From positions 119,099 through 183,098 of the forward strand of contig NZ_LT855387.1 in assembly GCF_900184735.1 (NCBI RefSeq): DNA of 64,000 bases, given 5' to 3'. Shown here piece after piece: positions 1 to 64,000 of this stretch; within the stretch, counting starts at the first letter, position 1, and each line of letters opens with the position of its first letter. Made by a program: the position numbers and the translations under genes. The notes under the pieces are model-generated. The model was not told the origin of the DNA, did no database searches, and saw only the letters and a list, made by a program, of their open reading frames with translations. Source of the DNA: Paucisalibacillus globulus. GTDB lineage: Bacteria; Bacillota; Bacilli; Bacillales; Amphibacillaceae.

Positions 1-243
1 AAACCAGCGCAGGCAGAATACGGAGACTCCTCGAAAATAAAGAACAATTTTCTTCGTGCGATGATTACGCTGACGAAGCATTCCTTGTCCTGCGGGAATA
101 GCACGTGTCCGAAGACCCCTAGAGAGGCGAACTTTCCTCGAGGAGGCTGAGGCCGGGCCCGCGGAAAGCGGAGTGTTCTGCCGGAGCGGTATTATACCAC
201 TATCATCTATAATAAAAATCACAGTCGTTACCGCGCAGTTTCT
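1..243 (-). repeat. GC-rich palindromic repeat element, copy 1 (one arm, cut by window edge)
   Basis: A GC-rich block in an AT-rich genome. It is the reverse complement of the left arm of the elements at 24304-24995 and 47671-48144 and ends at about 243 in the terminal inverted repeat (GTTACCGCGCAGTTTCT). The inner stem GGCAGAATAC near 13-22 can pair with GTGTTCTGCC near 173-182 through one G.U pair. The remaining arm should lie to the left of the window. It has no credible coding content. Boundaries are good to a few bases and no target-site duplication can be tested here. Confidence 0.8.
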
Positions 244-337
244 ATCAACTCAACAGTGAAAATACAACCCATCCGAGAGTATTCGTATAGTAAATGAGTT
301 AACAATTCTACTTCCTTGAACTCAAAGGTTTTAACCT

Positions 338-658
338 CTAGTCTTGCAGATTTGTAGTTGAAATGAACGGATTTAAAATCCCCTCTGGACTAGATAAACG
401 AAATGTTCCACCGACAAAATCTAGCTTCATATCTTCAGCAAAAAAGACAGATTGCATTTTATTAATAATTGTGGGCATACTAGCTGTTTTCACATCTATA
501 TGACTATCACCTTTATGGTCCACTAATCCAATAGTTGGCACCCCATTTACACCACATCCACAACCCACTGTATCGTAGCGAAGCAATAGATAGTTTTGAT
601 CACTTGTATTTAACTCGTTTATTTTATTAATTGCTTTATCTGTAATCGTTAACTCCAT
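338..658 (-). CDS. yqkB: YqkB-like protein, HesB/IscA-related fold
   Basis: A 106-residue protein resembling B. subtilis YqkB, a small member of the iron-sulfur biogenesis (HesB/IscA-like) superfamily. The visible signature is Cys-Gly-Cys-Gly at residues 33-36. The C-terminal Cys-x-Cys pair of true A-type Fe-S carriers is missing, so a cluster-carrier role is not shown. The start follows a good Shine-Dalgarno (AGGGGAG). It is the last gene of a leftward group with yqjQ and yqjP, 21 bases after yqjQ. The family assignment is firm; the function is unknown. Confidence 0.8.
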   Translation of the reverse strand: MELTITDKAINKINELNTSDQNYLLLRYDTVGCGCGVNGVPTIGLVDHKGDSHIDVKTASMPTIINKMQSVFFAEDMKLDFVGGTFRLSSPEGILNPFISTTNLQD

Positions 659-679
659 AATTATCTCCCCTACTTTTTA

Positions 680-1474
680 TTATTTTTTATTAAATTGTTT
701 CTTTAAAACTTTCTCCATCATACCAGGGAAGAGTTGATAAAATCTACTCCCAATATCCATCCACATCGGCATATTTATTTCACGTTTCTTAGAAAATAAG
801 TTCTCACATATTTTCAGGGCTACCTTCTCCGGGTCTAACATATATTTTTCTACATTTTGTTGGTAGTTACCTTCTGGGTCGGCATGAGAAAAGAAATTGG
901 TTTTAACTGGTCCTAAATTAACTGCCGTAACATTTATTTGATAGTCTGCCAATTCTTGACGTAATGCATTAGTAAAACCTAGAATTGCATGTTTGGTTGA
1001 TGCATATACTGCCGATTTTGGTGTCGATATTTTCCCTGCTTGTGAGGCAATATTTACGATATGACCACCTTTATTAGCTTTAAATTGCGGTATAAAGAGC
1101 TTTGTCATTCGTATGACTGCAAGTACATTTAAACGAAACATCAACTCAACATCCTGTACACTTGTATTCTCCACATATTGAAATACACCTGTACCGGCAT
1201 TATTTATAAGAGCGTGAATAACATCATGTTCACGGATGATGGAAGCAACCACTTCATCCATTTCAACATCATCTGTAAGATCCACTTTATAGTAAAACGC
1301 CCTAATATTATATTCCTCATTTATTTGCAATTGTAATTGTCGAAGTTTCTCAACCGAACGAGCTAACATGATAGGAGTTCCTCCATATGCTGCAATTCTT
1401 CTAACCAACATTTCCCCTATACCACTCGATGCACCTGTAACTACAACCTTTTTTCCTTGATAATCAATTTGCAT
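680..1474 (-). CDS. yqjQ: Short-chain dehydrogenase/reductase YqjQ
   Basis: A 264-residue classical SDR oxidoreductase. It shows the cofactor motif TGASSGIG at 13-20, NNAG at 91-94, and the catalytic Ser144, Tyr157 (YASTK) and Lys161. The substrate is unknown. The ATG at 1474 is chosen because a GGAG lies 12 bases upstream; the ATG at 1492 has its purine run directly against the codon, which is too close. The gene overlaps the stop of yqjP by 11 bases, so the two are translationally coupled. The C-terminus is basic and hydrophobic, which could favour membrane association. Confidence 0.85.
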   Translation of the reverse strand: MQIDYQGKKVVVTGASSGIGEMLVRRIAAYGGTPIMLARSVEKLRQLQLQINEEYNIRAFYYKVDLTDDVEMDEVVASIIREHDVIHALINNAGTGVFQYVENTSVQDVELMFRLNVLAVIRMTKLFIPQFKANKGGHIVNIASQAGKISTPKSAVYASTKHAILGFTNALRQELADYQINVTAVNLGPVKTNFFSHADPEGNYQQNVEKYMLDPEKVALKICENLFSKKREINMPMWMDIGSRFYQLFPGMMEKVLKKQFNKK

Positions 1475-2423
1475 GATAGAACAATACTCCATCCTCGATT
1501 GTTTTAGTAACCAATCCGATATCCTCTAAATAATCTAACTGCCCAATTGTTTCTGACATAGTTAAATCAATCTGTGTTTCATATTGTCTAGGGAAAACTT
1601 GTTCACATAATTGAAAAGCTGTTTGAGAATATTCCTTTAATAACCCTAGAACTTTATTAGCACGACTTTCTTGTTTGGCGAAACGAACAGGGATTACCTC
1701 ATTTACATTTGAAAATGTATTTCCATGTCCAGGTAGGACTATCTTAATATCTAATGATAAACATTTCTCTAAATTAGCCCGATATTGTAATAATGGTTTT
1801 GGTCGCTCTTTCTCCCCTATGTTTGGGGGTTCCATGATTGGATTCGGACTAATATGTTGCAATAGATGATCTCCACCTATAAATGTACCATCTTCTCGGA
1901 GAAATGATAGGTGACTTTGAGCATGCCCTTTTGTCTCCACTACCCTAAACTCTGAATGTCCTGGCAAGAAGTCACCTTCATCAATTCGATGCGTTAATCG
2001 TCCCAGTCCAGCCCAGTCCAATTGAGATTTTAATTTACGTAAATATGAACGAAAGCGCCGCGGAACACCATTTTCATCGAAATAATCATAATAAAACGCC
2101 TCAAAATGATTAAAATACTCTTCATCCCTTGTGAGCCAAGGATTCACATTTTCATGGCCAACAATATTGTCTGCTTTTTCAAACCGATCTATTAAACCAG
2201 TATGGTCTGGATGATGATGAGTTAAAATAATCTGCTCAATATCGGAAGGCTTGTATCCAATTTCTTTTAATTGGCTAACTATTGCATCCCATGCCGCCTC
2301 TGTTCGAACGCCTGCATCTATTAATGACAGAGTGTCTCCCTTCAAAAGATATACATGGGTATCCCCTACAGCAAATGGGGTTGGGACTGTTAATTGATGA
2401 ATAAACTTTTTAGCCACCACCAT
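1464..2423 (-). CDS. yqjP: Metallo-beta-lactamase-fold hydrolase YqjP
   Basis: A 319-residue MBL-fold hydrolase resembling B. subtilis YqjP. The zinc motif HxHxDH is at 69-74 (THHHPDH), followed by later ligands in KGHAQSH and GGDH and the terminal LPGHG motif. A C-terminal helical domain follows the MBL core. Start ATG with GAGGGGAA upstream. It is the first gene of the yqjP-yqjQ-yqkB leftward operon and is divergent from the glycerophosphodiesterase gene. The shared intergenic region holds a 16-bp palindrome and a FadR-like site. The substrate is not predictable. Confidence 0.85.
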   Translation of the reverse strand: MVVAKKFIHQLTVPTPFAVGDTHVYLLKGDTLSLIDAGVRTEAAWDAIVSQLKEIGYKPSDIEQIILTHHHPDHTGLIDRFEKADNIVGHENVNPWLTRDEEYFNHFEAFYYDYFDENGVPRRFRSYLRKLKSQLDWAGLGRLTHRIDEGDFLPGHSEFRVVETKGHAQSHLSFLREDGTFIGGDHLLQHISPNPIMEPPNIGEKERPKPLLQYRANLEKCLSLDIKIVLPGHGNTFSNVNEVIPVRFAKQESRANKVLGLLKEYSQTAFQLCEQVFPRQYETQIDLTMSETIGQLDYLEDIGLVTKTIEDGVLFYHAN

Positions 2424-2465
2424 CTTACTTCCCCTCGTTTCTAGAATTTATCTATACTCATAAAC

Positions 2466-2483
2466 TGAATAACCATTCATTCA
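2466..2483. promoter_or_regulatory. Candidate FadR-type operator
   Basis: The 18-base stretch TGAATAACCATTCATTCA matches 15 of 18 positions (one of them unspecified) of the Bacillus FadR consensus TGAATGAWTANTCATTCA, as I remember it. It lies between yqjP and the glycerophosphodiesterase gene. The right half is perfect and the left half is degenerate, so the assignment is tentative. Confidence 0.35.
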
Positions 2484-2492
2484 CTTATTTTA

Positions 2493-2508
2493 ATTTTAAC
2501 GTTAAAAT
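2493..2508. promoter_or_regulatory. Palindromic operator candidate, copy 1
   Basis: The perfect 16-bp palindrome ATTTTAACGTTAAAAT lies in the divergent yqjP/glycerophosphodiesterase promoter region. The same core occurs as a 20-bp perfect palindrome at 13528-13547, in another divergent region (mutase/Prli42-like). The shared sequence and promoter location suggest a common dimeric regulator, which I cannot name. Confidence 0.5.
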
Positions 2509-2608
2509 AAAGAGAAGTCACTTATGAAAACTTATAAGTTATTTTAACCTATGTATTTGTTGACTTTCCTTCTCTTTTCCAACAAAATCAATGCTAGAGG
2601 TGAATGAT

Positions 2609-3355
2609 TTGACTACCAAAATAATAGCCCACCGTGGGGCAAGTAAGTTAGCACCCGAAAATACAATGTATGCCTTTGAACTTGGTTATAAGTTTGGCGC
2701 AGAAGGCATTGAAACCGATGTCCAATTAACAAAAGATAACATTCCAGTGTTAATTCATGATGAAACAGTAAAGCGAACAACAAATGGCAATGGCTATGTA
2801 AAGGATTATACCTTTGACGAACTTAGTAAATTAGATGCTGGTTCTTGGTTCTCTCCTGAGTTTCATAATGCTAGAATAATATCACTTGAAGAATTCTTAA
2901 TTTGGATAAAACCAAAGGAACTTTACATTAATATTGAATTAAAAAATAATAAAATTGATTATAAGAACTTAGAGTCCATAGTTTATGACATGTTAAAGAA
3001 TCATAGATTACTCGAACGGACAACATTATCTACATTCAATCCGAATAGTGTAAGAAGATTGTTAAAGTACCAGAATAATATTGAAGTTGCTTTTCTTACA
3101 TCCAAAAAGAAACCTAACTTAGTGGAATATGCTAAGAATTTAGGAGCAAATGCACTTCATGTAAAATATCGATTAGTAAATCCGCAACTCATAGAGCAAG
3201 CACATGATAACAATATGCCTGTACGAGTATATACAGTAAATAACTACAAACCTATGATGCATTGTTTTAACCAAGATTGCGACGGGATCTTTACGGATGT
3301 TCCGTATAAGGCTCTCACCTTTCGAAAATTATTTCAGTTCAAAAAACAATTATAA
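2609..3355 (+). CDS. Glycerophosphodiester phosphodiesterase (YqiK/UgpQ-like)
   Basis: A 248-residue cytosolic GDPD-family TIM barrel, predicted to hydrolyse glycerophosphodiesters to glycerol 3-phosphate and an alcohol. Key residues: His8-Arg9, Glu18-Asn19, Glu35 and Asp37 (metal site), His50-Asp51, and the C-terminal DGIFTD motif. I start it at TTG 2609, because AGAGGTGA lies just upstream and the resulting N-terminus is the short one typical of the family. The ATG at 2591 has no ribosome-binding site, and GTG 2600 is a third option. It has no signal peptide. It lies 15 bases before namA and is probably co-transcribed with it. Confidence 0.85.
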   Translation: MTTKIIAHRGASKLAPENTMYAFELGYKFGAEGIETDVQLTKDNIPVLIHDETVKRTTNGNGYVKDYTFDELSKLDAGSWFSPEFHNARIISLEEFLIWIKPKELYINIELKNNKIDYKNLESIVYDMLKNHRLLERTTLSTFNPNSVRRLLKYQNNIEVAFLTSKKKPNLVEYAKNLGANALHVKYRLVNPQLIEQAHDNNMPVRVYTVNNYKPMMHCFNQDCDGIFTDVPYKALTFRKLFQFKKQL

Positions 3356-3370
3356 TTGGAGGACTTATAA

Positions 3371-4387
3371 ATGGCAAAATTATTCTCACCAATTACCTTT
3401 AAGGGTATGACTCTAAAAAATCGAATTGTGATGTCTCCAATGTGTATGTATTCATCCAAAAAGCAAGATGGAAAATTGACACCATTCCATATGACACATT
3501 ACATCTCTCGTGCTGTGGGTGGAGTAGGGTTAGTTATTCTTGAAGCAACAGCAGTAGAACAAGCAGGTCGAATATCTGCACAAGATTTAGGAATTTGGGA
3601 TGAAGAACAGGTTCAAGGCTATAAAGAACTAGTTGAACAAATTCACGTATATGGAGCTAAAGCTGGTATCCAGCTTGCTCATGCAGGAAGGAAAGCTCAG
3701 GATGAAGAAATCACCTATGCCCCTTCCCCATTATCCTTTAACGAAAAATTCAAAGTACCAACAGAACTAACTACATCCGGTATTAATAGAATTGTTGAGG
3801 CATTCGGAAATGGAGCTAGACGGGCCCAAGAGTCAGGTTTTGATATGGTTGAAATTCATGCCGCTCACGGTTATTTAATTAACCAATTTTTATCTCCATT
3901 ATCCAATCATCGTACTGATGCATATGGCGGAAGTCGAGAGAATCGTTTTCGTTTCCTTAAAGAAATAACAGAGATTGTGAAAAATGAGTTCGATGGGCCA
4001 GTCTTTGTACGCATATCTGCTGATGAATATCATAAAGATGGAAATACAATGGACGATTTTGTATACATTACCTCTAAATTAAAAGAAATGGACATTGATT
4101 TGATTGATTGTAGTACCGGAGGGGTAGTACCAGCAAAAATAAATGTCTATCCGGGTTATCAAGTGAAACATTGTGAAACAATCAAAGGTGCAACTGGTAT
4201 GCCAACCGGTGCAGTAGGCTTAATTACATCGGGTATACAAGCTGAAGAAATTCTTCAAAATGACCGAGCTAATCTTATTTTTATTGGAAGGTCATTGTTA
4301 AAAAATCCTTACTGGGCTAAACAAGCAGCAGATGAATTAGCATTTCCACTAAATGCTCCAAATCAATATACACGTGGATGGAATTAG
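3371..4387 (+). CDS. namA: NADPH dehydrogenase NamA (old yellow enzyme, YqjM)
   Basis: A 338-residue FMN-dependent ene-reductase of the YqjM class that reduces activated C=C bonds with NADPH. Features: Cys25 and Tyr27 in the N-terminal PMCMYSS segment (equivalent to the redox-modulating Cys26/Tyr28 of B. subtilis YqjM), the substrate-binding His pair in EIHAAHGYL (about 163-168), and the C-terminal [11 protein letters not shown] phosphate-binding segment. Start ATG with TTGGAGGA upstream. It sits in a rightward run with the glycerophosphodiesterase, rnz and aldehyde dehydrogenase genes. Confidence 0.93.
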
Positions 4388-4397
4388 GAGGAATACC

Positions 4398-5321
4398 ATG
4401 GAGTTATTTTTTCTAGGGACGGGTTCTGGTGTGCCTTCGAAAGAGAGAAATGTCTCAAGCGTAGCACTTATGTTGCTACAAGAAATTAATAGTATATGGT
4501 TATTTGATTGTGGTGAAGCAACACAACATCAAATCTTACACACTTCCATAAAGCCACGAAAAATAAATAAAATTTTTATTACCCATATGCATGGGGATCA
4601 CATTTTTGGCCTACCGGGATTGTTAAGCTCTCGTTCTTTCCAAGGGGGCAAGGATGAGTTGGTTATCTATGGTCCTAAAGGAATTGAAGAGTATGTACAA
4701 ACAAGTTTAGAGCTAAGTGGAACCCATTTAACCTACCCCCTTCAATTCGTGACTATTGATGAAGGAATGATATTTGAAGATGAACATTTTGTCATATACT
4801 GTAAAAAATTAGTACATGGTGTGCCTAGTTATGGTTTCCGTATTGAAGAAAAAGATAAGCCTGGTGAATTACAAGTTGATAAGTTAAAAGCGGTTGGAAT
4901 AGAACCAGGCCCGATTTATAGTAAAATTAAAGAGAATCAAGTTACCATTTTAGAGGATGGTCGAAAAATCCATCGGGACGATTATTTAGGAGCAGATAAG
5001 GTTGGAAGACGCCTTGCGATTCTAGGCGATACAAAGTCAACCGAACAGAATGAAAGTTTTGTAAAGGATGTTGATTTACTAGTTCATGAAGCAACTTTTG
5101 ATAAAGAAAAAGTTGACTTAGCAAAAGAATATTATCATTCGACAACCGAACAAGCTGCAAAATTAGCTAAAGATGGTAATGTAAAACGGCTAGTATTAAA
5201 TCACGTTTCTTCCAGATACCAGGAAAATGATATATTGGAACTATTAAACGAAGCACAAGAGATTTTTCCAAATACAGAGATTGCATCTGACTTCTATCAG
5301 GTACGTATCCCTTCCAATTAA
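4398..5321 (+). CDS. rnz: Ribonuclease Z
   Basis: A 307-residue tRNase Z that removes the 3' trailer of tRNA precursors lacking an encoded CCA. The zinc motif HMHGDH is at 63-68, later ligands are in [12 protein letters not shown] and NHVSSRY, and an exosite-arm segment follows the catalytic half. The ATG at 4398 follows AGGAGG at a normal distance and gives the same length as the B. subtilis protein; extending to 4353 would read into the end of namA. It lies 10 bases after namA. Confidence 0.93.
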
Positions 5322-5334
5322 AAGGAGTGGTATG

Positions 5335-6708
5335 ATGGTACAAATTAAAGAAATAGTTCAAGCTCAACGTGACTTTTACTTATCAGGAGCTACAAAAAGC
5401 TATAAATTCCGCATAGATATGCTCCGTTCACTACGAAGTATGCTAGAGAAATATGAAAAAAGTATATACAAGGCATTGAAACAAGATTTAAATAAATCAA
5501 CCTTTGATACTTTTACGACTGAACTAGGTTTTCTGTACAATGAAATAAAACATACCGAAAGTAACTTAAAAGAGTGGATGAAGGATGAGGCAATAGATGC
5601 ACCGCTTACACATAAAGGAACAAAAAACTTTATAAGAAAAGAACCATATGGGGTTTCATTAATCATTTCACCTTGGAATTATCCTTTGCAATTGGCAATT
5701 GCTCCGGCTATTGGTGCTATCGCTGCAGGTAATACAGTGGTGATTAAACCATCCGAATATAGTCCATCAACTTCCTCACTTCTAGCAAAGATAATTAGAG
5801 ACACATTTGATCCAAAGTTTCTTGCTGTTGTGCAAGGTGCGAAGGATGTTAGCCAAGAACTATTAAACCAACGATTTGATTATATATTTTTCACTGGAAG
5901 TACATCCGTAGGTAAGGTAATTATGCGTGAAGCAAGTAAATACCTAACTCCAGTTACATTGGAGCTTGGAGGTAAGAGTCCCGCTATCATTGACAAAGAT
6001 GCCAATGTAACCTTAACAGCTAAACGTATTGCCTGGGGTAAGTTCACAAATGCAGGGCAAACATGTGTTGCACCTGATTATCTTTATGTGCACGACGATA
6101 TAAAAGAGAAACTTCTAAAAGAAATGAAAAAACAAATTAAAAAGATGTACAGTAAAAATGCACTTCAATATGAAAAATACGTGCGCATAATTAATCAGAA
6201 CCACTTTAATCGGTTGTCGGCATATTTATCGAATGGGACGATTGTCTATGGTGGAGATGTAGATCAAGAACAATTGAAAATAGAACCAACCATACTTGAC
6301 TCCATAACTTGGGATGATCCCGTTATGCAGGATGAAATATTCGGTCCAATTTTACCTGTTCTTACATTCAAAAAAATTGATGACGTAATATCAGAGCTCA
6401 AACACCTCGAAAAACCTTTGGCACTTTATTACTTTGGCGAAAAAGAGAAGAATCAAGAAAAAGTGATGAATAGCCTTTCATTTGGCGGGGGTTGTGTGAA
6501 TGATACCTTATATCACTTAGCTAATCCAAATTTACCGTTTGGTGGTGTAGGTCAAAGCGGTATGGGGGCATATCATGGCAAGAATAGTTTCGACACTTTT
6601 TCCCATCACAAAAGCATCTTAAAACAAACTACTAAATTTGATATACCGCTTCGTTACCCAGGTAGTGGGAAGTTAGCATTTTCGATTATCAAGAAGCTTA
6701 TGAAGTAG
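5335..6708 (+). CDS. Aldehyde dehydrogenase, class 3-like (YwdH type)
   Basis: A 457-residue NAD(P)-dependent aldehyde dehydrogenase of the compact class-3/fatty-aldehyde type. Landmarks: WNYP at 114-117, FTGST at 186-190, the general base Glu210 in ELGGKSP and the nucleophile Cys244 in NAGQTC. The C-terminus ends in a basic hydrophobic helix (SIIKKLMK), as in membrane-associated fatty-aldehyde dehydrogenases. The ATG at 5335 has AAAGGAG seven bases upstream; the ATG at 5332 is equally possible. The substrate is inferred as a long-chain or general aldehyde. A strong terminator follows. Confidence 0.88.
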   Translation: MVQIKEIVQAQRDFYLSGATKSYKFRIDMLRSLRSMLEKYEKSIYKALKQDLNKSTFDTFTTELGFLYNEIKHTESNLKEWMKDEAIDAPLTHKGTKNFIRKEPYGVSLIISPWNYPLQLAIAPAIGAIAAGNTVVIKPSEYSPSTSSLLAKIIRDTFDPKFLAVVQGAKDVSQELLNQRFDYIFFTGSTSVGKVIMREASKYLTPVTLELGGKSPAIIDKDANVTLTAKRIAWGKFTNAGQTCVAPDYLYVHDDIKEKLLKEMKKQIKKMYSKNALQYEKYVRIINQNHFNRLSAYLSNGTIVYGGDVDQEQLKIEPTILDSITWDDPVMQDEIFGPILPVLTFKKIDDVISELKHLEKPLALYYFGEKEKNQEKVMNSLSFGGGCVNDTLYHLANPNLPFGGVGQSGMGAYHGKNSFDTFSHHKSILKQTTKFDIPLRYPGSGKLAFSIIKKLMK

Positions 6709-6715
6709 GAAGCAA

Positions 6716-6750
6716 AAAAGAAGGACAGTCTACCCGACTGTCCTTCTTTT
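6716..6750. terminator. Bidirectional rho-independent terminator
   Basis: A perfect 15-bp stem (core GAAGGACAGTC/GACTGTCCTTC) with a five-base loop, flanked by A- and T-runs. It separates the rightward aldehyde dehydrogenase gene from leftward dinB. Confidence 0.88.
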
Positions 6751-6827
6751 AGTTTCAGGACCTATTAACCAAATAAATTTCTTTATCTAATGGTATTTGT
6801 ATTCAAGAGTATACTAGTACTAGCATC

Positions 6828-8063
6828 TTAATTTCTAAAATCATCCAAAAAGTCTTTTTGAAAACTAGTTCTTGGTTGCTCTTTAAATTCTTCCTTTACC
6901 TCAATAAAAGGATTCTTCCCTAGCTTTTGTGTTAGTTCTTCAATTGCGGAATATAGCTTTTCCTTTTCAGCGTCTTTCTTGTAAGTAAATAAATCTAGTT
7001 GTTGTACGATATTCTGCTTCTCTTCTACGTCCTGAACAGTTATTCCGAGTAATCGAATTGGTTCCTTACTCCAGTGTAAATCAAAAAGTTCTAGAGCTAC
7101 TTTGAGTATATCTTCTTTTCTATCAATAAAACTAGGTAATTTTTTGCTACGGGTAATCGTTTTTCTATCATGGTACCTAACTGTAATCTGTATAGATCGC
7201 CCTGCTACTTGTTTACGCTTCATCCTAATCTCAACATTGTCTGCAAGCGAAGAGAATAGACCTTTTATTTCAATCTCATCCGTCGTATCCATTGGCAATG
7301 TTTCAGAACTACCAATACTCTTAAACTCATTTACTGCATCTGGGTCAACTGGTCTAAGATCCACACCATTAGCACGATTCTTTAATCGTTCTCCATTAAT
7401 CCCCAGTATTTGTTTTAACCTGTATACATCCGCTTCTGCAAGGTCACCAATTGTATGAACATCAATCGCATTTAATTTTTCTGCTGTTTTTTGTCCGATA
7501 CCATACATTTCCCCAACAGGTAATGGCCATAGCTTCAATGGAATGTCTCGTTTACGAAGAACAGTAATTCCCATAGGCTTTTTCATATCGGAAGCCATTT
7601 TTGCTAGAAATTTATTGGGGGCAATTCCTATACTACATGGAAGGTCTAGTTCTTTCTTAATTTTTTGTTGTAAATATTCTGCTAATCGAATCGTCTTTTC
7701 GGCCTGGATTGCTTCCGTAACATCCATATAGCCCTCATCTATTGAAACCGGCTCAACAAAAGGAGTGATACTATACAGGATTTTAAATATCTCACGAGAT
7801 GCATTTCGATATCGTTCAAAATTCGGACGAACCACCAGCAATTCTGGGCATAGTTTCTTTGCTTGCCAAACAGGCATCGTTGTTTTTACCCCTTTTGCTC
7901 TAGCTTCATAATTACTGGTAATAATAATTCCTCTTCGCTCTTCAGGATTACCAGCAACAGCTAAAGGTTTCCCCATTAATTCTTTGTTATAAGCCGTCTC
8001 AACCGATGCATAAAAGCTATTCATATCTAAGTGAAATATAATTCGAGCTTTATTTACCTTCAT
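6828..8063 (-). CDS. dinB: DNA polymerase IV (Y family)
   Basis: A 411-residue Y-family translesion polymerase, similar to B. subtilis YqjH/PolY1. Catalytic acids: Asp13 (HLDMNSFY) and Asp109-Glu110 (SIDEGY). The palm, fingers, thumb and little-finger domains are all present. A beta-clamp-binding QLDLF motif lies at 355-359, about 50 residues before the end. The ATG at 8063 is preferred, with AAGGTG nine bases upstream; the GTG at 8075 lies inside that ribosome-binding site. It is a single-gene unit with a terminator behind it. No clear LexA box was seen upstream. Confidence 0.9.
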   Translation of the reverse strand: MKVNKARIIFHLDMNSFYASVETAYNKELMGKPLAVAGNPEERRGIIITSNYEARAKGVKTTMPVWQAKKLCPELLVVRPNFERYRNASREIFKILYSITPFVEPVSIDEGYMDVTEAIQAEKTIRLAEYLQQKIKKELDLPCSIGIAPNKFLAKMASDMKKPMGITVLRKRDIPLKLWPLPVGEMYGIGQKTAEKLNAIDVHTIGDLAEADVYRLKQILGINGERLKNRANGVDLRPVDPDAVNEFKSIGSSETLPMDTTDEIEIKGLFSSLADNVEIRMKRKQVAGRSIQITVRYHDRKTITRSKKLPSFIDRKEDILKVALELFDLHWSKEPIRLLGITVQDVEEKQNIVQQLDLFTYKKDAEKEKLYSAIEELTQKLGKNPFIEVKEEFKEQPRTSFQKDFLDDFRN

Positions 8064-8172
8064 CCAATTAGACACCTTTCCGAACAGTTGTTTCCTACCT
8101 AAATTTATTATATCACAATTTAATTAATCTCCTTAGGTTACAGATTTTGTTTCTAAAGTATCAACCAACAAA

Positions 8173-8204
8173 AAAGGCTACTGATAAACTTTACAGTAGC
8201 CTTT
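8173..8204 (-). terminator. Terminator after yqjE-like peptidase
   Basis: An 11-bp perfect stem (AAAGGCTACTG/CAGTAGCCTTT) just downstream of the leftward peptidase stop, followed by T-rich sequence on the minus strand. It ends the mutase-carboxyltransferase-peptidase transcript. Confidence 0.8.
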
Positions 8205-8216
8205 ACATATAATTAT

Positions 8217-9344
8217 TTACTTACTTGTCACCGCAACTTCTTGTATAATTGCTGTCACTAGTTCGGTAACTTTAATTAACTCACTAACCGGAATTCGTTC
8301 ATTTGTAGTATGAATTTCCTCATAACCTACAGCAAGGTTAACAGTTGGAATTCCAAATCCAGCGATAACGTTGGCATCACTACCTCCACCGCTCTGGAGA
8401 AGTTTACTTTCTCTACCAATAGATGAAGAAGCTCGTCTCGCTACTTCTACTACTTCATCTCCTTCTCCTTGCTTAAATCCAGGATACATAACCTTTATGT
8501 CAACTATTGCTTCCCCGCCCATTTCTTTTGCGGTTGATTCGAAAGCCTCTTTCATCTTTGCCACTTGTGCTTCCATTTTTTCCGGCACAAGAGAACGTGC
8601 TTCAGCAAGAATTTCAACATGGTCCACAACGATATTCGTTTGCTTTCCACCTTCAAAACGGCCAATATTCGCTGTAGTTTCCTCATCGATACGTCCTAAC
8701 GGCATTTTAGCAATCGCCTTAGCAGCAATGGTAATTGCAGAAATACCTTTCTCAGGGGCAACTCCAGCATGAGCAGTTTTTCCTTTTATAATTGTATTAA
8801 TCTTCGCTTGTGTTGGAGCAGCTACAATAATATCTCCAACCTCTCCGTTACTATCAAGCGCATATCCGAATTTAGCATGAATAGTTTTGGGGTCGAGTGC
8901 TTTTGCACCAACTAAACCTGACTCTTCTCCAACCGTAATAACAAATTGAACATCACCATGCTCAATATTGTTCTCTTTTATAGTACGAATTGCTTCGAAC
9001 ATTGCTGCAAGACCAGCTTTATCATCAGATCCTAAAATTGTAGTACCGTCAGAGACAATATATCCATCTTTTATGGATGGTTTAATTCCCTTACCAGGAA
9101 CCACTGTGTCCATATGAGATGTAAAATATATCGTATCTGCATCTTTTTTCGTTCCCTTTAACGTACAGATCAAATTGTTTGCTCCATGACCTGTTATTTC
9201 TTTTGCATTATCTTCTACCACTTCTAAGCCCAAATCCGAAAATTTCTTTTTCAAAACTTCTGCTATCTCTGCTTCAAAACCTGTCTCAGAATCAACCTGA
9301 ACAAGTTCCATAAATTCATTTACTAGCCTATCTTGATTTACCAT
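8217..9344 (-). CDS. yqjE: M20-family peptidase, tripeptidase T-like (YqjE)
   Basis: A 375-residue zinc peptidase of the PepT/YqjE group, expected to release an N-terminal residue from short peptides in the cytosol. Metal and catalytic residues: His77 and Asp79 (SHMDT), Asp107 or Asp108 (GSDDKAG), Glu140-Glu141 (GEESG), a later DSNGE segment and the C-terminal His in EEIHTTNE. A lid/dimerisation domain is inserted at about 185-290. ATG with ATAGGAGGT upstream. It is the last gene after the methylmalonyl-CoA module, 18 bases from the carboxyltransferase, the same neighbourhood as in B. subtilis (yqjE-yqjD). Confidence 0.88.
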   Translation of the reverse strand: MVNQDRLVNEFMELVQVDSETGFEAEIAEVLKKKFSDLGLEVVEDNAKEITGHGANNLICTLKGTKKDADTIYFTSHMDTVVPGKGIKPSIKDGYIVSDGTTILGSDDKAGLAAMFEAIRTIKENNIEHGDVQFVITVGEESGLVGAKALDPKTIHAKFGYALDSNGEVGDIIVAAPTQAKINTIIKGKTAHAGVAPEKGISAITIAAKAIAKMPLGRIDEETTANIGRFEGGKQTNIVVDHVEILAEARSLVPEKMEAQVAKMKEAFESTAKEMGGEAIVDIKVMYPGFKQGEGDEVVEVARRASSSIGRESKLLQSGGGSDANVIAGFGIPTVNLAVGYEEIHTTNERIPVSELIKVTELVTAIIQEVAVTSK

Positions 9345-9362
9345 TTGATATAACCTCCTATG

Positions 9363-10922
9363 TTAGAGAGGAATATTCCCATGCTTCTTTTTAGGACGTT
9401 CCTCTTGTTTCGATGAGAGCATTTCTAACCCTTGGATCAATTTGATTCTCGTTTCTCTAGGATCGATAACATCATCTACCATCCCTAATTTAGCTGCAAT
9501 ATAAGGATTAGCAAACTTATCTCGATATGTATTTATTTTTTCTTGTCGCGTACGCTCTGGATCATCACTTGCAGCGATTTCTTTAGCAAAAATGATATTA
9601 GCAGCACCTTCAGGACCCATAACAGCAATTTCCGCATTGGGCCATGCAAAAACTAAATCAGCTCCAATTGACTTGCTGTTTAAAGCCACATAAGCTCCGC
9701 CATATGCCTTACGAACAATAACAGTTAGTTTAGGAACGGTTGCTTCAGAGTATGCATATAAAATTTTTGCTCCATGACGTATGATACCACCATGTTCCTG
9801 TTTTATGCCAGGAAAGAAACCTGTCACGTCCTCAAACGTTATAAGTGGGATATTAAAACAGTCACAAAAACGAATAAATCTAGCCGCCTTATCACTAGAG
9901 TCAATATCTAGACCACCTGCGAGGTGTTTTGGTTGATTACATACTAATCCTACGGTCTTACCCTCTATTCTAGCAAATCCAACTACAATGTTTTTAGCAA
10001 AATCTGCATGAATCTCATAAAACGAATGTTCATCTACCACCTGATTAATTACTTGTTTTATATCATATGGACGAGTAGAATCAAATGGGACAATATCAAC
10101 TAATTCAGGACGATAATTTACGAGCTCGTCTTCTTGGTGGTATTCCTTAACAGCAGGTTTTTCGTTGTTATTATTAGGTAAGTATGAAAGTAACTTTTTC
10201 ACCTGATCAAGTGCTTCCTCTTCATTTTCGGCTCTAAAATGAGCATTCCCACTTTTACTGTTATGAATATGTGCGCCTCCAAGATCCTCCGAAGAAATCC
10301 TTTCACCTGTAACTGTTTCAATCACCTTCGGACCAGTAATAAACATTTGTGATGTCTTCTCAACCATTATCACAAAATCAGTTATCGCAGGAGAATAAAC
10401 TGCACCTCCAGCACTTGGCCCCATAATTACGGAAATTTGTGGTATGTAGCCTGAGTAAATTGAATTTCGATAAAATACTTGGCCATAGCCATCTAAAGAC
10501 GATACCCCTTCTTGAATCCTTGCGCCACCTGAATCATTTAGACCAATAAAAGGAACACCGTTTTTTGCAGCTAAATCCATCACAGCCGCAATTTTCTTAC
10601 CATGCATTTCACCAAGCGCTCCTCCGTATAGTGTAAAATCCTGGGCAAATAAATATACTGGTCGTCCATTTATTTTTCCGTATCCAGTAACAACACCATC
10701 TCCAGCACTATTTGAATCATTCATATCAAAATCCGTACCACGGTTTTCTATAAACGTATTTAATTCTACAAAGCTACCTTCGTCGAGTAAGTAATCAATT
10801 CTTTCTCTTGCTGTCCACTTCCCCTTAGCGTGTTGTTTTTCAATTCTTGCATCTCCGCCTCCGAGTTCAGCCATTCTTCGCTTATCATAAAGCTCATTTA
10901 TCTTATCAAACATATCCATCAT
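9363..10922 (-). CDS. yqjD: Acyl-CoA carboxyltransferase subunit (propionyl/methylmalonyl-CoA type, YqjD)
   Basis: A 519-residue crotonase-fold carboxyltransferase of the PccB/MmdA family, moving CO2 between biotin and propionyl-CoA. The N-terminal half carries the acyl-CoA oxyanion motif (SGGARIQEGV, then GPSAGGAVYSPA); the C-terminal half has the biotin-side motif (RHGAKILYAYSEA, then KAYGGAYVAL). I start at ATG 10922, which has GGAGG eight bases upstream, rather than at the upstream GTG 10946, which overlaps the previous gene. It follows the mutase-small-subunit/epimerase gene by one base. No biotin carboxylase or carrier gene is adjacent; AccB and AccC at 34211-36072 could supply them. 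Confidence 0.88.
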   Translation of the reverse strand: MMDMFDKINELYDKRRMAELGGGDARIEKQHAKGKWTARERIDYLLDEGSFVELNTFIENRGTDFDMNDSNSAGDGVVTGYGKINGRPVYLFAQDFTLYGGALGEMHGKKIAAVMDLAAKNGVPFIGLNDSGGARIQEGVSSLDGYGQVFYRNSIYSGYIPQISVIMGPSAGGAVYSPAITDFVIMVEKTSQMFITGPKVIETVTGERISSEDLGGAHIHNSKSGNAHFRAENEEEALDQVKKLLSYLPNNNNEKPAVKEYHQEDELVNYRPELVDIVPFDSTRPYDIKQVINQVVDEHSFYEIHADFAKNIVVGFARIEGKTVGLVCNQPKHLAGGLDIDSSDKAARFIRFCDCFNIPLITFEDVTGFFPGIKQEHGGIIRHGAKILYAYSEATVPKLTVIVRKAYGGAYVALNSKSIGADLVFAWPNAEIAVMGPEGAANIIFAKEIAASDDPERTRQEKINTYRDKFANPYIAAKLGMVDDVIDPRETRIKLIQGLEMLSSKQEERPKKKHGNIPL

Positions 10923-10923
10923 G

Positions 10924-11736
10924 TTATTTGCCTCCAACTTCTTCACATAATTCGAAAAGTACGCCCTGTGTTGATTTAGGATGCATAAATGCTATTTTTG
11001 AATGGTGAGCACCTAATTTAGGTTCTGTATTGATAAATTGAATACCGTTTTTAGATAAACTTCTAATCCTAGACTCTATGTCCTCTACATCTATCGCGAT
11101 ATGATGGATACCTTCTCCTCTTTTCTCAATAAATTTATAGATTGGTGAATCTACGCTAGTTGGCTCCAAGAGTTCAAAGCGGCTTTCCCCAATCTTCAAA
11201 AATGCTACTTTAACATTCTCGGATTCTATTTCCTCAAGTCCTTCTAAATTAAGTCCTAAGATTTTTGTATAAAAAGGAATCGAGTGTTCTAATGACTTAA
11301 CCGCAATACCAATATGTGATATTTTCTTGGTTAGTTCCTCCTTCATTGGGCCAACCAAATCAATGATATAAGCTGCCAACTCATCGATAGAAGAACCACT
11401 TGTAAAAATCTTTTTAATACCTTGTTTTTCAAGAAAAGCAATATCTTCTGCTGGTATTACACCTCCACCAATAACTGGAATGTCGCTTGCGTTAAATAAC
11501 TTTAGCTCCTCCACTACTTTTGGGAAAAGGGTTCGATGTGCCCCTGATAAAGAAGATAGGCCTACCACATCTACATCTTCCTGAATTGCAGCTTTTGCTA
11601 TTTGTGCTGGGGATTGCCTTAGCCCCGTATAAACTACTTCCATTCCATGGTCCCTGAGCCCCTGTGCAATTACTAATGCGCCTCTGTCGTGACCATCAAG
11701 ACCTGGCTTCGCAATTAATACTCTAATCTTAGCCAT
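10924..11736 (-). CDS. Fusion: methylmalonyl-CoA mutase cobalamin-binding subunit + methylmalonyl-CoA epimerase
   Basis: A 270-residue two-domain protein. Residues 1-135 are a B12-binding domain with the DxHxxG base-off signature (Asp14, His16, Gly19), SSLSG (61-65) and GGG (90-92), as in the small subunit of split mutases. Residues 138-270 are a vicinal-oxygen-chelate epimerase with likely metal ligands His141, His211 or His212, and Glu262. One polypeptide would thus carry the mutase cofactor domain and the enzyme that supplies the mutase's (R)-methylmalonyl-CoA substrate. ATG 11736 has GGGAGGAG upstream. It sits between the mutase catalytic gene and the carboxyltransferase. Confidence 0.9.
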   Translation of the reverse strand: MAKIRVLIAKPGLDGHDRGALVIAQGLRDHGMEVVYTGLRQSPAQIAKAAIQEDVDVVGLSSLSGAHRTLFPKVVEELKLFNASDIPVIGGGVIPAEDIAFLEKQGIKKIFTSGSSIDELAAYIIDLVGPMKEELTKKISHIGIAVKSLEHSIPFYTKILGLNLEGLEEIESENVKVAFLKIGESRFELLEPTSVDSPIYKFIEKRGEGIHHIAIDVEDIESRIRSLSKNGIQFINTEPKLGAHHSKIAFMHPKSTQGVLFELCEEVGGK

Positions 11737-11766
11737 AATATGTTCTCCTCCCAAATTGTAAATATA

Positions 11767-13413
11767 TTAGATACCGTATTCCCCAAATTCATTACGAAGA
11801 ATATTACAAATCTCTCCAACTGAAGCATAAGCTTTAACGGCATTTAAAATATATGGCATCAAGTTTTCATCTGGCTTTTTTGCTGCCCATTCAAGTTGTT
11901 TTAAAGTACTAACAACCATATCGTGATCTCGATTGTCTTTAATTTCTTGTAATGAAGCTTTTTGATGGCGTTCTAAAGCTTCATCAACTTTTAATAATTC
12001 TGGATTAACCTCTTCATCAATTTTATATTTATTTAAACCAACGATAATTTCTTCTTCTTTTTCAATTCTCAGTTGCGTTTCATAAGCAGTACGATGAATT
12101 TCACGTTGCATATAGCCCTCTTCTATCGCAGATACTGCACCGCCTAATTCTTTTATCTGCTCTAAGTAAGCTTCCACTTCTTCTTCAACTTTATCTGTCA
12201 TGGCCTCTATAAAATATGACCCACCTAACGGATCAACTGTATCTGCCACACCACTTTCATTAGCAATTATTTGTTGTGTGCGTAATGCAATACGTGCAGA
12301 TTCTTCAGTAGGTAATGCTAAGGCTTCATCTCTAGAGTTTGTGTGTAAGCTCTGTGTGCCCCCTAGAACAGCTGCTAACGCCTGCATTGTAACCCTTACA
12401 ATATTGTTATCAGGTTGTTGAGCAGTTAAAGTAGAACCCCCTGTTTGTGTATGAAAGCGTAATTTCCAGCTTTTAGGATTCTTAGCTTGATAATGGTCCC
12501 TCATTATCTTAGCCCATACTCTTCTTGCAGCTCTAAACTTAGCAATCTCTTCAAAGAAGTTATTATGAGCATTAAAGAAGAATGCTAGTCTAGGGGCAAA
12601 TGCATCGACATCTAGTCCTGCTTCAATTGCAGCATCAACATAAGCCATTCCATTGGCAATAGTAAATGCCACTTCTTGGACCGCCGTTGACCCTGCTTCA
12701 CGAATATGATAACCAGAAATACTTATGGTATTGAATCTTGGTACATGTTCACCACAATACTCAAATATATTTGTTATCAATCTCATAGATGGCTTCGGAG
12801 GAAATATATAAGTCCCTCTTGCAATATATTCTTTTAAAATATCATTTTGGATGGTGCCTGTTAATTTCTCTTTTGGTACACCTTGCTTCTCACCAACAGC
12901 AATATACATGGCTAATAATATAGATGCTGGAGCATTGATTGTCATGGATGTGCTTACCTTATCTAAAGGAATTTGTTCTAACAAGGCTTCCATATCATGT
13001 AATGTGTCAATTGCTACTCCCACTCTTCCAACTTCACCTTCAGCCATCATATCATCAGAGTCATATCCAATTTGCGTGGGTAAGTCAAATGCAACAGATA
13101 GGCCTGTTTGTCCTTGTTCTAATAAATATCTAAAACGTTTGTTAGTTTCCTTGGCAGAACCAAATCCAGCATATTGACGCATTGTCCAGTACTTACTTCG
13201 GTACATGGTCGGCTGTATTCCCCTTGTATAGGGAAATTCCCCCGGAAAACCAAGTTTATCTTGATAATCTTTATCATTTTCAGGATAATAGAGTCGGTCC
13301 ACATCGATTTCTGAACTAGTGTGAAAAGACTCCTTTCGCTCAGGAAAACGTTTTAGAATGGCGTCTACAGATTCCTTCCACTTTTTATCTAAATCACTTT
13401 GATTAATGTTCAT
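11767..13413 (-). CDS. Methylmalonyl-CoA mutase, catalytic (large) subunit without B12 domain
   Basis: A 548-residue TIM-barrel subunit of an adenosylcobalamin-dependent acyl-CoA mutase. The C-terminal cobalamin domain of fused mutases is missing and is supplied by the next gene. Substrate-defining residues point to methylmalonyl-CoA, not isobutyryl-CoA: Tyr81 in RQYAGFG and Arg199 in EYIARGTY (known mutase Tyr89/Arg207; isobutyryl-CoA mutase has Phe/Gln). Start ATG with GGGGGAG upstream. It is first in the leftward operon mutase, fusion, carboxyltransferase, peptidase. A 20-bp palindrome lies about 115 bases upstream. Confidence 0.92.
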
Positions 13414-13527
13414 TCTTGCTCCCCCATTCAGTTAATAGATTATGTATGACACCGCTTGCAATAAGGTAAATATTAGGAAAATTTGTTATAAAAAAATTAT
13501 ATCTTAAATATTATACTTGTCCAATTC

Positions 13528-13547
13528 TTATTTTAACGTTAAAATAA
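13528..13547. promoter_or_regulatory. Palindromic operator candidate, copy 2
   Basis: A perfect 20-bp palindrome (TTATTTTAACGTTAAAATAA) between the leftward mutase gene and the rightward Prli42-like gene. Its inner 16 bp are identical to 2493-2508. Placement in a divergent promoter region suits an operator for a dimeric repressor or activator of the methylmalonyl-CoA operon. Confidence 0.55.
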
Positions 13548-13580
13548 ATAGAGCACATGGGATTTAAGGAGGACTTACAA

Positions 13581-13724
13581 ATGGCTGCAAACCAAACTAC
13601 TAAACCTGCTCCAAGAAGAAAGTCAAAACGCGAGAGACGTATGAAAATGGCAATTTATATTATGATTATTGCAATGATAGTATCTTCTATTACTTACGGT
13701 CTGGCGTTATTTGTAAATATGTAA
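13581..13724 (+). CDS. Prli42-like small membrane protein
   Basis: A 47-residue protein with a strong ribosome-binding site (AAGGAGGA). The N-terminus is very basic (KPAPRRKSKRERR, residues 9-21) and a single hydrophobic segment (about 24-44) ends two or three residues before the C-terminus. This layout matches the Prli42 family of mini-proteins, which in Listeria tether the stressosome to the membrane. The basic tail here is longer than in the 31-residue Listeria form. The identification rests on architecture, not on a search. It is flanked by its own terminator, and no stressosome gene is near. Confidence 0.65.
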   Translation: MAANQTTKPAPRRKSKRERRMKMAIYIMIIAMIVSSITYGLALFVNM

Positions 13725-13735
13725 TGATGGATGAT

Positions 13736-13774
13736 AAGACTCCGATTACAAATTTTGTAATCGCAGTCTTTTTT
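13736..13774 (+). terminator. Terminator after Prli42-like gene
   Basis: A hairpin with AAGACT/AGTCTT outer and GATTACAAA/TTTGTAATC inner pairing, followed by TTTTTT. It starts 11 bases after the small-gene stop. Confidence 0.85.
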
Positions 13775-13807
13775 ATATCTTGATTATTACTAGTGCTCTC
13801 ATTCTAA

Positions 13808-14779
13808 TCATTTAGAAGGACGTAAAAGGCTAACGTCACTTTTTTTATAATGTTTCTTTATGATTAGATAGTTTTCGATTTCATGTAATAAACGAAATAA
13901 ATTTGCCCTCGTTTCAAATTCCTCATACGTAGTTGGTAAATCTTCTTGGTTAAATTCATCCTTTAACTCTTTTAGTTTTTCTAAAAAAACGATTGCAGTA
14001 TTTTCCGGATGAACAAAGTCTGCCAACTCTTCAAAAAATGTAGCAATTTTCACTGATATCTCATCTCGGTTAGGTAATTTTGTTACTAATGGAAGCATTT
14101 TCCTCAATAGATCCAGCTGTTCATTTCTCATGTTAAAATAATCATAATACGTATGTTTTGACCTTAGTAAGTGATTTTCTCTGTCGATCTCAGCCATTAC
14201 AATCGTTTCCTGTAATATTTCTTCTGATTCCCTTAATTCTTTCCCGTCCCATACTGTATTCTTATCCCGAATATATAATGCAATCTCTTTTAAGATTATT
14301 TGAAAATTATCTTCAAGTTTCCTTTGATATTGCTTTAATTTACGATCATTCCCAGGCATATATAAGTTAACTAAAAGTCCCGTACCAATTCCAATAATAA
14401 TAATTAGAAATTGTTCCATTAAAAAGTGTATCGGTATGTCACCAGCACCATAAAAACTTAATGTAATGACTGAACTTGTTGCAATACCGGGAGTTACTTT
14501 TAATAAAACAGTAACTGGTATAAATAGAATAAACATTATTGCTAAAACGATTGGATGATAGCCTATAAATTCAAAAAACAAAAAAGAGAAAATACTCGCA
14601 ATCACACAAGCTAGTAACCGATGCCAAGCACTTAAAACCGATTGTTTTCGTGATGGTTTAATGGTAAGTATCGTTAGGATCCCTGCAGACGTATAATTTG
14701 TGAGTCCTAGTATTTGGGCGATAACGATTGCGATAGGTGTGCCGATTGCAGTTTTAATGGTCCGGTACCCAATTTTCAC
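13808..14779 (-). CDS. yqjA: Aromatic-acid-exporter-family membrane protein YqjA
   Basis: A 323-residue protein with a membrane N-terminal half (four to six hydrophobic segments within residues 8-145, including IVIAQILGL and LIIIIGIGTGLLVNLY) and a soluble, acidic, helical C-terminal half. This is the architecture of the Bacillus YqjA family (ArAE_1-like). Transport of aromatic acids is suggested only by superfamily; the substrate is unknown. It starts at GTG 14779 with AGGAGAAA upstream. It is a single gene, separated from brxB by a terminator. Confidence 0.8.
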   Translation of the reverse strand: MKIGYRTIKTAIGTPIAIVIAQILGLTNYTSAGILTILTIKPSRKQSVLSAWHRLLACVIASIFSFLFFEFIGYHPIVLAIMFILFIPVTVLLKVTPGIATSSVITLSFYGAGDIPIHFLMEQFLIIIIGIGTGLLVNLYMPGNDRKLKQYQRKLEDNFQIILKEIALYIRDKNTVWDGKELRESEEILQETIVMAEIDRENHLLRSKHTYYDYFNMRNEQLDLLRKMLPLVTKLPNRDEISVKIATFFEELADFVHPENTAIVFLEKLKELKDEFNQEDLPTTYEEFETRANLFRLLHEIENYLIIKKHYKKSDVSLLRPSK

Positions 14780-14802
14780 TTTGCTTTTTCTCCTCTATAA
14801 TA

Positions 14803-14836
14803 AATAAGGCTGGCCTTATGGTAGGACAGCCTTATT
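14803..14836 (-). terminator. Terminator at end of bkd-brxB transcript
   Basis: A 10-bp perfect stem (AATAAGGCTG/CAGCCTTATT) 12 bases past the brxB stop, with T-rich sequence after it on the minus strand. Confidence 0.78.
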
Positions 14837-14848
14837 ATAAATTACTTA

Positions 14849-15280
14849 TTATACTTCTTCACAATGTTGATTGAAAATATCCTGAAGCTTTGTCATAACT
14901 TCCATTGCACTGTGACCTTCAATATCATGACGCTCAAGCATCGTAACAATCTTACCATCCTTCAAAAATGCAAAAGATGGAGATGATGGTGGATAACCCT
15001 CAAAATATGTACGAGCTTTTTCAGTTGCCTCACGGTCTTGACCAGCAAACACGGTAACTAAGTGATCAGGACGTTTATCATAATGAATTGCATTAGCTGC
15101 AGCTGGACGTGCTACACCACCAGCACAACCACATGTTGAGTTAATCATAACAAGTGTTGTACCTTCTCGATTAAGAGCAGTATCAACATCTTCCTCTGTA
15201 CGAAGCTCCTCGAAACCTGCTTCTGTTATATCCTTACGTGCTGCATCAACAATATCATTCATGAATAGGTTGAAATCCAT
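14849..15280 (-). CDS. brxB: Bacilliredoxin BrxB (YqiW family)
   Basis: A 143-residue thioredoxin-fold protein of the YphP/YqiW family that removes bacillithiol from S-bacillithiolated proteins. The active site is Cys50-Gly-Cys52 (STCGCAGG). The Cys-Gly-Cys arrangement is diagnostic for the family. Start ATG with AAGGGGTG upstream. It lies 84 bases downstream of bkdB, the position of yqiW in B. subtilis, and probably shares its terminator with the bkd operon. Confidence 0.92.
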
Positions 15281-15364
15281 ATAAGCACCCCTTATGTTAG
15301 TTTAATCCTACCTAACACCTAGGTTATCAAGTTTGGTAGTAAATTTCAATTTTAAGAGCTTGTA

Positions 15365-16627
15365 TTAATACACTTGGACTGTTTTTTCATTCATATCCTC
15401 TAATAATTCCTTCACATATGCTAGGAATTGACCGCAAACTAATCCATCAAGGATACGGTGATCTAATGATAAACATAGATTTACGATGTCTCTCGCAGCG
15501 AACATGTTATCAATGATTACTGGTTTTTTCACTATCGATTCAACTTGCAGGATAGCTGCTTGTGGATAGTTAATTACTCCCATTGATTGGATGGAACCAA
15601 AGGACCCAGTGTTATTCACTGTGAAGGTACCACCTTGCATATCATCGCTTTTGAGGTTATTTGTACGTGCTTTCATTGCAAGCTCATTTATCTCTCTAGC
15701 AATTCCTTTAATACTTTTTTCATCTGCATGTTTAATGACAGGCACAAAAAGTTCTTGATCCTTAGCTACAGCAATGGAGAGGTTAATGTCTTTACGCTGG
15801 ATAATCTTATCCCCTGCCCAAGTACTGTTCAATTGAGGGAACTTTTTGAGAGCCTGTGCAACTGCTTTTACAAAGAATGCAAAGTAAGTAAGGTTATATC
15901 CTTCATTTTTCTTGAATTCATTTTTCAATTTATTGCGGTAGCTAACCAAGTCCGTCACATCCACTTCTACCATCATCCATGCATGTGGAATTTCTGTCTT
16001 CGAACGAACCATATTCTGAGCGATAATTTTCCTAACGCCTGTTACAGGAATTTCTATATCACCCATTTGTGATGTAGGCTGTGGAACTTCTGGTACGGAT
16101 TTCGTGACATTAGTTTTCACTTTTTCTTCTGTTGTTGCTGGAGCTCCTTGTTCAGAAGCAGATGGAATTTGTCCTGTAGCCATAATTTTCTCGATATCTT
16201 TACGAGTAATTCTTCCTCCACGACCAGAACCAGAAATTTGAGCTAAATCAATATTATTTTCCTGTGCTAGCCTTAGAACAGCAGGAGAATATCGCCTTTT
16301 CATCGATTCATCAGGAGAATCACCTTGTATAGGAGACGCTTCTTCTGCTAGTGGATTATCACTTTTTGCCTCTTCAGTCCCACTGTCTTCCGTATCTACA
16401 TAGCAAATAAGCTCACCAACTGCGACTGTTTCTCCTTCTGGTACAACAATTTCCTTAATAACTCCAGTAAAGGAAGAAGGAACCTCAGCATTCACTTTAT
16501 CTGTCATTACTTCAGCAATTGGGTCATATTTGTTAACGTGATCTCCTGCTTTTACTAGCCATGAACTAATTGTACCTTCTGTCACACTTTCACCAAGTTG
16601 GGGCATTGTAATTTTTTCAGATGCCAT
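15365..16627 (-). CDS. bkdB: Branched-chain alpha-keto acid dehydrogenase E2 (BkdB)
   Basis: A 420-residue dihydrolipoyl acyltransferase core of the branched-chain keto-acid dehydrogenase complex. Domains in order: lipoyl domain (about 3-78, lipoyl Lys44 in MTDKVNAE), acidic linker, peripheral-subunit-binding domain (about 111-150, RRYSPAVLRLA to GGRITRKDI), second linker rich in Pro/Thr/Val, and catalytic domain with His390 and Asp394 (DHRILDG). It transfers the branched acyl group to CoA. It follows bkdAB by 18 bases. Confidence 0.94.
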   Translation of the reverse strand: MASEKITMPQLGESVTEGTISSWLVKAGDHVNKYDPIAEVMTDKVNAEVPSSFTGVIKEIVVPEGETVAVGELICYVDTEDSGTEEAKSDNPLAEEASPIQGDSPDESMKRRYSPAVLRLAQENNIDLAQISGSGRGGRITRKDIEKIMATGQIPSASEQGAPATTEEKVKTNVTKSVPEVPQPTSQMGDIEIPVTGVRKIIAQNMVRSKTEIPHAWMMVEVDVTDLVSYRNKLKNEFKKNEGYNLTYFAFFVKAVAQALKKFPQLNSTWAGDKIIQRKDINLSIAVAKDQELFVPVIKHADEKSIKGIAREINELAMKARTNNLKSDDMQGGTFTVNNTGSFGSIQSMGVINYPQAAILQVESIVKKPVIIDNMFAARDIVNLCLSLDHRILDGLVCGQFLAYVKELLEDMNEKTVQVY

Positions 16628-16645
16628 CTATATCCCTCCAAACGA

Positions 16646-17629
16646 TTAAAATTCTGCCAACTCACGCATCGCTTTTTCTATTTTTTCCGGGTTCATCATA
16701 AAGAATTTTTCCATTGTCGGTGCATAGGGCATTGCAGGAATATCAGGACCAGCAAGTCTTTGGACCGGAGCATCTAGATCAAATAAACAATTCTCCGCAA
16801 TAATCGCTGCTACTTCACCAATAATACTACCTTCTTTATTATCTTCCGTAACGAGTAGTACTTTACCTGTCTTTTTAGCCGCTTCTATGATTGCTTCTTT
16901 ATCTAGAGGGTATACTGTACGTAAATCAAGTATATGAGCATCGATCCCCTCATCTGCTAGCTTTTCAGCAGCTTGCAATGCAAAATGAACGCATAAACCA
17001 TATGTAATGATGGTGATATCAGAACCCTCTCTTTTTACATCAGCTTTACCGATTGGTAGAACATAATCCTCATCAGGTACTTCCCCTTTTAATAAACGGT
17101 ATGCCCGCTTATGTTCAAAAAATAGTACTGGATCATTATCTCTTATTGCCGCTTTTAACAGACCTTTCACATCGTACGGCGTGGAAGGCATGACAATTTT
17201 AAGGCCTGGTTGATTTGCGAATAAAGCTTCAACTGATTGTGAGTGATAAAGTGCTCCATGTACTCCACCGCCATATGGAGCTCTAATAACAATTGGACAA
17301 TTCCAATCATTATTTGAACGATATCTAATTCTTGCTGCTTCAGATATGATCTGGTTTACTGCCGGCATAATAAAATCAGCAAACTGCATTTCAGCAACAG
17401 GTCGCATGCCGTACATTGCTGCACCAATTCCGACACCAGCTATTGCAGATTCTGCAAGTGGTGTATCTAGAACACGATATTCCCCAAACTCATCATATAA
17501 TCCCTCAGTAGCTTTAAATACGCCACCTTTTTTTCCGACATCTTCACCAAGTACAAATACTTTCTCATCTCGCTGCATTTCCTCACGTAAAGCAGTAGTA
17601 ACTGCTTGTATATATGACATTACGGTCAT
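16646..17629 (-). CDS. bkdAB: Branched-chain alpha-keto acid dehydrogenase E1 beta (BkdAB)
   Basis: A 327-residue transketolase-like beta subunit that pairs with BkdAA to decarboxylate branched 2-keto acids with thiamine diphosphate. Visible family segments: GEDVGKKGGVF (28-38), DTPLAESAIAGVGIGAA, RAPYGGGVHGALYHSQ and the C-terminal LDLRTVYPLD with HILDL before it. ATG with AGGAGGGG upstream, 12 bases after bkdAA. Full length for the family. Confidence 0.94.
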   Translation of the reverse strand: MTVMSYIQAVTTALREEMQRDEKVFVLGEDVGKKGGVFKATEGLYDEFGEYRVLDTPLAESAIAGVGIGAAMYGMRPVAEMQFADFIMPAVNQIISEAARIRYRSNNDWNCPIVIRAPYGGGVHGALYHSQSVEALFANQPGLKIVMPSTPYDVKGLLKAAIRDNDPVLFFEHKRAYRLLKGEVPDEDYVLPIGKADVKREGSDITIITYGLCVHFALQAAEKLADEGIDAHILDLRTVYPLDKEAIIEAAKKTGKVLLVTEDNKEGSIIGEVAAIIAENCLFDLDAPVQRLAGPDIPAMPYAPTMEKFFMMNPEKIEKAMRELAEF

Positions 17630-17641
17630 GATTTCCCCTCC

Positions 17642-18634
17642 TTACTCTTCATACACATACTTTAATGCATCCTCTGGTTCTGCATATGGTGCGTTCTCTG
17701 CATAGTCAGTTGCATCATTTACAATGTTATTAATTTCATTTGTAATTTGTACTTCAATTTCATCGGTTAAAATATCTAACTCTTTTAAATAAGTAGCAAA
17801 TGTAAAAATAGAATCTAGTTTTTTAGCCTCATCTACTTCTTCTTTATCACGATACGCTCGGTCATCATCATCACTTGAGTGAGCGGTCAATCGATAAGAA
17901 ACAGCTTCAACTAGTGTTGGCCCTTCCCCATTTAACGCCCTTTCTCGAGCTTCCTTCACAATTTTATAAACTTCTAACGGATCATTCCCATCTACCGTAA
18001 ATCCTGGCATCCCGTAGCCAAGTGCTCTATCAGAAACTTTTTCATTACCTAGTTGTTTATTACTAGGAACTGAAATAGCATACTTATTATTTTCTACCAT
18101 TGTAATAACAGGCAGCTTATGCACACCTGCAAAGTTTAACCCTTCATGGAAATCTCCTTGGTTAGATGACCCTTCCCCTAAAGTAACAAATGAAACTAGA
18201 TCCTTTTTTTCCATTTTAGCAGCAAGCGCTACGCCCACCGCATGTGGTACCTGGGTTGTAACTGGTGATGATCCTGTTAATATTCGGTTCTTTTTTTGTC
18301 CAAAGTGACTAGGCATTTGTCGACCACCTGAATTTGGATCCTCTGCTTTCGCAAAAGCAGAAAGCATTAGTTCACGTGCAGTCATACCAAATGCAAGTAC
18401 AACTCCCATATCCCGATAATATGGCGCCACATAGTCTTCCGTTCTATTTAGAGCAAATGACGCTCCAACTTGAGCAGCTTCCTGACCTTGACATGATATT
18501 ACAAAAGGAATTTTACCTGCTCGGTTTAATAACCACATTCTTTCATCAAGTTTTCTAGCCAGAAGCATCGTTCTATACATTTCTAACACTTGTTCATTCG
18601 ATAGTCCAAGTTCTTCATGACGATTTGTAGCCAT
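17642..18634 (-). CDS. bkdAA: Branched-chain alpha-keto acid dehydrogenase E1 alpha (BkdAA)
   Basis: A 330-residue thiamine-diphosphate-binding subunit. The TPP motif runs from GEGSSNQGDFHEGLNFA to ENNKYAIS (about 152-188). The phosphorylation-loop-like TAHSSDDDD region follows, and is the usual heterotetramer interface. It takes the 2-keto acids of Leu, Ile and Val. Start ATG with GGGAGGG upstream. It lies 37 bases downstream of lpdV. Confidence 0.94.
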   Translation of the reverse strand: MATNRHEELGLSNEQVLEMYRTMLLARKLDERMWLLNRAGKIPFVISCQGQEAAQVGASFALNRTEDYVAPYYRDMGVVLAFGMTARELMLSAFAKAEDPNSGGRQMPSHFGQKKNRILTGSSPVTTQVPHAVGVALAAKMEKKDLVSFVTLGEGSSNQGDFHEGLNFAGVHKLPVITMVENNKYAISVPSNKQLGNEKVSDRALGYGMPGFTVDGNDPLEVYKIVKEARERALNGEGPTLVEAVSYRLTAHSSDDDDRAYRDKEEVDEAKKLDSIFTFATYLKELDILTDEIEVQITNEINNIVNDATDYAENAPYAEPEDALKYVYEE

Positions 18635-18671
18635 AATTGGTCCCTCCCTTAACTAATTAACGCTCTATACA

Positions 18672-20093
18672 TTAACCATGTATTTGTAACCCTTCAACGG
18701 CAAGTGCTGCTTCACCCATAATCTCTGACAAAGTTGGGTGTGGATGTACACTATGTGAAATCTCCCATGGAGTGGCATCTAATAATTTCGCTAGTCCTGC
18801 CTCTGATATCATATCTGTAACATGTGGTCCTACCATATGTACACCTAGAAGGTCTTCATTTTCTTTGTTCATAATAATCTTTACGAATCCATCTGTTTCT
18901 CCATGAACTAATGCTTTACCTATTGCTTTGAACGGGAACTTCCCTACTTTAATATCAAAACCATTATCCTTTGCTTGTTGCTCGGTAAGGCCTACACTTG
19001 CAGCTTCTGGGTTGGAATATATACAAGCTGGAATATTATTATAATTTAACAACTCTGGCTTTTTGCCACTCATATGTTCCACTGCTACTATCCCTTCGTG
19101 AGATGCAACATGAGCAAGTTGCATTCCACCTATTACATCACCAATAGCATACATATGGGATTCTTTTGTTTGATAAAATCCAGACGTTTTAATAACGCCA
19201 TTTTCAACTACAATATCCGTATTCTCCAATCCGATATTTGTAATGTTTGCTTGTCTTCCAACAGATACTAATATCTTTTCCGCAGAGAATACCTGTTTTG
19301 CATTTTCAACCTCAGCTTCAATGGTAACACCATTCTCCTTTTGCAGAGTATCTGGTAAAACTTTTGCCTTTTTCACAAAAGTAACACCTTTTCGTTTTAA
19401 TTGTCTTTCAACTTCTCGCGCAACATCATGGTCTTCGGTTGGTAAGATTTGATTTAAAAATTCTAAAACGGTAACATTGACACCAAAATCAGCTAACATA
19501 GAAGCCCATTCTATTCCAATAACACCTCCACCCACAATAATGATGGACTGTGGTAGTGTTTCCATTTCAAGTGCCTCATCAGAGGTTAAAACATGTGTAC
19601 CATCAACTTCAAGCCCCGGTAACGTTCTTGGAGAAGAGCCTGTCGCAATTAAAACGTTCTTTGGAACAAGCATAGTATTCTCGTCCCCATTTTCATATTC
19701 AATTGAAATTGTACCTGGAAGTGGTGAAAAGATACTCGGCCCAAGAATTCTACCGAACCCTTTAAATATGTCAATTTTCCCCTTTTTCATAAGGGCTATC
19801 ACGCCAGCATGAAGCGTATCAATTATCCCGCTCTTTCTTTGTTGAACTTTTGTGAAATCCAACTCTACATTACCTGTCGTAATTCCAAACTCTTCACTGT
19901 TTTTCGTCTGTCTAAATACTTCTGCACTCCGTAGTAGGGATTTAGATGGTATACATCCTCTATGGAGACAAGTGCCACCTAATTCTTCTTTTTCTACAAT
20001 TGCCACTTTCATTCCAAGCTGTGAGGCACGAATTGCAGCAACATAACCACCTGTTCCGCCACCAAGAACTACTAAATCATATTCTTCTGCCAT
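18672..20093 (-). CDS. lpdV: Dihydrolipoamide dehydrogenase of the Bkd complex (LpdV)
   Basis: A 473-residue FAD flavoprotein, E3 of the branched-chain complex. FAD motif GGGTGG at 11-16, redox-active Cys42 and Cys47 (GGTCLHRGCIP), NAD motif VGGGVIGIEWA and the C-terminal HPHPTLSE with the His-Glu pair. It reoxidises lipoamide and reduces NAD. It lies 13 bases after bcd with no butyrate kinase gene between them, unlike B. subtilis. Confidence 0.94.
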   Translation of the reverse strand: MAEEYDLVVLGGGTGGYVAAIRASQLGMKVAIVEKEELGGTCLHRGCIPSKSLLRSAEVFRQTKNSEEFGITTGNVELDFTKVQQRKSGIIDTLHAGVIALMKKGKIDIFKGFGRILGPSIFSPLPGTISIEYENGDENTMLVPKNVLIATGSSPRTLPGLEVDGTHVLTSDEALEMETLPQSIIIVGGGVIGIEWASMLADFGVNVTVLEFLNQILPTEDHDVAREVERQLKRKGVTFVKKAKVLPDTLQKENGVTIEAEVENAKQVFSAEKILVSVGRQANITNIGLENTDIVVENGVIKTSGFYQTKESHMYAIGDVIGGMQLAHVASHEGIVAVEHMSGKKPELLNYNNIPACIYSNPEAASVGLTEQQAKDNGFDIKVGKFPFKAIGKALVHGETDGFVKIIMNKENEDLLGVHMVGPHVTDMISEAGLAKLLDATPWEISHSVHPHPTLSEIMGEAALAVEGLQIHG

Positions 20094-20106
20094 TAATACC
20101 TACCCC

Positions 20107-21204
20107 TTACCTTCTGCTTAATGTATGATGTCCATTTAATAGAAACTGACCTCTGGATTTCCTAACTGATTCAATTCTTTCCTCTGCCATTCTATCTGCA
20201 GCAAGATAGGTTGGAATATTATCCCGTTTTGATATATCAAAGACTTTACGTAAATTATCATAGATCGTTTCCACTTTTTTCATTGCTCTTGCTTGGTTAT
20301 ATCCATTCAATTCATCTGCAACATTAATTACACCACCAGCATTAATTACATAATCAGGTGCATAAACAATTCCTTTTTCATATAAAATATCGCCATGTTC
20401 CGTTGTTTTAAGTTGGTTGTTTGCAGAACCTGCTACCACTTTTACTTTCAAACGAGGGATAGTATCATCATTTATTGTCGCACCTAAAGCACAAGGAGCA
20501 TATATATCACAATCCACGTCATAAATATCATCTGGATCAACTGCTTTTGCACCAAAAGCTTCAACTGCCCGATTTGCAGCTGCCTTATTAATATCCGTCA
20601 CGATTAATTTTGCGCCTTCTTTATGTAAGTACTCGCACAATGAATAAGCAACATTACCGACACCTTGGACTGCAACAGTCTTTCCTTCCAACGAATCATC
20701 ACCAAATGCCTCTAATGCAGCAGCTTTAATTCCTCTATATACACCATAAGCAGTAACTGGTGATGGATTTCCTGATGACCCCGAGGTTTCTGCAGAAATT
20801 CCAGTAACAAAATCAGTTTCTTGATGGATAATATCCATATCTTCCTCAGTTGTACCTACATCTTCAGCTGTTATATATCTACCATTTAAACCTTGTATGT
20901 ATCTCCCAAATGCACGAAACATTTCTGGATTTTTATCTTTTCTTGGATCACCTATAATAACTGTTTTTCCGCCACCTAAATTCAATCCAGCAGCAGCATT
21001 TTTATATGTCATACCTCTTGCTAAACGTAATGCATCTATAATTGCTTCTTCTTCAGAAGCATATGTCCACATTCTCGTACCACCGAGAGCAGGCCCTAAA
21101 GTTGTGTCGTGTATTGCAATAATTGCTTTCAAGCCAGAATTCTTATCTTGACAAAATACTAGTTGTTCGTAATCATATGCTTCCATACTTCTGAAAATAT
21201 CCAT
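20107..21204 (-). CDS. bcd: Leucine dehydrogenase (Bcd/YqiT)
   Basis: A 365-residue NAD-dependent amino-acid dehydrogenase that deaminates Leu, Ile and Val to the keto acids used by Bkd. The GLNLGGGK segment and catalytic Lys68 and Lys80 match leucine dehydrogenases. The Rossmann motif is in [11 protein letters not shown]. First gene of the leftward operon bcd-lpdV-bkdAA-bkdAB-bkdB-(brxB), start ATG with GAGGAGGA upstream. A CcpA-like cre lies about 165 bases upstream. No ptb, buk or bkdR is present. Confidence 0.93.
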
Positions 21205-21367
21205 TCCTTTTCCTCCTCATACATTGATATTCTTTATTTAAACTCTTACCGATAGTCAGCAGGAGCTATCAATAACATAATTGCATGACGCTATATAACT
21301 AACTCAGTAGAGCTAGTTTCGATTCCATTCTATCCTATTATAATACAAAATAACTACAAACGGAAAA

Positions 21368-21381
21368 TGAAAGCGCTTTAA
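21368..21381 (-). promoter_or_regulatory. cre-like site upstream of bcd
   Basis: TGAAAGCGCTTTAA closely matches the CcpA operator consensus TGWAARCGYTWNCW (one end mismatched). The identical 14-mer, in the opposite orientation, occurs upstream of accB at 36180-36193. Carbon-catabolite control of branched-chain amino-acid breakdown is plausible. The gene-poor stretch 21205-21592 otherwise shows only AT-rich promoter-like sequence for the divergent bcd and yqzF genes. Confidence 0.55.
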
Positions 21382-21592
21382 TTATTAAATACTTAAAAAA
21401 TGTTTTTTAAATATTTAAAATTATGGTGCTTTTCTTGATATTTAATATGTTAATAAGTACTCTACTTTTCTATCATACGTTATGATTGGAATTATGGCAA
21501 ATCAAAATTTTTTAACTATCTTTTCCCTTTTGGTATACTTATGAATTATACTAGAAGGATATATTTCACAATAATTAATTAAAGGAGTAAAA

Positions 21593-21832
21593 ATGATTAG
21601 ATTAATCGCTGTCATTCTAATTTTCATACCAGGAGTTATTGCTGCAATCGGTATTAAGCTAATGAGAGACACATTATTTGATGACTTTCATCCTATATTT
21701 ATCCATACGGGTATTCAGTTTGCTATTGGTTTAATACTTTTCATTGGCGGATTAGCCTTTTTAGGTGGGTTTATCATACATCGTGATCGCAAAAAACAGT
21801 TAGAACAAAAACAGAAAAAAGAATTAAACTAA
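21593..21832 (+). CDS. yqzF: DUF2627 membrane protein (YqzF)
   Basis: A 79-residue protein with two hydrophobic segments (about 2-22 and 43-65), a short acidic outer loop containing DTLFDDFHP, and a very basic C-terminal tail (HRDRKKQLEQKQKK). This matches the conserved Bacillus DUF2627 family (YqzF). Function unknown. ATG with TTAAAGGAG upstream; 27 bases before the aspartokinase gene. Confidence 0.75.
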   Translation: MIRLIAVILIFIPGVIAAIGIKLMRDTLFDDFHPIFIHTGIQFAIGLILFIGGLAFLGGFIIHRDRKKQLEQKQKKELN

Positions 21833-21859
21833 TTTGCATCTCTGGGGAGAGGATCATTC

Positions 21860-23200
21860 ATGAAGGTAGCAAAATTTGGGGGCAGTTCTGTAGCAAATGC
21901 TACACAAATTAGGAAAGTCGGAGAAATAATAAAGAGTGATTCAGATCGTAAATTTATCGTCGTTTCCGCTCCAGGTAAACGATATAAAGATGACACGAAA
22001 ATTACTGACTTACTTATTAATTTAGAGAAAGATTTTCGTACAAATAATCAATATGAAAATATTTTAAATACTATCATGAGTAGATTTGATGAGATTATTC
22101 AAGAATTACAAATATCTCCTACTATTCTTGATGGAATTCAAGAAGACTTTTTATCCATATTGAATCAGCAACCTTTTAATAGTGATGCCTTAAAATCAAT
22201 TGGTGAAGATAGTTCGGCAAAGATAGTTAGTTCTTATTTAAATTCTATCGGTATTAAAGCTCATTACATTAACCCTAAAACAGCGGGAATTCTTGTATCA
22301 GATGAACCGGGAAATGCTCAAATATTACCTGAAAGCTTTAATCAGATTTACAAATTAAGGGAAATAGATGGTGTCTTGGTAATCCCTGGTTTCTTTGGAT
22401 ATACCGTTGATGGAAAATTAGTTACTTTTTCAAGAGGTGGGTCAGATATTACTGGATCTATTATTGCAGCAGGTATACAAGCTACATTATACGAAAACTT
22501 CACTGATGTAGATTCTGTTTATTCTGTCAATCCTAATATCGTGAAAAATCCGAAAGAAATTAAAACTCTAACATACAAAGAAATGCGAGAATTATCATAT
22601 GCAGGGTTCTCTGTCTTTCATGATGAGGCGTTAATTCCAGCTTTTAAACGAGGTATACCCGTAACAATCAAAAATACAAATAATCCTCATCTACCAGGAA
22701 CTTCGGTCGTCGCGACGAAAGAAGAAAAAAACAAATGTGTTGTTGGGATTGCCAGTGATACAGGGTTTAGTACACTGTATGTTAGTAAATATTTAATGAA
22801 CCGAGAGTTAGGCTTCGGTCGTAAGCTTTTTGAAATACTTGAGGATGAGAACATCTCTTTTGAACATGCTCCTTCAGGTATTGACGATTTATCAGTTATT
22901 ATACGCGAAAGACAATTTACTTCGGATAATGAAAAAAAAGTAATTGAAAGAATTAATTATGAACTACACCCAGACACAGTGTCGATTAAGCATGGACTTG
23001 CATTAATTATGATTGTTGGAGAAGGTATGATGAACACCATTGGTATTGCGCAAAAAGCTACAAATGCATTAACATCTGTAAATGTAAACATTAAGATGAT
23101 AAACCAAGGATCATCTGATGTTTCGATGATGTTTGGTATTGAAGCTAGTGACTTAGAAACGGCTATTCAATCATTATATAAAGCATTTTTTGAAGATTAG
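21860..23200 (+). CDS. Aspartate kinase (monofunctional, class III-like)
   Basis: A 446-residue aspartokinase that phosphorylates aspartate at the head of the Lys/Thr/Met pathway. N-terminal KFGGSSV (4-10), the SRGGSDITG motif near 192-200 and NFTDVDSVYS, then two C-terminal ACT domains (about 290-446) for allosteric control. Length and lack of an internal second start resemble the B. subtilis YclM (threonine-linked) enzyme rather than the two-subunit LysC. The effector cannot be read from sequence. SD GGGGAGAGG precedes the ATG. Confidence 0.88.
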   Translation: MKVAKFGGSSVANATQIRKVGEIIKSDSDRKFIVVSAPGKRYKDDTKITDLLINLEKDFRTNNQYENILNTIMSRFDEIIQELQISPTILDGIQEDFLSILNQQPFNSDALKSIGEDSSAKIVSSYLNSIGIKAHYINPKTAGILVSDEPGNAQILPESFNQIYKLREIDGVLVIPGFFGYTVDGKLVTFSRGGSDITGSIIAAGIQATLYENFTDVDSVYSVNPNIVKNPKEIKTLTYKEMRELSYAGFSVFHDEALIPAFKRGIPVTIKNTNNPHLPGTSVVATKEEKNKCVVGIASDTGFSTLYVSKYLMNRELGFGRKLFEILEDENISFEHAPSGIDDLSVIIRERQFTSDNEKKVIERINYELHPDTVSIKHGLALIMIVGEGMMNTIGIAQKATNALTSVNVNIKMINQGSSDVSMMFGIEASDLETAIQSLYKAFFED

Positions 23201-23220
23201 GAATAAAATTTTATAAAAAT

Positions 23221-23256
23221 AAAAAAATTACTGTATATTTCATACAGTAATTTTTT
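23221..23256. terminator. Bidirectional terminator
   Basis: A stem AAATTACTGTAT/ATACAGTAATTT with A- and T-runs on both sides, between the convergent aspartokinase and spo0A genes. Confidence 0.88.
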
Positions 23257-23260
23257 TATT

Positions 23261-24043
23261 TCAGCTGGCTTTATGTTCTAATCGTAGACGGTCTGCTACC
23301 ATTGCAATGAATTCTGAATTGGTTGGTTTCGCCTTTGAGATGCTTACAGTGTAACCAAATAAAGCAGAAATGGAATCAATATTACCACGACTCCAAGCAA
23401 CTTCTATCGCATGGCGTATAGCACGTTCAACACGTGAGGAAGTGGTGTTAAATTTCTTTGCAATATCTGGATATAAAACTTTAGTTATAGAACCTAAAAG
23501 TTCGATATCATTATAAACCATTGTAATAGCTTCCCTTAAATACATATAGCCTTTTATATGTGCTGGCACACCAATCTCATGAATAATATTCGTAATGCTT
23601 GCTTCTAGGTCTTTCTTCTTTCTTTCTTTTTTGACACCGATTGTAGAACGATTCGAAAGTACTGAACGTCCATTAACTTGACGAATCTGTTCTGCAAGGT
23701 TTTCTAAATCAAAAGGCTTCAGAATAAAATAAGATGCTCCTAAGTCCACTGCTTTTTTCATAACCTCTTCTTGCCCGAATGCAGTTAACATAATCACATG
23801 TGGATTGTTATTTGATTTTCCTTTTTCTCTAAGCATATTTAAAACGGCTAATCCATCTACATGTGGCATAATAATGTCTAAAATAAGCACATCTGGTTTT
23901 TTCTCTTCAACTAATGTTAGACAGTCTCTACCGTTATAAGCTACTCCCACAACTTCTATATCAGGTTGTTCCTCAAAAAACTCCTCCATTAAATTTATCA
24001 GATCTCTGTTGTCGTCAACTAAACAAATTGATATCTTATCCAC
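23261..24043 (-). CDS. spo0A: Sporulation master regulator Spo0A
   Basis: A 260-residue response regulator. Receiver domain: acidic pair Asp10-Asp11, phosphorylated Asp56 (LILDIIMPH), Thr87 and Lys109 (ILKPFD). A variable linker ([13 protein letters not shown]) leads to the sporulation-specific DNA-binding domain (about 145-260) with [15 protein letters not shown] and [16 protein letters not shown]. It starts at GTG 24043 with AAAGGAGG upstream; extending to 24076 would place the ribosome-binding site inside the gene. A SigH-type promoter and 0A boxes lie upstream. It is cotranscribed with nothing visible. Confidence 0.96.
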
Positions 24044-24083
24044 AAATGTTCCTCCTTTAGTTCGGTTCATGTCCACTTTATGT

Positions 24084-24110
24084 ATTCGACAAAAGTTCAG
24101 AGATTCCTTC
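24084..24110 (-). promoter_or_regulatory. SigH-type promoter with overlapping 0A box for spo0A
   Basis: On the minus strand GAAGGAATC, 11 bases, then GTCGAAT, matching the sigma-H pattern RNAGGAWWW-N11/12-RNNGAAW with one mismatch. A perfect 0A box (TTTGTCGAA, at 24085-24093) overlaps the -10, about 40 bases before the GTG start. Confidence 0.7.
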
Positions 24111-24213
24111 TTTTTTTAAAAAAACTTTGCTTTTTTTTATTATTTCTTTAAATTGCTTTGTTTTTCTTTTGTTTTCGTGTATATTCGATTAATTATGACA
24201 CAAGATTATTCGT

Positions 24214-24222
24214 TTTGTCGAA
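24214..24222 (+). promoter_or_regulatory. Upstream 0A box
   Basis: A perfect Spo0A-binding consensus TTTGTCGAA, about 120 bases upstream of the promoter-proximal box and in the opposite orientation. It fits autoregulation of spo0A. Confidence 0.6.
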
Positions 24223-24303
24223 AAATATTTAGAGTAAGTAATAAATTGAATAATATAGCTGTACTAAGTGTGGCATGTTTAGAGTTTTTATCGTGTAGTT
24301 GAT

Positions 24304-24995
24304 AGAAACTGCGCGGTATTTTAACCATAGTTAATGAGGATAGTGGAACGATACCGCTCCGGCAGAATACTCCGCTTTCCGCGGGCCCGGCCTCAGCCTC
24401 CTCGAGGAAAGTTCACCTCTCTAGGGGTCTTCGGACACGTGCTATTCCCGCAGGACAAGGAATGCTTCGTCAGCGTAATCATCGCACGAAGAAAATTGTT
24501 CTTTATTTTCGAGGAGTCTCCGTATTCTGCCTGCGCTGGTTTTATTTTCGAGGAGTCTCCGTATTCTGCCTGCGCTGGTTTAGTTTTCTAATTATTATTA
24601 GTTATTGCAACATGTTTTGGATTTATTTGGTTCTATTGCTCTTAATCACTCATCACTAGCGTAGGAAATGCACGGAGACTCCTTGAAAAAGAAAATCACT
24701 TTTTCTGCGTGCGATGTATCGCTTTCGTAGCGTTCCTTGTCCTGCGGGAGGATAGGCATCGGTGAGACCCCGCAAGAGCAAAATAGGGGTTCAAAGACTA
24801 AGAACGCCTCATCCTGAGGCAACGCCTTTGTGACCAACATCCTGTTGGCCCGAGGCTCACCAGCCGCCCGCGGCAAGGTAGACACTGTGAGGTACTTTCG
24901 AACTGATGTCGCCCCTGTGCTGACAGTAAAAGCGGAGTGTATTTCCGTAGCGGGTATGATGAGCTACCATAATGCTTAGTTGCCGCACAGTTTCT
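24304..24995 (+). repeat. GC-rich palindromic repeat element, copy 2 (complete)
   Basis: About 692 bp bounded by inverted ends (AGAAACTGCGCGGTA at left; AGTTGCCGCACAGTTTCT at right, two mismatches to the end of copy 3). Left arm 24304-24579 and right arm 24656-24995 are related as imperfect reverse complements around an AT-rich centre. The left arm has a perfect GGCAGAATAC/GTATTCTGCC closing stem; the right arm has GGAAATGCAC/GTGTATTTCC with one G.U. It carries a 39-bp exact tandem duplication and an extra roughly 150-bp segment in the right arm. Short open frames in it look spurious. Confidence 0.88.
24502..24579. repeat. 39-bp tandem duplication inside repeat copy 2
   Basis: Two exact 39-base units (24502-24540 and 24541-24579), each starting TTTATTTTCGAGGAG and ending GCGCTGGT. 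Copy 3 has a single unit at the matching place, so this is a local duplication in copy 2. Confidence 0.92.
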
Positions 24996-25029
24996 AATAT
25001 AATCCGCTACATATTCCAAAACAGCAAGA

Positions 25030-25078
25030 AATCCAAGCTGATAAGTATCCTTTTACAGAATACTTATTAGCTTGGATT
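25030..25078 (-). terminator. Hairpin terminator after spoIVB
   Basis: A 19-bp stem with one wobble (AATCCAAGCT.../...AGCTTGGATT) two bases past the spoIVB stop. The T-tract on the minus strand is short, so termination strength is uncertain. Confidence 0.65.
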
Positions 25079-25080
25079 GA

Positions 25081-26367
25081 TTAACTAGCTTTTTTATCCT
25101 CTTTTTTATAAATGTCAACGCCTGCATCTTGGAGCATCCATTCTATATGGACTCCGTACCCGCTCGTTGGATCATTTACAAATACGTGGGTAACCGCTCC
25201 TATTACTTTTCCATTTTGGATTATTGGACTTCCACTCATTCCCTGTACAATTCCACCTGTTGCTTCTAATAACTTTTGATCGGTAATTTGTATTACCATT
25301 CCTTTTGTAGCTGGAGATTTTTGTGGTACACTGCTCACAATCTCAACATCAAACTCCTCAACTTTCTCATCATCAATAACCGTTAGAATCTTTGCCGGAC
25401 CTTCTTTAACTTCGTGTGATAACGCGATTGGCATTGGCTGATCATATTTTCCATTTTCTATGGATTGATCTAGTTTACCAAAAATCCCAAAAGGACTGTT
25501 CTTGGTAATCGTGCCAATTCTATTTTCTTTTATAGAAAATTTAGCTTGTTTTTCTCCTGGTGTTCCATTATTTCCTTTTTGGATCGACGTTACAGAAGAT
25601 CTAACAATAGTACCATCATGAATTTCAATTGGTTTCTTCGTATCCATATCGGAGATGACATGTCCAAGAGCACCATATTTTTTTGACTTTGGTTCAAAGA
25701 ATGTCATGGTACCAATACCCGCAGCAGAATCACGGATATACAGCCCGATTCGATATTCATTTTCCTTCTTATCCTTGACTGGTTTTAATTCGGTAGTAAA
25801 GGTTTCTTTTCCCCTTTTCACCTTTACTTCTAATGGTTTCGAAGCTTTTCCGGCCTCTTCGACTATTGGTTTAACATCCTTCATCTCTTCGATTTTTTTC
25901 CCATCTATCTCCATAATAACGTCACCGACTTTAATCTCAGCTTCTTCTCCAGGTGACATCTGTCCATTTTCACCATTTACAAGATGATGACCTACAACTA
26001 ATACACCAAGCGTTTGTAGTTGCACACCTATTGACTGTCCACCAGGGATTACTTTTACATCCTTTAAGACAGAAACATCAACTTTTTTAATTGGAACCCC
26101 GGCTACGGTATACACTAATTGTTGTTCTCCGGGTTCACTAAAGTCAAAACTTGATGCATTAATAGCTTCCTGGTTGTCATTAACAGAAGCATGAACTTGT
26201 ACTGCTTTTCCTAGGCTAGGAACGTTAAGGGGGAACTGATTTTGAAACGTTACAATCTTATTGGGAATGGTAAAATAATTTTGAATCGGGGGCGTAAAAG
26301 GAACAATTAGCAATCCGAGTAGGAGTAGAACTCCAGTAATGATACGAATTTTCTCTATATGTTTCAC
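25081..26367 (-). CDS. spoIVB: SpoIVB serine peptidase
   Basis: A 428-residue forespore-secreted protease that cuts SpoIVFA and so triggers pro-sigma-K processing in the mother cell. One N-terminal membrane segment (about 8-28), a PDZ domain around residues 105-195 (GVLVVGHHL to [10 protein letters not shown]), and a trypsin-like SA-clan domain with the catalytic Ser near 378-380 (GMSGSPI) and the His in LGHVISD. It starts at GTG 26367 with GGAGAG upstream. It lies between recN and spo0A, as in B. subtilis. Confidence 0.94.
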
Positions 26368-26554
26368 AAATGTCCACTCTCCTTGTTCCTAAACCCATAC
26401 CATGTTTTTATATCTGTACTTCTAATTTGACCTTTAATGGTCATTTTTAAACTGGGAAAAGTTAAGAAAAGATGTGTAACATTTCCTTTACAATATATGT
26501 AAAAGAAAGAAGCTGCCTTCAGCTCTGCTTAAATTGTATTTAAATAAATAATAA

Positions 26555-26578
26555 AGGATTAGAATAACTTCTAATCCT
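26555..26578 (-). terminator. Terminator after recN
   Basis: A 10-bp perfect stem AGGATTAGAA/TTCTAATCCT with a four-base loop, 14 bases past the recN stop, followed by TTTATTATTTATTT on the minus strand. Confidence 0.78.
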
Positions 26579-26591
26579 AAAATAAATTGTG

Positions 26592-28307
26592 TTAACTAGT
26601 TATCATTGTAACTTTTTTAAAGTTCTTAGCAAGTTCATGTAACTCTCTAGCATGTTCAATTGCGGTGTCCGTTAATTTTGTTCCTGTCATCATTCTACTT
26701 AGTTCTTTAATCTGTTCGGTCTCACTAAGCTCTAAAACATGGGTTGTCGTCCGATTTTGCAATTCTTTTTTCTCAATAAATAGATGTGTATCTGCCATAG
26801 CTGCAACTTGTGGTAAATGGGAAATACAAAGGACTTGTGAATCATTGGAGATTTGGAAGATTTTTTCAGCAATTGCCTGTGCAACTCGGCCGCTAACTCC
26901 GGTATCTACCTCGTCAAAAATTACACTAGTAACGCCTTGATGTTTAGCAAATAATTTCTTTAACACAAGCATGATCCTAGAAAGCTCTCCACCAGAAGCA
27001 ACTTTATTTATTTCTTTTAGAGGTTCCCCTAAATTCGTAGAAATTAGGAAGCGAATCTGGTCAAACCCATTTCGATGTAATGCTACTGTTTTACTTGGAT
27101 TTTCAGGTGAAAACTGAATGGAGAAAGAAGCTTTTTCAAGGTATAGATCTTTTAATTCTTCTTGCACTTCCCGTATTAAATCCTTAGCTGCCTTTTTTCG
27201 GATATCATGTAATTGACTTGCATCTAAATAAGCATCTTCCTCTAGATCCTCAATTTCTTTAGCTAATTTTTGTAGATGAGAATCTTTGTTCTTTATTTGT
27301 TCAATCTCCTCTTCAATTGAACCCATATATTCAATCATTTCATCAACTGTAGAACCGTATTTCTTTTTCAAACGACTAATCTCTGAAAGTCTTCCTTCTA
27401 TCTCATTTAAACGATCTGGATTGTATTCTAAACTTTCAATGAAATTACTTAGTTCAAAGGTTAAATCCTCCATCATATAAAAATGATTTGACAATGACTC
27501 AGACTTTAATGCAATAAATTCGTCATAATTATTGATTTCTTCGAGTGACCTTTGAGCCATACTTAACCATTCTAATCCTTTTTGTTCGCCATATAATGCA
27601 TTATAAGCATCCATAACACCTTTATAAATCCGCTCATAATTCATTAATTGGGTTCTTTCTTTTTCTAATTCTACATCTTCTTCTGGGACAAGATTGGCCT
27701 TTTCTAATTCACTCAACTGAAATTCAAGCAAGTCAAGCCTTTGTGCAATTTCTTGTTCATTTTCACTTAGATCTTTATAACGCCTTTTTAATGATTGAAG
27801 TTTTTCAAACAAGGTCAAATATTCTTCTTTTACTTTATCCACTTTAGCTTGGCTGTATAAATCTAATAATTCGATATGATTCTCAGGATTCATTAATGAT
27901 TGTGTTTCATGTTGGCTATGGATATCTATTAATGTCTTCCCAAATTCCCTTAGAATGGCTAGCGTTACTAACTTGCCGTTGACCCGACAAATACTCTTAC
28001 CTGAAGCCGTAATGATTCTCTGGAGAACTACTTCATTGTCATGGATCTCGACACCATATTCCCTTCCAATGGAGTATATCGTATGTGAACTAGAATCAAT
28101 AGAAAAGAGTCCCTCGATCTCTGCTTTTTCCATACCATGTCTGACAAATTCTACAGATGACCTACCTCCAGCTAATAACTGTATAGCATCAATTATGATT
28201 GATTTACCAGCGCCTGTTTCCCCTGATAAAACCGTAAGACCATCTTTTAATGTAACTGTCATTTGATCTATGATTGCGAAATTATGGATTGATAATTCGG
28301 TTAACAT
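26592..28307 (-). CDS. recN: DNA repair protein RecN
   Basis: A 571-residue SMC-like ATPase that acts early in double-strand-break repair. Walker A GETGAGKS at 29-36, long central coiled coil (about 150-370, rich in Glu/Leu/Lys), ABC signature ASGGELSRIML and Walker B VIFDEVDTG. ATG with GAGGTGG upstream. It lies 13 bases after argR in the same transcript. Confidence 0.95.
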   Translation of the reverse strand: MLTELSIHNFAIIDQMTVTLKDGLTVLSGETGAGKSIIIDAIQLLAGGRSSVEFVRHGMEKAEIEGLFSIDSSSHTIYSIGREYGVEIHDNEVVLQRIITASGKSICRVNGKLVTLAILREFGKTLIDIHSQHETQSLMNPENHIELLDLYSQAKVDKVKEEYLTLFEKLQSLKRRYKDLSENEQEIAQRLDLLEFQLSELEKANLVPEEDVELEKERTQLMNYERIYKGVMDAYNALYGEQKGLEWLSMAQRSLEEINNYDEFIALKSESLSNHFYMMEDLTFELSNFIESLEYNPDRLNEIEGRLSEISRLKKKYGSTVDEMIEYMGSIEEEIEQIKNKDSHLQKLAKEIEDLEEDAYLDASQLHDIRKKAAKDLIREVQEELKDLYLEKASFSIQFSPENPSKTVALHRNGFDQIRFLISTNLGEPLKEINKVASGGELSRIMLVLKKLFAKHQGVTSVIFDEVDTGVSGRVAQAIAEKIFQISNDSQVLCISHLPQVAAMADTHLFIEKKELQNRTTTHVLELSETEQIKELSRMMTGTKLTDTAIEHARELHELAKNFKKVTMITS

Positions 28308-28320
28308 GTCGCCACCTCGT

Positions 28321-28770
28321 CTATAACATATTAATAAAACGTTCTTTTATTGTAACTGTGTCCTTTTCCGTACGGCAAATAATCAAACATGTATCATCTC
28401 CACAAATCGTACCCATAATCTCATCCCAGTCAAGATTATCAATTAATACACCTACAGCATGTGCATTGCCAGGAAGTGTTTTTAGTACAATGAAGTGACT
28501 TGTATGATCAATCTTTACAAAAGCATCCATTATTAAACGTTTTAATTTGTCATGAGGATTAAATCGTTGATCAGCTGGTAGACTATATTTATATTTTCCA
28601 CCTCTGGAAGGAACTTTAACGAGATGCAACTCTTTTATATCTCTCGAAACTGTAGCTTGTGTGACGTTGTAGCCTAAATTTTTCAAACGATCCACCAGTT
28701 CATCTTGTGTATCAATATCATTTTCTGTAATTAATTCTCTTATCTTTATATGCCTTTGAACTTTACTCAT
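28321..28770 (-). CDS. argR: Arginine repressor ArgR/AhrC
   Basis: A 149-residue hexameric regulator of arginine synthesis and breakdown. Winged-helix N-terminus (about 1-70, with [13 protein letters not shown]) and a C-terminal oligomerisation and arginine-binding domain ([14 protein letters not shown], where the Asp pair contacts arginine). It also serves as accessory factor in site-specific recombination in some bacteria. Upstream is a 135-base gap with the tlyA terminator, so it probably starts its own transcript with recN. Confidence 0.94.
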
Positions 28771-28877
28771 ATTGACCCCCTAGTATTAGTAGATGTAACC
28801 AATCATTAATAATCAAGTGCAACCCCTTAATTTGTCCTTGTCCGGTTATTTCCAGTTTTATTAAACCATTAACTAAA

Positions 28878-28901
28878 AAGGACTACAAAATTGTAGTCCT
28901 T
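28878..28901 (-). terminator. Terminator after tlyA-type methyltransferase
   Basis: An 11-bp stem AAGGACTACAA/TTGTAGTCCTT with a two-base loop, followed by TTTT on the minus strand. It ends the long accB-to-tlyA block. Confidence 0.85.
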
Positions 28902-28905
28902 ACAC

Positions 28906-29733
28906 TCATATATTCTTTGCTGACTTTAATTCTGAATGAGCTTCATTGACTACAACCTCGGGATTTAGTTCTTCAATGGAAATTGTAGGTTCTTCCTTTT
29001 CCCAACCTAAATGGGCTAAAAACTCCACATTTCCATCACCACCGGTGATTGGAGAATAAGTTAGACCATAGAGGTCAAATCCCTCTTCTTGTGCAAAAGA
29101 AAGTACTTTTTTCAAAACTTCCACATGAATATTTTTATCACGAACTATACCTTTTTTTCCAACTTGCTCACGACCTGCTTCAAATTGTGGCTTGATTAAT
29201 GCAACTACATCACTTTTAGGTAGTAGAAGCTTCTTTAATACAGGAAGAATTAACTTTAATGAGATAAATGAAACATCAATAGATGCGAAGTTTGGTAATC
29301 CTTCTTTCAACATGTCATTTGTCACATAACGAAAGTTGGTTCGTTCCATTACAACTACGCGAGAATCGTTACGAAGTTTCCAATCTAGTTGATTATAACC
29401 AACATCAATGGCATAACAAAGTTTTGCACCCGATTGAAGGGCACAATCCGTAAATCCCCCCGTTGATGAACCAATATCCATCATAATTCTATCATGAACA
29501 TCCAAAGAAAACACTTTCAAAGCTTTTTCGAGCTTTAATCCACCTCTCCCTACATAAGGAATTAATTTTCCTTTGACAGTTAAGGGGATATCATCATCAA
29601 CCTTCATCCCAGGTTTATCAAGTCTTTCTTGCTCGGAATAGACTAAACCAGCCATAACAGCACGCTTTGCCTTTTCCCTAGTTTCAATTAGATTTCGTTC
29701 TACGAGTAGAACATCAAGTCGTATTTTACTCAT
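28906..29733 (-). CDS. yqxC: TlyA-family rRNA methyltransferase (YqxC)
   Basis: A 275-residue S4-FtsJ protein. An N-terminal S4 RNA-binding domain (about 4-62, RLDVLLVERNL to GKLIPYVGRGG) is followed by a Rossmann methyltransferase with the SAM motif MDIGSSTGGFTDC and ASIDVSFISL. Relatives 2'-O-methylate 16S/23S rRNA, and some are linked to haemolysis. The rRNA target is not known here. It lies 27 bases after ispA with no dxs gene between them, which is unlike most Bacillus. Confidence 0.9.
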   Translation of the reverse strand: MSKIRLDVLLVERNLIETREKAKRAVMAGLVYSEQERLDKPGMKVDDDIPLTVKGKLIPYVGRGGLKLEKALKVFSLDVHDRIMMDIGSSTGGFTDCALQSGAKLCYAIDVGYNQLDWKLRNDSRVVVMERTNFRYVTNDMLKEGLPNFASIDVSFISLKLILPVLKKLLLPKSDVVALIKPQFEAGREQVGKKGIVRDKNIHVEVLKKVLSFAQEEGFDLYGLTYSPITGGDGNVEFLAHLGWEKEEPTISIEELNPEVVVNEAHSELKSAKNI

Positions 29734-29760
29734 CTGTTTAAAATCCTTTATCAGTCAATT

Positions 29761-30645
29761 TTAGTGGTCACGGTTGCTAACATAATTTGTCAGTTCCAAT
29801 AATTTTGATGTATGTGCATTTGCCTTTTCTAATAATGTTAAAGCCTTTTCGGTATATAATTTTTTCATCTCTATAGCACCGTCTAGTCCCAATAATTTAG
29901 GATAGGTACTTTTGTCGTTGGATTCGTCACTACCTACTGCCTTACCAAGTTTTTCTTGATCGCCGATTACATCTAAAATATCATCTTGAACCTGGAATAT
30001 AAGACCTAAATAATGCGCATAATCTCGAAGGAAAGATATTTGTTCCTCGGAGGCCTTTCCTAAGTATGCACCTGCAGTAACAGCAAATTTAAGTAGCTCT
30101 CCAGTCTTTAGAGAATGGATTTTCTCTAACTTCTCTAGAGTTACAGGTTGTTTTTCTGCTTCCATATCAAGTATTTGCCCGCCAACCATTCCAGATGGAC
30201 CACTTGCTTTAGATAGATGCTTGATACAATATAACTTTTCTTTATCTGTTAGTAGAGGATCATTTGCAATTATTTCAAAGCTATAAGTTAATAGTGCGTC
30301 ACCCGCAAGAATCGCAGTTGCTTCACCAAATACTTTATGATTAGTAGGTAGACCTCGGCGCATATCATCATCGTCCATCGCAGGAAGATCATCATGTATT
30401 AATGAATAAGTATGGATCATTTCCAATGCCAATGCGGAACTATACGTCTTTTCAGTCTCTGTAGAATATGCTTCAAAACTTGCCAATAACAATACTGGTC
30501 GAAGTCTTTTCCCCCCAGCTTCAAGGGAGTATAACATTGATTTTCTAAGTGATTCAGTTATGTCCGTAGCCTGTATATACTCAGACAACAATCTCTGAAA
30601 CATTTTTTGGTTTGAGTCAATATATTGCTTTAAAGTGTCTACCAC
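29761..30645 (-). CDS. ispA: Geranyl/farnesyl diphosphate synthase IspA
   Basis: A 294-residue all-helical short-chain prenyl synthase that condenses isopentenyl and allylic diphosphates. First Asp-rich motif DDLPAMD at 85-91, with the two-residue insertion typical of bacterial FPP synthases; second motif QVQDDILD near 218-225; GGKRLRP at 44-50 binds diphosphate. GTG start at 30645 overlaps the xseB stop by one base (TAGTG). Its precursor enzyme Dxs is not next door. Confidence 0.93.
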   Translation of the reverse strand: MVDTLKQYIDSNQKMFQRLLSEYIQATDITESLRKSMLYSLEAGGKRLRPVLLLASFEAYSTETEKTYSSALALEMIHTYSLIHDDLPAMDDDDMRRGLPTNHKVFGEATAILAGDALLTYSFEIIANDPLLTDKEKLYCIKHLSKASGPSGMVGGQILDMEAEKQPVTLEKLEKIHSLKTGELLKFAVTAGAYLGKASEEQISFLRDYAHYLGLIFQVQDDILDVIGDQEKLGKAVGSDESNDKSTYPKLLGLDGAIEMKKLYTEKALTLLEKANAHTSKLLELTNYVSNRDH

Positions 30646-30881
30646 TATTTCTCATCCTCCTGTATATCAAAAGGAACAAGCTCCCCCTGCTCATTCATAA
30701 TCTGCACCATTTTTTCTTGGATATGATTTAATTTATCACTACATATTTTGGAGAGAATCATACCATCTTGATAGTAAGAGATTGCTTTTTCTAAAGGCAC
30801 ATCTCCCTCTTCAAGTTTTCCAATTATTTCTTCCAGTTTCTCCATTGCCTCTTCAAAGGTTAAGTCTTTATATTTGTCCAT
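30645..30881 (-). CDS. xseB: Exodeoxyribonuclease VII small subunit
   Basis: A 78-residue acidic helical subunit, with the family opening [18 protein letters not shown] and a coiled-coil body. Several copies bind each XseA in the exonuclease VII complex that degrades single-stranded DNA. It overlaps ispA by one base. An 80-base gap separates it from xseA. Confidence 0.93.
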
Positions 30882-30961
30882 TTTCTAACTCCTTATTGAG
30901 CGTTATTAGTTTGGTCAGTCATGTGGTCTCATGGTACTAATTGGAAACCACATAATTTAGT

Positions 30962-32296
30962 TTAGTTAATATCCAGAACCTCACAGTTCACCAGACCATC
31001 TTGCAAATTAAGCTTAATATGATCATTTTGCTTTATTTGTGACTTCGATTTAATAATATCGCCTGTTGAAGTATAGGGTATGGCAAATCCCCGTTTCATA
31101 ATTTCTAAGGGATTAAGTAAGGTCAATTTATCCATCGTTCTATGTAACTGTTGAGATTGCTTTTCAATCTGTTGACTCATGGCTTGATCCTTCTGTTTCA
31201 ACAACTGGTGAAAATCTTTAGTAGCTTGAACAAATTGCCTCTTTGGATGTTGTGTTAACAGCCTTGTATTGTGATGATTAAGTCGTTCGGATTTATTTTG
31301 CAGGTTAAACTTTAGACCACGGTCCATACGTTCTCGGTGTTTATCCAATTCTTGTTCTTTTTGCCTTATCAACTGTTCTGGGTATCGAAATGCATAAGAT
31401 TGTGCCATTCTTTCCAACTGGTTTCTGTTTTGTTTAATAGTAATTCCTATTAAACTACTTAGCGACTGTTTCATTCTAGAAATTTTATCTAACAATTCAT
31501 ATTGTGACGGTACAGCTAATTCAGCTGCACCAGTTGGCGTAGGAGCCCTTAAATCGGCAACATAATCACTTATCGTGACATCTGTTTCATGCCCAACAGC
31601 CGATATAATCGGAATCGCAGAATGAAAAATTGCTTCAGCTACAATTTCTTCGTTAAAAGACCATAATTCTTCAATAGACCCGCCACCACGACCAACAATC
31701 ATTACGTCAAATAAATTATCTTTATTCGCTTGTTGAATTGCTCTCGAAATCGAACCCGCTGCATTTACACCTTGTACGAGGACTGGTAAAATAGTAACTT
31801 GCACAACAGGAAACCGTCTTTTTATCGTGGTAATAATGTCTCTTACCGCCGCACCAGTAGGTGAAGTGATAACTCCTATATGATTTGGAATCATTGGTAT
31901 TTCTTTTTTATATTGCGAATCGAAATATCCCTTTTTTCGTAATTTTTCTTTCAATTGTTCAAAAGTTAAATACAAAGAACCTACTCCATCTGGTTCCATT
32001 TGTTGTATATATAGCTGATATTGACCAGTTGCTTCAAAAACGCTAATTTCCCCTCGAATAAGAACTTTCATTCCATTTTCAGGCTTAAATTTCAAATAAC
32101 GATTGTTCCCTGAAAACATTACAGCATTAATCCGAGCCTGGTCATCCTTAATTGTTAAGTACATATGACCTCTTGAATGTAATTTAAAATTAGATACTTC
32201 ACCCTTTAGCCAAATACTACGAAGATGTGGATCTGTATCCATTTTTCTTTTAATATACTTAGTAAGTGCTGTAACTGTTAAGTATTTATCTGTCAT
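30962..32296 (-). CDS. xseA: Exodeoxyribonuclease VII large subunit
   Basis: A 444-residue catalytic subunit. N-terminal OB fold (about 5-100, WLKGEVSNFKLHSRGHMY), catalytic core (about 125-320 with GVITSPTGAA, RGGGSIEELWSFN and GHETDVTI) and C-terminal coiled coil. It overlaps folD by four bases (ATGA). Confidence 0.94.
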   Translation of the reverse strand: MTDKYLTVTALTKYIKRKMDTDPHLRSIWLKGEVSNFKLHSRGHMYLTIKDDQARINAVMFSGNNRYLKFKPENGMKVLIRGEISVFEATGQYQLYIQQMEPDGVGSLYLTFEQLKEKLRKKGYFDSQYKKEIPMIPNHIGVITSPTGAAVRDIITTIKRRFPVVQVTILPVLVQGVNAAGSISRAIQQANKDNLFDVMIVGRGGGSIEELWSFNEEIVAEAIFHSAIPIISAVGHETDVTISDYVADLRAPTPTGAAELAVPSQYELLDKISRMKQSLSSLIGITIKQNRNQLERMAQSYAFRYPEQLIRQKEQELDKHRERMDRGLKFNLQNKSERLNHHNTRLLTQHPKRQFVQATKDFHQLLKQKDQAMSQQIEKQSQQLHRTMDKLTLLNPLEIMKRGFAIPYTSTGDIIKSKSQIKQNDHIKLNLQDGLVNCEVLDIN

Positions 32297-33144
32297 AGAA
32301 CCCTTTCCTTAGCAGCTTTTAATGTATTATATAACAACATAGTAATTGTCATTGGACCAACACCACGAGGTACTGGTGTTATGTAGGATGCAACTTCTTT
32401 TGCACTATCAAAATCAACATCACCAGTTAATTTACCATCCTCTATTCGATTAATCCCAACGTCTATAACTACAGCACCTTCTTTAATATACTCTTTACTA
32501 ATTATATTTGGACTACCAATTGCAACAACGAGTATATCTGCTTGTTTGGTTATATCTTTTACATTCTTTGTTCTAGAGTGACAATAGGTAACTGTTGCAT
32601 GTTCATTTAATAATAATTGGCCTACAGGTTTTCCAACAATATTACTTCTACCTAGTATAACAGCATGTTTACCCTCTATGCTGATGTTTTTGGATTGAAG
32701 CATTTTTATAATTCCATATGGGGTACAAGGTAAGAAAGTATCTTGTCCTGTCATCATTCTTCCAATATTTACAGGATGGAAGCCATCCACATCCTTACGA
32801 GGATCGATGGTTTCAATAATATGCTGTACATTGATTTGTTTGGGAAGTGGAAGTTGTACCAGAATTCCATGAACCTGTTCATTTTGATTTAATTTCTGGA
32901 TGATATCTAGTAGCTCTTTTTCAGATATAGATTCAGGTAGTTCAATTATTTCAGAACTAATCCCAACTTCTTCAGATGCCCGTTTTTTACCATTAACATA
33001 CGATCTTGAGGCTGCATCATTTCCAACCAAAACTACCGACAAGTGTGGAATTACATTTTTTTTTCGTAGATCTTTCACTTCTTGTTTCATTTCTTCTTTT
33101 AATTCCATGGACAATTCTTTACCATTAATAACCTTAGCTTCCAT
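32293..33144 (-). CDS. folD: Bifunctional FolD: methylene-THF dehydrogenase/cyclohydrolase
   Basis: A 283-residue enzyme interconverting 5,10-methylene-, methenyl- and 10-formyl-tetrahydrofolate with NADP. Catalytic YVNGKKRASEE (around Lys53-55), VQLPLPK, then the Rossmann segment VILGRSNIVGKPV and the C-terminal PVPRGVGPMT. ATG with AGGGGAAGG upstream. It lies 73 bases after nusB. It supplies one-carbon units together with the glycine cleavage system further right. Confidence 0.95.
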   Translation of the reverse strand: MEAKVINGKELSMELKEEMKQEVKDLRKKNVIPHLSVVLVGNDAASRSYVNGKKRASEEVGISSEIIELPESISEKELLDIIQKLNQNEQVHGILVQLPLPKQINVQHIIETIDPRKDVDGFHPVNIGRMMTGQDTFLPCTPYGIIKMLQSKNISIEGKHAVILGRSNIVGKPVGQLLLNEHATVTYCHSRTKNVKDITKQADILVVAIGSPNIISKEYIKEGAVVIDVGINRIEDGKLTGDVDFDSAKEVASYITPVPRGVGPMTITMLLYNTLKAAKERVL

Positions 33145-33217
33145 AATACCTTCCCCTCTCCCACTAAGTTCTTTACTTAACTAGAATATATTGATTAACC
33201 ATAACAATATTTTCTGT

Positions 33218-33598
33218 TTATTTAATTATCCTAGATAGGACACCATTAACAAACTTTCCTGATTTTTCATCGCCATATCGTTTCGCCAATTCTACAGCTT
33301 CATTTATGGATACATTTTCAGGAATATCATTTACAAATAATATTTCGAAAGTAGCTATTCGTAAAACTGTTTTCTCTACTGCAGGCAGACGCTCTAAAGA
33401 CCAATTTTCAAGGTTTGCTGATATTTTTTGGTCAACGGTTGCTTTTTCTTTTACAACACCGTTCACTAAAGAATCTAAGAATTTATTTTGTCTTTCTTCT
33501 GTTAATCTATCTTGAATCGTTTGTTCCATATCTTCTTCTAACAAGTCTAATTGGAATAATATTTGGAATGCTTTTTCTCTTGCTTCATGACGTTTCAT
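33218..33598 (-). CDS. nusB: Transcription antitermination factor NusB
   Basis: A 126-residue all-helical RNA-binding protein that pairs with S10 (NusE) in rRNA antitermination. Family motifs: AREKAFQILFQ (5-15), VEKTVLRIATFEIL and SINEAVELAKRYGDEKSGKFVNGVL. ATG with AAGGAGT upstream. It is separated from yqhY by a hairpin and about 180 bases, so it may have its own promoter. Confidence 0.94.
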   Translation of the reverse strand: MKRHEAREKAFQILFQLDLLEEDMEQTIQDRLTEERQNKFLDSLVNGVVKEKATVDQKISANLENWSLERLPAVEKTVLRIATFEILFVNDIPENVSINEAVELAKRYGDEKSGKFVNGVLSRIIK

Positions 33599-33743
33599 TT
33601 TTATGACTCCTTCTGCTAATCTCTGTTCAAATCATATCATTTTTATGTTGAAGACGCCACAACTGTCAATTCTTTTTAATTATCTGTCATATGTAATAGA
33701 TGTCCCTAGCTCTTTCATTTAAGTAAGCATTTAATAACAAGAA

Positions 33744-33773
33744 AGGTCAAAAGATATTTCTACCTTTTGACCT
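33744..33773 (-). terminator. Terminator after yqhY
   Basis: A 10-bp perfect stem AGGTCAAAAG/CTTTTGACCT just past the yqhY stop, followed by TTTCTTGTT on the minus strand. Confidence 0.75.
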
Positions 33774-33779
33774 CTTGTA

Positions 33780-34175
33780 TTATTCTGATTCTTCTTCTGT
33801 TGTTTCTTTATCCATTTGTAATCCTACTACGTGAATATTTACTTCTGAAATTTCTAATGAAGTCATGTTTTTTAATGTTTGTCTGATGTTTCCTTGAATT
33901 TTTTGTGCTACTTCAGGAATAGACACACCAAATTCTAATACAACATACAGGTCAATTAGTATTCCTTCATCAGTTAATTCGACTTTAACACCTTTACTAT
34001 GAGACTTTTTACCGAACCGTTCTACTACACCAGTAGCAAAATTCCCACGCATATTTGCCAAGCCTTCCACTTCTAATGCTGCTATACCAGCAATCACTTC
34101 AATAACTTCTGGGGCAATTTCTACTTTACCTAGTCCAGTATTTTCGCTCATATTAACTAACGATTGATCTGCCAT
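33780..34175 (-). CDS. yqhY: Asp23/Gls24 family envelope stress protein YqhY
   Basis: A 131-residue Asp23/Gls24-family protein (GKVEIAPEVIEVIAGIAALEVEGL). In B. subtilis, YqhY sits with accBC and is thought to damp acetyl-CoA carboxylase activity. The same linkage is seen here, 35 bases downstream of accC. The C-terminus is a short acidic tail. ATG with AAAGGAGTG upstream. Confidence 0.9.
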   Translation of the reverse strand: MADQSLVNMSENTGLGKVEIAPEVIEVIAGIAALEVEGLANMRGNFATGVVERFGKKSHSKGVKVELTDEGILIDLYVVLEFGVSIPEVAQKIQGNIRQTLKNMTSLEISEVNIHVVGLQMDKETTEEESE

Positions 34176-34210
34176 TTTGTCACTCCTTTATGAAAATTGA
34201 GTTTAAAGCC

Positions 34211-35572
34211 TTAATCTTCATTTGGTTCCATAATTGGATGTTCTTCTAAGAAGTTCGTATTAAAGTCTCCATCTACAAACACTTCATGTTCCATTATTAA
34301 TCGATGGAATGGAATGGTTGTATGTATCCCTTCTACAAGGAATTCATCGAGTGCTCGTTTCATACGAGCAATTGCTTCTTCCCTAGTTGAACCATATGTG
34401 ATTAGTTTTGCAATCATCGAATCATAATATGGTGGAATAGAATAGCCAGGATAAGCAGCAGAATCAACACGAATTCCTAGACCGCCTGGTGGTAAGTACA
34501 TATTAATTTTACCAGGTGAAGGCATAAAATTCTTAAATGGTTGTTCAGCATTAATACGACACTCAATTGCCCATCCATCAAATGTTACTTCTTCTTGATT
34601 GAACGACAGCTTTTCACCATTTGCTATCTTTATTTGTTCTTTAATTAAATCGATTCCCGTAACCATTTCAGTTACTGGATGCTCAACCTGGATTCTTGTG
34701 TTCATTTCCATAAAATAGAAGTCTTGAGTTTTACGGTCAAAAATAAACTCAATAGTTCCGGCACCAACATAATTAACGGCTTCAGCAGCTTTTACTGCTG
34801 CTCCTCCCATTTTAGCACGAATTTCCTCATTTAGTGCAGGAGAAGGTGTTTCTTCAATTAATTTTTGTAAACGACGCTGAATACTACAATCCCGTTCTCC
34901 TAAATGAACTACGTTTCCATGGGTATCAGCTAATACTTGTATCTCTACATGTCGGAAGTCCTCAATAAACTTTTCAAGATAAACACCGGGATTACCAAAT
35001 GCAGTCTCCGCTTCTTTTTGAGTAATACGAATTCCTTTAATAAGGTCTCCTTCCGATCTTGCAACTCGGATTCCTTTTCCACCACCACCAGCAGTAGCTT
35101 TTATTATAACAGGATAACCAATTGATTCTGCAATTTTAATCGCTTCTTCTTCATTTTCTATTATACCATCTGAACCAGGAACAATGGGTACATTTGCTTC
35201 ACGCATTGTTTCTCGTGCTACATCCTTAATACCCATTTTTTGAATTGCTTCAGGAGTAGGTCCGACAAATGTAATATTACAAGCTTTGCATATCTCAGCA
35301 AAATCAGCATTTTCAGCTAAAAATCCATAACCCGGATGTATGGCATCAACATTCGTCAAGGTTGCCACACTTATAATATTGGTGACATTAAGATAACTGT
35401 CCTTACTTGCTTTAGGACCGATACAGTAAGCCTCGTCAGCTAATTGAACATGTAATGATTCTTTATCGGCTTCTGAATATATAGCAACTGTTTCTACACC
35501 CAACTCTTTACAGGCACGAATAATTCGGACAGCTATTTCTCCTCTGTTTGCAACAAGCAGTTTTTTTATCAT
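34211..35572 (-). CDS. accC: Acetyl-CoA carboxylase, biotin carboxylase subunit
   Basis: A 453-residue ATP-grasp enzyme that carboxylates the biotin of AccB, first step of fatty-acid synthesis. [15 protein letters not shown] at the N-terminus, glycine-rich ATP loop AGGGGKGIR, the ERDCSIQRR segment and [12 protein letters not shown]. Full length. It lies 14 bases after accB. It might also serve the propionyl-CoA carboxyltransferase at 9363-10922, since no dedicated partner is visible. Confidence 0.95.
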
Positions 35573-35586
35573 ATTAGCACGTCCCC

Positions 35587-36072
35587 TTACTTCGTTTTCA
35601 CTCTAAATAATGGTTGACCATACTCCACAAGTTCTCCATTTTCAACTAGAACTTCAACGATTTCACCTGAAACTTCCGCTTCAATCTCATTAAATAGTTT
35701 CATTGCTTCAACTATGCAAACTACTGTATCTTTTGCCACGGAACTTCCAACAGATACAAATGGATCACTTTCCGGATTTGGTGCACTATAAAAAGTTCCA
35801 ACCATTGGAGATGTAATTTCGAAATCAAAATTTACGGTACTTTCTTTCACTGATGTTTCAACTACTTCAACTGTTTCTTGAACAGCTTGTTGTCTCTCAG
35901 AGATAGCAGTTGTTTCTTTTTCAACTTGAACAACTGGTTGTGTTGGAACAGCAATAGGTTCAGATTGTTTTTTCATAGACACTTTAGTGCCATTTGTTTC
36001 ATAAGTAAATTCATTAATGGAAGATTGATCAACTAGTTTTATTATTTCACGTATTTCTTGTACTTTTAGCAT
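35587..36072 (-). CDS. accB: Biotin carboxyl carrier protein
   Basis: A 161-residue carrier with an N-terminal helical segment, a Val/Glu/Thr/Gln-rich linker (about 38-80) and a C-terminal biotinyl domain with the biotinylated Lys125 in VEAMKLFNE. First gene of accB-accC-yqhY. ATG with AAGGGAGTG upstream. A cre-like site lies about 110 bases upstream. Confidence 0.95.
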
Positions 36073-36179
36073 AATATTGCACTCCCTTACCTTTTTTTAT
36101 AATTAGGTACTAATAACTCCTCTTAGTATTTTACGATAAATACTAGGGAAACATCAACAATTAAATATATCTATAGATG

Positions 36180-36193
36180 TTAAAGCGCTTTCA
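36180..36193 (+). promoter_or_regulatory. cre-like site upstream of accB
   Basis: TTAAAGCGCTTTCA, the exact reverse complement of the cre-like site before bcd. It matches the CcpA operator pattern. The remaining gene-free stretch 36073-36388 holds an AT-rich accB promoter region and the spoIIIAH terminator. Confidence 0.5.
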
Positions 36194-36348
36194 CTTCCCC
36201 TAATTATAGCAAGTCCCATCAGGATTAGCGAATATATATTAAAATTAGGGCTTAATAAAAAACTCATCATGAAATGTATCCTCATATGAATCCTCTACTC
36301 TAGTTTTCCTAAAAAATAATTCCACCAAAAAATTCGCAAAAATAAAAA

Positions 36349-36371
36349 CATCAAGTCTGCAAGACTTGATG
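36349..36371 (-). terminator. Terminator of the spoIIIA operon
   Basis: A 10-bp perfect stem CATCAAGTCT/AGACTTGATG with a three-base loop, followed by TTTTTATTTTTG on the minus strand, 17 bases past the spoIIIAH stop. Confidence 0.88.
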
Positions 36372-36388
36372 CTATAATTAAATTATTA

Positions 36389-36928
36389 TTAGCTCTCTGT
36401 CATTGGCTCAGGGACTACGGTTACGACCTTTTCCCCTAACTCATCCCGTACCATTTGCATGATGTTTACAACTTCTGTTTTTGATAGCTCATCTGCTTGC
36501 ACATGAACAAATACTTTCTCTCCATCCGCACGAACTAATACATCTTGGTATTCAGCAGATGCTAAAATAGTCTCTTCTAAAATCATTTCTTTTGTATTTA
36601 ACTGTTCAATAGCATCCATTTCGTCGTAAGCTTTCTTTTTCTCTTCAACTGAAGCTGAACTGTTAGCAACAACGTCATCTAATCGATCTAACTTCTTACT
36701 TCTTTCATCTTGTACTTCTAAGCGTAGTGCTGCAAATAATTCATTTTCACCAGGAGCGATATCCACATTAGCCTCTTCACCTGTTGTCGATGTTTCCTCG
36801 GTTGCATTATTTTCTTCACCAGTATTCATGTAAGCAAAATCACCTGGTTTTTGAGTCATGTAGTACACACTCAACACAATCATTAAGCTTAGCATTGTTA
36901 ATAGCCATACCGTTTGTTTTTTCAACAT
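36389..36928 (-). CDS. spoIIIAH: Stage III sporulation protein AH
   Basis: A 179-residue mother-cell membrane protein with one N-terminal membrane segment (about 8-26) and an extracytoplasmic domain related to the YscJ/FliF ring-forming family. It binds forespore SpoIIQ across the intermembrane space to form the feeding channel. A Glu/Thr/Ala-rich linker (about 37-58) separates the two. It is the last gene of the operon, 15 bases after spoIIIAG. Confidence 0.93.
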   Translation of the reverse strand: MLKKQTVWLLTMLSLMIVLSVYYMTQKPGDFAYMNTGEENNATEETSTTGEEANVDIAPGENELFAALRLEVQDERSKKLDRLDDVVANSSASVEEKKKAYDEMDAIEQLNTKEMILEETILASAEYQDVLVRADGEKVFVHVQADELSKTEVVNIMQMVRDELGEKVVTVVPEPMTES

Positions 36929-36943
36929 TAAATATTCCTCCCC

Positions 36944-37567
36944 TTATTTTTTAGGATTAACAGAAACTCTATGTGTAGGAACATCAAGCACTCTTGAGAC
37001 AGCTTCTACTACCCATTGTTTGACAGTAGCTTTTTCTACTCCCTTTGCTGTCACTAAGACACCTCTAACTTCAGGTTTCTTAGTTGAAACTAGAATTGGT
37101 GACTCTTGATCTCCTTGCCTTACTATAACAACTTGTGATTCCTCAGTACTTTCCTCAATTTGCCTTGTCCCACCATTTTGGTCATTTTCCTCAGTATGCT
37201 GCTGTCCATTAATTAGATTTCTTTCATAGACTTTTACATTAGTAGAATCTAGATTTACCATAATTTCCACTTCAGAGACGCCATCGATATTTTCTAACAT
37301 GTTCTGTAATTGCTTCTCATAATTTTCCTCCAATACACTAACATCAGATGTCTTAGAAGAATCATGGGAACTTACTTCTTCGGTTTGGGACTGTGCCTCT
37401 AAATTCATCTCAGGTAGTTCTTGTCCCGAATCTTTTTGGGATGAGGTATTAAACATGTTAGATACCAATATAACTAGTAAACTAACAAGTCCAATAATGA
37501 CTACATAGGCTGTTTTTTTAGAACCACTAATTTTTTCTTTCAAAAAATCTTGTAATTTTTTTATCAA
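36944..37567 (-). CDS. spoIIIAG: Stage III sporulation protein AG
   Basis: A protein of about 207 residues with one membrane segment (about 20-40), a Ser/Glu/Gln-rich linker and a C-terminal ring-building-motif domain (QLQNMLENIDGVSEVEIMVNL). It forms the large oligomeric ring of the SpoIIIA-SpoIIQ channel. I prefer the TTG start at 37567: it overlaps the spoIIIAF stop as TTGA and has GGGAGGGAGGGG just upstream, whereas ATG 37585 has no ribosome-binding site. Confidence 0.9.
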   Translation of the reverse strand: MIKKLQDFLKEKISGSKKTAYVVIIGLVSLLVILVSNMFNTSSQKDSGQELPEMNLEAQSQTEEVSSHDSSKTSDVSVLEENYEKQLQNMLENIDGVSEVEIMVNLDSTNVKVYERNLINGQQHTEENDQNGGTRQIEESTEESQVVIVRQGDQESPILVSTKKPEVRGVLVTAKGVEKATVKQWVVEAVSRVLDVPTHRVSVNPKK

Positions 37568-38199
37568 GATGCCCCTCCCTCCCATCTAACAGTTAATTTC
37601 TTATCACTTAATTCCCAGGTTTCTCGTAACAATTCCTCTATCCCTTGAAGGTTGATTTCCTCCGTAGGGTTATTATATTGCTTGTCTCCCGTATCGATGA
37701 CAACATCCTCTACTGCATTCACTGTTCCCTCCCCTGCTTCTGATTGTTCAAGATAAACAATGACTTCTTCTAGCCCCTCATAGGAATATGTTGCACCTTC
37801 TATGAACTGAAATTTCAGATCACTTATTTCAGCTTGGTAGTTGTCCAAAAGAGGAGCTTTCGCTATATCTTTTAATTGGACAGCCATTTGTTCTAAAATA
37901 TATGCGCTAGATGTCGATTCTATTTCACTTTTTTGCATTTCAATCAAATTTTCTATTTCTGAAGTCTTAGAATCATCGTTAATTATGCTACTAAAGCTGT
38001 TTCTGACGGCGTCCTCAATATTAACGTTAAAGAGATAAAAAATAGGTTGGAGAAAAATTAGAATTAGTATCAAGCCAATTACAAACTTTATATACTTTTT
38101 CATTCCTCCAGCAGGAACTAGTAGATCAATAATGGTTGCAAGTAAAATAAAGATGATTATTTGTGAGACCCAATTTATTAGTAGATTCAATTCCATCAT
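37564..38199 (-). CDS. spoIIIAF: Stage III sporulation protein AF
   Basis: A 211-residue mother-cell membrane protein with two N-terminal membrane segments (about 8-26 and 35-55), then a ring-building-motif domain, as in other SpoIIIAF proteins. Part of the feeding channel. Two consecutive ATG codons (38199, 38196) follow AGGA; either may be used. It lies two bases after the spoIIIAE stop, consistent with coupling. Confidence 0.92.
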   Translation of the reverse strand: MMELNLLINWVSQIIIFILLATIIDLLVPAGGMKKYIKFVIGLILILIFLQPIFYLFNVNIEDAVRNSFSSIINDDSKTSEIENLIEMQKSEIESTSSAYILEQMAVQLKDIAKAPLLDNYQAEISDLKFQFIEGATYSYEGLEEVIVYLEQSEAGEGTVNAVEDVVIDTGDKQYNNPTEEINLQGIEELLRETWELSDKKLTVRWEGGAS

Positions 38200-38201
38200 T
38201 C

Positions 38202-39374
38202 CTATCGCAGTAGTAATGTAATATTACTAGCCGTTACAATAATGACGATACTTAAGAAAAACATTAAAGAAACTGCTAGGAGGCACCCTAGAATATAAAC
38301 AATATATTTACTAATAGTATTTAGGCTTGTAATAATTGGCCCATCAGCAATTGGTTGAAGCACTGCTGCTGCAATTTTATAAATTAGAGCAATTGCAAAA
38401 ATCTTGATCGCTGGAAATATAGCTATAAAAATAACAATCGCTACACCAACAATACCTACAGCATTTTTTAATAATAAGGAAGCACTCAACACAGTATCTG
38501 CAGCATCTGTTAGCGTTCTACCTACAACTGGGATAAAGTTCCCCGTAACAAACTTAGCCGTTTTCATTGCTACCCCATCTTGAATCGCACTTGCTGCACC
38601 CTGGACAGATAATACACCAATAAATATAGTTAAAAAGATTCCTAGGGTTCCGATAGCAATCGAGCGGAATAGATCAGCCAAATGGGTAACCTTATGATTT
38701 TCATTTAAACTACTAACTATAATTAATAATGCAGATATAAAAAGTAATGGCATAATAAAATTAGAAACTAGAATGCCGATTGCATTAATTAAAAAGATTG
38801 TAATCGGATTGAAAAAGGATACAGATATAGCACTACCAAATGTAGCCATTAACCCCAGCACCAAAGGTATCAAGGCGATCATAAAACTACTCATCATACT
38901 TATGGCTTCCTTTGCATAAGAAACAGCCAAGTAAAAACTATTTAATGCGATAAATATCAGGACAATATATACTACGAAGTATGCGATTTTACTAACGGAG
39001 GTTTTTTCAAATGCCGTATGCATAGTTTGTAACAAAACAGAAAACAACGTTAATAACAGGAGAGATCCTAGTAACTTTCCATTTAATATAACCTCATGAA
39101 GCAGGTACTCTAGTCCACCAGTTAATAGGTTTTTGATAGAGAACTCATCATTTCCCTTAATGAAGTCATAAAGACTATTCTTTTCAAGTTCCGGAATATA
39201 TCCTCCATATTCATCGACAACAACATTCCAATATTTCTGCATCCCATCAAATGAGACATCTTCCATTAATAAATCTTCCACAGGAGCTTCCACTTGATTA
39301 TCTGCATATACAACGGCTTGTCCAAAAAATAGAATAATAAATAGTAAACAGAAAGTACGGCTTATCCGTTTCAT
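38202..39374 (-). CDS. spoIIIAE: Stage III sporulation protein AE
   Basis: A 390-residue polytopic protein with a cleavable-type signal sequence (about 1-24) and seven or eight membrane segments after residue 90. It is the largest membrane part of the SpoIIIA complex. Weak permease resemblance is known for the family. ATG with AAGGAGCAAG upstream, though at a long spacing. Confidence 0.93.
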   Translation of the reverse strand: MKRISRTFCLLFIILFFGQAVVYADNQVEAPVEDLLMEDVSFDGMQKYWNVVVDEYGGYIPELEKNSLYDFIKGNDEFSIKNLLTGGLEYLLHEVILNGKLLGSLLLLTLFSVLLQTMHTAFEKTSVSKIAYFVVYIVLIFIALNSFYLAVSYAKEAISMMSSFMIALIPLVLGLMATFGSAISVSFFNPITIFLINAIGILVSNFIMPLLFISALLIIVSSLNENHKVTHLADLFRSIAIGTLGIFLTIFIGVLSVQGAASAIQDGVAMKTAKFVTGNFIPVVGRTLTDAADTVLSASLLLKNAVGIVGVAIVIFIAIFPAIKIFAIALIYKIAAAVLQPIADGPIITSLNTISKYIVYILGCLLAVSLMFFLSIVIIVTASNITLLLR

Positions 39375-39414
39375 GCACTACCACTTGCTCCTTCCTCTCA
39401 AGAACTTTCTCCCA

Positions 39415-39807
39415 TTAAGCTTGCGGCAAGAAATTTAATATAGCTTCGACAACTGCTGAGATAATTGGGATTGCTAGTAATAAAATGAATATTTTTCCTG
39501 CTAATTCAATTTTGGAAGCAACAGCGCTAAGTCCTGCGTCTTTCGTAATGCTTGAACCTAATTCTGTGATATAAGCAATACCGATTATTTTTAAGATAGT
39601 CTCGATATACATACCATTAATGGATGCTTTTTGCCCTAAAGTCTCTATCAACCGAATAATCGATCCGATCTGACTAATCACTGCTAAAAATAATACGATT
39701 CCGGTAATTAATAAAATAATAAATGCAAAGGGGCCGCGCATCTCTTTTAAGATGATGTATAATACGCTTGCAATAATACCTAAAGTGACAATTTGTATGA
39801 TATCCAT
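39415..39807 (-). CDS. spoIIIAD: Stage III sporulation protein AD
   Basis: A 130-residue protein that is almost entirely membrane-embedded (four hydrophobic segments), with the conserved middle NGMYIETILKIIGIAYITELGSSITKDAG. It is a small permease-like component of the SpoIIIA complex. It lies six bases after spoIIIAC. Confidence 0.94.
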   Translation of the reverse strand: MDIIQIVTLGIIASVLYIILKEMRGPFAFIILLITGIVLFLAVISQIGSIIRLIETLGQKASINGMYIETILKIIGIAYITELGSSITKDAGLSAVASKIELAGKIFILLLAIPIISAVVEAILNFLPQA

Positions 39808-39813
39808 ACAGAA

Positions 39814-40020
39814 TTACCCTTGAAATAAGAATACTGATCGGATTTGTTGAAATAAATCTGACAGCCCATTAATAACAACTACAAGAACAATAATAAATCC
39901 TACAAGTGTAACAAACTGCGCTATTTCTTCCTTCCCCATTTGCTTTAAGATGGTATGTATTAGCGCGACTATAATACCTATTCCAGCTATTTGAAATAAA
40001 ATAGATGCATCTGATAGCAT
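39814..40020 (-). CDS. spoIIIAC: Stage III sporulation protein AC
   Basis: A 68-residue protein with two membrane segments, sharing fold and sequence flavour with the first half of SpoIIIAD (ALIHTILKQMGKEEIAQFVTL). ATG with AAAGGGGC upstream, 18 bases after spoIIIAB. Confidence 0.94.
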   Translation of the reverse strand: MLSDASILFQIAGIGIIVALIHTILKQMGKEEIAQFVTLVGFIIVLVVVINGLSDLFQQIRSVFLFQG

Positions 40021-40038
40021 AACAAGAGCCCCTTTCCC

Positions 40039-40551
40039 CTATATGAGCAATAACACGATAAACAGGCCAGTTAAGAATCCAAGATTTTTTGCCATTTTTC
40101 CATACCTATCCTGTTCGTCTCTTGCATCTTGTAATTCTCTTTCCAGGTGTTTAATTGTCAATTGAATATGTTTTTGTTGTTGGGTAAAATCATGCTGTCC
40201 GATTGTCCTACCAAACTGTAAAAGAATTTCTTTCTCATTTTCACCTAGACTAGATGATTCTTTATAAGTAGTAACACTTTCATTCCAAACTGTTTCAAAA
40301 TAACTATTTTTTTCTATCATTCTGTCTGCAACTAACTGAAAAAAGGAAGCACAAGGCTCTGGTATTTGCCTAGCAATGGATGAAAAGGCATCATGTAATG
40401 GAAGTTGACTATAAAGTATTTCTGCTTCTAAAGTTTGTAGAGCATTAATTAATTGTCGTATATGCTTAGGACGTCTTGTAAGCTTATTACTCCATTCAAA
40501 TCCGAGCCATGTCGTCGCGCTTATGAAGAGAAGTGCCCCGATCCACTTCAT
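40039..40551 (-). CDS. spoIIIAB: Stage III sporulation protein AB
   Basis: A 170-residue protein with membrane segments at both ends (about 3-18 and 153-170) and a helical middle, resembling type II/type IV pilus platform (GspF-like) proteins. ATG 40551 has GGGGG upstream and gives the family length; extending to 40596 would add 15 residues read from inside spoIIIAA. It overlaps the end of spoIIIAA by 56 bases. Confidence 0.93.
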   Translation of the reverse strand: MKWIGALLFISATTWLGFEWSNKLTRRPKHIRQLINALQTLEAEILYSQLPLHDAFSSIARQIPEPCASFFQLVADRMIEKNSYFETVWNESVTTYKESSSLGENEKEILLQFGRTIGQHDFTQQQKHIQLTIKHLERELQDARDEQDRYGKMAKNLGFLTGLFIVLLLI

Positions 40552-41473
40552 TTGGCAATCCCCCCATTTTCTGATAGATATTTTTTTCATTTTCATCGTA
40601 TATTGATTGAATGCTACCCGGAGACGTTTGACCTTTAAGAAGTACTATTCTACTGAATACCTTTTTTTCTAATAAAGGTAGAATCGATGGCCTGTTTTTT
40701 AGCTCTTGAAGATTCTGCCCATGGATTGTACATATCACTGTAACACCAGCATTAATCGCATTGATTAAAGCTTGTACATCCTTATCACTACCAATCTCAT
40801 CCACTACTAATATTTCTGGTGACATCGACCGAATCATCATCATCATCCCCTCTGCCTTTGGACAGGCATCCAAAACGTCCGTTCGTATACCTAAATTATG
40901 CTGTGGTATCCCCTTCAGGCATGCTGCAATTTCAGAACGTTCATCAACCACACCAACCTTCTTAGGGGGAATATGATTCCATCCAGTAGAAATAATCCGT
41001 ATTACATCACGAATTAGTGTTGTTTTACCTGATTGCGGAGACCCTACAAACAGTGTATTTAAAAATTTGTTTTTATATAGATAGGGAATTACTTTCGTTG
41101 CTACACCAATCTTTTCTTTTGCAATTCTGATGTTCAAAAAAGTAATATACTGAATTGCTTTTACAGATCCATTAACCGTATTTACTTTTCCTGCTAAACC
41201 AACACGATGTCCCCCCTCTATCGTGATATACCCTTCTCTAAGTTCATCTTCCATCCGATATAGCGAGAACTCACTTAACTGATTAATAATAAAAGTATTA
41301 TCTTTTTTACTTGGCCTTGCTTGTGTTATCCACTCAATTCCATAATCAAAGATTAATTCAATTGGTTGATGTAACCTGACCCTAATTTCCTGTAGCTTGT
41401 CCCACCTATTTCCAACACCCTTTTTAATGGCATATTGAATTTCACCGGGAAATAATCGTAATATCTCCTCCAT
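40496..41473 (-). CDS. spoIIIAA: Stage III sporulation ATPase AA
   Basis: A 325-residue secretion-type ATPase. Walker A GSPQSGKT at 144-151, Walker B EILVVDEIG near 216, and arginine-rich segments in between. It powers the SpoIIIA-SpoIIQ channel. It is somewhat longer than the 307-residue B. subtilis protein because the last 18 residues run into spoIIIAB. First gene of the eight-gene operon. ATG with GGGAGTGAG upstream. Confidence 0.94.
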   Translation of the reverse strand: MEEILRLFPGEIQYAIKKGVGNRWDKLQEIRVRLHQPIELIFDYGIEWITQARPSKKDNTFIINQLSEFSLYRMEDELREGYITIEGGHRVGLAGKVNTVNGSVKAIQYITFLNIRIAKEKIGVATKVIPYLYKNKFLNTLFVGSPQSGKTTLIRDVIRIISTGWNHIPPKKVGVVDERSEIAACLKGIPQHNLGIRTDVLDACPKAEGMMMMIRSMSPEILVVDEIGSDKDVQALINAINAGVTVICTIHGQNLQELKNRPSILPLLEKKVFSRIVLLKGQTSPGSIQSIYDENEKNIYQKMGGLPNEVDRGTSLHKRDDMARI

Positions 41474-41524
41474 CGCTTTTTCTCACTCCCATTAATCCCT
41501 GAGCATTTTCATATTCTATAAGTA

Positions 41525-41552
41525 AATGTATGTCTGAAGTGAAAATTTATGA
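41525..41552 (-). promoter_or_regulatory. SigE-type promoter for spoIIIA operon
   Basis: On the minus strand TCATAAA, 13 bases, then a perfect sigma-E -10 CATACATT (consensus CATACANT). It lies about 50 bases upstream of spoIIIAA. The -35 matches 5 of 7 of KMATATT. Confidence 0.55.
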
Positions 41553-41631
41553 CTAATAGGAGAGAAATAATAGAGTTGATAATATTTAATAAAGATTTTG
41601 ATTATAGTGGGATAAAACGATGAGAAAAACA

Positions 41632-41660
41632 AAAACAGCCATAGAACATCTGGCTGCTTT
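41632..41660. terminator. Weak bidirectional hairpin
   Basis: CAGCCA/TGGCTG stem flanked by AAAA and TTTT in the gene-poor stretch between spoIIIAA and the toroid-like protein gene. It could end a transcript from either side. Confidence 0.35.
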
Positions 41661-41759
41661 TCTATACCAATACCTATTCGCTATTGTTACGTAGGTAATA
41701 ATCAGGTTTATACAGTAAAACTAATCTAGCATTTTAGTCCTTTCTCCTATTATAAATAG

Positions 41760-41909
41760 CTTATTATTGATAGTTTTTTGACCATTTTCATAGACAGTAC
41801 CTCTAATCAAGATAATCAGATTGAAAATGATCCTGATGTCATTAACATTAGTCTACAAATGGAAGAAATGGGTAAAGAATTAACCTCAATCAAACAAAAG
41901 ATAGATTAA
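41760..41909 (+). pseudogene. Possible remnant of a small coding frame
   Basis: After an in-frame stop just upstream, an open stretch of 49 codons reads LIIDSFLTIFIDS... and ends MEEMGKELTSIKQKID before TAA. It has no start codon with a ribosome-binding site and no upstream extension. The composition (hydrophobic, then charged and helical) looks protein-like, so it may be the tail of a decayed gene. Chance is not excluded. Apart from this and the nearby hairpin, 41553-41997 shows nothing else. Confidence 0.25.
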
Positions 41910-41997
41910 ATAGAAAAATGTAGTAAAATACAACCTTCTTTTTCCCTTTGAACAGGAGTAAGAGTGTATTATTATAGGGTCCGTTGCTTCTTTTATA

Positions 41998-42939
41998 TCA
42001 GTTAAGATATCCAAAAGCCTTGAACGTTTTATATCTCTCTACTGCAAGTATTCCTTTCCAATAGATTCTAGCCTTTTCAAATTCTATTGGATAGCGATCC
42101 CACACCCATGAAATATCCCAAACACCATATTCAGACATTTGCTCTTTATAAAAATTCAAGTTTTCTGCCACTAGTGAGCCCACTCTTTCATATAACGGAC
42201 TCTCAGGATTGTCAATGAAATCCAATGGCAATGGTACATAACCTGAATCCCAACTAGATATATCCTTATTCATACATTGATAGGCAAGTTCTACTATTTT
42301 TTCAAAGACTACCTCATAGGAATAACCTGTTTTTTCCTTTAGTGTTGATTTATAGGGCTTGATTATCTTAATGAATACTTGGAAATTATTTATTTCATGT
42401 TTATCCATTTCTTCTTGATTCATTAGATACGTCACTGCTTTTTTTAGTGAATCCCATCCAATTTGAGCAAATTTAGTTTCAGCATCAGACCAGTGCACAA
42501 GGAATGCTGCAAGTTCAACACTTGGATTATACGACCAACGTTCTTCTAATCCTTCCTCAAAATGCCACCATGGTGCATGTGGGTATTCATTGAACTCTGG
42601 TAATACAGAAGCCCACTTCCCCTTATCCTCATTATATGAATTTACTAAATAGAAAAGCATTTTTTGAACTATTGGTTCTTCTTTACTTGCTTCTATTTCC
42701 AGTAAAATCTGTCCTCCGGCCCAAGTTGCCATGGGGGAAGAATTTGGTAACCAAAAATCTGGTTCAATGCCATGGCCGAAACCACCATCGGTATTTTGAT
42801 ATCGTTTTAACTTTTCTATTACATTTTCTTTACTACCATTCCCAAACAGGTATTCAAAACGAGCAATCTCCAACTCACGACAGTTTTGAGATAAAAATTC
42901 TTTCGTCAAATTGAATTTTTTTTGCTTAATCTTTTCCAC
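41998..42939 (-). CDS. Predicted alpha/alpha-toroid protein of unknown function
   Basis: A 313-residue soluble, acidic, Trp-rich protein. Segments such as YQNTDGGFGHGIEPDF, WAGGQILLEIEAS and EEGLEERWSYNPSVELAAFL resemble the helix pairs and QW-like turns of prenyltransferase/terpene-cyclase toroid folds, but no catalytic Asp motif (DxDD) or zinc site is visible. GTG 42939 has AGAGGTGA upstream; GTG 42987 is an alternative with GGAG five bases upstream. I do not recognise a function. It sits where B. subtilis has yqhV, between efp and spoIIIA, and looks lineage-specific. Confidence 0.7.
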   Translation of the reverse strand: MEKIKQKKFNLTKEFLSQNCRELEIARFEYLFGNGSKENVIEKLKRYQNTDGGFGHGIEPDFWLPNSSPMATWAGGQILLEIEASKEEPIVQKMLFYLVNSYNEDKGKWASVLPEFNEYPHAPWWHFEEGLEERWSYNPSVELAAFLVHWSDAETKFAQIGWDSLKKAVTYLMNQEEMDKHEINNFQVFIKIIKPYKSTLKEKTGYSYEVVFEKIVELAYQCMNKDISSWDSGYVPLPLDFIDNPESPLYERVGSLVAENLNFYKEQMSEYGVWDISWVWDRYPIEFEKARIYWKGILAVERYKTFKAFGYLN

Positions 42940-43007
42940 TTCAACTTCACCTCTAATTTCTTTTCTAATGATTAGGGATATCGTCACTGTTACTCCAAAT
43001 AAAAAAA

Positions 43008-43038
43008 GATGATCATCCTAATAAATTGATGATCATCT
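43008..43038 (-). terminator. Terminator after efp
   Basis: An 11-bp perfect stem AGATGATCATC/GATGATCATCT, followed by TTTTTTT on the minus strand, 18 bases past the efp stop. Confidence 0.9.
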
Positions 43039-43055
43039 CTGGTTGTTATATTAAC

Positions 43056-43613
43056 TTATGCTCTTGAAACATATTTCCCATCAGAAGTATTAATCACAAG
43101 CTTGTCGCCAACATTAACAAAGAATGGTACTTGTACAATAAGTCCTGTTTCTACTGTTGCTGGTTTTGAGCCACCACTTGCAGTATCACCTTTAATCCCA
43201 GGTTCAGTTTCTACTACTTCTAGTTCCACATTATTTGGTAAATCTATACCTAATATTTCTCCTTGATACTGAATCATAGAGACTTCCATATTTTCTTTAA
43301 TAAATTTTAGCTCATGCTCGATTTGAGCAGTAGTAAGTTCAATTTGCTCGTAGCTAGCTGTATCCATAAATGAGTGTGCATCACCTGAAGCATATAAATA
43401 TTGCATTTTTTTATGCTCTACATGGGCTTTGCCAACTTTCTCACCAGCTCTAAATGTTTTCTCTTGAATATTCCCATTACGCAAGTTACGTAGTTTAGAC
43501 CTTACAAATGCAGCACCTTTACCAGGTTTTACATGTTGGAAGTCCACTACCTGCCATACATCATTATCCATTTCTATTGTAAGGCCTGTTTTAAAATCGT
43601 TTACTGAAATCAT
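43056..43613 (-). CDS. efp: Translation elongation factor P
   Basis: A 185-residue three-domain tRNA mimic that rescues ribosomes stalled at polyproline. The modifiable Lys32 sits in [11 protein letters not shown], as in Bacillus EF-P (5-aminopentanol-modified there). The C-terminal domain ends [20 protein letters not shown] with AAGGAGGA upstream. It lies 30 bases after the proline peptidase, the same pair as in B. subtilis. Confidence 0.96.
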
Positions 43614-43643
43614 AATTGTCCTCCTTATTTAAAGCACAAACGC

Positions 43644-44705
43644 TTATAACTGAACTAGTTCTTTTGATGAAGTTGTTAATCTTTCATTACCAGTTTCGGT
43701 AATGACAATATCGTCTTCAATACGACAGCCACCAACATTAGGAATATAAATTCCTGGCTCTACTGTTACTACCATACCTGGTTCTAATTTTAGTTCACTA
43801 CGGAATGATAATCCAGGCCCTTCGTGTACTTCTAGACCTATTCCGTGTCCAGTTGAATGACCAAAATATTCACCAAATCCTTGTCCTTTAATATAATCTC
43901 TAGTTAAAGCATCAGCCTCAATACCAGTCATACCTGGCTTAATTCCATTTACCCCACGAAGTTGAGCTTCTAAAACGGTGTCATAAATCTTTCGTAACTC
44001 ATCACTAATTTCCCCTACTGCAACTGTTCTAGTAATGTCAGAAACATAACCATTATATAGAGCACCATAATCAAGCGTCACTAGTTCACCAGATTGTATT
44101 TCCTTTGTAGAGGCAACCCCATGGGGCATTGCAGAACGGAAACCTGATGCAACAATTGTATCAAAACTTGAGCCAGCAGCCCCTTGTCTACGCATAAAGA
44201 ATTCTAGTTCATTGGAAACTTCGATTTCTTTAACTCCTGGCTTTATATATTTTTGGATATGTTCGAATGCAGCATCAGCAATTTCAGCTGCTTTCTTTAA
44301 TATTGCTATTTCTTCTGGTGTTTTAACTAAGCGAATTTTTTCAATCACTTCACTAGTTGGAACCAGTTCAGCATCTAACAAATCACGGTAACGATCATAT
44401 GTAGCATAGGTAACATGATTTTTCTCAAAACCAAGGCGTTTTACTTGAAGTAGGGTCAATTGTGATTTTACTTCCTCTTCCATTAACTTCTTATGTTCAA
44501 CGACCGTAAAATCTTTCGCTTGTTCCGCAGCTTGTTCAGTATAGCGGAAGTCGGTAATAAAAATCGCTTCATCATGACTCACAATAACTGTACCTGCAGA
44601 ACCTGTAAAACCAGTAACATATCTACGGTTAATTGGACTATTAATCATTATGGCATCTAAATTCAATTCTTGAAGCGCTTGTCTAATTTTTATAATTTTC
44701 TCCAT
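43644..44705 (-). CDS. yqhT: Xaa-Pro peptidase (YqhT, M24 family)
   Basis: A 353-residue pita-bread metallopeptidase that cleaves X-Pro bonds. N-terminal creatinase-like domain (1-125), then the catalytic domain with metal ligands in LDYGALYNGYVSDITRT (two Asp), GHSTGHGIGLEVHE (His) and TVEPGIY / CRIEDDI (two Glu). It pairs functionally with EF-P next door, as both deal with proline-containing proteins. ATG with GAAAGGGATG upstream. Confidence 0.92.
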   Translation of the reverse strand: MEKIIKIRQALQELNLDAIMINSPINRRYVTGFTGSAGTVIVSHDEAIFITDFRYTEQAAEQAKDFTVVEHKKLMEEEVKSQLTLLQVKRLGFEKNHVTYATYDRYRDLLDAELVPTSEVIEKIRLVKTPEEIAILKKAAEIADAAFEHIQKYIKPGVKEIEVSNELEFFMRRQGAAGSSFDTIVASGFRSAMPHGVASTKEIQSGELVTLDYGALYNGYVSDITRTVAVGEISDELRKIYDTVLEAQLRGVNGIKPGMTGIEADALTRDYIKGQGFGEYFGHSTGHGIGLEVHEGPGLSFRSELKLEPGMVVTVEPGIYIPNVGGCRIEDDIVITETGNERLTTSSKELVQL

Positions 44706-44836
44706 CTCTTCATCCCTTTCCCATTGCCACTCGCATGTAAATTTCTTTTACTTTAAGTCTATAGTTTATTATGACTTTATCAGTTTACCATAAATAGACA
44801 ACTTTGAATATTGATTTAGTTGGGGAATAGGGGTTT

Positions 44837-45352
44837 TTAATTAGATACCTTTTTTGAACCATCGTTTGCTGTTGCAATCGTGTCTTGATAATCGAAAGAA
44901 ATCGAATATCCAATAAATATACCATATAAAACATAAAGACATAATGTAGAAACAATCGTTTTAATCTCCATCTCTCTTAAGTTGGGAACATTTGAAAATA
45001 TAGGTTGTAATATGAAAAATACAATTGCCCATAAAATTAATCCATAGACTATTCCCATCCATATGGAAGTTACTTTCTTAAAAACACCATAGTAAACTAG
45101 TGCAACTCCAATAGACAATAAACCGATAAGAATGATGGTAAGCAATTCCCCTAACCACGTATCCGTCCAACCTGCAGTAGTCCATGAACGAAGCAAATAG
45201 GATTTTGCAGAGACTTCCATGAAATTGAAATAGTACATAAATAGCCCTAATAAGCTTGCCAATATACCACCTATAAATCCGGTTAGTAGTGACCTTCCTA
45301 ATAATGTTGATGTATCTTCAGGTTTGTTTTGTTCGAGCTTTTTATCTTCCAA
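44837..45352 (-). CDS. yqhR: YqhR-like membrane protein
   Basis: A protein of about 171 residues with four hydrophobic segments in its second to last thirds (GFIGGILASLLGLFMYY, ELLTIILIGLLSIGVALVYYGVF, GIVYGLILWAIVFFILQPIF, TLCLYVLYGIFIGYSI). This matches Bacillus YqhR, of unknown function. I choose TTG 45352, since GGAGG lies eight bases upstream; starts further left lack a site. aroQ, which lies between yqhR and yqhT in B. subtilis, is absent. Confidence 0.78.
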   Translation of the reverse strand: MEDKKLEQNKPEDTSTLLGRSLLTGFIGGILASLLGLFMYYFNFMEVSAKSYLLRSWTTAGWTDTWLGELLTIILIGLLSIGVALVYYGVFKKVTSIWMGIVYGLILWAIVFFILQPIFSNVPNLREMEIKTIVSTLCLYVLYGIFIGYSISFDYQDTIATANDGSKKVSN

Positions 45353-45574
45353 GTTATGCACCTCCAAGTTTAGTATTACCCACTCTTTCAAATCAAATTA
45401 CAGTAAAAAATTGTTCCTTCCCTAAATAATTAACATGAGAAAAAAGAAATTGAATATTTTAAGTTGAGAAGGAAAGAATTATACTAGAATAAGAAGGATA
45501 ACTTTCTATTAGAATAGTTATATTAAATTGTACAGTTAAAATATCCGGTACATAGTTTGGAAAGGAAGATTCAT

Positions 45575-45949
45575 ATGAGGAAAAATTCTATATTAAAATA
45601 TATTATTATTGGGATTGTCGGATTAGCTGGAATCGGTCTAATTATGGAATTGTTTACGGATGCTACAGGCTTCCTAACCAATATCTTAGTAACAGCTGTA
45701 TTTGCCCTATTGATCTTCGGTTTATTTTATTACTTTTTACTTGGGGGGCGTCGTACATCCAACGATGCAAAGAAATATAAACAGGCTGTTAGACAATCCA
45801 AATCAAAATATACTAAGTCTACCAGCACCCCAACGGTAAAAAATAAGACACAACCGATTTCAATAAAAAAGAAAGTAAAAAAACGACCAAATCATTTACG
45901 TGTTATTGATGGAAATAAGTCTAAACGTAAAAAGCGAGCTTCCAACTAA
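45575..45949 (+). CDS. yqhP: SA1362/YqhP family membrane protein
   Basis: A 124-residue protein with two membrane segments (about 7-25 and 35-58) and a long, very basic C-terminal tail (Lys/Ser/Thr-rich, ending KSKRKKRASN). This matches the Bacillus YqhP family, of unknown function. ATG 45575 has GGAAAGGAAG upstream. It is convergent with yqhO; the terminator overlaps its stop codon. Confidence 0.8.
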   Translation: MRKNSILKYIIIGIVGLAGIGLIMELFTDATGFLTNILVTAVFALLIFGLFYYFLLGGRRTSNDAKKYKQAVRQSKSKYTKSTSTPTVKNKTQPISIKKKVKKRPNHLRVIDGNKSKRKKRASN

Positions 45950-45962
45950 GGGAGCTCGCTTC
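45931..45962. terminator. Hairpin overlapping yqhP stop
   Basis: AGCGAGCT/AGCTCGCT stem across the yqhP stop codon, between convergent yqhP and yqhO. The flanks are A-rich at left and weakly T-rich at right. Confidence 0.6.
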
Positions 45963-45964
45963 CA

Positions 45965-46855
45965 TCATGTAGACCAGTGTTTCAGGAATTTCTGTGCATG
46001 TTCGCGGCCATTTTGTATTAATTTTTTTTTGACCTCTTCATTGATCATAAAATTTGTAGTATGGACATCTTTAACGGGGATAAAAATAATATTATGTTTT
46101 TCAGATTTTGCAATGTAGCGAGAATCGTGGGCTTGCTTCATTGTACTGAACAAGGCATGTAACATATCCAATGCATTCTTTATGTTATTTGGGTGGGATT
46201 GCTCAGGGGAATCACTTAGCTTCATACCAAGTATTGGCCTAGTGCGTTTATTGGTTTCACTTTCAAATACCCAAATAGGAAAATTACTTAATAAGCCACC
46301 ATCAACTATTAAACTCTTCACTTTATTTTTCCCAATTACTTTCTTAGGCATAAAAAAATACGGAAAACCAGCACTCATTCGAACTGCCTTAGCAATAGGA
46401 AAATCATTAGGATTAATTCCATAGACCCTCTCTAGATCATCTGGTATAACAACTAATTTACCCAAAGATAAATCACTAACAACTACTTTTAAATAACCAC
46501 TTTTAATATCTCCAAAAGTATAGATATTTCTTTGTGCTAATTGTTCATGTATCCATCTCTCAAATTTATCCCCTTTGTATAGCCCCATTTGAAAATATAG
46601 AAAGAACCATTTACTTCCTGGGATTATATTAGCTAAAAGTGGTGGATCAAGGAATTGCTTTAAATCCAATGTTTCCAATAGTCTTTTCATTTCTTCACTA
46701 TTGTAACCTGCAGCAATAAAAGCAGCTAATATGGAACCAGCAGATGTTCCTGCAACACGTTCGAACTTTAAATTTCTTTCTGCAATAATTTCGAGAGCTC
46801 CAATAAAAGCAAAGGCTTTTACACCACCACCTGAGAAGACCCCATCAATTTTCAT
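45965..46855 (-). CDS. yqhO: Patatin-like phospholipase family protein YqhO
   Basis: A 296-residue Ser-Asp dyad lipid acyl hydrolase. Oxyanion motif GGGVKA at 9-14, nucleophile Ser38 in GTSAG and the Asp of VDGGLLSNFP (about 166). The substrate is not known; membrane phospholipid or lysophospholipid is typical. ATG with AAGGGGAT upstream. Same neighbourhood as in B. subtilis (yqhP-yqhO-mntR). Confidence 0.9.
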   Translation of the reverse strand: MKIDGVFSGGGVKAFAFIGALEIIAERNLKFERVAGTSAGSILAAFIAAGYNSEEMKRLLETLDLKQFLDPPLLANIIPGSKWFFLYFQMGLYKGDKFERWIHEQLAQRNIYTFGDIKSGYLKVVVSDLSLGKLVVIPDDLERVYGINPNDFPIAKAVRMSAGFPYFFMPKKVIGKNKVKSLIVDGGLLSNFPIWVFESETNKRTRPILGMKLSDSPEQSHPNNIKNALDMLHALFSTMKQAHDSRYIAKSEKHNIIFIPVKDVHTTNFMINEEVKKKLIQNGREHAQKFLKHWST

Positions 46856-46928
46856 AATAAATCCCCTTATCGCTTTTTATATATATGTAAGCGTAAGGCA
46901 GTAAAATTAGAACATTGTCCTCTTCCTA

Positions 46929-47348
46929 TTACTTCTTTTTCCTCAATTGAATTTCTTTAAGATCATCTAATCGCTGCTGATCTTCTTTGAAATATTTAAC
47001 TAAGTCACCTAATCTATCGATTGAATTCCAACTTAAATGGTGTTCAATCCCTTCAACATCATTATATATATTTTCCTTTTCAACGCCGATAATTTCCAGG
47101 AAGTCCTCTAATAATTCATGACGAAATACTAAACGCTCTCCTACTTTTTTTCCTTTTTCTGTTAGCATAAAACCACGGTATTTCTCATAAAGCAAATATT
47201 CATCTTTATCTAACTTTTGGACCATTTTAGTTACAGAAGACGGGTGAACCTCTAATGTCTCTGCTATATCGGAAACTCGGGCATACCCCTTTGTATCAAT
47301 TAAGTTATAAATTATTTCAATATAATCCTCCATACTAGGTGTAGGCAT
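46929..47348 (-). CDS. mntR: Manganese transport regulator MntR
   Basis: A 139-residue DtxR-family repressor of manganese uptake. All six metal ligands known for Bacillus MntR are present at the same positions: Asp8, Glu11, His77, Glu99, Glu102 and His103. Winged helix at about 20-70. ATG with AGAGGAGA upstream. Single gene. Confidence 0.96.
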
Positions 47349-47439
47349 CCTGTTCTCCTCTTTCTATAGAATAATTTTTATCTAATGCAAAATTGTTTCT
47401 ATATTGAGGATACCGGAAATATGAATTGGAGACAAGCTA

Positions 47440-47619
47440 TTAGGTAAAATCGAAGAGTCTCCAAATAGCGCGGAAAGCCCACAAAGCAATTCGAAACGGT
47501 ATTACAATTAGTTCAGGCAACCAAAATAATACATCGATTAAGAAATCGCCAACTGTATAACGGTCATCTATTTTTCGATGTTTTCTAGTTTTTTCTTTTT
47601 GCTTTTTCCACCAATCCAT
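47440..47619 (-). CDS. Small basic/amphipathic protein, unknown
   Basis: A 59-residue protein. The N-terminus is strongly basic (WWKKQKEKTRKHRKIDDR) and the C-terminal half is hydrophobic with many Trp and Phe (DVLFWLPELIVIPFRIALWAFRAIWRLF), suggesting a membrane-associated amphipathic helix or one membrane segment. Start at ATG 47619 or TTG 47622; a GGAG lies 10-13 bases upstream. I do not recognise the family. It lies directly before repeat element copy 3. Confidence 0.5.
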   Translation of the reverse strand: MDWWKKQKEKTRKHRKIDDRYTVGDFLIDVLFWLPELIVIPFRIALWAFRAIWRLFDFT

Positions 47620-47670
47620 CAAATCTTATCACTCCTGTACCAAATAATAATATGAATTGAATAATTTATT

Positions 47671-48144
47671 AGAAACTGCGCGGTAACTTAACTTTATTAA
47701 AAATGGTGAAGCCAAATGCTACCGCTCCGGCAGAATACTTCGCTTTCCACGGGCACGGCCTCAGCCTCCTCGAGGAAAAACCGCCTCTGCGGGGTCTTCG
47801 GACACGTGCTATTCCCGTAGGACAAGGAAAGCTACGGCAGCGTAATCATCGCACGAAGAAAATTGTTCTCTATTTTCGAGGAGTCTCCGTATTCTGCCTG
47901 CGCTCGTTTGGGTCTTCTAACTTTAAGTTAGCAAGTAATTATTGTGTTGGTTTTAATTGCCTATTTTTTTCCACTCAATACTAGCGAAGGAAATACACGG
48001 AGACTCCTGCGGGAGGATAGGCTTCGGTGAGACCCCGCAGTGCGATAGCACGAGGAGGCTCACCAGCCGCTCAGCGAGTGCGGAGTGTATTTCCGTAGCG
48101 GGTATGTTGCGCTATACAAAGTATTTAGTTACCGCGCAGTTTCT
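47671..48144 (+). repeat. GC-rich palindromic repeat element, copy 3 (complete)
   Basis: A 474-bp element with perfect 18-bp terminal inverted repeats (AGAAACTGCGCGGTAACT and its complement). Left arm 47671-47908 matches copies 1 and 2. Right arm 47981-48144 is closed by the perfect stem GGAAATACAC (47989-47998) / GTGTATTTCC (48085-48094) and contains a second hairpin CTGCGGG/CCCGCAG. An AT-rich spacer separates the arms. No coding frame with a ribosome-binding site is present. It lies between the small basic gene and nrdJ. No target duplication is evident. Confidence 0.9.
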
Positions 48145-48197
48145 ATCAAATGGGAAATTCAATGTGGAAATCATTTCAAAACAGCTAAAATAAAAGA

Positions 48198-48229
48198 CGA
48201 AAATGGCTATTTTTGGTTAGCCATTTTCG
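48198..48229 (-). terminator. Terminator after nrdJ
   Basis: A 12-bp perfect stem CGAAAATGGCTA/TAGCCATTTTCG 12 bases past the nrdJ stop, followed by TCTTTTATTTT on the minus strand. Confidence 0.88.
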
Positions 48230-48240
48230 CCTAGTTTATT

Positions 48241-50799
48241 TTATAGTCCACACTTTAATTGTGCTCCACAACTTGTACAAGTGTTACAGCCACCGATGTC
48301 TTCAACATTACCTTCACGACATACAGGGCAAGTATCTCCTACTTCAGAACCGATTGTTACATCAGTTGAATTGAGTTCTTGGATGGTATCCATAAGTACC
48401 ACCTTTTTCGGTTCAACTGTTTCCTCAAATAACTCAGTTTGTTCAAAAGTGTTTTCTTCTGCTTTTAGTGTTAGAACTTGTGAATCACGACTTCCGTCCA
48501 CATATACTGTACCACCTTTAGCACCACCGCGATATAATCTACGGTATACACTTTCAACTTGATCTACTGTATATCCTTTTGGAGCATTAACAGTTTTAGA
48601 AATTGAACTATCCACCCAACGTTGGATGACACATTGTGTGTCTGCATGTGCTTCTGGTGCTAATTCCATTGCAGTAACAAACCAATTTGGTAGGTTATTA
48701 GAATCTGCGTCTGGATTTGCATCTAGATATTCTTGAACAATATCTGCTTTTACTTCAATAAATTTACCTAATCTTCCACTTCTAAAGTATGAGAAGGAGA
48801 AGTATGGCTCTAATCCTGTTGAAACTCCAACCATTGTACCTGTTGAACCTGTTGGAGCAACAGTTAGTAGGTGTGAGTTACGAATACCATATTTAAGAAT
48901 ATCTTCACGGATATCTTCAGGCATTCCTTTCATGTAGCCAGTATTAATAAAAGCTTCTCGTAATTCTTTTGTTTCTTCTTCCGTTTCACCAACTAAGAAT
49001 GGGAAGCTTCCTTTTTCTTTTGCTAGTTCAACAGATTCACGATATGCAGTAGTAGCAATCGTCTCAAAAACTTTATCAACTAATTGATTTCCTTCTTGTG
49101 AGCCATATTCTGTTTCACAGTAGATCAGAAGATCATGGAGACCCATTACCCCAAGACCGACACGGCGCTCACCTAATGCTTGTTTTTTATTTTCTTCAAG
49201 GAAGTAAGGAGTAGCATCAATTACATTATCTTGCATGCGTACACCAGTTTTCACGGTTTGTTTTAGTTTTTCAAAGTCAACGCTTTTAGTTACTTTGTCA
49301 GCCATTTCACCAAGGTTAACTGCTGCTAAGTTACAGACTGAAAATGGTGCAAGAGGTTGTTCCCCACAAGGATTAGTTGCTACAACCTGTTGTCCATACG
49401 CTTTTGCATTCGTTTGATCGTTCGCATTATCAATAAAGAAAATACCTGGCTCGGCAGAATACGTAGCACAAATATTAATTAGATTCCAAAGCTCTTTCGC
49501 TTTTATACGACGATATACTCGGACTCCATAGCCCATTTCTTCCCATTTTCGTACATCACCAACATTATGCCAGTTTTCATTATATGCTTTCATTTCTTCT
49601 TCATTGTAATTTTCTACATCTGGGAACTTTAGCTCGTACCATGTGTCGTTTTCGACTGCTTCCATAAAGTCTTTTGTGATACAAACTGAAATATTTGCTC
49701 CAGTTAAGAATTCTGAGTTGTGAACAGAATATGTTCCACCCGTTCTTAACTTTTCTTCCGCTTCTCGAATAACTTGATCCGTAAATCCACCTTGACCAGG
49801 AATACTCTTATAGTTTAATACTCCTTGGTAAAGATCGGATTCTGTCTCTGTTAATGGAGTGAATTTTAATTTTTCTTGAGCCAATTTCTTAATTTGTTCA
49901 TCTTCTGTATTTTCAATAAGATAACGAAGAATTCTCGGATTCTGCATTTTAGAAATAATAAACTCAATAATGTCAGGATGTGAATCTACTAACATGATCA
50001 TTTGAGCTCCCCTGCGCGATCCACCTTGTTCTACAAGATGTGTTAATTTCGCAATATCATCCAACCAAGAAACCGAACCAGAGGATTTTCCATTTACTCC
50101 TCTAGCAAGAGCATTTCGTGGGCGAAGTGTTGAACCATTTGTTCCTACTCCTCCACCTCTACTCATAATTTCCATTACTTGTTTACGGTGTTCAGAAATA
50201 CCTTCACGTGAGTCTTTTACATACGGCATTACGTAACAGTTAAAGTATGTTACCTCTGTATCTGATCCTGCACCATATAATACTCTTCCAGCAGGTATGA
50301 AATTCATGCTAGACAATTCTTGATAGAATTTCTCAAATGAATGTTTACGTAATTCATCTGTTGGTTCGACACTAGCTAGACCAGTTGCATTACGCTTAGC
50401 AATCTGCTCATAGAAAACTTCCAGAGGCTTATCAATACTATCTAATCCTCTTTTCACTAGTCCTGTTTCCGCTTCTTCTCCATCTAAAACCGATACATAA
50501 TCTGGTTCTACTTGAACTATAGCTTCATTGTTGATTCGATCAATAGATTTGATGAAACCTAATCCTCTTGCTGGAAATTTCGGGTCTGCCTTTACTGTTA
50601 AGACAACAAAGTCTCCTTCTTTTAATGTCTTTTTCTCTGTATCCTTAAAGGAATAACGGTCTAGCATTACCAGCCTAGACACACCCTTATGTAGTAATTT
50701 CATATCTGGGGTGATTGGGTGTACTTGTGGAAATTGTTTTATATCTTCATTTAGCATTTCCACATTAATGTTTGTTCTTGATTCGACAACCGTAGACAT
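48241..50799 (-). CDS. nrdJ: Vitamin B12-dependent ribonucleotide reductase (class II)
   Basis: An 852-residue adenosylcobalamin-dependent reductase making deoxyribonucleotides with or without oxygen. Ten-stranded barrel core with the first redox Cys in YFNCYVMPY, catalytic NPCGEQPLAPFSVCN, and the phosphate-binding PTGSTGT. The C-terminus has Cys pairs (CPVC, CNTC, SCGAQLKC) that re-reduce the active site and may bind zinc. ATG 50799 has AAGGAGAGG upstream; the longer frame to 50862 has no site. Two NrdR-like boxes lie upstream. B. subtilis has no such gene at this place. Confidence 0.94.
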   Translation of the reverse strand: MSTVVESRTNINVEMLNEDIKQFPQVHPITPDMKLLHKGVSRLVMLDRYSFKDTEKKTLKEGDFVVLTVKADPKFPARGLGFIKSIDRINNEAIVQVEPDYVSVLDGEEAETGLVKRGLDSIDKPLEVFYEQIAKRNATGLASVEPTDELRKHSFEKFYQELSSMNFIPAGRVLYGAGSDTEVTYFNCYVMPYVKDSREGISEHRKQVMEIMSRGGGVGTNGSTLRPRNALARGVNGKSSGSVSWLDDIAKLTHLVEQGGSRRGAQMIMLVDSHPDIIEFIISKMQNPRILRYLIENTEDEQIKKLAQEKLKFTPLTETESDLYQGVLNYKSIPGQGGFTDQVIREAEEKLRTGGTYSVHNSEFLTGANISVCITKDFMEAVENDTWYELKFPDVENYNEEEMKAYNENWHNVGDVRKWEEMGYGVRVYRRIKAKELWNLINICATYSAEPGIFFIDNANDQTNAKAYGQQVVATNPCGEQPLAPFSVCNLAAVNLGEMADKVTKSVDFEKLKQTVKTGVRMQDNVIDATPYFLEENKKQALGERRVGLGVMGLHDLLIYCETEYGSQEGNQLVDKVFETIATTAYRESVELAKEKGSFPFLVGETEEETKELREAFINTGYMKGMPEDIREDILKYGIRNSHLLTVAPTGSTGTMVGVSTGLEPYFSFSYFRSGRLGKFIEVKADIVQEYLDANPDADSNNLPNWFVTAMELAPEAHADTQCVIQRWVDSSISKTVNAPKGYTVDQVESVYRRLYRGGAKGGTVYVDGSRDSQVLTLKAEENTFEQTELFEETVEPKKVVLMDTIQELNSTDVTIGSEVGDTCPVCREGNVEDIGGCNTCTSCGAQLKCGL

Positions 50800-50881
50800 T
50801 ATACCTCTCCTTTTAGACAAAATTCTCCATTCTAGTATTCTAGAATTCTTAAGTAATAACATACCATATTTGGATTACCTT

Positions 50882-50929
50882 TTACAATATCTTGTATGTA
50901 AATTATTATAAAAATACTACATGTAGTAA
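50882..50929. promoter_or_regulatory. Pair of NrdR-like boxes upstream of nrdJ
   Basis: Two NrdR-box-like cores: CAATATCTTG (50885-50894; 9 of 10 to CWATATATWG) and CTACATGTAG (50917-50926; 8 of 10). They start 32 bp apart, three helical turns, as expected for cooperative NrdR binding. The gap 50800-51192 also holds the divergent yqhL promoter region. Confidence 0.55.
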
Positions 50930-51192
50930 ATAACGCATACAAATTATTTTTTGTCAAAAACAATAATTAGCAAAAAACAAAGAAAAACAATGATAAATTA
51001 AGATAACAATGCATAAATCTACCAATTTAAAGAAATTCTATAATTGCATATTAAGATATACTTGTGGTAGTGAATGTTTTCCAACACAATTCGACAATTA
51101 GATAATTTTCTTTTCCCATAGAAAAACTTTGAAAAAAACCATACTTAAGCCTATAATAGGATAGTACAATGCGAAAGACGGGGGATTAATTT

Positions 51193-51567
51193 ATGTTGAA
51201 GTACCTATTATTAGCACTAATTATAGTTATTGTAATTTCTGTATTTCGTTACTTTAGACAACGAACCTACCTTAAAACGATAACAGAAGACCAGTTCCGT
51301 GAAGGTTATCGTAAAGCACAGTTAATAGACGTGAGAGAACCACAGGAATTTAAAAACGGCCATATCCTAGGTGCTAGAAATATTCCAGTAACTCAAATGA
51401 AACAACGTTTAATCGAAATACGCCCAGATAAACCAGTGTACCTTTATTGCCAAAGTGGAGCAAGATCTCAAAGAGCTGCACAGATGCTTCATAAAAAGGG
51501 TTATAAGGATATCAGCCAATTAAAAGGCGGATTTAAGAAATGGACTGGTAAAGTTAAAAGAGGATAA
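51193..51567 (+). CDS. yqhL: Membrane-anchored rhodanese-like protein YqhL
   Basis: A 124-residue protein with one N-terminal membrane segment (about 3-18) and a single rhodanese domain (about 28-122) with the persulfide Cys86 in CQSGARS. Predicted sulfurtransferase; the acceptor is unknown. ATG with GGGGGATT upstream. It is convergent with the gcv operon. Confidence 0.9.
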   Translation: MLKYLLLALIIVIVISVFRYFRQRTYLKTITEDQFREGYRKAQLIDVREPQEFKNGHILGARNIPVTQMKQRLIEIRPDKPVYLYCQSGARSQRAAQMLHKKGYKDISQLKGGFKKWTGKVKRG

Positions 51568-51582
51568 TGTAACCGAATAAAA

Positions 51583-51612
51583 AACACCTAAGGGGATTAC
51601 CCCTTAGGTGTT
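51583..51612. terminator. Bidirectional terminator
   Basis: A 13-bp perfect stem AACACCTAAGGGG/CCCCTTAGGTGTT with a four-base loop, A-run at left and T-rich at right, between convergent yqhL and gcvPB. Confidence 0.92.
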
Positions 51613-51615
51613 ATT

Positions 51616-53076
51616 TTATGCTTTATAATATCTTAGAATCGGTTTTCTAGCAGCAGTCGTCTCGTCCATACGCTTTACAACCGTATTATGAGGAGCTTCT
51701 TGGACAATCTCAGGGTTATTTTCTGCTTCCTCAGCTATTTGCAACATTGTATCAATAAAACCATCCAACGTCTCTTTCGATTCCGTCTCAGTAGGTTCCA
51801 CCATTAATGCTTCTTCTACATTTAACGGGAAGTAAATGGTTGGTGGATGATAGCCAAAGTCCAGTAGGCGTTTAGCAATATCTAATGTACGTACTCCTAA
51901 TTTCTTCTGCCTTCTTCCTGAAAGGACGAATTCATGCTTACAATGCTGAGAATATGGAAGATCATAAGCCTTCTCTAACTTACGCATCATATAGTTAGCA
52001 TTTAATACTGCATACTCACTTACCTTTTTGAGCCCTTCTGCACCCATGGTACGAATGTACGTGTATGCTCGTAAGTTGATTCCAAAGTTACCATAATAAG
52101 GTTTTACACGGCCGATTGATTGAGGTCGGTCATATTCAAATGTGTAGAAATCATCTTGTTTTACTATTAATGGTTTTGGTAGATATGGTTCTAATTCCGC
52201 AGAAACTCCAACAGGACCTGACCCAGGACCTCCGCCACCGTGTGGACCTGTGAATGTTTTATGCAGGTTAAGGTGAACTACGTCAAATCCCATATCACCA
52301 GGACGAGCATACCCCATAATGGCATTTAAATTTGCTCCATCGTAGTACAATTTTCCACCAGCTTCATGAACAATTTCAGCCATCTCTACTATTTCTGTTT
52401 CAAATAAACCAAGAGTATTTGGATTTGTTAGCATTAATGCTGCCACATCATCCCCAACTACGCGTTTTAAGTCTTCTAAATCTACTAATCCATTTTCATT
52501 AGATTTAACCGTTACTGCTTCAAAACCAGCAACAGTTGCGGAAGCTGGATTGGTTCCATGCGCTGAGTCGGGTACAATAACTTTAGTGCGGTGAAAATCA
52601 CCATTTGCTTCATGAAATGCACGAATCATCATTAATCCAGTCCATTCTCCATGCGCACCCGCTGCTGACTGTAATGATACTCCAGCCATTCCAGTAATCT
52701 CTTTTAATGATTCCTGAAGATCATACATCATCTCAAGAGCACCTTGTACAGTCTTTGGATCTTGGTAAGGATGAATATGGCTAAAACCATCTAATCGTGC
52801 TACATCTTCGTTAATCTTCGGATTGTACTTCATCGTACAAGAGCCTAATGGATAAAATCCAGAATCAACACCATAGTTTCGGTTGGATAAACCAGTATAG
52901 TGTCTCATAATATCTAGTTCACTAACCTCTGGCAAATCAGGAGCTTCCTGTCTAACATAGGTATCCGTTAACTCAGCTTCTAAATCAACTTCTGGTACAT
53001 CTATTTCAGGCAAGTTAAAACTAACTCTTCCCTCTTTACTACGTTCAAAAATTAATGGAAAATCTTGATTAGTCAT
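51616..53076 (-). CDS. gcvPB: Glycine dehydrogenase (decarboxylating) subunit 2
   Basis: A 486-residue PLP-binding half of the split P-protein. The Schiff-base Lys273 is in [19 protein letters not shown]. With GcvPA it decarboxylates glycine and passes aminomethyl to lipoylated GcvH, which is encoded elsewhere. It overlaps gcvPA by eight bases. Last gene of the operon. Confidence 0.95.
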
Positions 53077-54418
53077 GGATATCCCCCAATTCTTTTACAA
53101 AAGCATCAATTTCTTCTTTTGTACGAATTTCTGTTACAGCTACTAACATATGACCTTCAAGCTCTGGATAATAACTTGCCAGATCATAACCTCCGATAAA
53201 ACCCTTTTCCAATAACTTCTCATTGGCAACACTCACAGAAACAGGAAGTTTCACAACAAATTCATTAAAGAAAGTTCCATTAGTTACTATTTCAAAACCT
53301 TCCTCCACAAACTTTTGCTTAGCATAACGAGCTTTTTGCATATTCAACTCAGACATTTTCTTTAATCCATGTTTACCAATTGAGCTCATCGCAACAGAGC
53401 TGGCTAGCGCATTTAACGCTTGGTTTGAACAAATATTTGATGTTGCCTTATCACGACGTATATGTTGTTCCCTTGCTTGTAGAGTTAATACAAAACCACG
53501 AAGACCATTTTCATCGGTTGTTTGACCCACTAAACGTCCCGGAATTTTACGCATCAACTTTTCTGTTGTTGCAAAATATCCACAGTGAGGGCCACCAAAC
53601 TGTGCCGGAATTCCAAACACTTGCGTATCTCCAACCACAATATCGGCACCAAACTTACCAGGAGGAGTTAAATAGCCAAGAGATAACGGGTTACTAGAAA
53701 CGATAAACATAGATTTTGGTTGTTGGTTTAGTAATTCTCTAATCTCGGCTAATGGTTCAATCTGTCCGAAAAAGTTCGGATACTGGATAACAACACTCGC
53801 AGTATTTTCATCTAACTCTTTTGCTAATTGATCTAAATCTGTAAGTCCGTTGACATGATCAATGTAAACAATTTCTAGATTCGGTCCTTTGCCATACGTT
53901 TCAATTACTGCTTGTGATTCCGGATGAACTGCTTTTGATACAAGAACCTTTTTCTTTCTTGTTTGACCAGCACTTAAATTCACTGCTTCAGCCAGAGAAG
54001 TCCCTCCATCATACATTGACGAATTAGCTACAGGCATCCCTGTTAGTTCAGAAATCATAGTCTGAAATTCAAATATTGCTTGCAATTCTCCTTGAGATAT
54101 TTCAGGCTGGTATGGTGTATAAGCAGTATAAAATTCAGAACGAGAGATGACATGATCAACCACAGACGGAATAAAGTGATCATAAACACCCGCACCTAGG
54201 AACGAAGTATATTCCTTAAGGTTGTAGTTTTTATTCGCCATTTGCACAAGCTCTTTTTTTAAATCCGCTTCACTTTTAGGTGCTTTTAAGTTTAAATCTC
54301 TTTTTAAGCGAACTTTCTCTGGAATATCAGAAAATAATTCATCTGTTGAACTAATGCCAATGGTATCTAACATTTCTTTTTTGTCATTTTCTGTCATTGG
54401 TAAAAATCGAAAATCCAT
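53069..54418 (-). CDS. gcvPA: Glycine dehydrogenase (decarboxylating) subunit 1
   Basis: A 449-residue N-terminal-half homologue of the P-protein. [14 protein letters not shown] opening, [35 protein letters not shown] and [13 protein letters not shown] are family-typical. It lacks the PLP lysine, which GcvPB supplies. It lies 18 bases after gcvT, with GGGGAGGG upstream. Confidence 0.95.
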
Positions 54419-54436
54419 TGAAAAAACCCTCCCCTA

Positions 54437-55549
54437 TTAATTTTGCTTTAAGAATGTTCTTGGTACAACCTTAGCTCGAAGGCGACGTTTCCGAACTTGA
54501 ATTTCTAGTTCTTTACCTTCTACGGCATACTCTGAATTAATTAAAGCTAATCCTATGTTTTTTTGTAAAGTTGGTGATTGTGTACCAGAAGTGATAACAC
54601 CAATCTTTTCCTCTCCATGAAACACTTCATAATCATGACGTGGAATACCTTTATCAATCATTTCAATACCTACGATTTTACGCTTGGTACCATTTTCCAC
54701 TTGCTCCTTTAACACTTCTTTCCCAATAAAGTTAGCCTCTTTGTTAACTTTTACTGCAAACCCAAGCCCTGCTTCTATTGGTGAAATGGATGCGGATAAT
54801 TCCTGACCATAAAGCGGTAAATTTGCTTCGAATCGAAGAGTATCCCTGGCACCAAGACCTACAGGTAATAGTCCTTTATCCTTTCCTGCATCGAGTATTA
54901 GATTCCATAGTTTCGTTCCAGCACCAACTGAAATATATATTTCAAAGCCATCTTCACCAGTGTATCCAGTTCTTGATACAAGAGCTGGTACATCAATACC
55001 AGAAAAATGAACTTCCTTATTAAATCTAAAAAATTTAATAGAACTTAAATCGGTATCGGTTATAGTTTGTAATATTTCTTCTGCTTTTGGTCCCTGTAAA
55101 GCAACTTGAACAAAATCTGAAGAAACATTTTGAATCGTTACTTCATCACTACTAAAATCATTGTTTTTTATCATCCAATCATAATCTTTCTCTGTATTAG
55201 CAGCATTCACAACAACTAAGAACTCATTTTCATCTAACATATAGATTAGAAAATCATCAACTGTTCCACCATTTTCGTAGCACATAAATGCATACTGCGC
55301 TCTATTTGGAACTAATTTTGATACATCATTAGTCGTGACATATTGTAAATACTCCAAGCTTTTTGGGCCAGTAACTAAGATCTCACCCATATGGGAAACG
55401 TCAAATAATCCCGCTTTAGTTCTAGTCGCTAAATGTTCTTCCTTGATGCTTGAAAATTGCACTGGTAAATCCCATCCACCAAAGTCAATTGTTTTAGCCC
55501 CTAATTTTCCATATTCGGGATAAATCGGGGTTCTTTTCAGTTCACTCAC
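54437..55549 (-). CDS. gcvT: Aminomethyltransferase (glycine cleavage T-protein)
   Basis: A 370-residue tetrahydrofolate-dependent enzyme that releases ammonia and forms methylene-THF. [37 protein letters not shown] and [18 protein letters not shown] are conserved folate and active-site segments. I start at GTG 55549 (GGGAG eight bases upstream); GTG 55558 overlaps that site. First gene of gcvT-gcvPA-gcvPB under the upstream glycine riboswitch. Confidence 0.95.
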
Positions 55550-55592
55550 AATTCCCACTCCCTTTTTAAATTTTCTAACTTTTAACCATAAA

Positions 55593-55648
55593 AATAGGGA
55601 CAGTATTGAAATGAGATTTCGAACACCTCATTAACAATACCGCCCCTG
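55593..55648 (-). terminator. Expression-platform terminator of the glycine riboswitch
   Basis: A two-part hairpin pairing TATTG/CAATA and ATGAG/CTCAT with an outer GACAG/CTGTC, followed on the minus strand by CCCTATTTTTA. It overlaps the end of the second aptamer (the conserved GGACAG), so ligand binding could block it and let gcvT be read. Confidence 0.65.
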
Positions 55649-55836
55649 TCCTGTAACCAGAAAGTTTAGCATTTTTCAGAAAAGCAGAAAATGCGTGCTT
55701 CGTGGGTGGTTTACTTATGTAAACTCTCTCCAGAGGTGCGTCCTACAAGAGTTCTTTTGCCTGAGAGATTCACAAATCAGCTTGCTCCTTCGGCGTTACT
55801 TATCCACTCTTAGATAAGTAATCTCTCCCCTTGTAA
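55636..55836 (-). ncRNA. Tandem glycine riboswitch
   Basis: On the minus strand both aptamers of the gcvT element are readable. Aptamer 1: GGGGAGAG, CGCCGAAGGAGCAAG, CTCTCAGGCAAAAGAAC, GGACGC. Aptamer 2: CTCTGGAGAGAG, AAACCACC, AAACTTTCTGG, CAGGACAG. Order and spacing match the B. subtilis gcvT riboswitch, an on-switch. It lies 87 bases upstream of the gcvT start. The remaining sequence to 56181 is AT-rich promoter region for gcvT and the divergent yqhH. Confidence 0.95.
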
Positions 55837-56181
55837 TCATCCGCTTTATGAAATTCTGTTTTTATGGTTATACTATGTATCAAAACTCTCTTACTATAAA
55901 GATTTATAAGTATTATACCATATAACTATTAAAATGTATCCTTTATATTCAACCTATTTAAAGCATTTCCCCTCAAAAATCTATTTGAAATCGCTTTAAA
56001 AAACTACAACAATAACTATTCAACAGTAAAACCGAACAAATTAACATGTAGTAGGTTGAATTATACGGATACTAATTTGAAGAGTCTTCCTTTTTCTTGG
56101 AGACGTAATACGCTTGTAACAAACACTGCTTAGTACTTTATAAAACAATAATTATGAAACTATGGATAAAGGAAGTATGAG

Positions 56182-57843
56182 ATGAAAAACATAGAAATTA
56201 TACAAGATACTAACTTTATTGAAACACTAGAGGAAAAACTAGACATTGATGGTCCTTTTTCTTCGTGGGAACTATTTAAGATGGCCTACGAAGCCGAACT
56301 AACAACCATTACAAGCGATTTTCATGGTTTACGAGCTTTAGAGTTTTTACCACATATGAATTTCTTACCACATCAAGTTGAGACCGCAAAGCAAGCAATA
56401 GAAGAAATGAATGGTCGTGCCATCTTAGCAGATGAAGTAGGACTAGGTAAAACTATTGAAGCAGGTTTAATTCTGAAGGAATACATGATTCGTGGCTTAG
56501 TAAAAAAAATATTAATTCTAGTCCCTGCATCTCTTGTTAATCAGTGGGTAAAAGAATTAAATGAGAAATTCTTTATCCCTGCAGCTACATTTCGCAAGAA
56601 CTATCCTTGGGAAAGTTACGATATAATTGTAACTTCTATTGATACAGCTAAACGCTCACCACACCGTGAGGCAATTTTAGACTTAAATTATGACCTAATA
56701 CTAATTGATGAGGCACATAAAATTAAAAATCATAAAACAAAAAACTTTGAATTTGTTCGTGCTTTAAAGAAAAAATACTGCCTCTTATTGACTGCTACAC
56801 CTGTTCAAAATCAATTAATTGAAATCTTTAATCTGGTGTCAATTCTGAAACCCGGTCATTTAGGAAATTACGAATCATTCTTGGAAAAGTATGGAAAAGA
56901 CCGTAAAAAAATTAACCAGGATGCCTTTCTCAAACAATTAGTACAAAAGGTAATGGTTCGAAATACAAGAAAAGATACTTCATTAGATAATTCGAAACGA
57001 CATATCGAAACGATTTGGGTAGATTTTTCACCAGAAGAATATAAAGTATATAACGAGTTAGATAAAACATTTCAACCGTTCTCAACCTTTTCGAAAATTA
57101 CTTTCTTACGGGAACTGTGTTCATCAAGGGAAGCCTGCTTTCTTTCCCTGCAAAAGTTCGTTAATGATGAAAATAATCATGGAAGAGAAATATTACAACC
57201 TATAATTGAACAGATCGGTCAACTCCCCCATCATGCTAAAGCACAAAAAGTGGTCGAATTACTGCAAAAAATCGGTGATGAGAAAGTTATTATTTTTACG
57301 GAGTATCGCGCATCACAATTATATTTACAATGGTATTTACAGCAACACGGAATCACCTCTGTTCCATTCCGAGGTGGATTTAAACGAGGAAAAAAAGATT
57401 GGATGAAACAGTTATTTAAAGATAAAGCCCAAGTTTTAATTGCAACAGAAGCAGGTGGAGAAGGAATAAATCTACAGTTTTGTAATTACATGATTAATTA
57501 CGATTTACCGTGGAATCCGATGCGCCTCGAACAGCGTATTGGTAGAATTCATCGTTATGGTCAAGAAAATGATGTGCACATATACAACTTTGCCATTCGT
57601 AATACTTTAGAAGAGCATATTATGACATTACTTTATGAAAAAATTGCTTTGTTTGAAAAAGTAATAGGCCATCTGGATGATATTCTAGCAGAATTAAACA
57701 TAAATAGTTTCGAGGGCGAAGTAAAATCTATCATGAACGAATCATCATCAACTGGAGAACTAAAAATTAAGCTTGATAATTTAGCTTCAATCATCCAAAG
57801 CACTCAAAATTCGTGGCAAGAGGAGTCTCAATATGGCAATTAA
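56182..57843 (+). CDS. yqhH: SNF2-family DEAD/H helicase YqhH
   Basis: A 553-residue SWI2/SNF2 ATPase without extra domains. Motif I DEVGLGKT at 84-91, motif II LILIDEAHK (about 173-181), motif III LLTATPVQN and the C-terminal helicase half with ATEAGGEGINLQ, and NPMRLEQRIGRIHRYGQ (motif VI). Probable DNA translocase; target unknown. ATG with TAAAGGAAG upstream. It overlaps yqhG by 11 bases and is divergent from gcvT. Confidence 0.92.
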   Translation: MKNIEIIQDTNFIETLEEKLDIDGPFSSWELFKMAYEAELTTITSDFHGLRALEFLPHMNFLPHQVETAKQAIEEMNGRAILADEVGLGKTIEAGLILKEYMIRGLVKKILILVPASLVNQWVKELNEKFFIPAATFRKNYPWESYDIIVTSIDTAKRSPHREAILDLNYDLILIDEAHKIKNHKTKNFEFVRALKKKYCLLLTATPVQNQLIEIFNLVSILKPGHLGNYESFLEKYGKDRKKINQDAFLKQLVQKVMVRNTRKDTSLDNSKRHIETIWVDFSPEEYKVYNELDKTFQPFSTFSKITFLRELCSSREACFLSLQKFVNDENNHGREILQPIIEQIGQLPHHAKAQKVVELLQKIGDEKVIIFTEYRASQLYLQWYLQQHGITSVPFRGGFKRGKKDWMKQLFKDKAQVLIATEAGGEGINLQFCNYMINYDLPWNPMRLEQRIGRIHRYGQENDVHIYNFAIRNTLEEHIMTLLYEKIALFEKVIGHLDDILAELNINSFEGEVKSIMNESSSTGELKIKLDNLASIIQSTQNSWQEESQYGN

Positions 57844-58609
57844 CCTTCATTCATTTTTAGAAAATTACTTTGAAGCACATCATTGTGACATAATTTCTAA
57901 CCAAGATGGTGTTTTAAAAATACAACTGAATGAAAAAATGGATCGAGCACTCATGAATCGGCCATTTTATTGGCATTATATTAAAAAGATGGGTAGAGAT
58001 GGGGATCCTATGCAGCTGACTCTTATCACCAATCAGGACAGTCTCGAAGAAAGAGGAGAACGTATTCACTTTGGAAGTCCTAGGCTGCAACAAATACTCA
58101 CTCATTTAAAAGAAAATGAACGCTTCACCAGGCTGTTTCAAATTATCCAAGCTAACCAAAATACCGCACTTCAACCTTGGTTAGTTGTGAATATTAAAAT
58201 CAGTTACATTGGTAAACATAAAAAAGATGAATTATTTTCAATTGGTCTAAATTTAATAAATGGAATTATGCAAACAGAAATGATGGAGTCCTTATATAAT
58301 AAGGAATTTGGTATGAAGATATCCGATTTTTGCTATACCATTACACCTATTATTAAGCCCAAAAGTGGCTACAAACGGATATTATCTGTTTTAGATCAAT
58401 ATATTCAAGATTTAGACCACGAGTGGGCAAAGGAATCCCTACATGAGTTAGAAAATGAAATGAATTTGCTGAAGCATTTCTATGAGGGTGCACATGATGA
58501 AGAGATAGTACAAATGGAAAAAGAACTACAAGATTTAAAGGAGCGTTACCAACCAAAAATTGAAATGAAAGTTGTTAATGGTGGAATATTTTATCTAAAA
58601 GGGAACTAA
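57833..58609 (+). CDS. yqhG: YqhG family protein
   Basis: A 258-residue soluble protein of the Bacillus YqhG family, coupled to yqhH by an 11-base overlap. The N-terminal part (HSFLENYFEAHHCDII, RPFYWHYIKKMG) and the C-terminal acidic helical part (about 195-240) are visible; no catalytic motif is recognised. The constant pairing with YqhH suggests a partner or regulator of the helicase, which is inference. Confidence 0.88.
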   Translation: MAINLHSFLENYFEAHHCDIISNQDGVLKIQLNEKMDRALMNRPFYWHYIKKMGRDGDPMQLTLITNQDSLEERGERIHFGSPRLQQILTHLKENERFTRLFQIIQANQNTALQPWLVVNIKISYIGKHKKDELFSIGLNLINGIMQTEMMESLYNKEFGMKISDFCYTITPIIKPKSGYKRILSVLDQYIQDLDHEWAKESLHELENEMNLLKHFYEGAHDEEIVQMEKELQDLKERYQPKIEMKVVNGGIFYLKGN

Positions 58610-58610
58610 A

Positions 58611-58670
58611 AAGATGTCCAATAAGGGTCTGATTCCTAATTTTATTTGGGTTCAGACCCTTTGACATCTT
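58611..58670. terminator. Bidirectional terminator
   Basis: A long two-part stem (AAGATGTC/GACATCTT and AAGGGTCTGA/TCAGACCCTT) between convergent yqhG and yqzE. Its right foot reaches the yqzE stop. Confidence 0.85.
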
Positions 58671-58864
58671 CAATCAGCTCGTTTAAAAAAAGACTTGATT
58701 GCAAATGGTAATGCACCAAACCACCTATTACCAATTGGTGGGTGAAGTCTTTGTGCTTTATGCTCTAATTTCCTTTGTTTGCGCTCATCTTTAGGGAGTT
58801 CAATGTAAGACACAACCTGTTCCGTCATGTACTTTACATAATCATTTCCTTTTATGTGAATCAC
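58670..58864 (-). CDS. yqzE: YqzE family protein
   Basis: A protein of about 61-64 residues with the family opening (K-G-N-D-Y-V-K-Y-M-T-E-Q), a basic middle (KDERKQRKLEHKAQRL) and a hydrophobic Trp/Phe C-terminus. YqzE is linked to the comG locus in Bacillus; function unknown. The start is unclear: GTG 58864 lies inside the AGAGGTGA ribosome-binding sequence, while ATA 58855 is correctly spaced and would give the family-like N-terminus MKGNDYV. Confidence 0.8.
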   Translation of the reverse strand: MIHIKGNDYVKYMTEQVVSYIELPKDERKQRKLEHKAQRLHPPIGNRWFGALPFAIKSFFKRAD

Positions 58865-58887
58865 CTCTTTTCTAAGTAGGATTATGT

Positions 58888-59403
58888 TTATTTTTCACCA
58901 TCCAAATTCCCTTTATACTCGTATATTTTAATAATTTCATCAATTATCCCATCTAACGATAAAGTATCACAATCAATTATGTAATCCGCACATTTTTCAT
59001 AGATCTCTATTCTTCTTAAGAACAAGGCGGTATTTGCTTCATTCTCCCGCCATAAAGGCCTCGAACTATCATTTTGTAATCGTTTATTAATAATATGAAA
59101 TGATGTTTTTAAATAAATGATTATGCCAGTATCTTTCATCCACCTAATGTTTTCTTCCTTTTCGACTATCCCCCCACCAGTAGAAATAACGGGTGTTATC
59201 CCAATACTTTTCAAATAAGTTGACTCATAAGAACGGAAAGTCTCCTCCCCTTCATCCTTAAAAATACTCGTAATTTGTTTATTTAATTTTTTTTCTATCA
59301 GTTTATCTAGATCCAAATGACGTATGTTTAACTTTTTAGCAAGAAGCTTGGCAACAGTGGATTTGCCACTTCCCATAAAACCAATAAGATAAATATGCTT
59401 CAC
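58888..59403 (-). CDS. aroK: Shikimate kinase
   Basis: A 171-residue P-loop kinase that phosphorylates shikimate. Walker A GSGKST at 11-16, Asp-containing LDLDKLIEKK (shikimate site), RSYE with the conserved Arg, GGGIV near 76-80 and RPLWRE lid. It starts at GTG 59403 with GGAGAGG upstream. It is divergent from comGA, 98 bases apart. Confidence 0.92.
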   Translation of the reverse strand: MKHIYLIGFMGSGKSTVAKLLAKKLNIRHLDLDKLIEKKLNKQITSIFKDEGEETFRSYESTYLKSIGITPVISTGGGIVEKEENIRWMKDTGIIIYLKTSFHIINKRLQNDSSRPLWRENEANTALFLRRIEIYEKCADYIIDCDTLSLDGIIDEIIKIYEYKGNLDGEK

Positions 59404-59501
59404 ATTTCATCACCTCTCCAAAAATTTTAAATAAAAAAGAAGGATTTTATCGTGTTGTGTCGAATGATATATAAAGACAAATAAATAGGAGGTATTACAA
59501 A

Positions 59502-60515
59502 TTGTTTTCAGCAGAAATGCTCTCAGAGGAAATCATCCAAACTGCCGCTAAAGACCAGGCCACTGATATCCACTTTTATCCTTTCAACACAACCACGAAC
59601 ATCTATTTTAGAATTAATGGTAAACGAGTATTATATAGACAAATTTCCATCACAAAGTATGAATTACTTCTTACCTATTATAAGTTTACCTCAGGTATGG
59701 ATATTGGTGAAATTAGAAAACCCCAAAACGGTACATTACCCTTTCAAATTCATTCACAAAACTTTTCCTTAAGATTGTCCACCCTTCCAGTTAACCAATT
59801 AGAAAGTCTCGCAATCCGAATTCTCCCAGAAAAATTGCACCTTTCATTAGAACAACTATTCCTTTTTAAGAACCAGTTAGCCAAAATAAAAACTTGGATG
59901 AAATATCGTTCTGGACTAATATTACTCTCCGGTCCCACAGGAAGCGGGAAAACAACAACCCTTTATGCGTTACTTGAAGAAGCGCTGAAAGAAGAATCCT
60001 ACCAGACTATCACACTTGAAGACCCAATAGAAAAAAATATCCAGGATATTTTGCAAGTTCAAGTAAATGAAAAAGCAGGAATAACATATCAAACTGGGTT
60101 AAAAGCTGCACTACGTCATGATCCAGATATTATTATGGTTGGTGAAATACGTGATCAGAGAACTGCTAAATTTGCCTTCGAGGCATCATTGACGGGGCAT
60201 TTAGTACTAAGTACCATACATGCTAAAAATACTAGGGGTACAATATATCGGCTATTAGAAATGGGATTAACAAAAGTGGAACTGGAACAAACTCTCATAG
60301 GCATATCCTCTATTCAATTGCTCCCGCTTCAGACAGATTCACGAAGAGCAGCAGTATTAGAGTTACTAGATGGACACCTTCTGAATCAAGTAATTAAAGG
60401 AGAGCAGGTGAATCTTAACCATTATAAACATTCTTTTGACTATATTAGAAAGAAGGCGTTACGGTATGGTTTTATATCGGAAACTACGTATGAGAAGTAC
60501 CAAACAACGAATTAG
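59502..60515 (+). CDS. comGA: Competence ATPase ComGA
   Basis: A 337-residue traffic ATPase (PilB/GspE family) that drives assembly of the DNA-uptake pseudopilus. Walker A GPTGSGKT at 144-151, Asp box TLEDPIEK, Walker B IIMVGEIRD and His box TGHLVLSTIHA. The tetracysteine zinc motif of PilB is absent, as in ComGA generally. TTG start with AGGAGGT eight bases upstream. First gene of the seven-gene comG operon. An A-run/T-run stretch at about 59418-59452 is only a weak ComK-box candidate. Confidence 0.94.
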   Translation: MFSAEMLSEEIIQTAAKDQATDIHFYPFNTTTNIYFRINGKRVLYRQISITKYELLLTYYKFTSGMDIGEIRKPQNGTLPFQIHSQNFSLRLSTLPVNQLESLAIRILPEKLHLSLEQLFLFKNQLAKIKTWMKYRSGLILLSGPTGSGKTTTLYALLEEALKEESYQTITLEDPIEKNIQDILQVQVNEKAGITYQTGLKAALRHDPDIIMVGEIRDQRTAKFAFEASLTGHLVLSTIHAKNTRGTIYRLLEMGLTKVELEQTLIGISSIQLLPLQTDSRRAAVLELLDGHLLNQVIKGEQVNLNHYKHSFDYIRKKALRYGFISETTYEKYQTTN

Positions 60516-61512
60516 AGCCCCCATCCAATTAATTTTTTTGAAGCGATTATCTAGGTCGTTAGAAAACGGATACACACTATTGTCTGCATTAGAAACATTA
60601 ACATGGGATAGATACCTTCGTGAAATATCAAATAATATAATCTTCTTATTAAAAAGCGGAAAGAGATTGGATCAAGCTTTGGATGAATTAGGCTTTCACC
60701 CGATTATTACAACATATCTATACTTTGCCAAAGAATATGGAGAATTAGAGACCAGTATTATTAAATGTGTCGAGCTATACGAGAAAAGACTAGAATATAC
60801 TAAAAGATTCACCCAGATCTTACGATACCCAACCCTTCTTGTTGTTATTTTTTCCTTTGTCTTCTTCTTCATCCAACATTCTGTCCTTCCAAATCTTCTA
60901 ACTCTTTTTCAGCAAAATGACTCTAATGGAATATCCATAGTTATTTCATTTATTTCAATATTCTATTATGGATTCGTCCTCTTATTAATTGCTTGTATAA
61001 TCATTAGTTTTCTTTGGAAGCATGTCCAAAGAAAACTACCAATTATTCAACAATTAAAAGTCCTAAAGATAATTCCCATCTATCGTAACTATCTCAAATT
61101 AAGTACTTCTTTTCAATTTGCGACTCATTTTGGATCATTATTAAGAACAGGACTCTCAATAAAAGATGTACTTAAAATCTTATCTAAACAACAAAAGCTT
61201 CCCATACTCGCCTATTACGCAACGAACATAATAAACGGATTAAACCAGGGGCAGCAAGTCTCCATATTGATGGAACAATTTACATTTATCAACCCACAAT
61301 TAGCCTCTATCTTCCATAAAAATAGTAATACGGAATCACTAGTTAAAGATCTATCAACTTACTCTACAATAATTACCGATGAACTAAATCAGAAGATTAT
61401 GAAGGTGATTACTTATATTCAACCAATCTTCTTCTCACTACTGGGTATTATCATTATCTTGATTTACCTTTCTTTACTTTTACCGATGTACGAAATTATC
61501 CAAACATTATAA
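60466..61512 (+). CDS. comGB: Competence membrane platform protein ComGB
   Basis: A 348-residue GspF/PilC-type platform protein with three membrane segments (about 125-145, 165-190 and 325-345) and two homologous helical cytoplasmic domains (FLKRLSRSLENGYTLLSALE and FATHFGSLLRTGLSIKDVL). ATG 60466 has AAGG nine bases upstream and overlaps comGA by 50 bases; ATG 60490 is also possible. Confidence 0.92.
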   Translation: MVLYRKLRMRSTKQRIRAPIQLIFLKRLSRSLENGYTLLSALETLTWDRYLREISNNIIFLLKSGKRLDQALDELGFHPIITTYLYFAKEYGELETSIIKCVELYEKRLEYTKRFTQILRYPTLLVVIFSFVFFFIQHSVLPNLLTLFQQNDSNGISIVISFISIFYYGFVLLLIACIIISFLWKHVQRKLPIIQQLKVLKIIPIYRNYLKLSTSFQFATHFGSLLRTGLSIKDVLKILSKQQKLPILAYYATNIINGLNQGQQVSILMEQFTFINPQLASIFHKNSNTESLVKDLSTYSTIITDELNQKIMKVITYIQPIFFSLLGIIIILIYLSLLLPMYEIIQTL

Positions 61513-61525
61513 AGGAGCGATTGAT

Positions 61526-61837
61526 ATGTTACATAATCAAAAAGGATTTACTCTAATTGAAATGCTAGTGGTTTTAATGATTGTTTCAGTATTAATGATT
61601 CTAATCATTCCTAACTTGGGAAGTAAAAGCCAAGATGTCCAATCTAAAGGTTGTGAAGCTTTAGTCTCTGTAGTTCAGACACAAGTGGACACATACTATC
61701 TAGAAACCTATAGCTATCCAAACGATTTACAAGAATTGGTAGAAAAGAAATATATTAAAGAAAACCAAACCTACTGTTCAAGCGATGATAATCCTTTAAA
61801 TTATAATTCAAGTACTGGAATTGTAAATGTCCCATAA
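61526..61837 (+). CDS. comGC: Major competence pseudopilin ComGC
   Basis: A 103-residue type IV-like pilin. Prepilin cleavage motif KGFTLIEM (mature Phe8, Glu12), hydrophobic helix to about residue 28 and a small globular part with two Cys (Cys43 and Cys83) able to form a disulfide. Main subunit of the transformation pseudopilus. ATG with AAAGGAGCG upstream. Confidence 0.95.
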   Translation: MLHNQKGFTLIEMLVVLMIVSVLMILIIPNLGSKSQDVQSKGCEALVSVVQTQVDTYYLETYSYPNDLQELVEKKYIKENQTYCSSDDNPLNYNSSTGIVNVP

Positions 61838-62258
61838 TCAACAAGGGTTTACTCTTATCGAGATATTGATGGTACTATCGCTATTCACAATTCTTCTCAC
61901 ACTCATCTTCCCTATCTCTTATTCATTACTTGAGAATAAGACTGAGGAGAAAGTACTTGAAATGTTTCAATACGATATATTATTTCTACAAAATCAGTCC
62001 GTTGCAAATGGACGTGAGGATTATTTGCGGATGGTATTTTCAAAAGATGGCTATACGATTACCGATACAAAAAATGAATTATTTACAAGGAGGCTACCAG
62101 AAGATTGGGAAATTGACACCCGTACACTAAATTATATTTCATTTAAGCATAATGGTACTACAAGATATTCCGGTACGATAGAGATAATATCCCCTAATAA
62201 TAGGTATACAGTAACGTTTCCTATTGGTAAAGGACGTGGTTATATTGTTAAACGATAA
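61827..62258 (+). CDS. comGD: Minor pseudopilin ComGD
   Basis: A 143-residue minor pilin with the processing motif QGFTLIEI near residues 6-13 and one hydrophobic helix. It overlaps comGC by 11 bases. The C-terminal part (RYTVTFPIGKGRGYI) resembles GspH-like minor pilins. Confidence 0.92.
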   Translation: MSHNQQGFTLIEILMVLSLFTILLTLIFPISYSLLENKTEEKVLEMFQYDILFLQNQSVANGREDYLRMVFSKDGYTITDTKNELFTRRLPEDWEIDTRTLNYISFKHNGTTRYSGTIEIISPNNRYTVTFPIGKGRGYIVKR

Positions 62259-62586
62259 AGGCTTTACTATTTCTGAAGTATTAGTTTCGTTAACGGTTTT
62301 ATTAATTATCTCCACAGCTGTGCTTCCACTAACGACCTTCGTAGCACAGGAACGAAAAATACTTAGTCAAAAACGTGTTATTACTTATAAACTCCAAGAT
62401 GAATTACAGGATATTTTACAAGATGATTTTGTTTCAACAATTAACTGGGAGGAAAACTTACTATCAGTAGATGTTACTTTCCAATTTAAAGAAACAAATG
62501 AACAGTACATCCAAGGTTGTGCCACTTGGAATAATCTAATGAGTCGACAAGAAGAGGTTTGCTTATATGGAATTTCAGAAAAATGA
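62245..62586 (+). CDS. comGE: Minor pseudopilin ComGE
   Basis: A protein of about 113 residues with the prepilin motif KGFTISEV and one hydrophobic helix. TTG 62245 is chosen, since AAAGGA lies about ten bases upstream and the leader peptide has the usual short length; longer starts from 62224 are possible. It overlaps comGD by 14 bases and comGF by 20. Confidence 0.85.
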   Translation: MLNDKGFTISEVLVSLTVLLIISTAVLPLTTFVAQERKILSQKRVITYKLQDELQDILQDDFVSTINWEENLLSVDVTFQFKETNEQYIQGCATWNNLMSRQEEVCLYGISEK

Positions 62587-62986
62587 ACATGGATTTACTT
62601 TTTATTCGTTACTATTCACTCTGGCTGTTATTATAATGTGCATTCCATTATATGGTGCCATAATTAAGACAATAAAAGACAACTCGTACTACGATGAGAT
62701 TTCCATTCAACAAGTCTTCTACTTCATCCAACAAGATGTTATACAAGCAATAAACTACCATGTTGAAGATAAAAAGATTTATCTGACATTAATTGATGGC
62801 GATACCGTTACCATTGAACAATATGGAAATGTAGTAAGACGGCAAGTTGATGGAAAAGGACATGAAATATATTTAAGGGACATCCAAGATTTTCACGTTC
62901 GATCTTTAGATTATGGATTTAAACTTTCTATTACTTCGTTTGAAGGAGAGCATTATGAAAAAACAATCACATTCTATCCATCATGA
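62567..62986 (+). CDS. comGF: Minor pseudopilin ComGF
   Basis: A 139-residue protein with the degenerate prepilin-like motif HGFTFYSL, one hydrophobic helix and a beta-rich C-terminus (KIYLTLIDGDTVTIEQYGNVVRRQ) typical of ComGF. It lacks the Glu5 of pilins, as usual for this subunit. Confidence 0.92.
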   Translation: MEFQKNEHGFTFYSLLFTLAVIIMCIPLYGAIIKTIKDNSYYDEISIQQVFYFIQQDVIQAINYHVEDKKIYLTLIDGDTVTIEQYGNVVRRQVDGKGHEIYLRDIQDFHVRSLDYGFKLSITSFEGEHYEKTITFYPS

Positions 62987-63341
62987 AAAAGGATTCATTC
63001 TCCCCTCAGTACTCTTTCTTACCACAATTGTATTACTTTATTTCTCTTCAAGTTTACTGACCTACAAGCATGATGTCCAGTTAACATTTAACCTCATAGA
63101 ACAAGTTAAGAGTCAAACATTGTTTCAAATGGCATATATGCAGTATAAAACGGATTATCTATCACAAAATATCATAGAAGAAGATGTTGATTATTCTTTT
63201 CCAACTGGAGAAGTGAAAGTAAAAGTGATTGAATTAGGTAATAATATACAACTTGAGTTTATAATTCAAACTAATAACAATTTCAACTTCTTCGTCACAA
63301 AATCGTCAAATTCTTTTACTAATGTCAAGGCCCCTATTTAG
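62955..63341 (+). CDS. comGG: Minor pseudopilin ComGG
   Basis: A 128-residue protein with KGFILPSV and one hydrophobic helix (about 13-34). ATG 62955 has AAGGAGAG upstream, and the frame to 62913 is only overlap with comGF. Last comG gene. A weak 8-bp inverted repeat at 63357-63391 (TAATCTTA/TAAGATTA) may end the transcript. Confidence 0.9.
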   Translation: MKKQSHSIHHEKGFILPSVLFLTTIVLLYFSSSLLTYKHDVQLTFNLIEQVKSQTLFQMAYMQYKTDYLSQNIIEEDVDYSFPTGEVKVKVIELGNNIQLEFIIQTNNNFNFFVTKSSNSFTNVKAPI

Positions 63342-63462
63342 CAGCAGTCAATGGTTTAATCTTATTTTGACTAAATTTCAAACTAAGATTATGTTTCATT
63401 TACATTATCTCTATAGTTGTATATAATAACATTGATGACGTCACCGAAAAGGAGGGGAAATT

Positions 63463-63705
63463 ATGGACAGAATGTTTCGCGTCCTTGCTTTTTGGACTGG
63501 TATCTTTACAGTAATGTTTTATGTTGGTGGTATGACTAACACTGCATTGCTATTTCTAGTTCAAACGGTATTTTTCCTAACAGTAAGTTACTTAAAATTA
63601 TCTGAGCGTATGTATATGTACTTGTTCGGAGCTTATTGTACTGTTTTCATGATAGGTTTTACATGGTATTCAGAATTTATTTTAGTGCCTGGATTCGGGC
63701 ATTAA
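63463..63705 (+). CDS. yqgY: DUF2626 membrane protein YqgY
   Basis: An 80-residue hydrophobic protein with three membrane segments (about 5-24, 27-43 and 50-70) and the conserved ending EFILVPGFGH. This matches B. subtilis YqgY; function unknown. ATG with AAAGGAGGGG upstream. Confidence 0.85.
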   Translation: MDRMFRVLAFWTGIFTVMFYVGGMTNTALLFLVQTVFFLTVSYLKLSERMYMYLFGAYCTVFMIGFTWYSEFILVPGFGH

Positions 63706-63710
63706 AAACA

Positions 63711-63749
63711 AAAAACCCTGCTTACATACTTCTTTATCGCAGGGTTTTT
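63711..63749. terminator. Bidirectional terminator
   Basis: An 11-bp perfect stem AAAAACCCTGC/GCAGGGTTTTT between convergent yqgY and yqgX. Confidence 0.92.
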
Positions 63750-63820
63750 TTGTTTGTTAAAATTTAATAACTCTTAGACCCTTTAATCCTAATGCTGAGT
63801 GAGCTATTATATGTAGGTAT

Positions 63821-64000
63821 TTATATTTCAGGCACAAACGGATTTAACAACTTTTCTTCTCCTATGGTTGTCACCGGACCGTGGCCAGGATACACAATCG
63901 TTTCATCTGGTAGTTGATATAGTTTATTACGGATAGTATCCTGAATAATTTTATAATCCCCTCCAGGTAGATCTGTTCTACCAATTCCTCGCTGGAATAA
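63821..64000 (-). CDS. yqgX: MBL-fold hydrolase YqgX, C-terminal part
   Basis: The last 59 codons of a leftward gene cut by the window edge. The reading FQRGIGRTDLPGGD and later VYPGHGPVTTIGEEK is the typical end of YqgX/glyoxalase II-like MBL hydrolases (GRxDLPGGD and PGHGP motifs). The catalytic HxHxDH part lies outside the window. Confidence 0.88.
   Translation of the reverse strand, partial: LFQRGIGRTDLPGGDYKIIQDTIRNKLYQLPDETIVYPGHGPVTTIGEEKLLNPFVPEI

Follow-up and report, generated by a model that had tools for sequence, protein, structure and literature searches.

The GC-rich palindromic element that occurs three times in a 64-kb stretch of the Paucisalibacillus globulus genome (hereafter the window, meaning the whole of the DNA analysed) is, I consider it reasonably probable, a non-autonomous intergenic mosaic palindromic repeat of the Bacillales, BIME- or MITE-like, that is rarely inserted and is reshuffled by ectopic recombination or gene conversion. 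It works like the BIME and MITE families, and membership in either is not established. Such repeats are present in many Bacillaceae genomes, and no description of them emerged from the open PubMed Central listings searched. Covariation, near-invariant loops and a nested RNA bring two questions within reach of a test: to what the orphan RNA Bacillaceae-1 belongs, and whether one bacterial palindromic repeat can spread by overwriting another.

Sequence inspection and end matching confirm all three copies at the coordinates listed below, where a sequence-only reading of the window had placed them, and the copies share inverted ends, two GC-rich hairpins and an AT-rich centre. Ends like AGAAACTGYGCGG lie at 47671 (+), 48144 (-), 24304 (+), 24995 (-) and 243 (-). 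Copy 3 has the perfect 18-bp inverted ends ascribed to it (18/18 bases); those of copy 2 are imperfect, 18 of their first 30 positions being matched. The window edge cuts copy 1, a 623-bp element complete at locus L037, and leaves its right part inside. The reading's GC-rich arms in an AT-rich genome are equally real (hairpin GC 0.61 and centre GC 0.29, versus 0.357 for the window), as is the lack of a transposase or credible frame inside, the two ORFs of copy 3 (93 and 85 aa) matching no Pfam or NCBIfam family at E 1. The arms had been taken for imperfect reverse complements around an AT-rich centre; the centre is as described, but the arms are not merely inverted copies, each being a hairpin of about 123 nt, the basic unit of the element, and both belonging to one structural family. 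Compared with dinucleotide shuffles, copy 3 folds far better, as DNA (21 bases of flank included at either end) at a z of -8.2 and as RNA at -7.7 and -7.0 for the two strands. The features are as follows.

47671-48144, no strand: copy 3, two-hairpin element of 474 bp (sequence and end matching)
47671-47688, plus strand: left inverted end of copy 3, 18 bp, perfect partner of 48127-48144 (inverted-repeat search)
48127-48144, minus strand: right inverted end of copy 3, 18 bp (inverted-repeat search)
47717-47841, minus strand, which is its sense strand: hairpin A of copy 3, with outer stem A and apical module alpha (model match R1, 80.9 bits; inverted pair I4)
About 47889-47907: outer-stem partner of copy 3 hairpin A, beyond the gamma insert
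47821-47880, minus strand: copy 3 gamma insert of about 60 nt in hairpin A, 5' side of internal loop 1, with limits set by inspection
47908-47983, no strand: AT-rich centre of copy 3, GC 0.29
47984-48106, plus strand, which is its sense strand: hairpin B of copy 3, with outer stem B and apical module beta (model match, 114.2 bits)
24304-24995, no strand: copy 2, a 692-bp element between spo0A and spoIVB
24349-24474, minus strand: hairpin A of copy 2 (sequence and model match), with a gamma insert and an adjoining tandem duplication by inspection
24725-24897, plus strand: hairpin B of copy 2, enlarged by inserts (model match, 40.1 bits)
24782-24848, plus strand: Rfam RF01690 Bacillaceae-1 RNA at the apex of copy 2 hairpin B, on the hairpin sense strand (65.4 bits, gathering score 35)
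24872-24935, plus strand: delta insert of copy 2, on the 3' side of internal loop 1
1-243, no strand: right part of copy 1, with a hairpin unit at 69-194 (plus) and an end at 228-243

The named genes nearest to copy 3 are mntR and the B12-dependent ribonucleotide reductase gene. In four relatives (G001, G005, G009 and G003; loci L125, L126, L127 and L128) nrdJ is broken, with query breaks at 603/607 or 1123/1124, by DNA that I take to be group I introns. Elsewhere in the window, an Rfam search finds tandem glycine riboswitch aptamers at 55638-55840 on the minus strand.

Fold, polarity and inserts of the hairpin unit

The hairpin structure is conserved by covariation, and strongly so. Its sense strand is the one that reads GGAGACTCC...GGAAAGCG. 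Alignment A1 sets in one polarity 48 of the 52 distinct units that were chosen from 112; its stems vary with compensation, and hardly any variation is seen in the internal loops GAGACTCC/GGAAAGCG and AGACCCCGCAG/CGAGGAGGCT. Pairing on the predicted structure reaches 97.2% of 1631 cells, a figure flattered by the picking of units by their loop motifs and the derivation of the structure from the alignment itself, which is less true of the two-sided changes found in 23 of the 34 pairs. The covariation score is 0.400, versus 0.130 when shuffled and 0.036-0.117 when slid. No Rfam family matches the hairpin itself at the gathering threshold, and below that threshold copy 3 gives just mir-249 (E 2.9) and tsr24 (E 0.83), neither credible. 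The sequence-only reading had held that arms belonging to a known RNA or coding family would count against it; none was found in Rfam, Pfam or NCBIfam, the Bacillaceae-1 RNA being nested in a hairpin of copy 2.

The bias of mismatches towards G-U over A-C on the sense strand suggests that one strand folds, as RNA or as single-stranded DNA. Among pairs predicted on both strands, G-U outnumbers A-C by 21 to 4 in sense polarity (13 columns versus 3). The 122 units give 75 versus 31 (columns 18 versus 5, p 0.011), where the pair set comes from the forward fold, which favours G-U, and the cells are not independent events. The 71 units from other genomes contribute 54 versus 13; the own genome by itself shows no strand bias (21 versus 18 in 51 units). 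As RNA, the sense strand is the more stable in 79% of 48 beta units, the first test of strand stability having set 3 alpha units against these 48.

Recurrent inserts sit mostly in loops. Among 141 units with readable anchors, internal loop 1 carries an insert of at least 50 nt on its 5' side in 39 (2 unreadable) and, on the 3' side, one of about 60 nt in 14 (22 unreadable); four units have 70-90 nt between the apical anchors, and stem 2 is lengthened on its 5' strand in three units and on its 3' strand in one (16 unreadable). A permissive search pattern for the gamma insert hit by chance throughout the window and was discarded. The apical insert of copy 2 is the Rfam RF01690 Bacillaceae-1 RNA, whose sole match above the gathering score within the window is the one at 24782-24848. 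This RNA matches 44 of 61 genomes, the own genome included, with up to 67 matches in one genome. By eye, over 28 loci, it is flanked by hairpin arms at L088, L092, L094, L095, L101, L104 and L110, at all seven on the hairpin sense strand as in copy 2; at other loci it stands alone or in arrays, and some copies presumably adjoin rRNA or tRNA genes. PMC2864571 classes Bacillaceae-1 among the certain RNAs and considers a cis-regulatory role improbable.

In another explanation, which I regard as rather doubtful, the hairpin could be an undescribed structured nucleic acid of the Bacillales acting as a single strand, RNA or DNA, of defined polarity, whose two near-invariant internal loops would bind a putative partner and whose apical loop would dock small structured elements such as Bacillaceae-1, and which would spread by replacing resident copies (biased gene conversion), not by classical transposition.

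Inverted ends, copy number and distribution

The whole-genome search that the sequence-only reading had proposed reveals a dispersed family. In the own genome (G000; 3.92 Mb in 23 contigs) the 16-base end has 141 matches (64 + 77) at up to two mismatches and a reversed-pattern control has 0, about 100 end places being among the matches listed. From fetched loci, 46 paired elements were collected and 44 kept, two nested artefacts being dropped; they span 135 to 623 bp, save one of 2028 bp (L068). The logo of 90 ends is TTGATAGAAACTGYGCGGTAACTA, with T at position -1 in 0.90 and A at position 0 in 0.98 of them.

In a minority of copies the likeness continues outward beyond the 18-bp ends for another 60 bp or so, and the motifs GGCTGTTTT, TTGTTG and AATCTAACA are concentrated, again in a minority, at about -60 to -20 outside the ends. 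When 97 own ends were compared with the shells of a distant relative, G396, at a cut-off score of at least 28, the left shell was matched by 15/97 (controls 0/97, shuffled 1, reverse complement 1) and the right shell by 11/97, with a weaker control (controls 0, shuffled 5, reverse complement 2). Because the likeness extends outward past them, the 18-bp ends are probably not the original limits of the whole family.

Target duplications, for which the sequence-only reading had advised looking, did not emerge: no fixed-length direct repeat stands out at 46 elements (best z 2.8 over 117 combinations of offset and length), in a test that a TA duplication hidden within the end logo would escape. Insertion into terminators, as judged from inverted repeats in the flanks, was rejected, since inverted likeness of the flanks within copies shows no excess in 44 elements. 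One 227-bp pair of the same ends (L083:510-737, in G000:C16) encloses a proline-rich, coding-looking tandem repeat without hairpins. Single hairpins of other genomes (L053, L054, L059 and L066) sit, by eye, in another shell with ends like GAGGCTGGGACA...TGTCCCAGCCTC.

The sequence-only reading had placed similar GC-rich cores between genes of many Bacillaceae; copy 3 as a DNA query matches 49 of 61 genomes, the own genome included, largely through its hairpins. The end pattern, at up to one mismatch, occurs in 7 of 100 genomes of the family (a sample without G001 and G007), the own genome alone having 83 hits. Just two named species, Paucisalibacillus globulus DSM 18846 and Paucisalibacillus sp. 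EB02, show the exact 20-base end, with 18 stretches in a contig collection that may omit near records of the own genome. The hairpin model, with at most 11 candidates scored per genome under strict filters, finds 3 of 299 genomes drawn over the phylum, the own genome included. Carriage by phages or plasmids was rejected, as 0 of 50,697 phage records match and 2 of 72,556 plasmid records match partially (26% and 15% of the query). Seven IMG/VR stretches (L306-L312) hold one exact 16-mer of the hairpin core. I found no description of the element in open PubMed Central text, as covered by the leading results of larger sets and few subscription papers. An 11-base string is all that one set of PubMed Central papers shares, the papers being unrelated by title, and a term search of PMC10969869 does not return the word 'Bacillus'.

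Site occupancy and exchange between copies

At the copy 2 site, between spo0A and spoIVB, inspection by eye of eight congeners found six without the element (G001, G002, G004, G005, G006 and G009), a truncated element with the same end in G007 and a two-hairpin element without these ends in G003. At the copy 3 site, also read by eye, one end only is left in G007, and no hairpin is seen in the stretch read in G001, G002, G003, G004 and G006. A joined-flank test of 22 pairs gave a match across the join for L008 alone. The site of L008 is empty in G007, where one match covers all 220 bases of the joined flanks (the junction bases have diverged and the exact target is unreadable), and in G001, where the match is in two adjoining pieces with some flank missing. 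Empty sites in relatives, which the earlier reading had asked for, are therefore present at L008, and six congeners show no element at the copy 2 site. At the L072 site, G007 and G001 lack the element together with about 75 bp, leaving adjoining flank pieces. The joined flanks of L082 lie about 400 bases apart in the relative, meaning that the element is present, and both flanks of L005, L017 and L073 are 115-290 bases apart in G007; the other pairs followed match on one flank or none. The copies are thus not always at the same orthologous sites, the pattern that the sequence-only reading had named as telling against mobility: at least 7 of the 44 are at sites common with a sister species (L011, L014, L031, L036 and L082 with G007; L033 and L077 with G001), and other sites lack the element in relatives. 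The L033 site also holds an end-bearing hairpin element in the genome of another genus (L143).

The hairpins have two types of outer stem (A and B) and two types of apex (alpha and beta). Linkage among the 44 elements is A-alpha/B-beta in 33 and A-beta/B-alpha in five, the recombinants L032, L036, L072, L077 and L082; the other six are incomplete. At two shared sites the own copy is recombinant where the relative's is ordinary: at L036, G007 has A-alpha/B-beta, and at L077, G001 has the ordinary type with its stems in the other order. The same probably applies to a third, L082, on partial evidence, the A-beta hairpin of the own genome being A-alpha in G007, where the partner hairpin is unclassified. 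Four of these five recombinants are closely related (97.0% for L036/L082, 94.9% for L032/L082 and 94.4% for L077/L036), and L072 is not among the best 12 pairs. In genus g23, one site is common to three species, whose copies agree in their ends and differ in their interiors, one interior resembling the inversion of another. Because shared sites carry swapped arrangements of stem and module, I infer exchanges that fit ectopic recombination or gene conversion; the loci are few, and repeated insertion at a favoured site would look alike.

As a mosaic repeat, the reading preferred here, the element might operate as follows. In the own genome, of the Paucisalibacillus group, two units form a divergent inverted pair in a shell with 18-19-bp inverted ends; the element has no known coding function and does not move by itself. 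New sites would be filled rarely, by a separate mobiliser; the hairpins may cause breakage or template switching, and copies would exchange apical modules by ectopic recombination or gene conversion. The loops would tolerate small structured inserts, Bacillaceae-1 RNA included. In favour of this reading are the copy number and anatomy, the covariation, the divergent pairing at all 62 two-hairpin sites, the preference of inserts for loops, the lack of the element at some sites in relatives and the linkage of stems and apices. Speaking against it are the missing strand bias in the own genome (21 versus 18), the lack of a clear strand preference among single hairpins at tandem sites, the weaker control of the right shell, the 3 of 299 genomes matched over the phylum and the occurrence of the exact 20-base end in just two named species; nor did the DDE_3 and Y1 searches yield a mobiliser. 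Enterobacterial BIME/REP elements are likewise intergenic palindromes of mosaic composition, a likeness of architecture alone, whereas the present element has units of about 123 nt, two conserved internal loops and swappable apical modules, and a RAYT link was not found. Gene conversion has reportedly been proposed for REPs, to go by the title of a 1988 review.

Mobilisers, gene context and known systems

A classical MITE would be the deletion derivative of an IS, moved in trans through the cut-and-paste activity of a DDE transposase that recognises the AGAAACTGYGCGGTAA ends, or outer GGCTGTTTTC-like ends (which I take to resemble ISL3 ends), and that has since been lost or is absent from the assembly. 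This origin is unlikely, although the strong end logo, with T (0.90) and A (0.98) at its boundary, the symmetric ends, the sizes of 135-623 bp, the intergenic positions and the empty site at L008 all agree with it. A fixed-length target duplication was not found, and the likeness passes the ends. The TA at the element boundary had raised the idea of IS630, which was rejected, as DDE_3 (IS630-type) transposases, the one DDE family covered, are absent from G000 and have any match in just 4 of 61 genomes. The sole long end pair among the 44, the 2028-bp L068 (in G000:C4, directly right of the window), was rejected as an autonomous partner in the own genome: a transposase gene, presumably of IS110 type, is inserted at L068:1215-2447 and splits hairpin B. 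What stands of the MITE-like label given by the sequence-only reading is a dispersed, non-coding, non-autonomous element with inverted ends and empty sites; a fixed target duplication, and a transposase with matching ends among the DDE_3 and Y1 families searched, did not turn up.

Host-selected RNA elements in 3' untranslated regions, acting as terminator, stabiliser or RNase site and folded on the sense strand, would account for the covariation and near-invariant internal loops, the G-U excess of 21 to 4, the greater stability of the sense strand as RNA in 79% of the 48 beta units and the Bacillaceae-1 RNA on the same strand. Divergent gene gaps are also few. The 106 sites analysed (62 with two hairpins and 44 with one; sites were kept if ORFs lay within 700 bases on both sides) comprise 74 tandem, 24 convergent and 8 divergent gaps, against 200, 48 and 38 among 286 background ORF pairs of the same loci, sites included. 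However, single hairpins at tandem sites lie 18 with and 13 against transcription, no clear preference, and paired hairpins lie on opposite strands. An own promoter in the AT-rich centre was rejected, as no conserved hexamers were seen there, and members of the genus differ in whether the copy 2 and copy 3 sites are filled. I consider this explanation distinctly unlikely.

A giant REPIN, in which a Y1/RAYT transposase would mobilise two inverted hairpins together as single-stranded DNA, is very improbable: conserved unpaired loops, strand-specific folding and the same divergent pairing at 62 of 62 two-hairpin sites, sense strands outward, would suit it, but Y1_Tnp, found in 52 of 61 genomes, is absent from five with copy 3 matches (G010, G024, G025, G035 and G042), 0 of 20 Y1 loci hand-picked from the listed matches carry a hairpin within about 1.5 kb, so that the RAYT idea was rejected as Y1 does not track the hairpins, and units of about 123 nt are far above the 20-40 bp of REPs given in the abstract of PMC3733652. 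The same paper also lists bacterial MITEs and reports that in E. coli such structures are removed by SbcCD.

The mosaic repeat proposed here shares with the bacterial MITEs bcr1, RUP, NEMIS and ERIC its small size, lack of coding, inverted ends, high copy number and intergenic position, and is unlike them in the swapping of modules at occupied sites and in that neither a fixed target duplication nor, among the DDE_3 and Y1 families, a parent transposase was found. Bhal-1 and Bhal-2 of B. halodurans, Bant-1 and Bcr1, listed in PMC2267715, are also repeated stem-loop families of Bacillus genomes, the comparison being one of name, not sequence. The likeness to Bacillaceae-1 RNA lies in its nesting on the same strand in copy 2 and in several relatives' hairpins, but it is one insert, and the hairpin that carries it is without an Rfam match at the gathering threshold. 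At L105 and L098, by eye, Bacillaceae-1-like units form tandem arrays with differing stems and the same loops.
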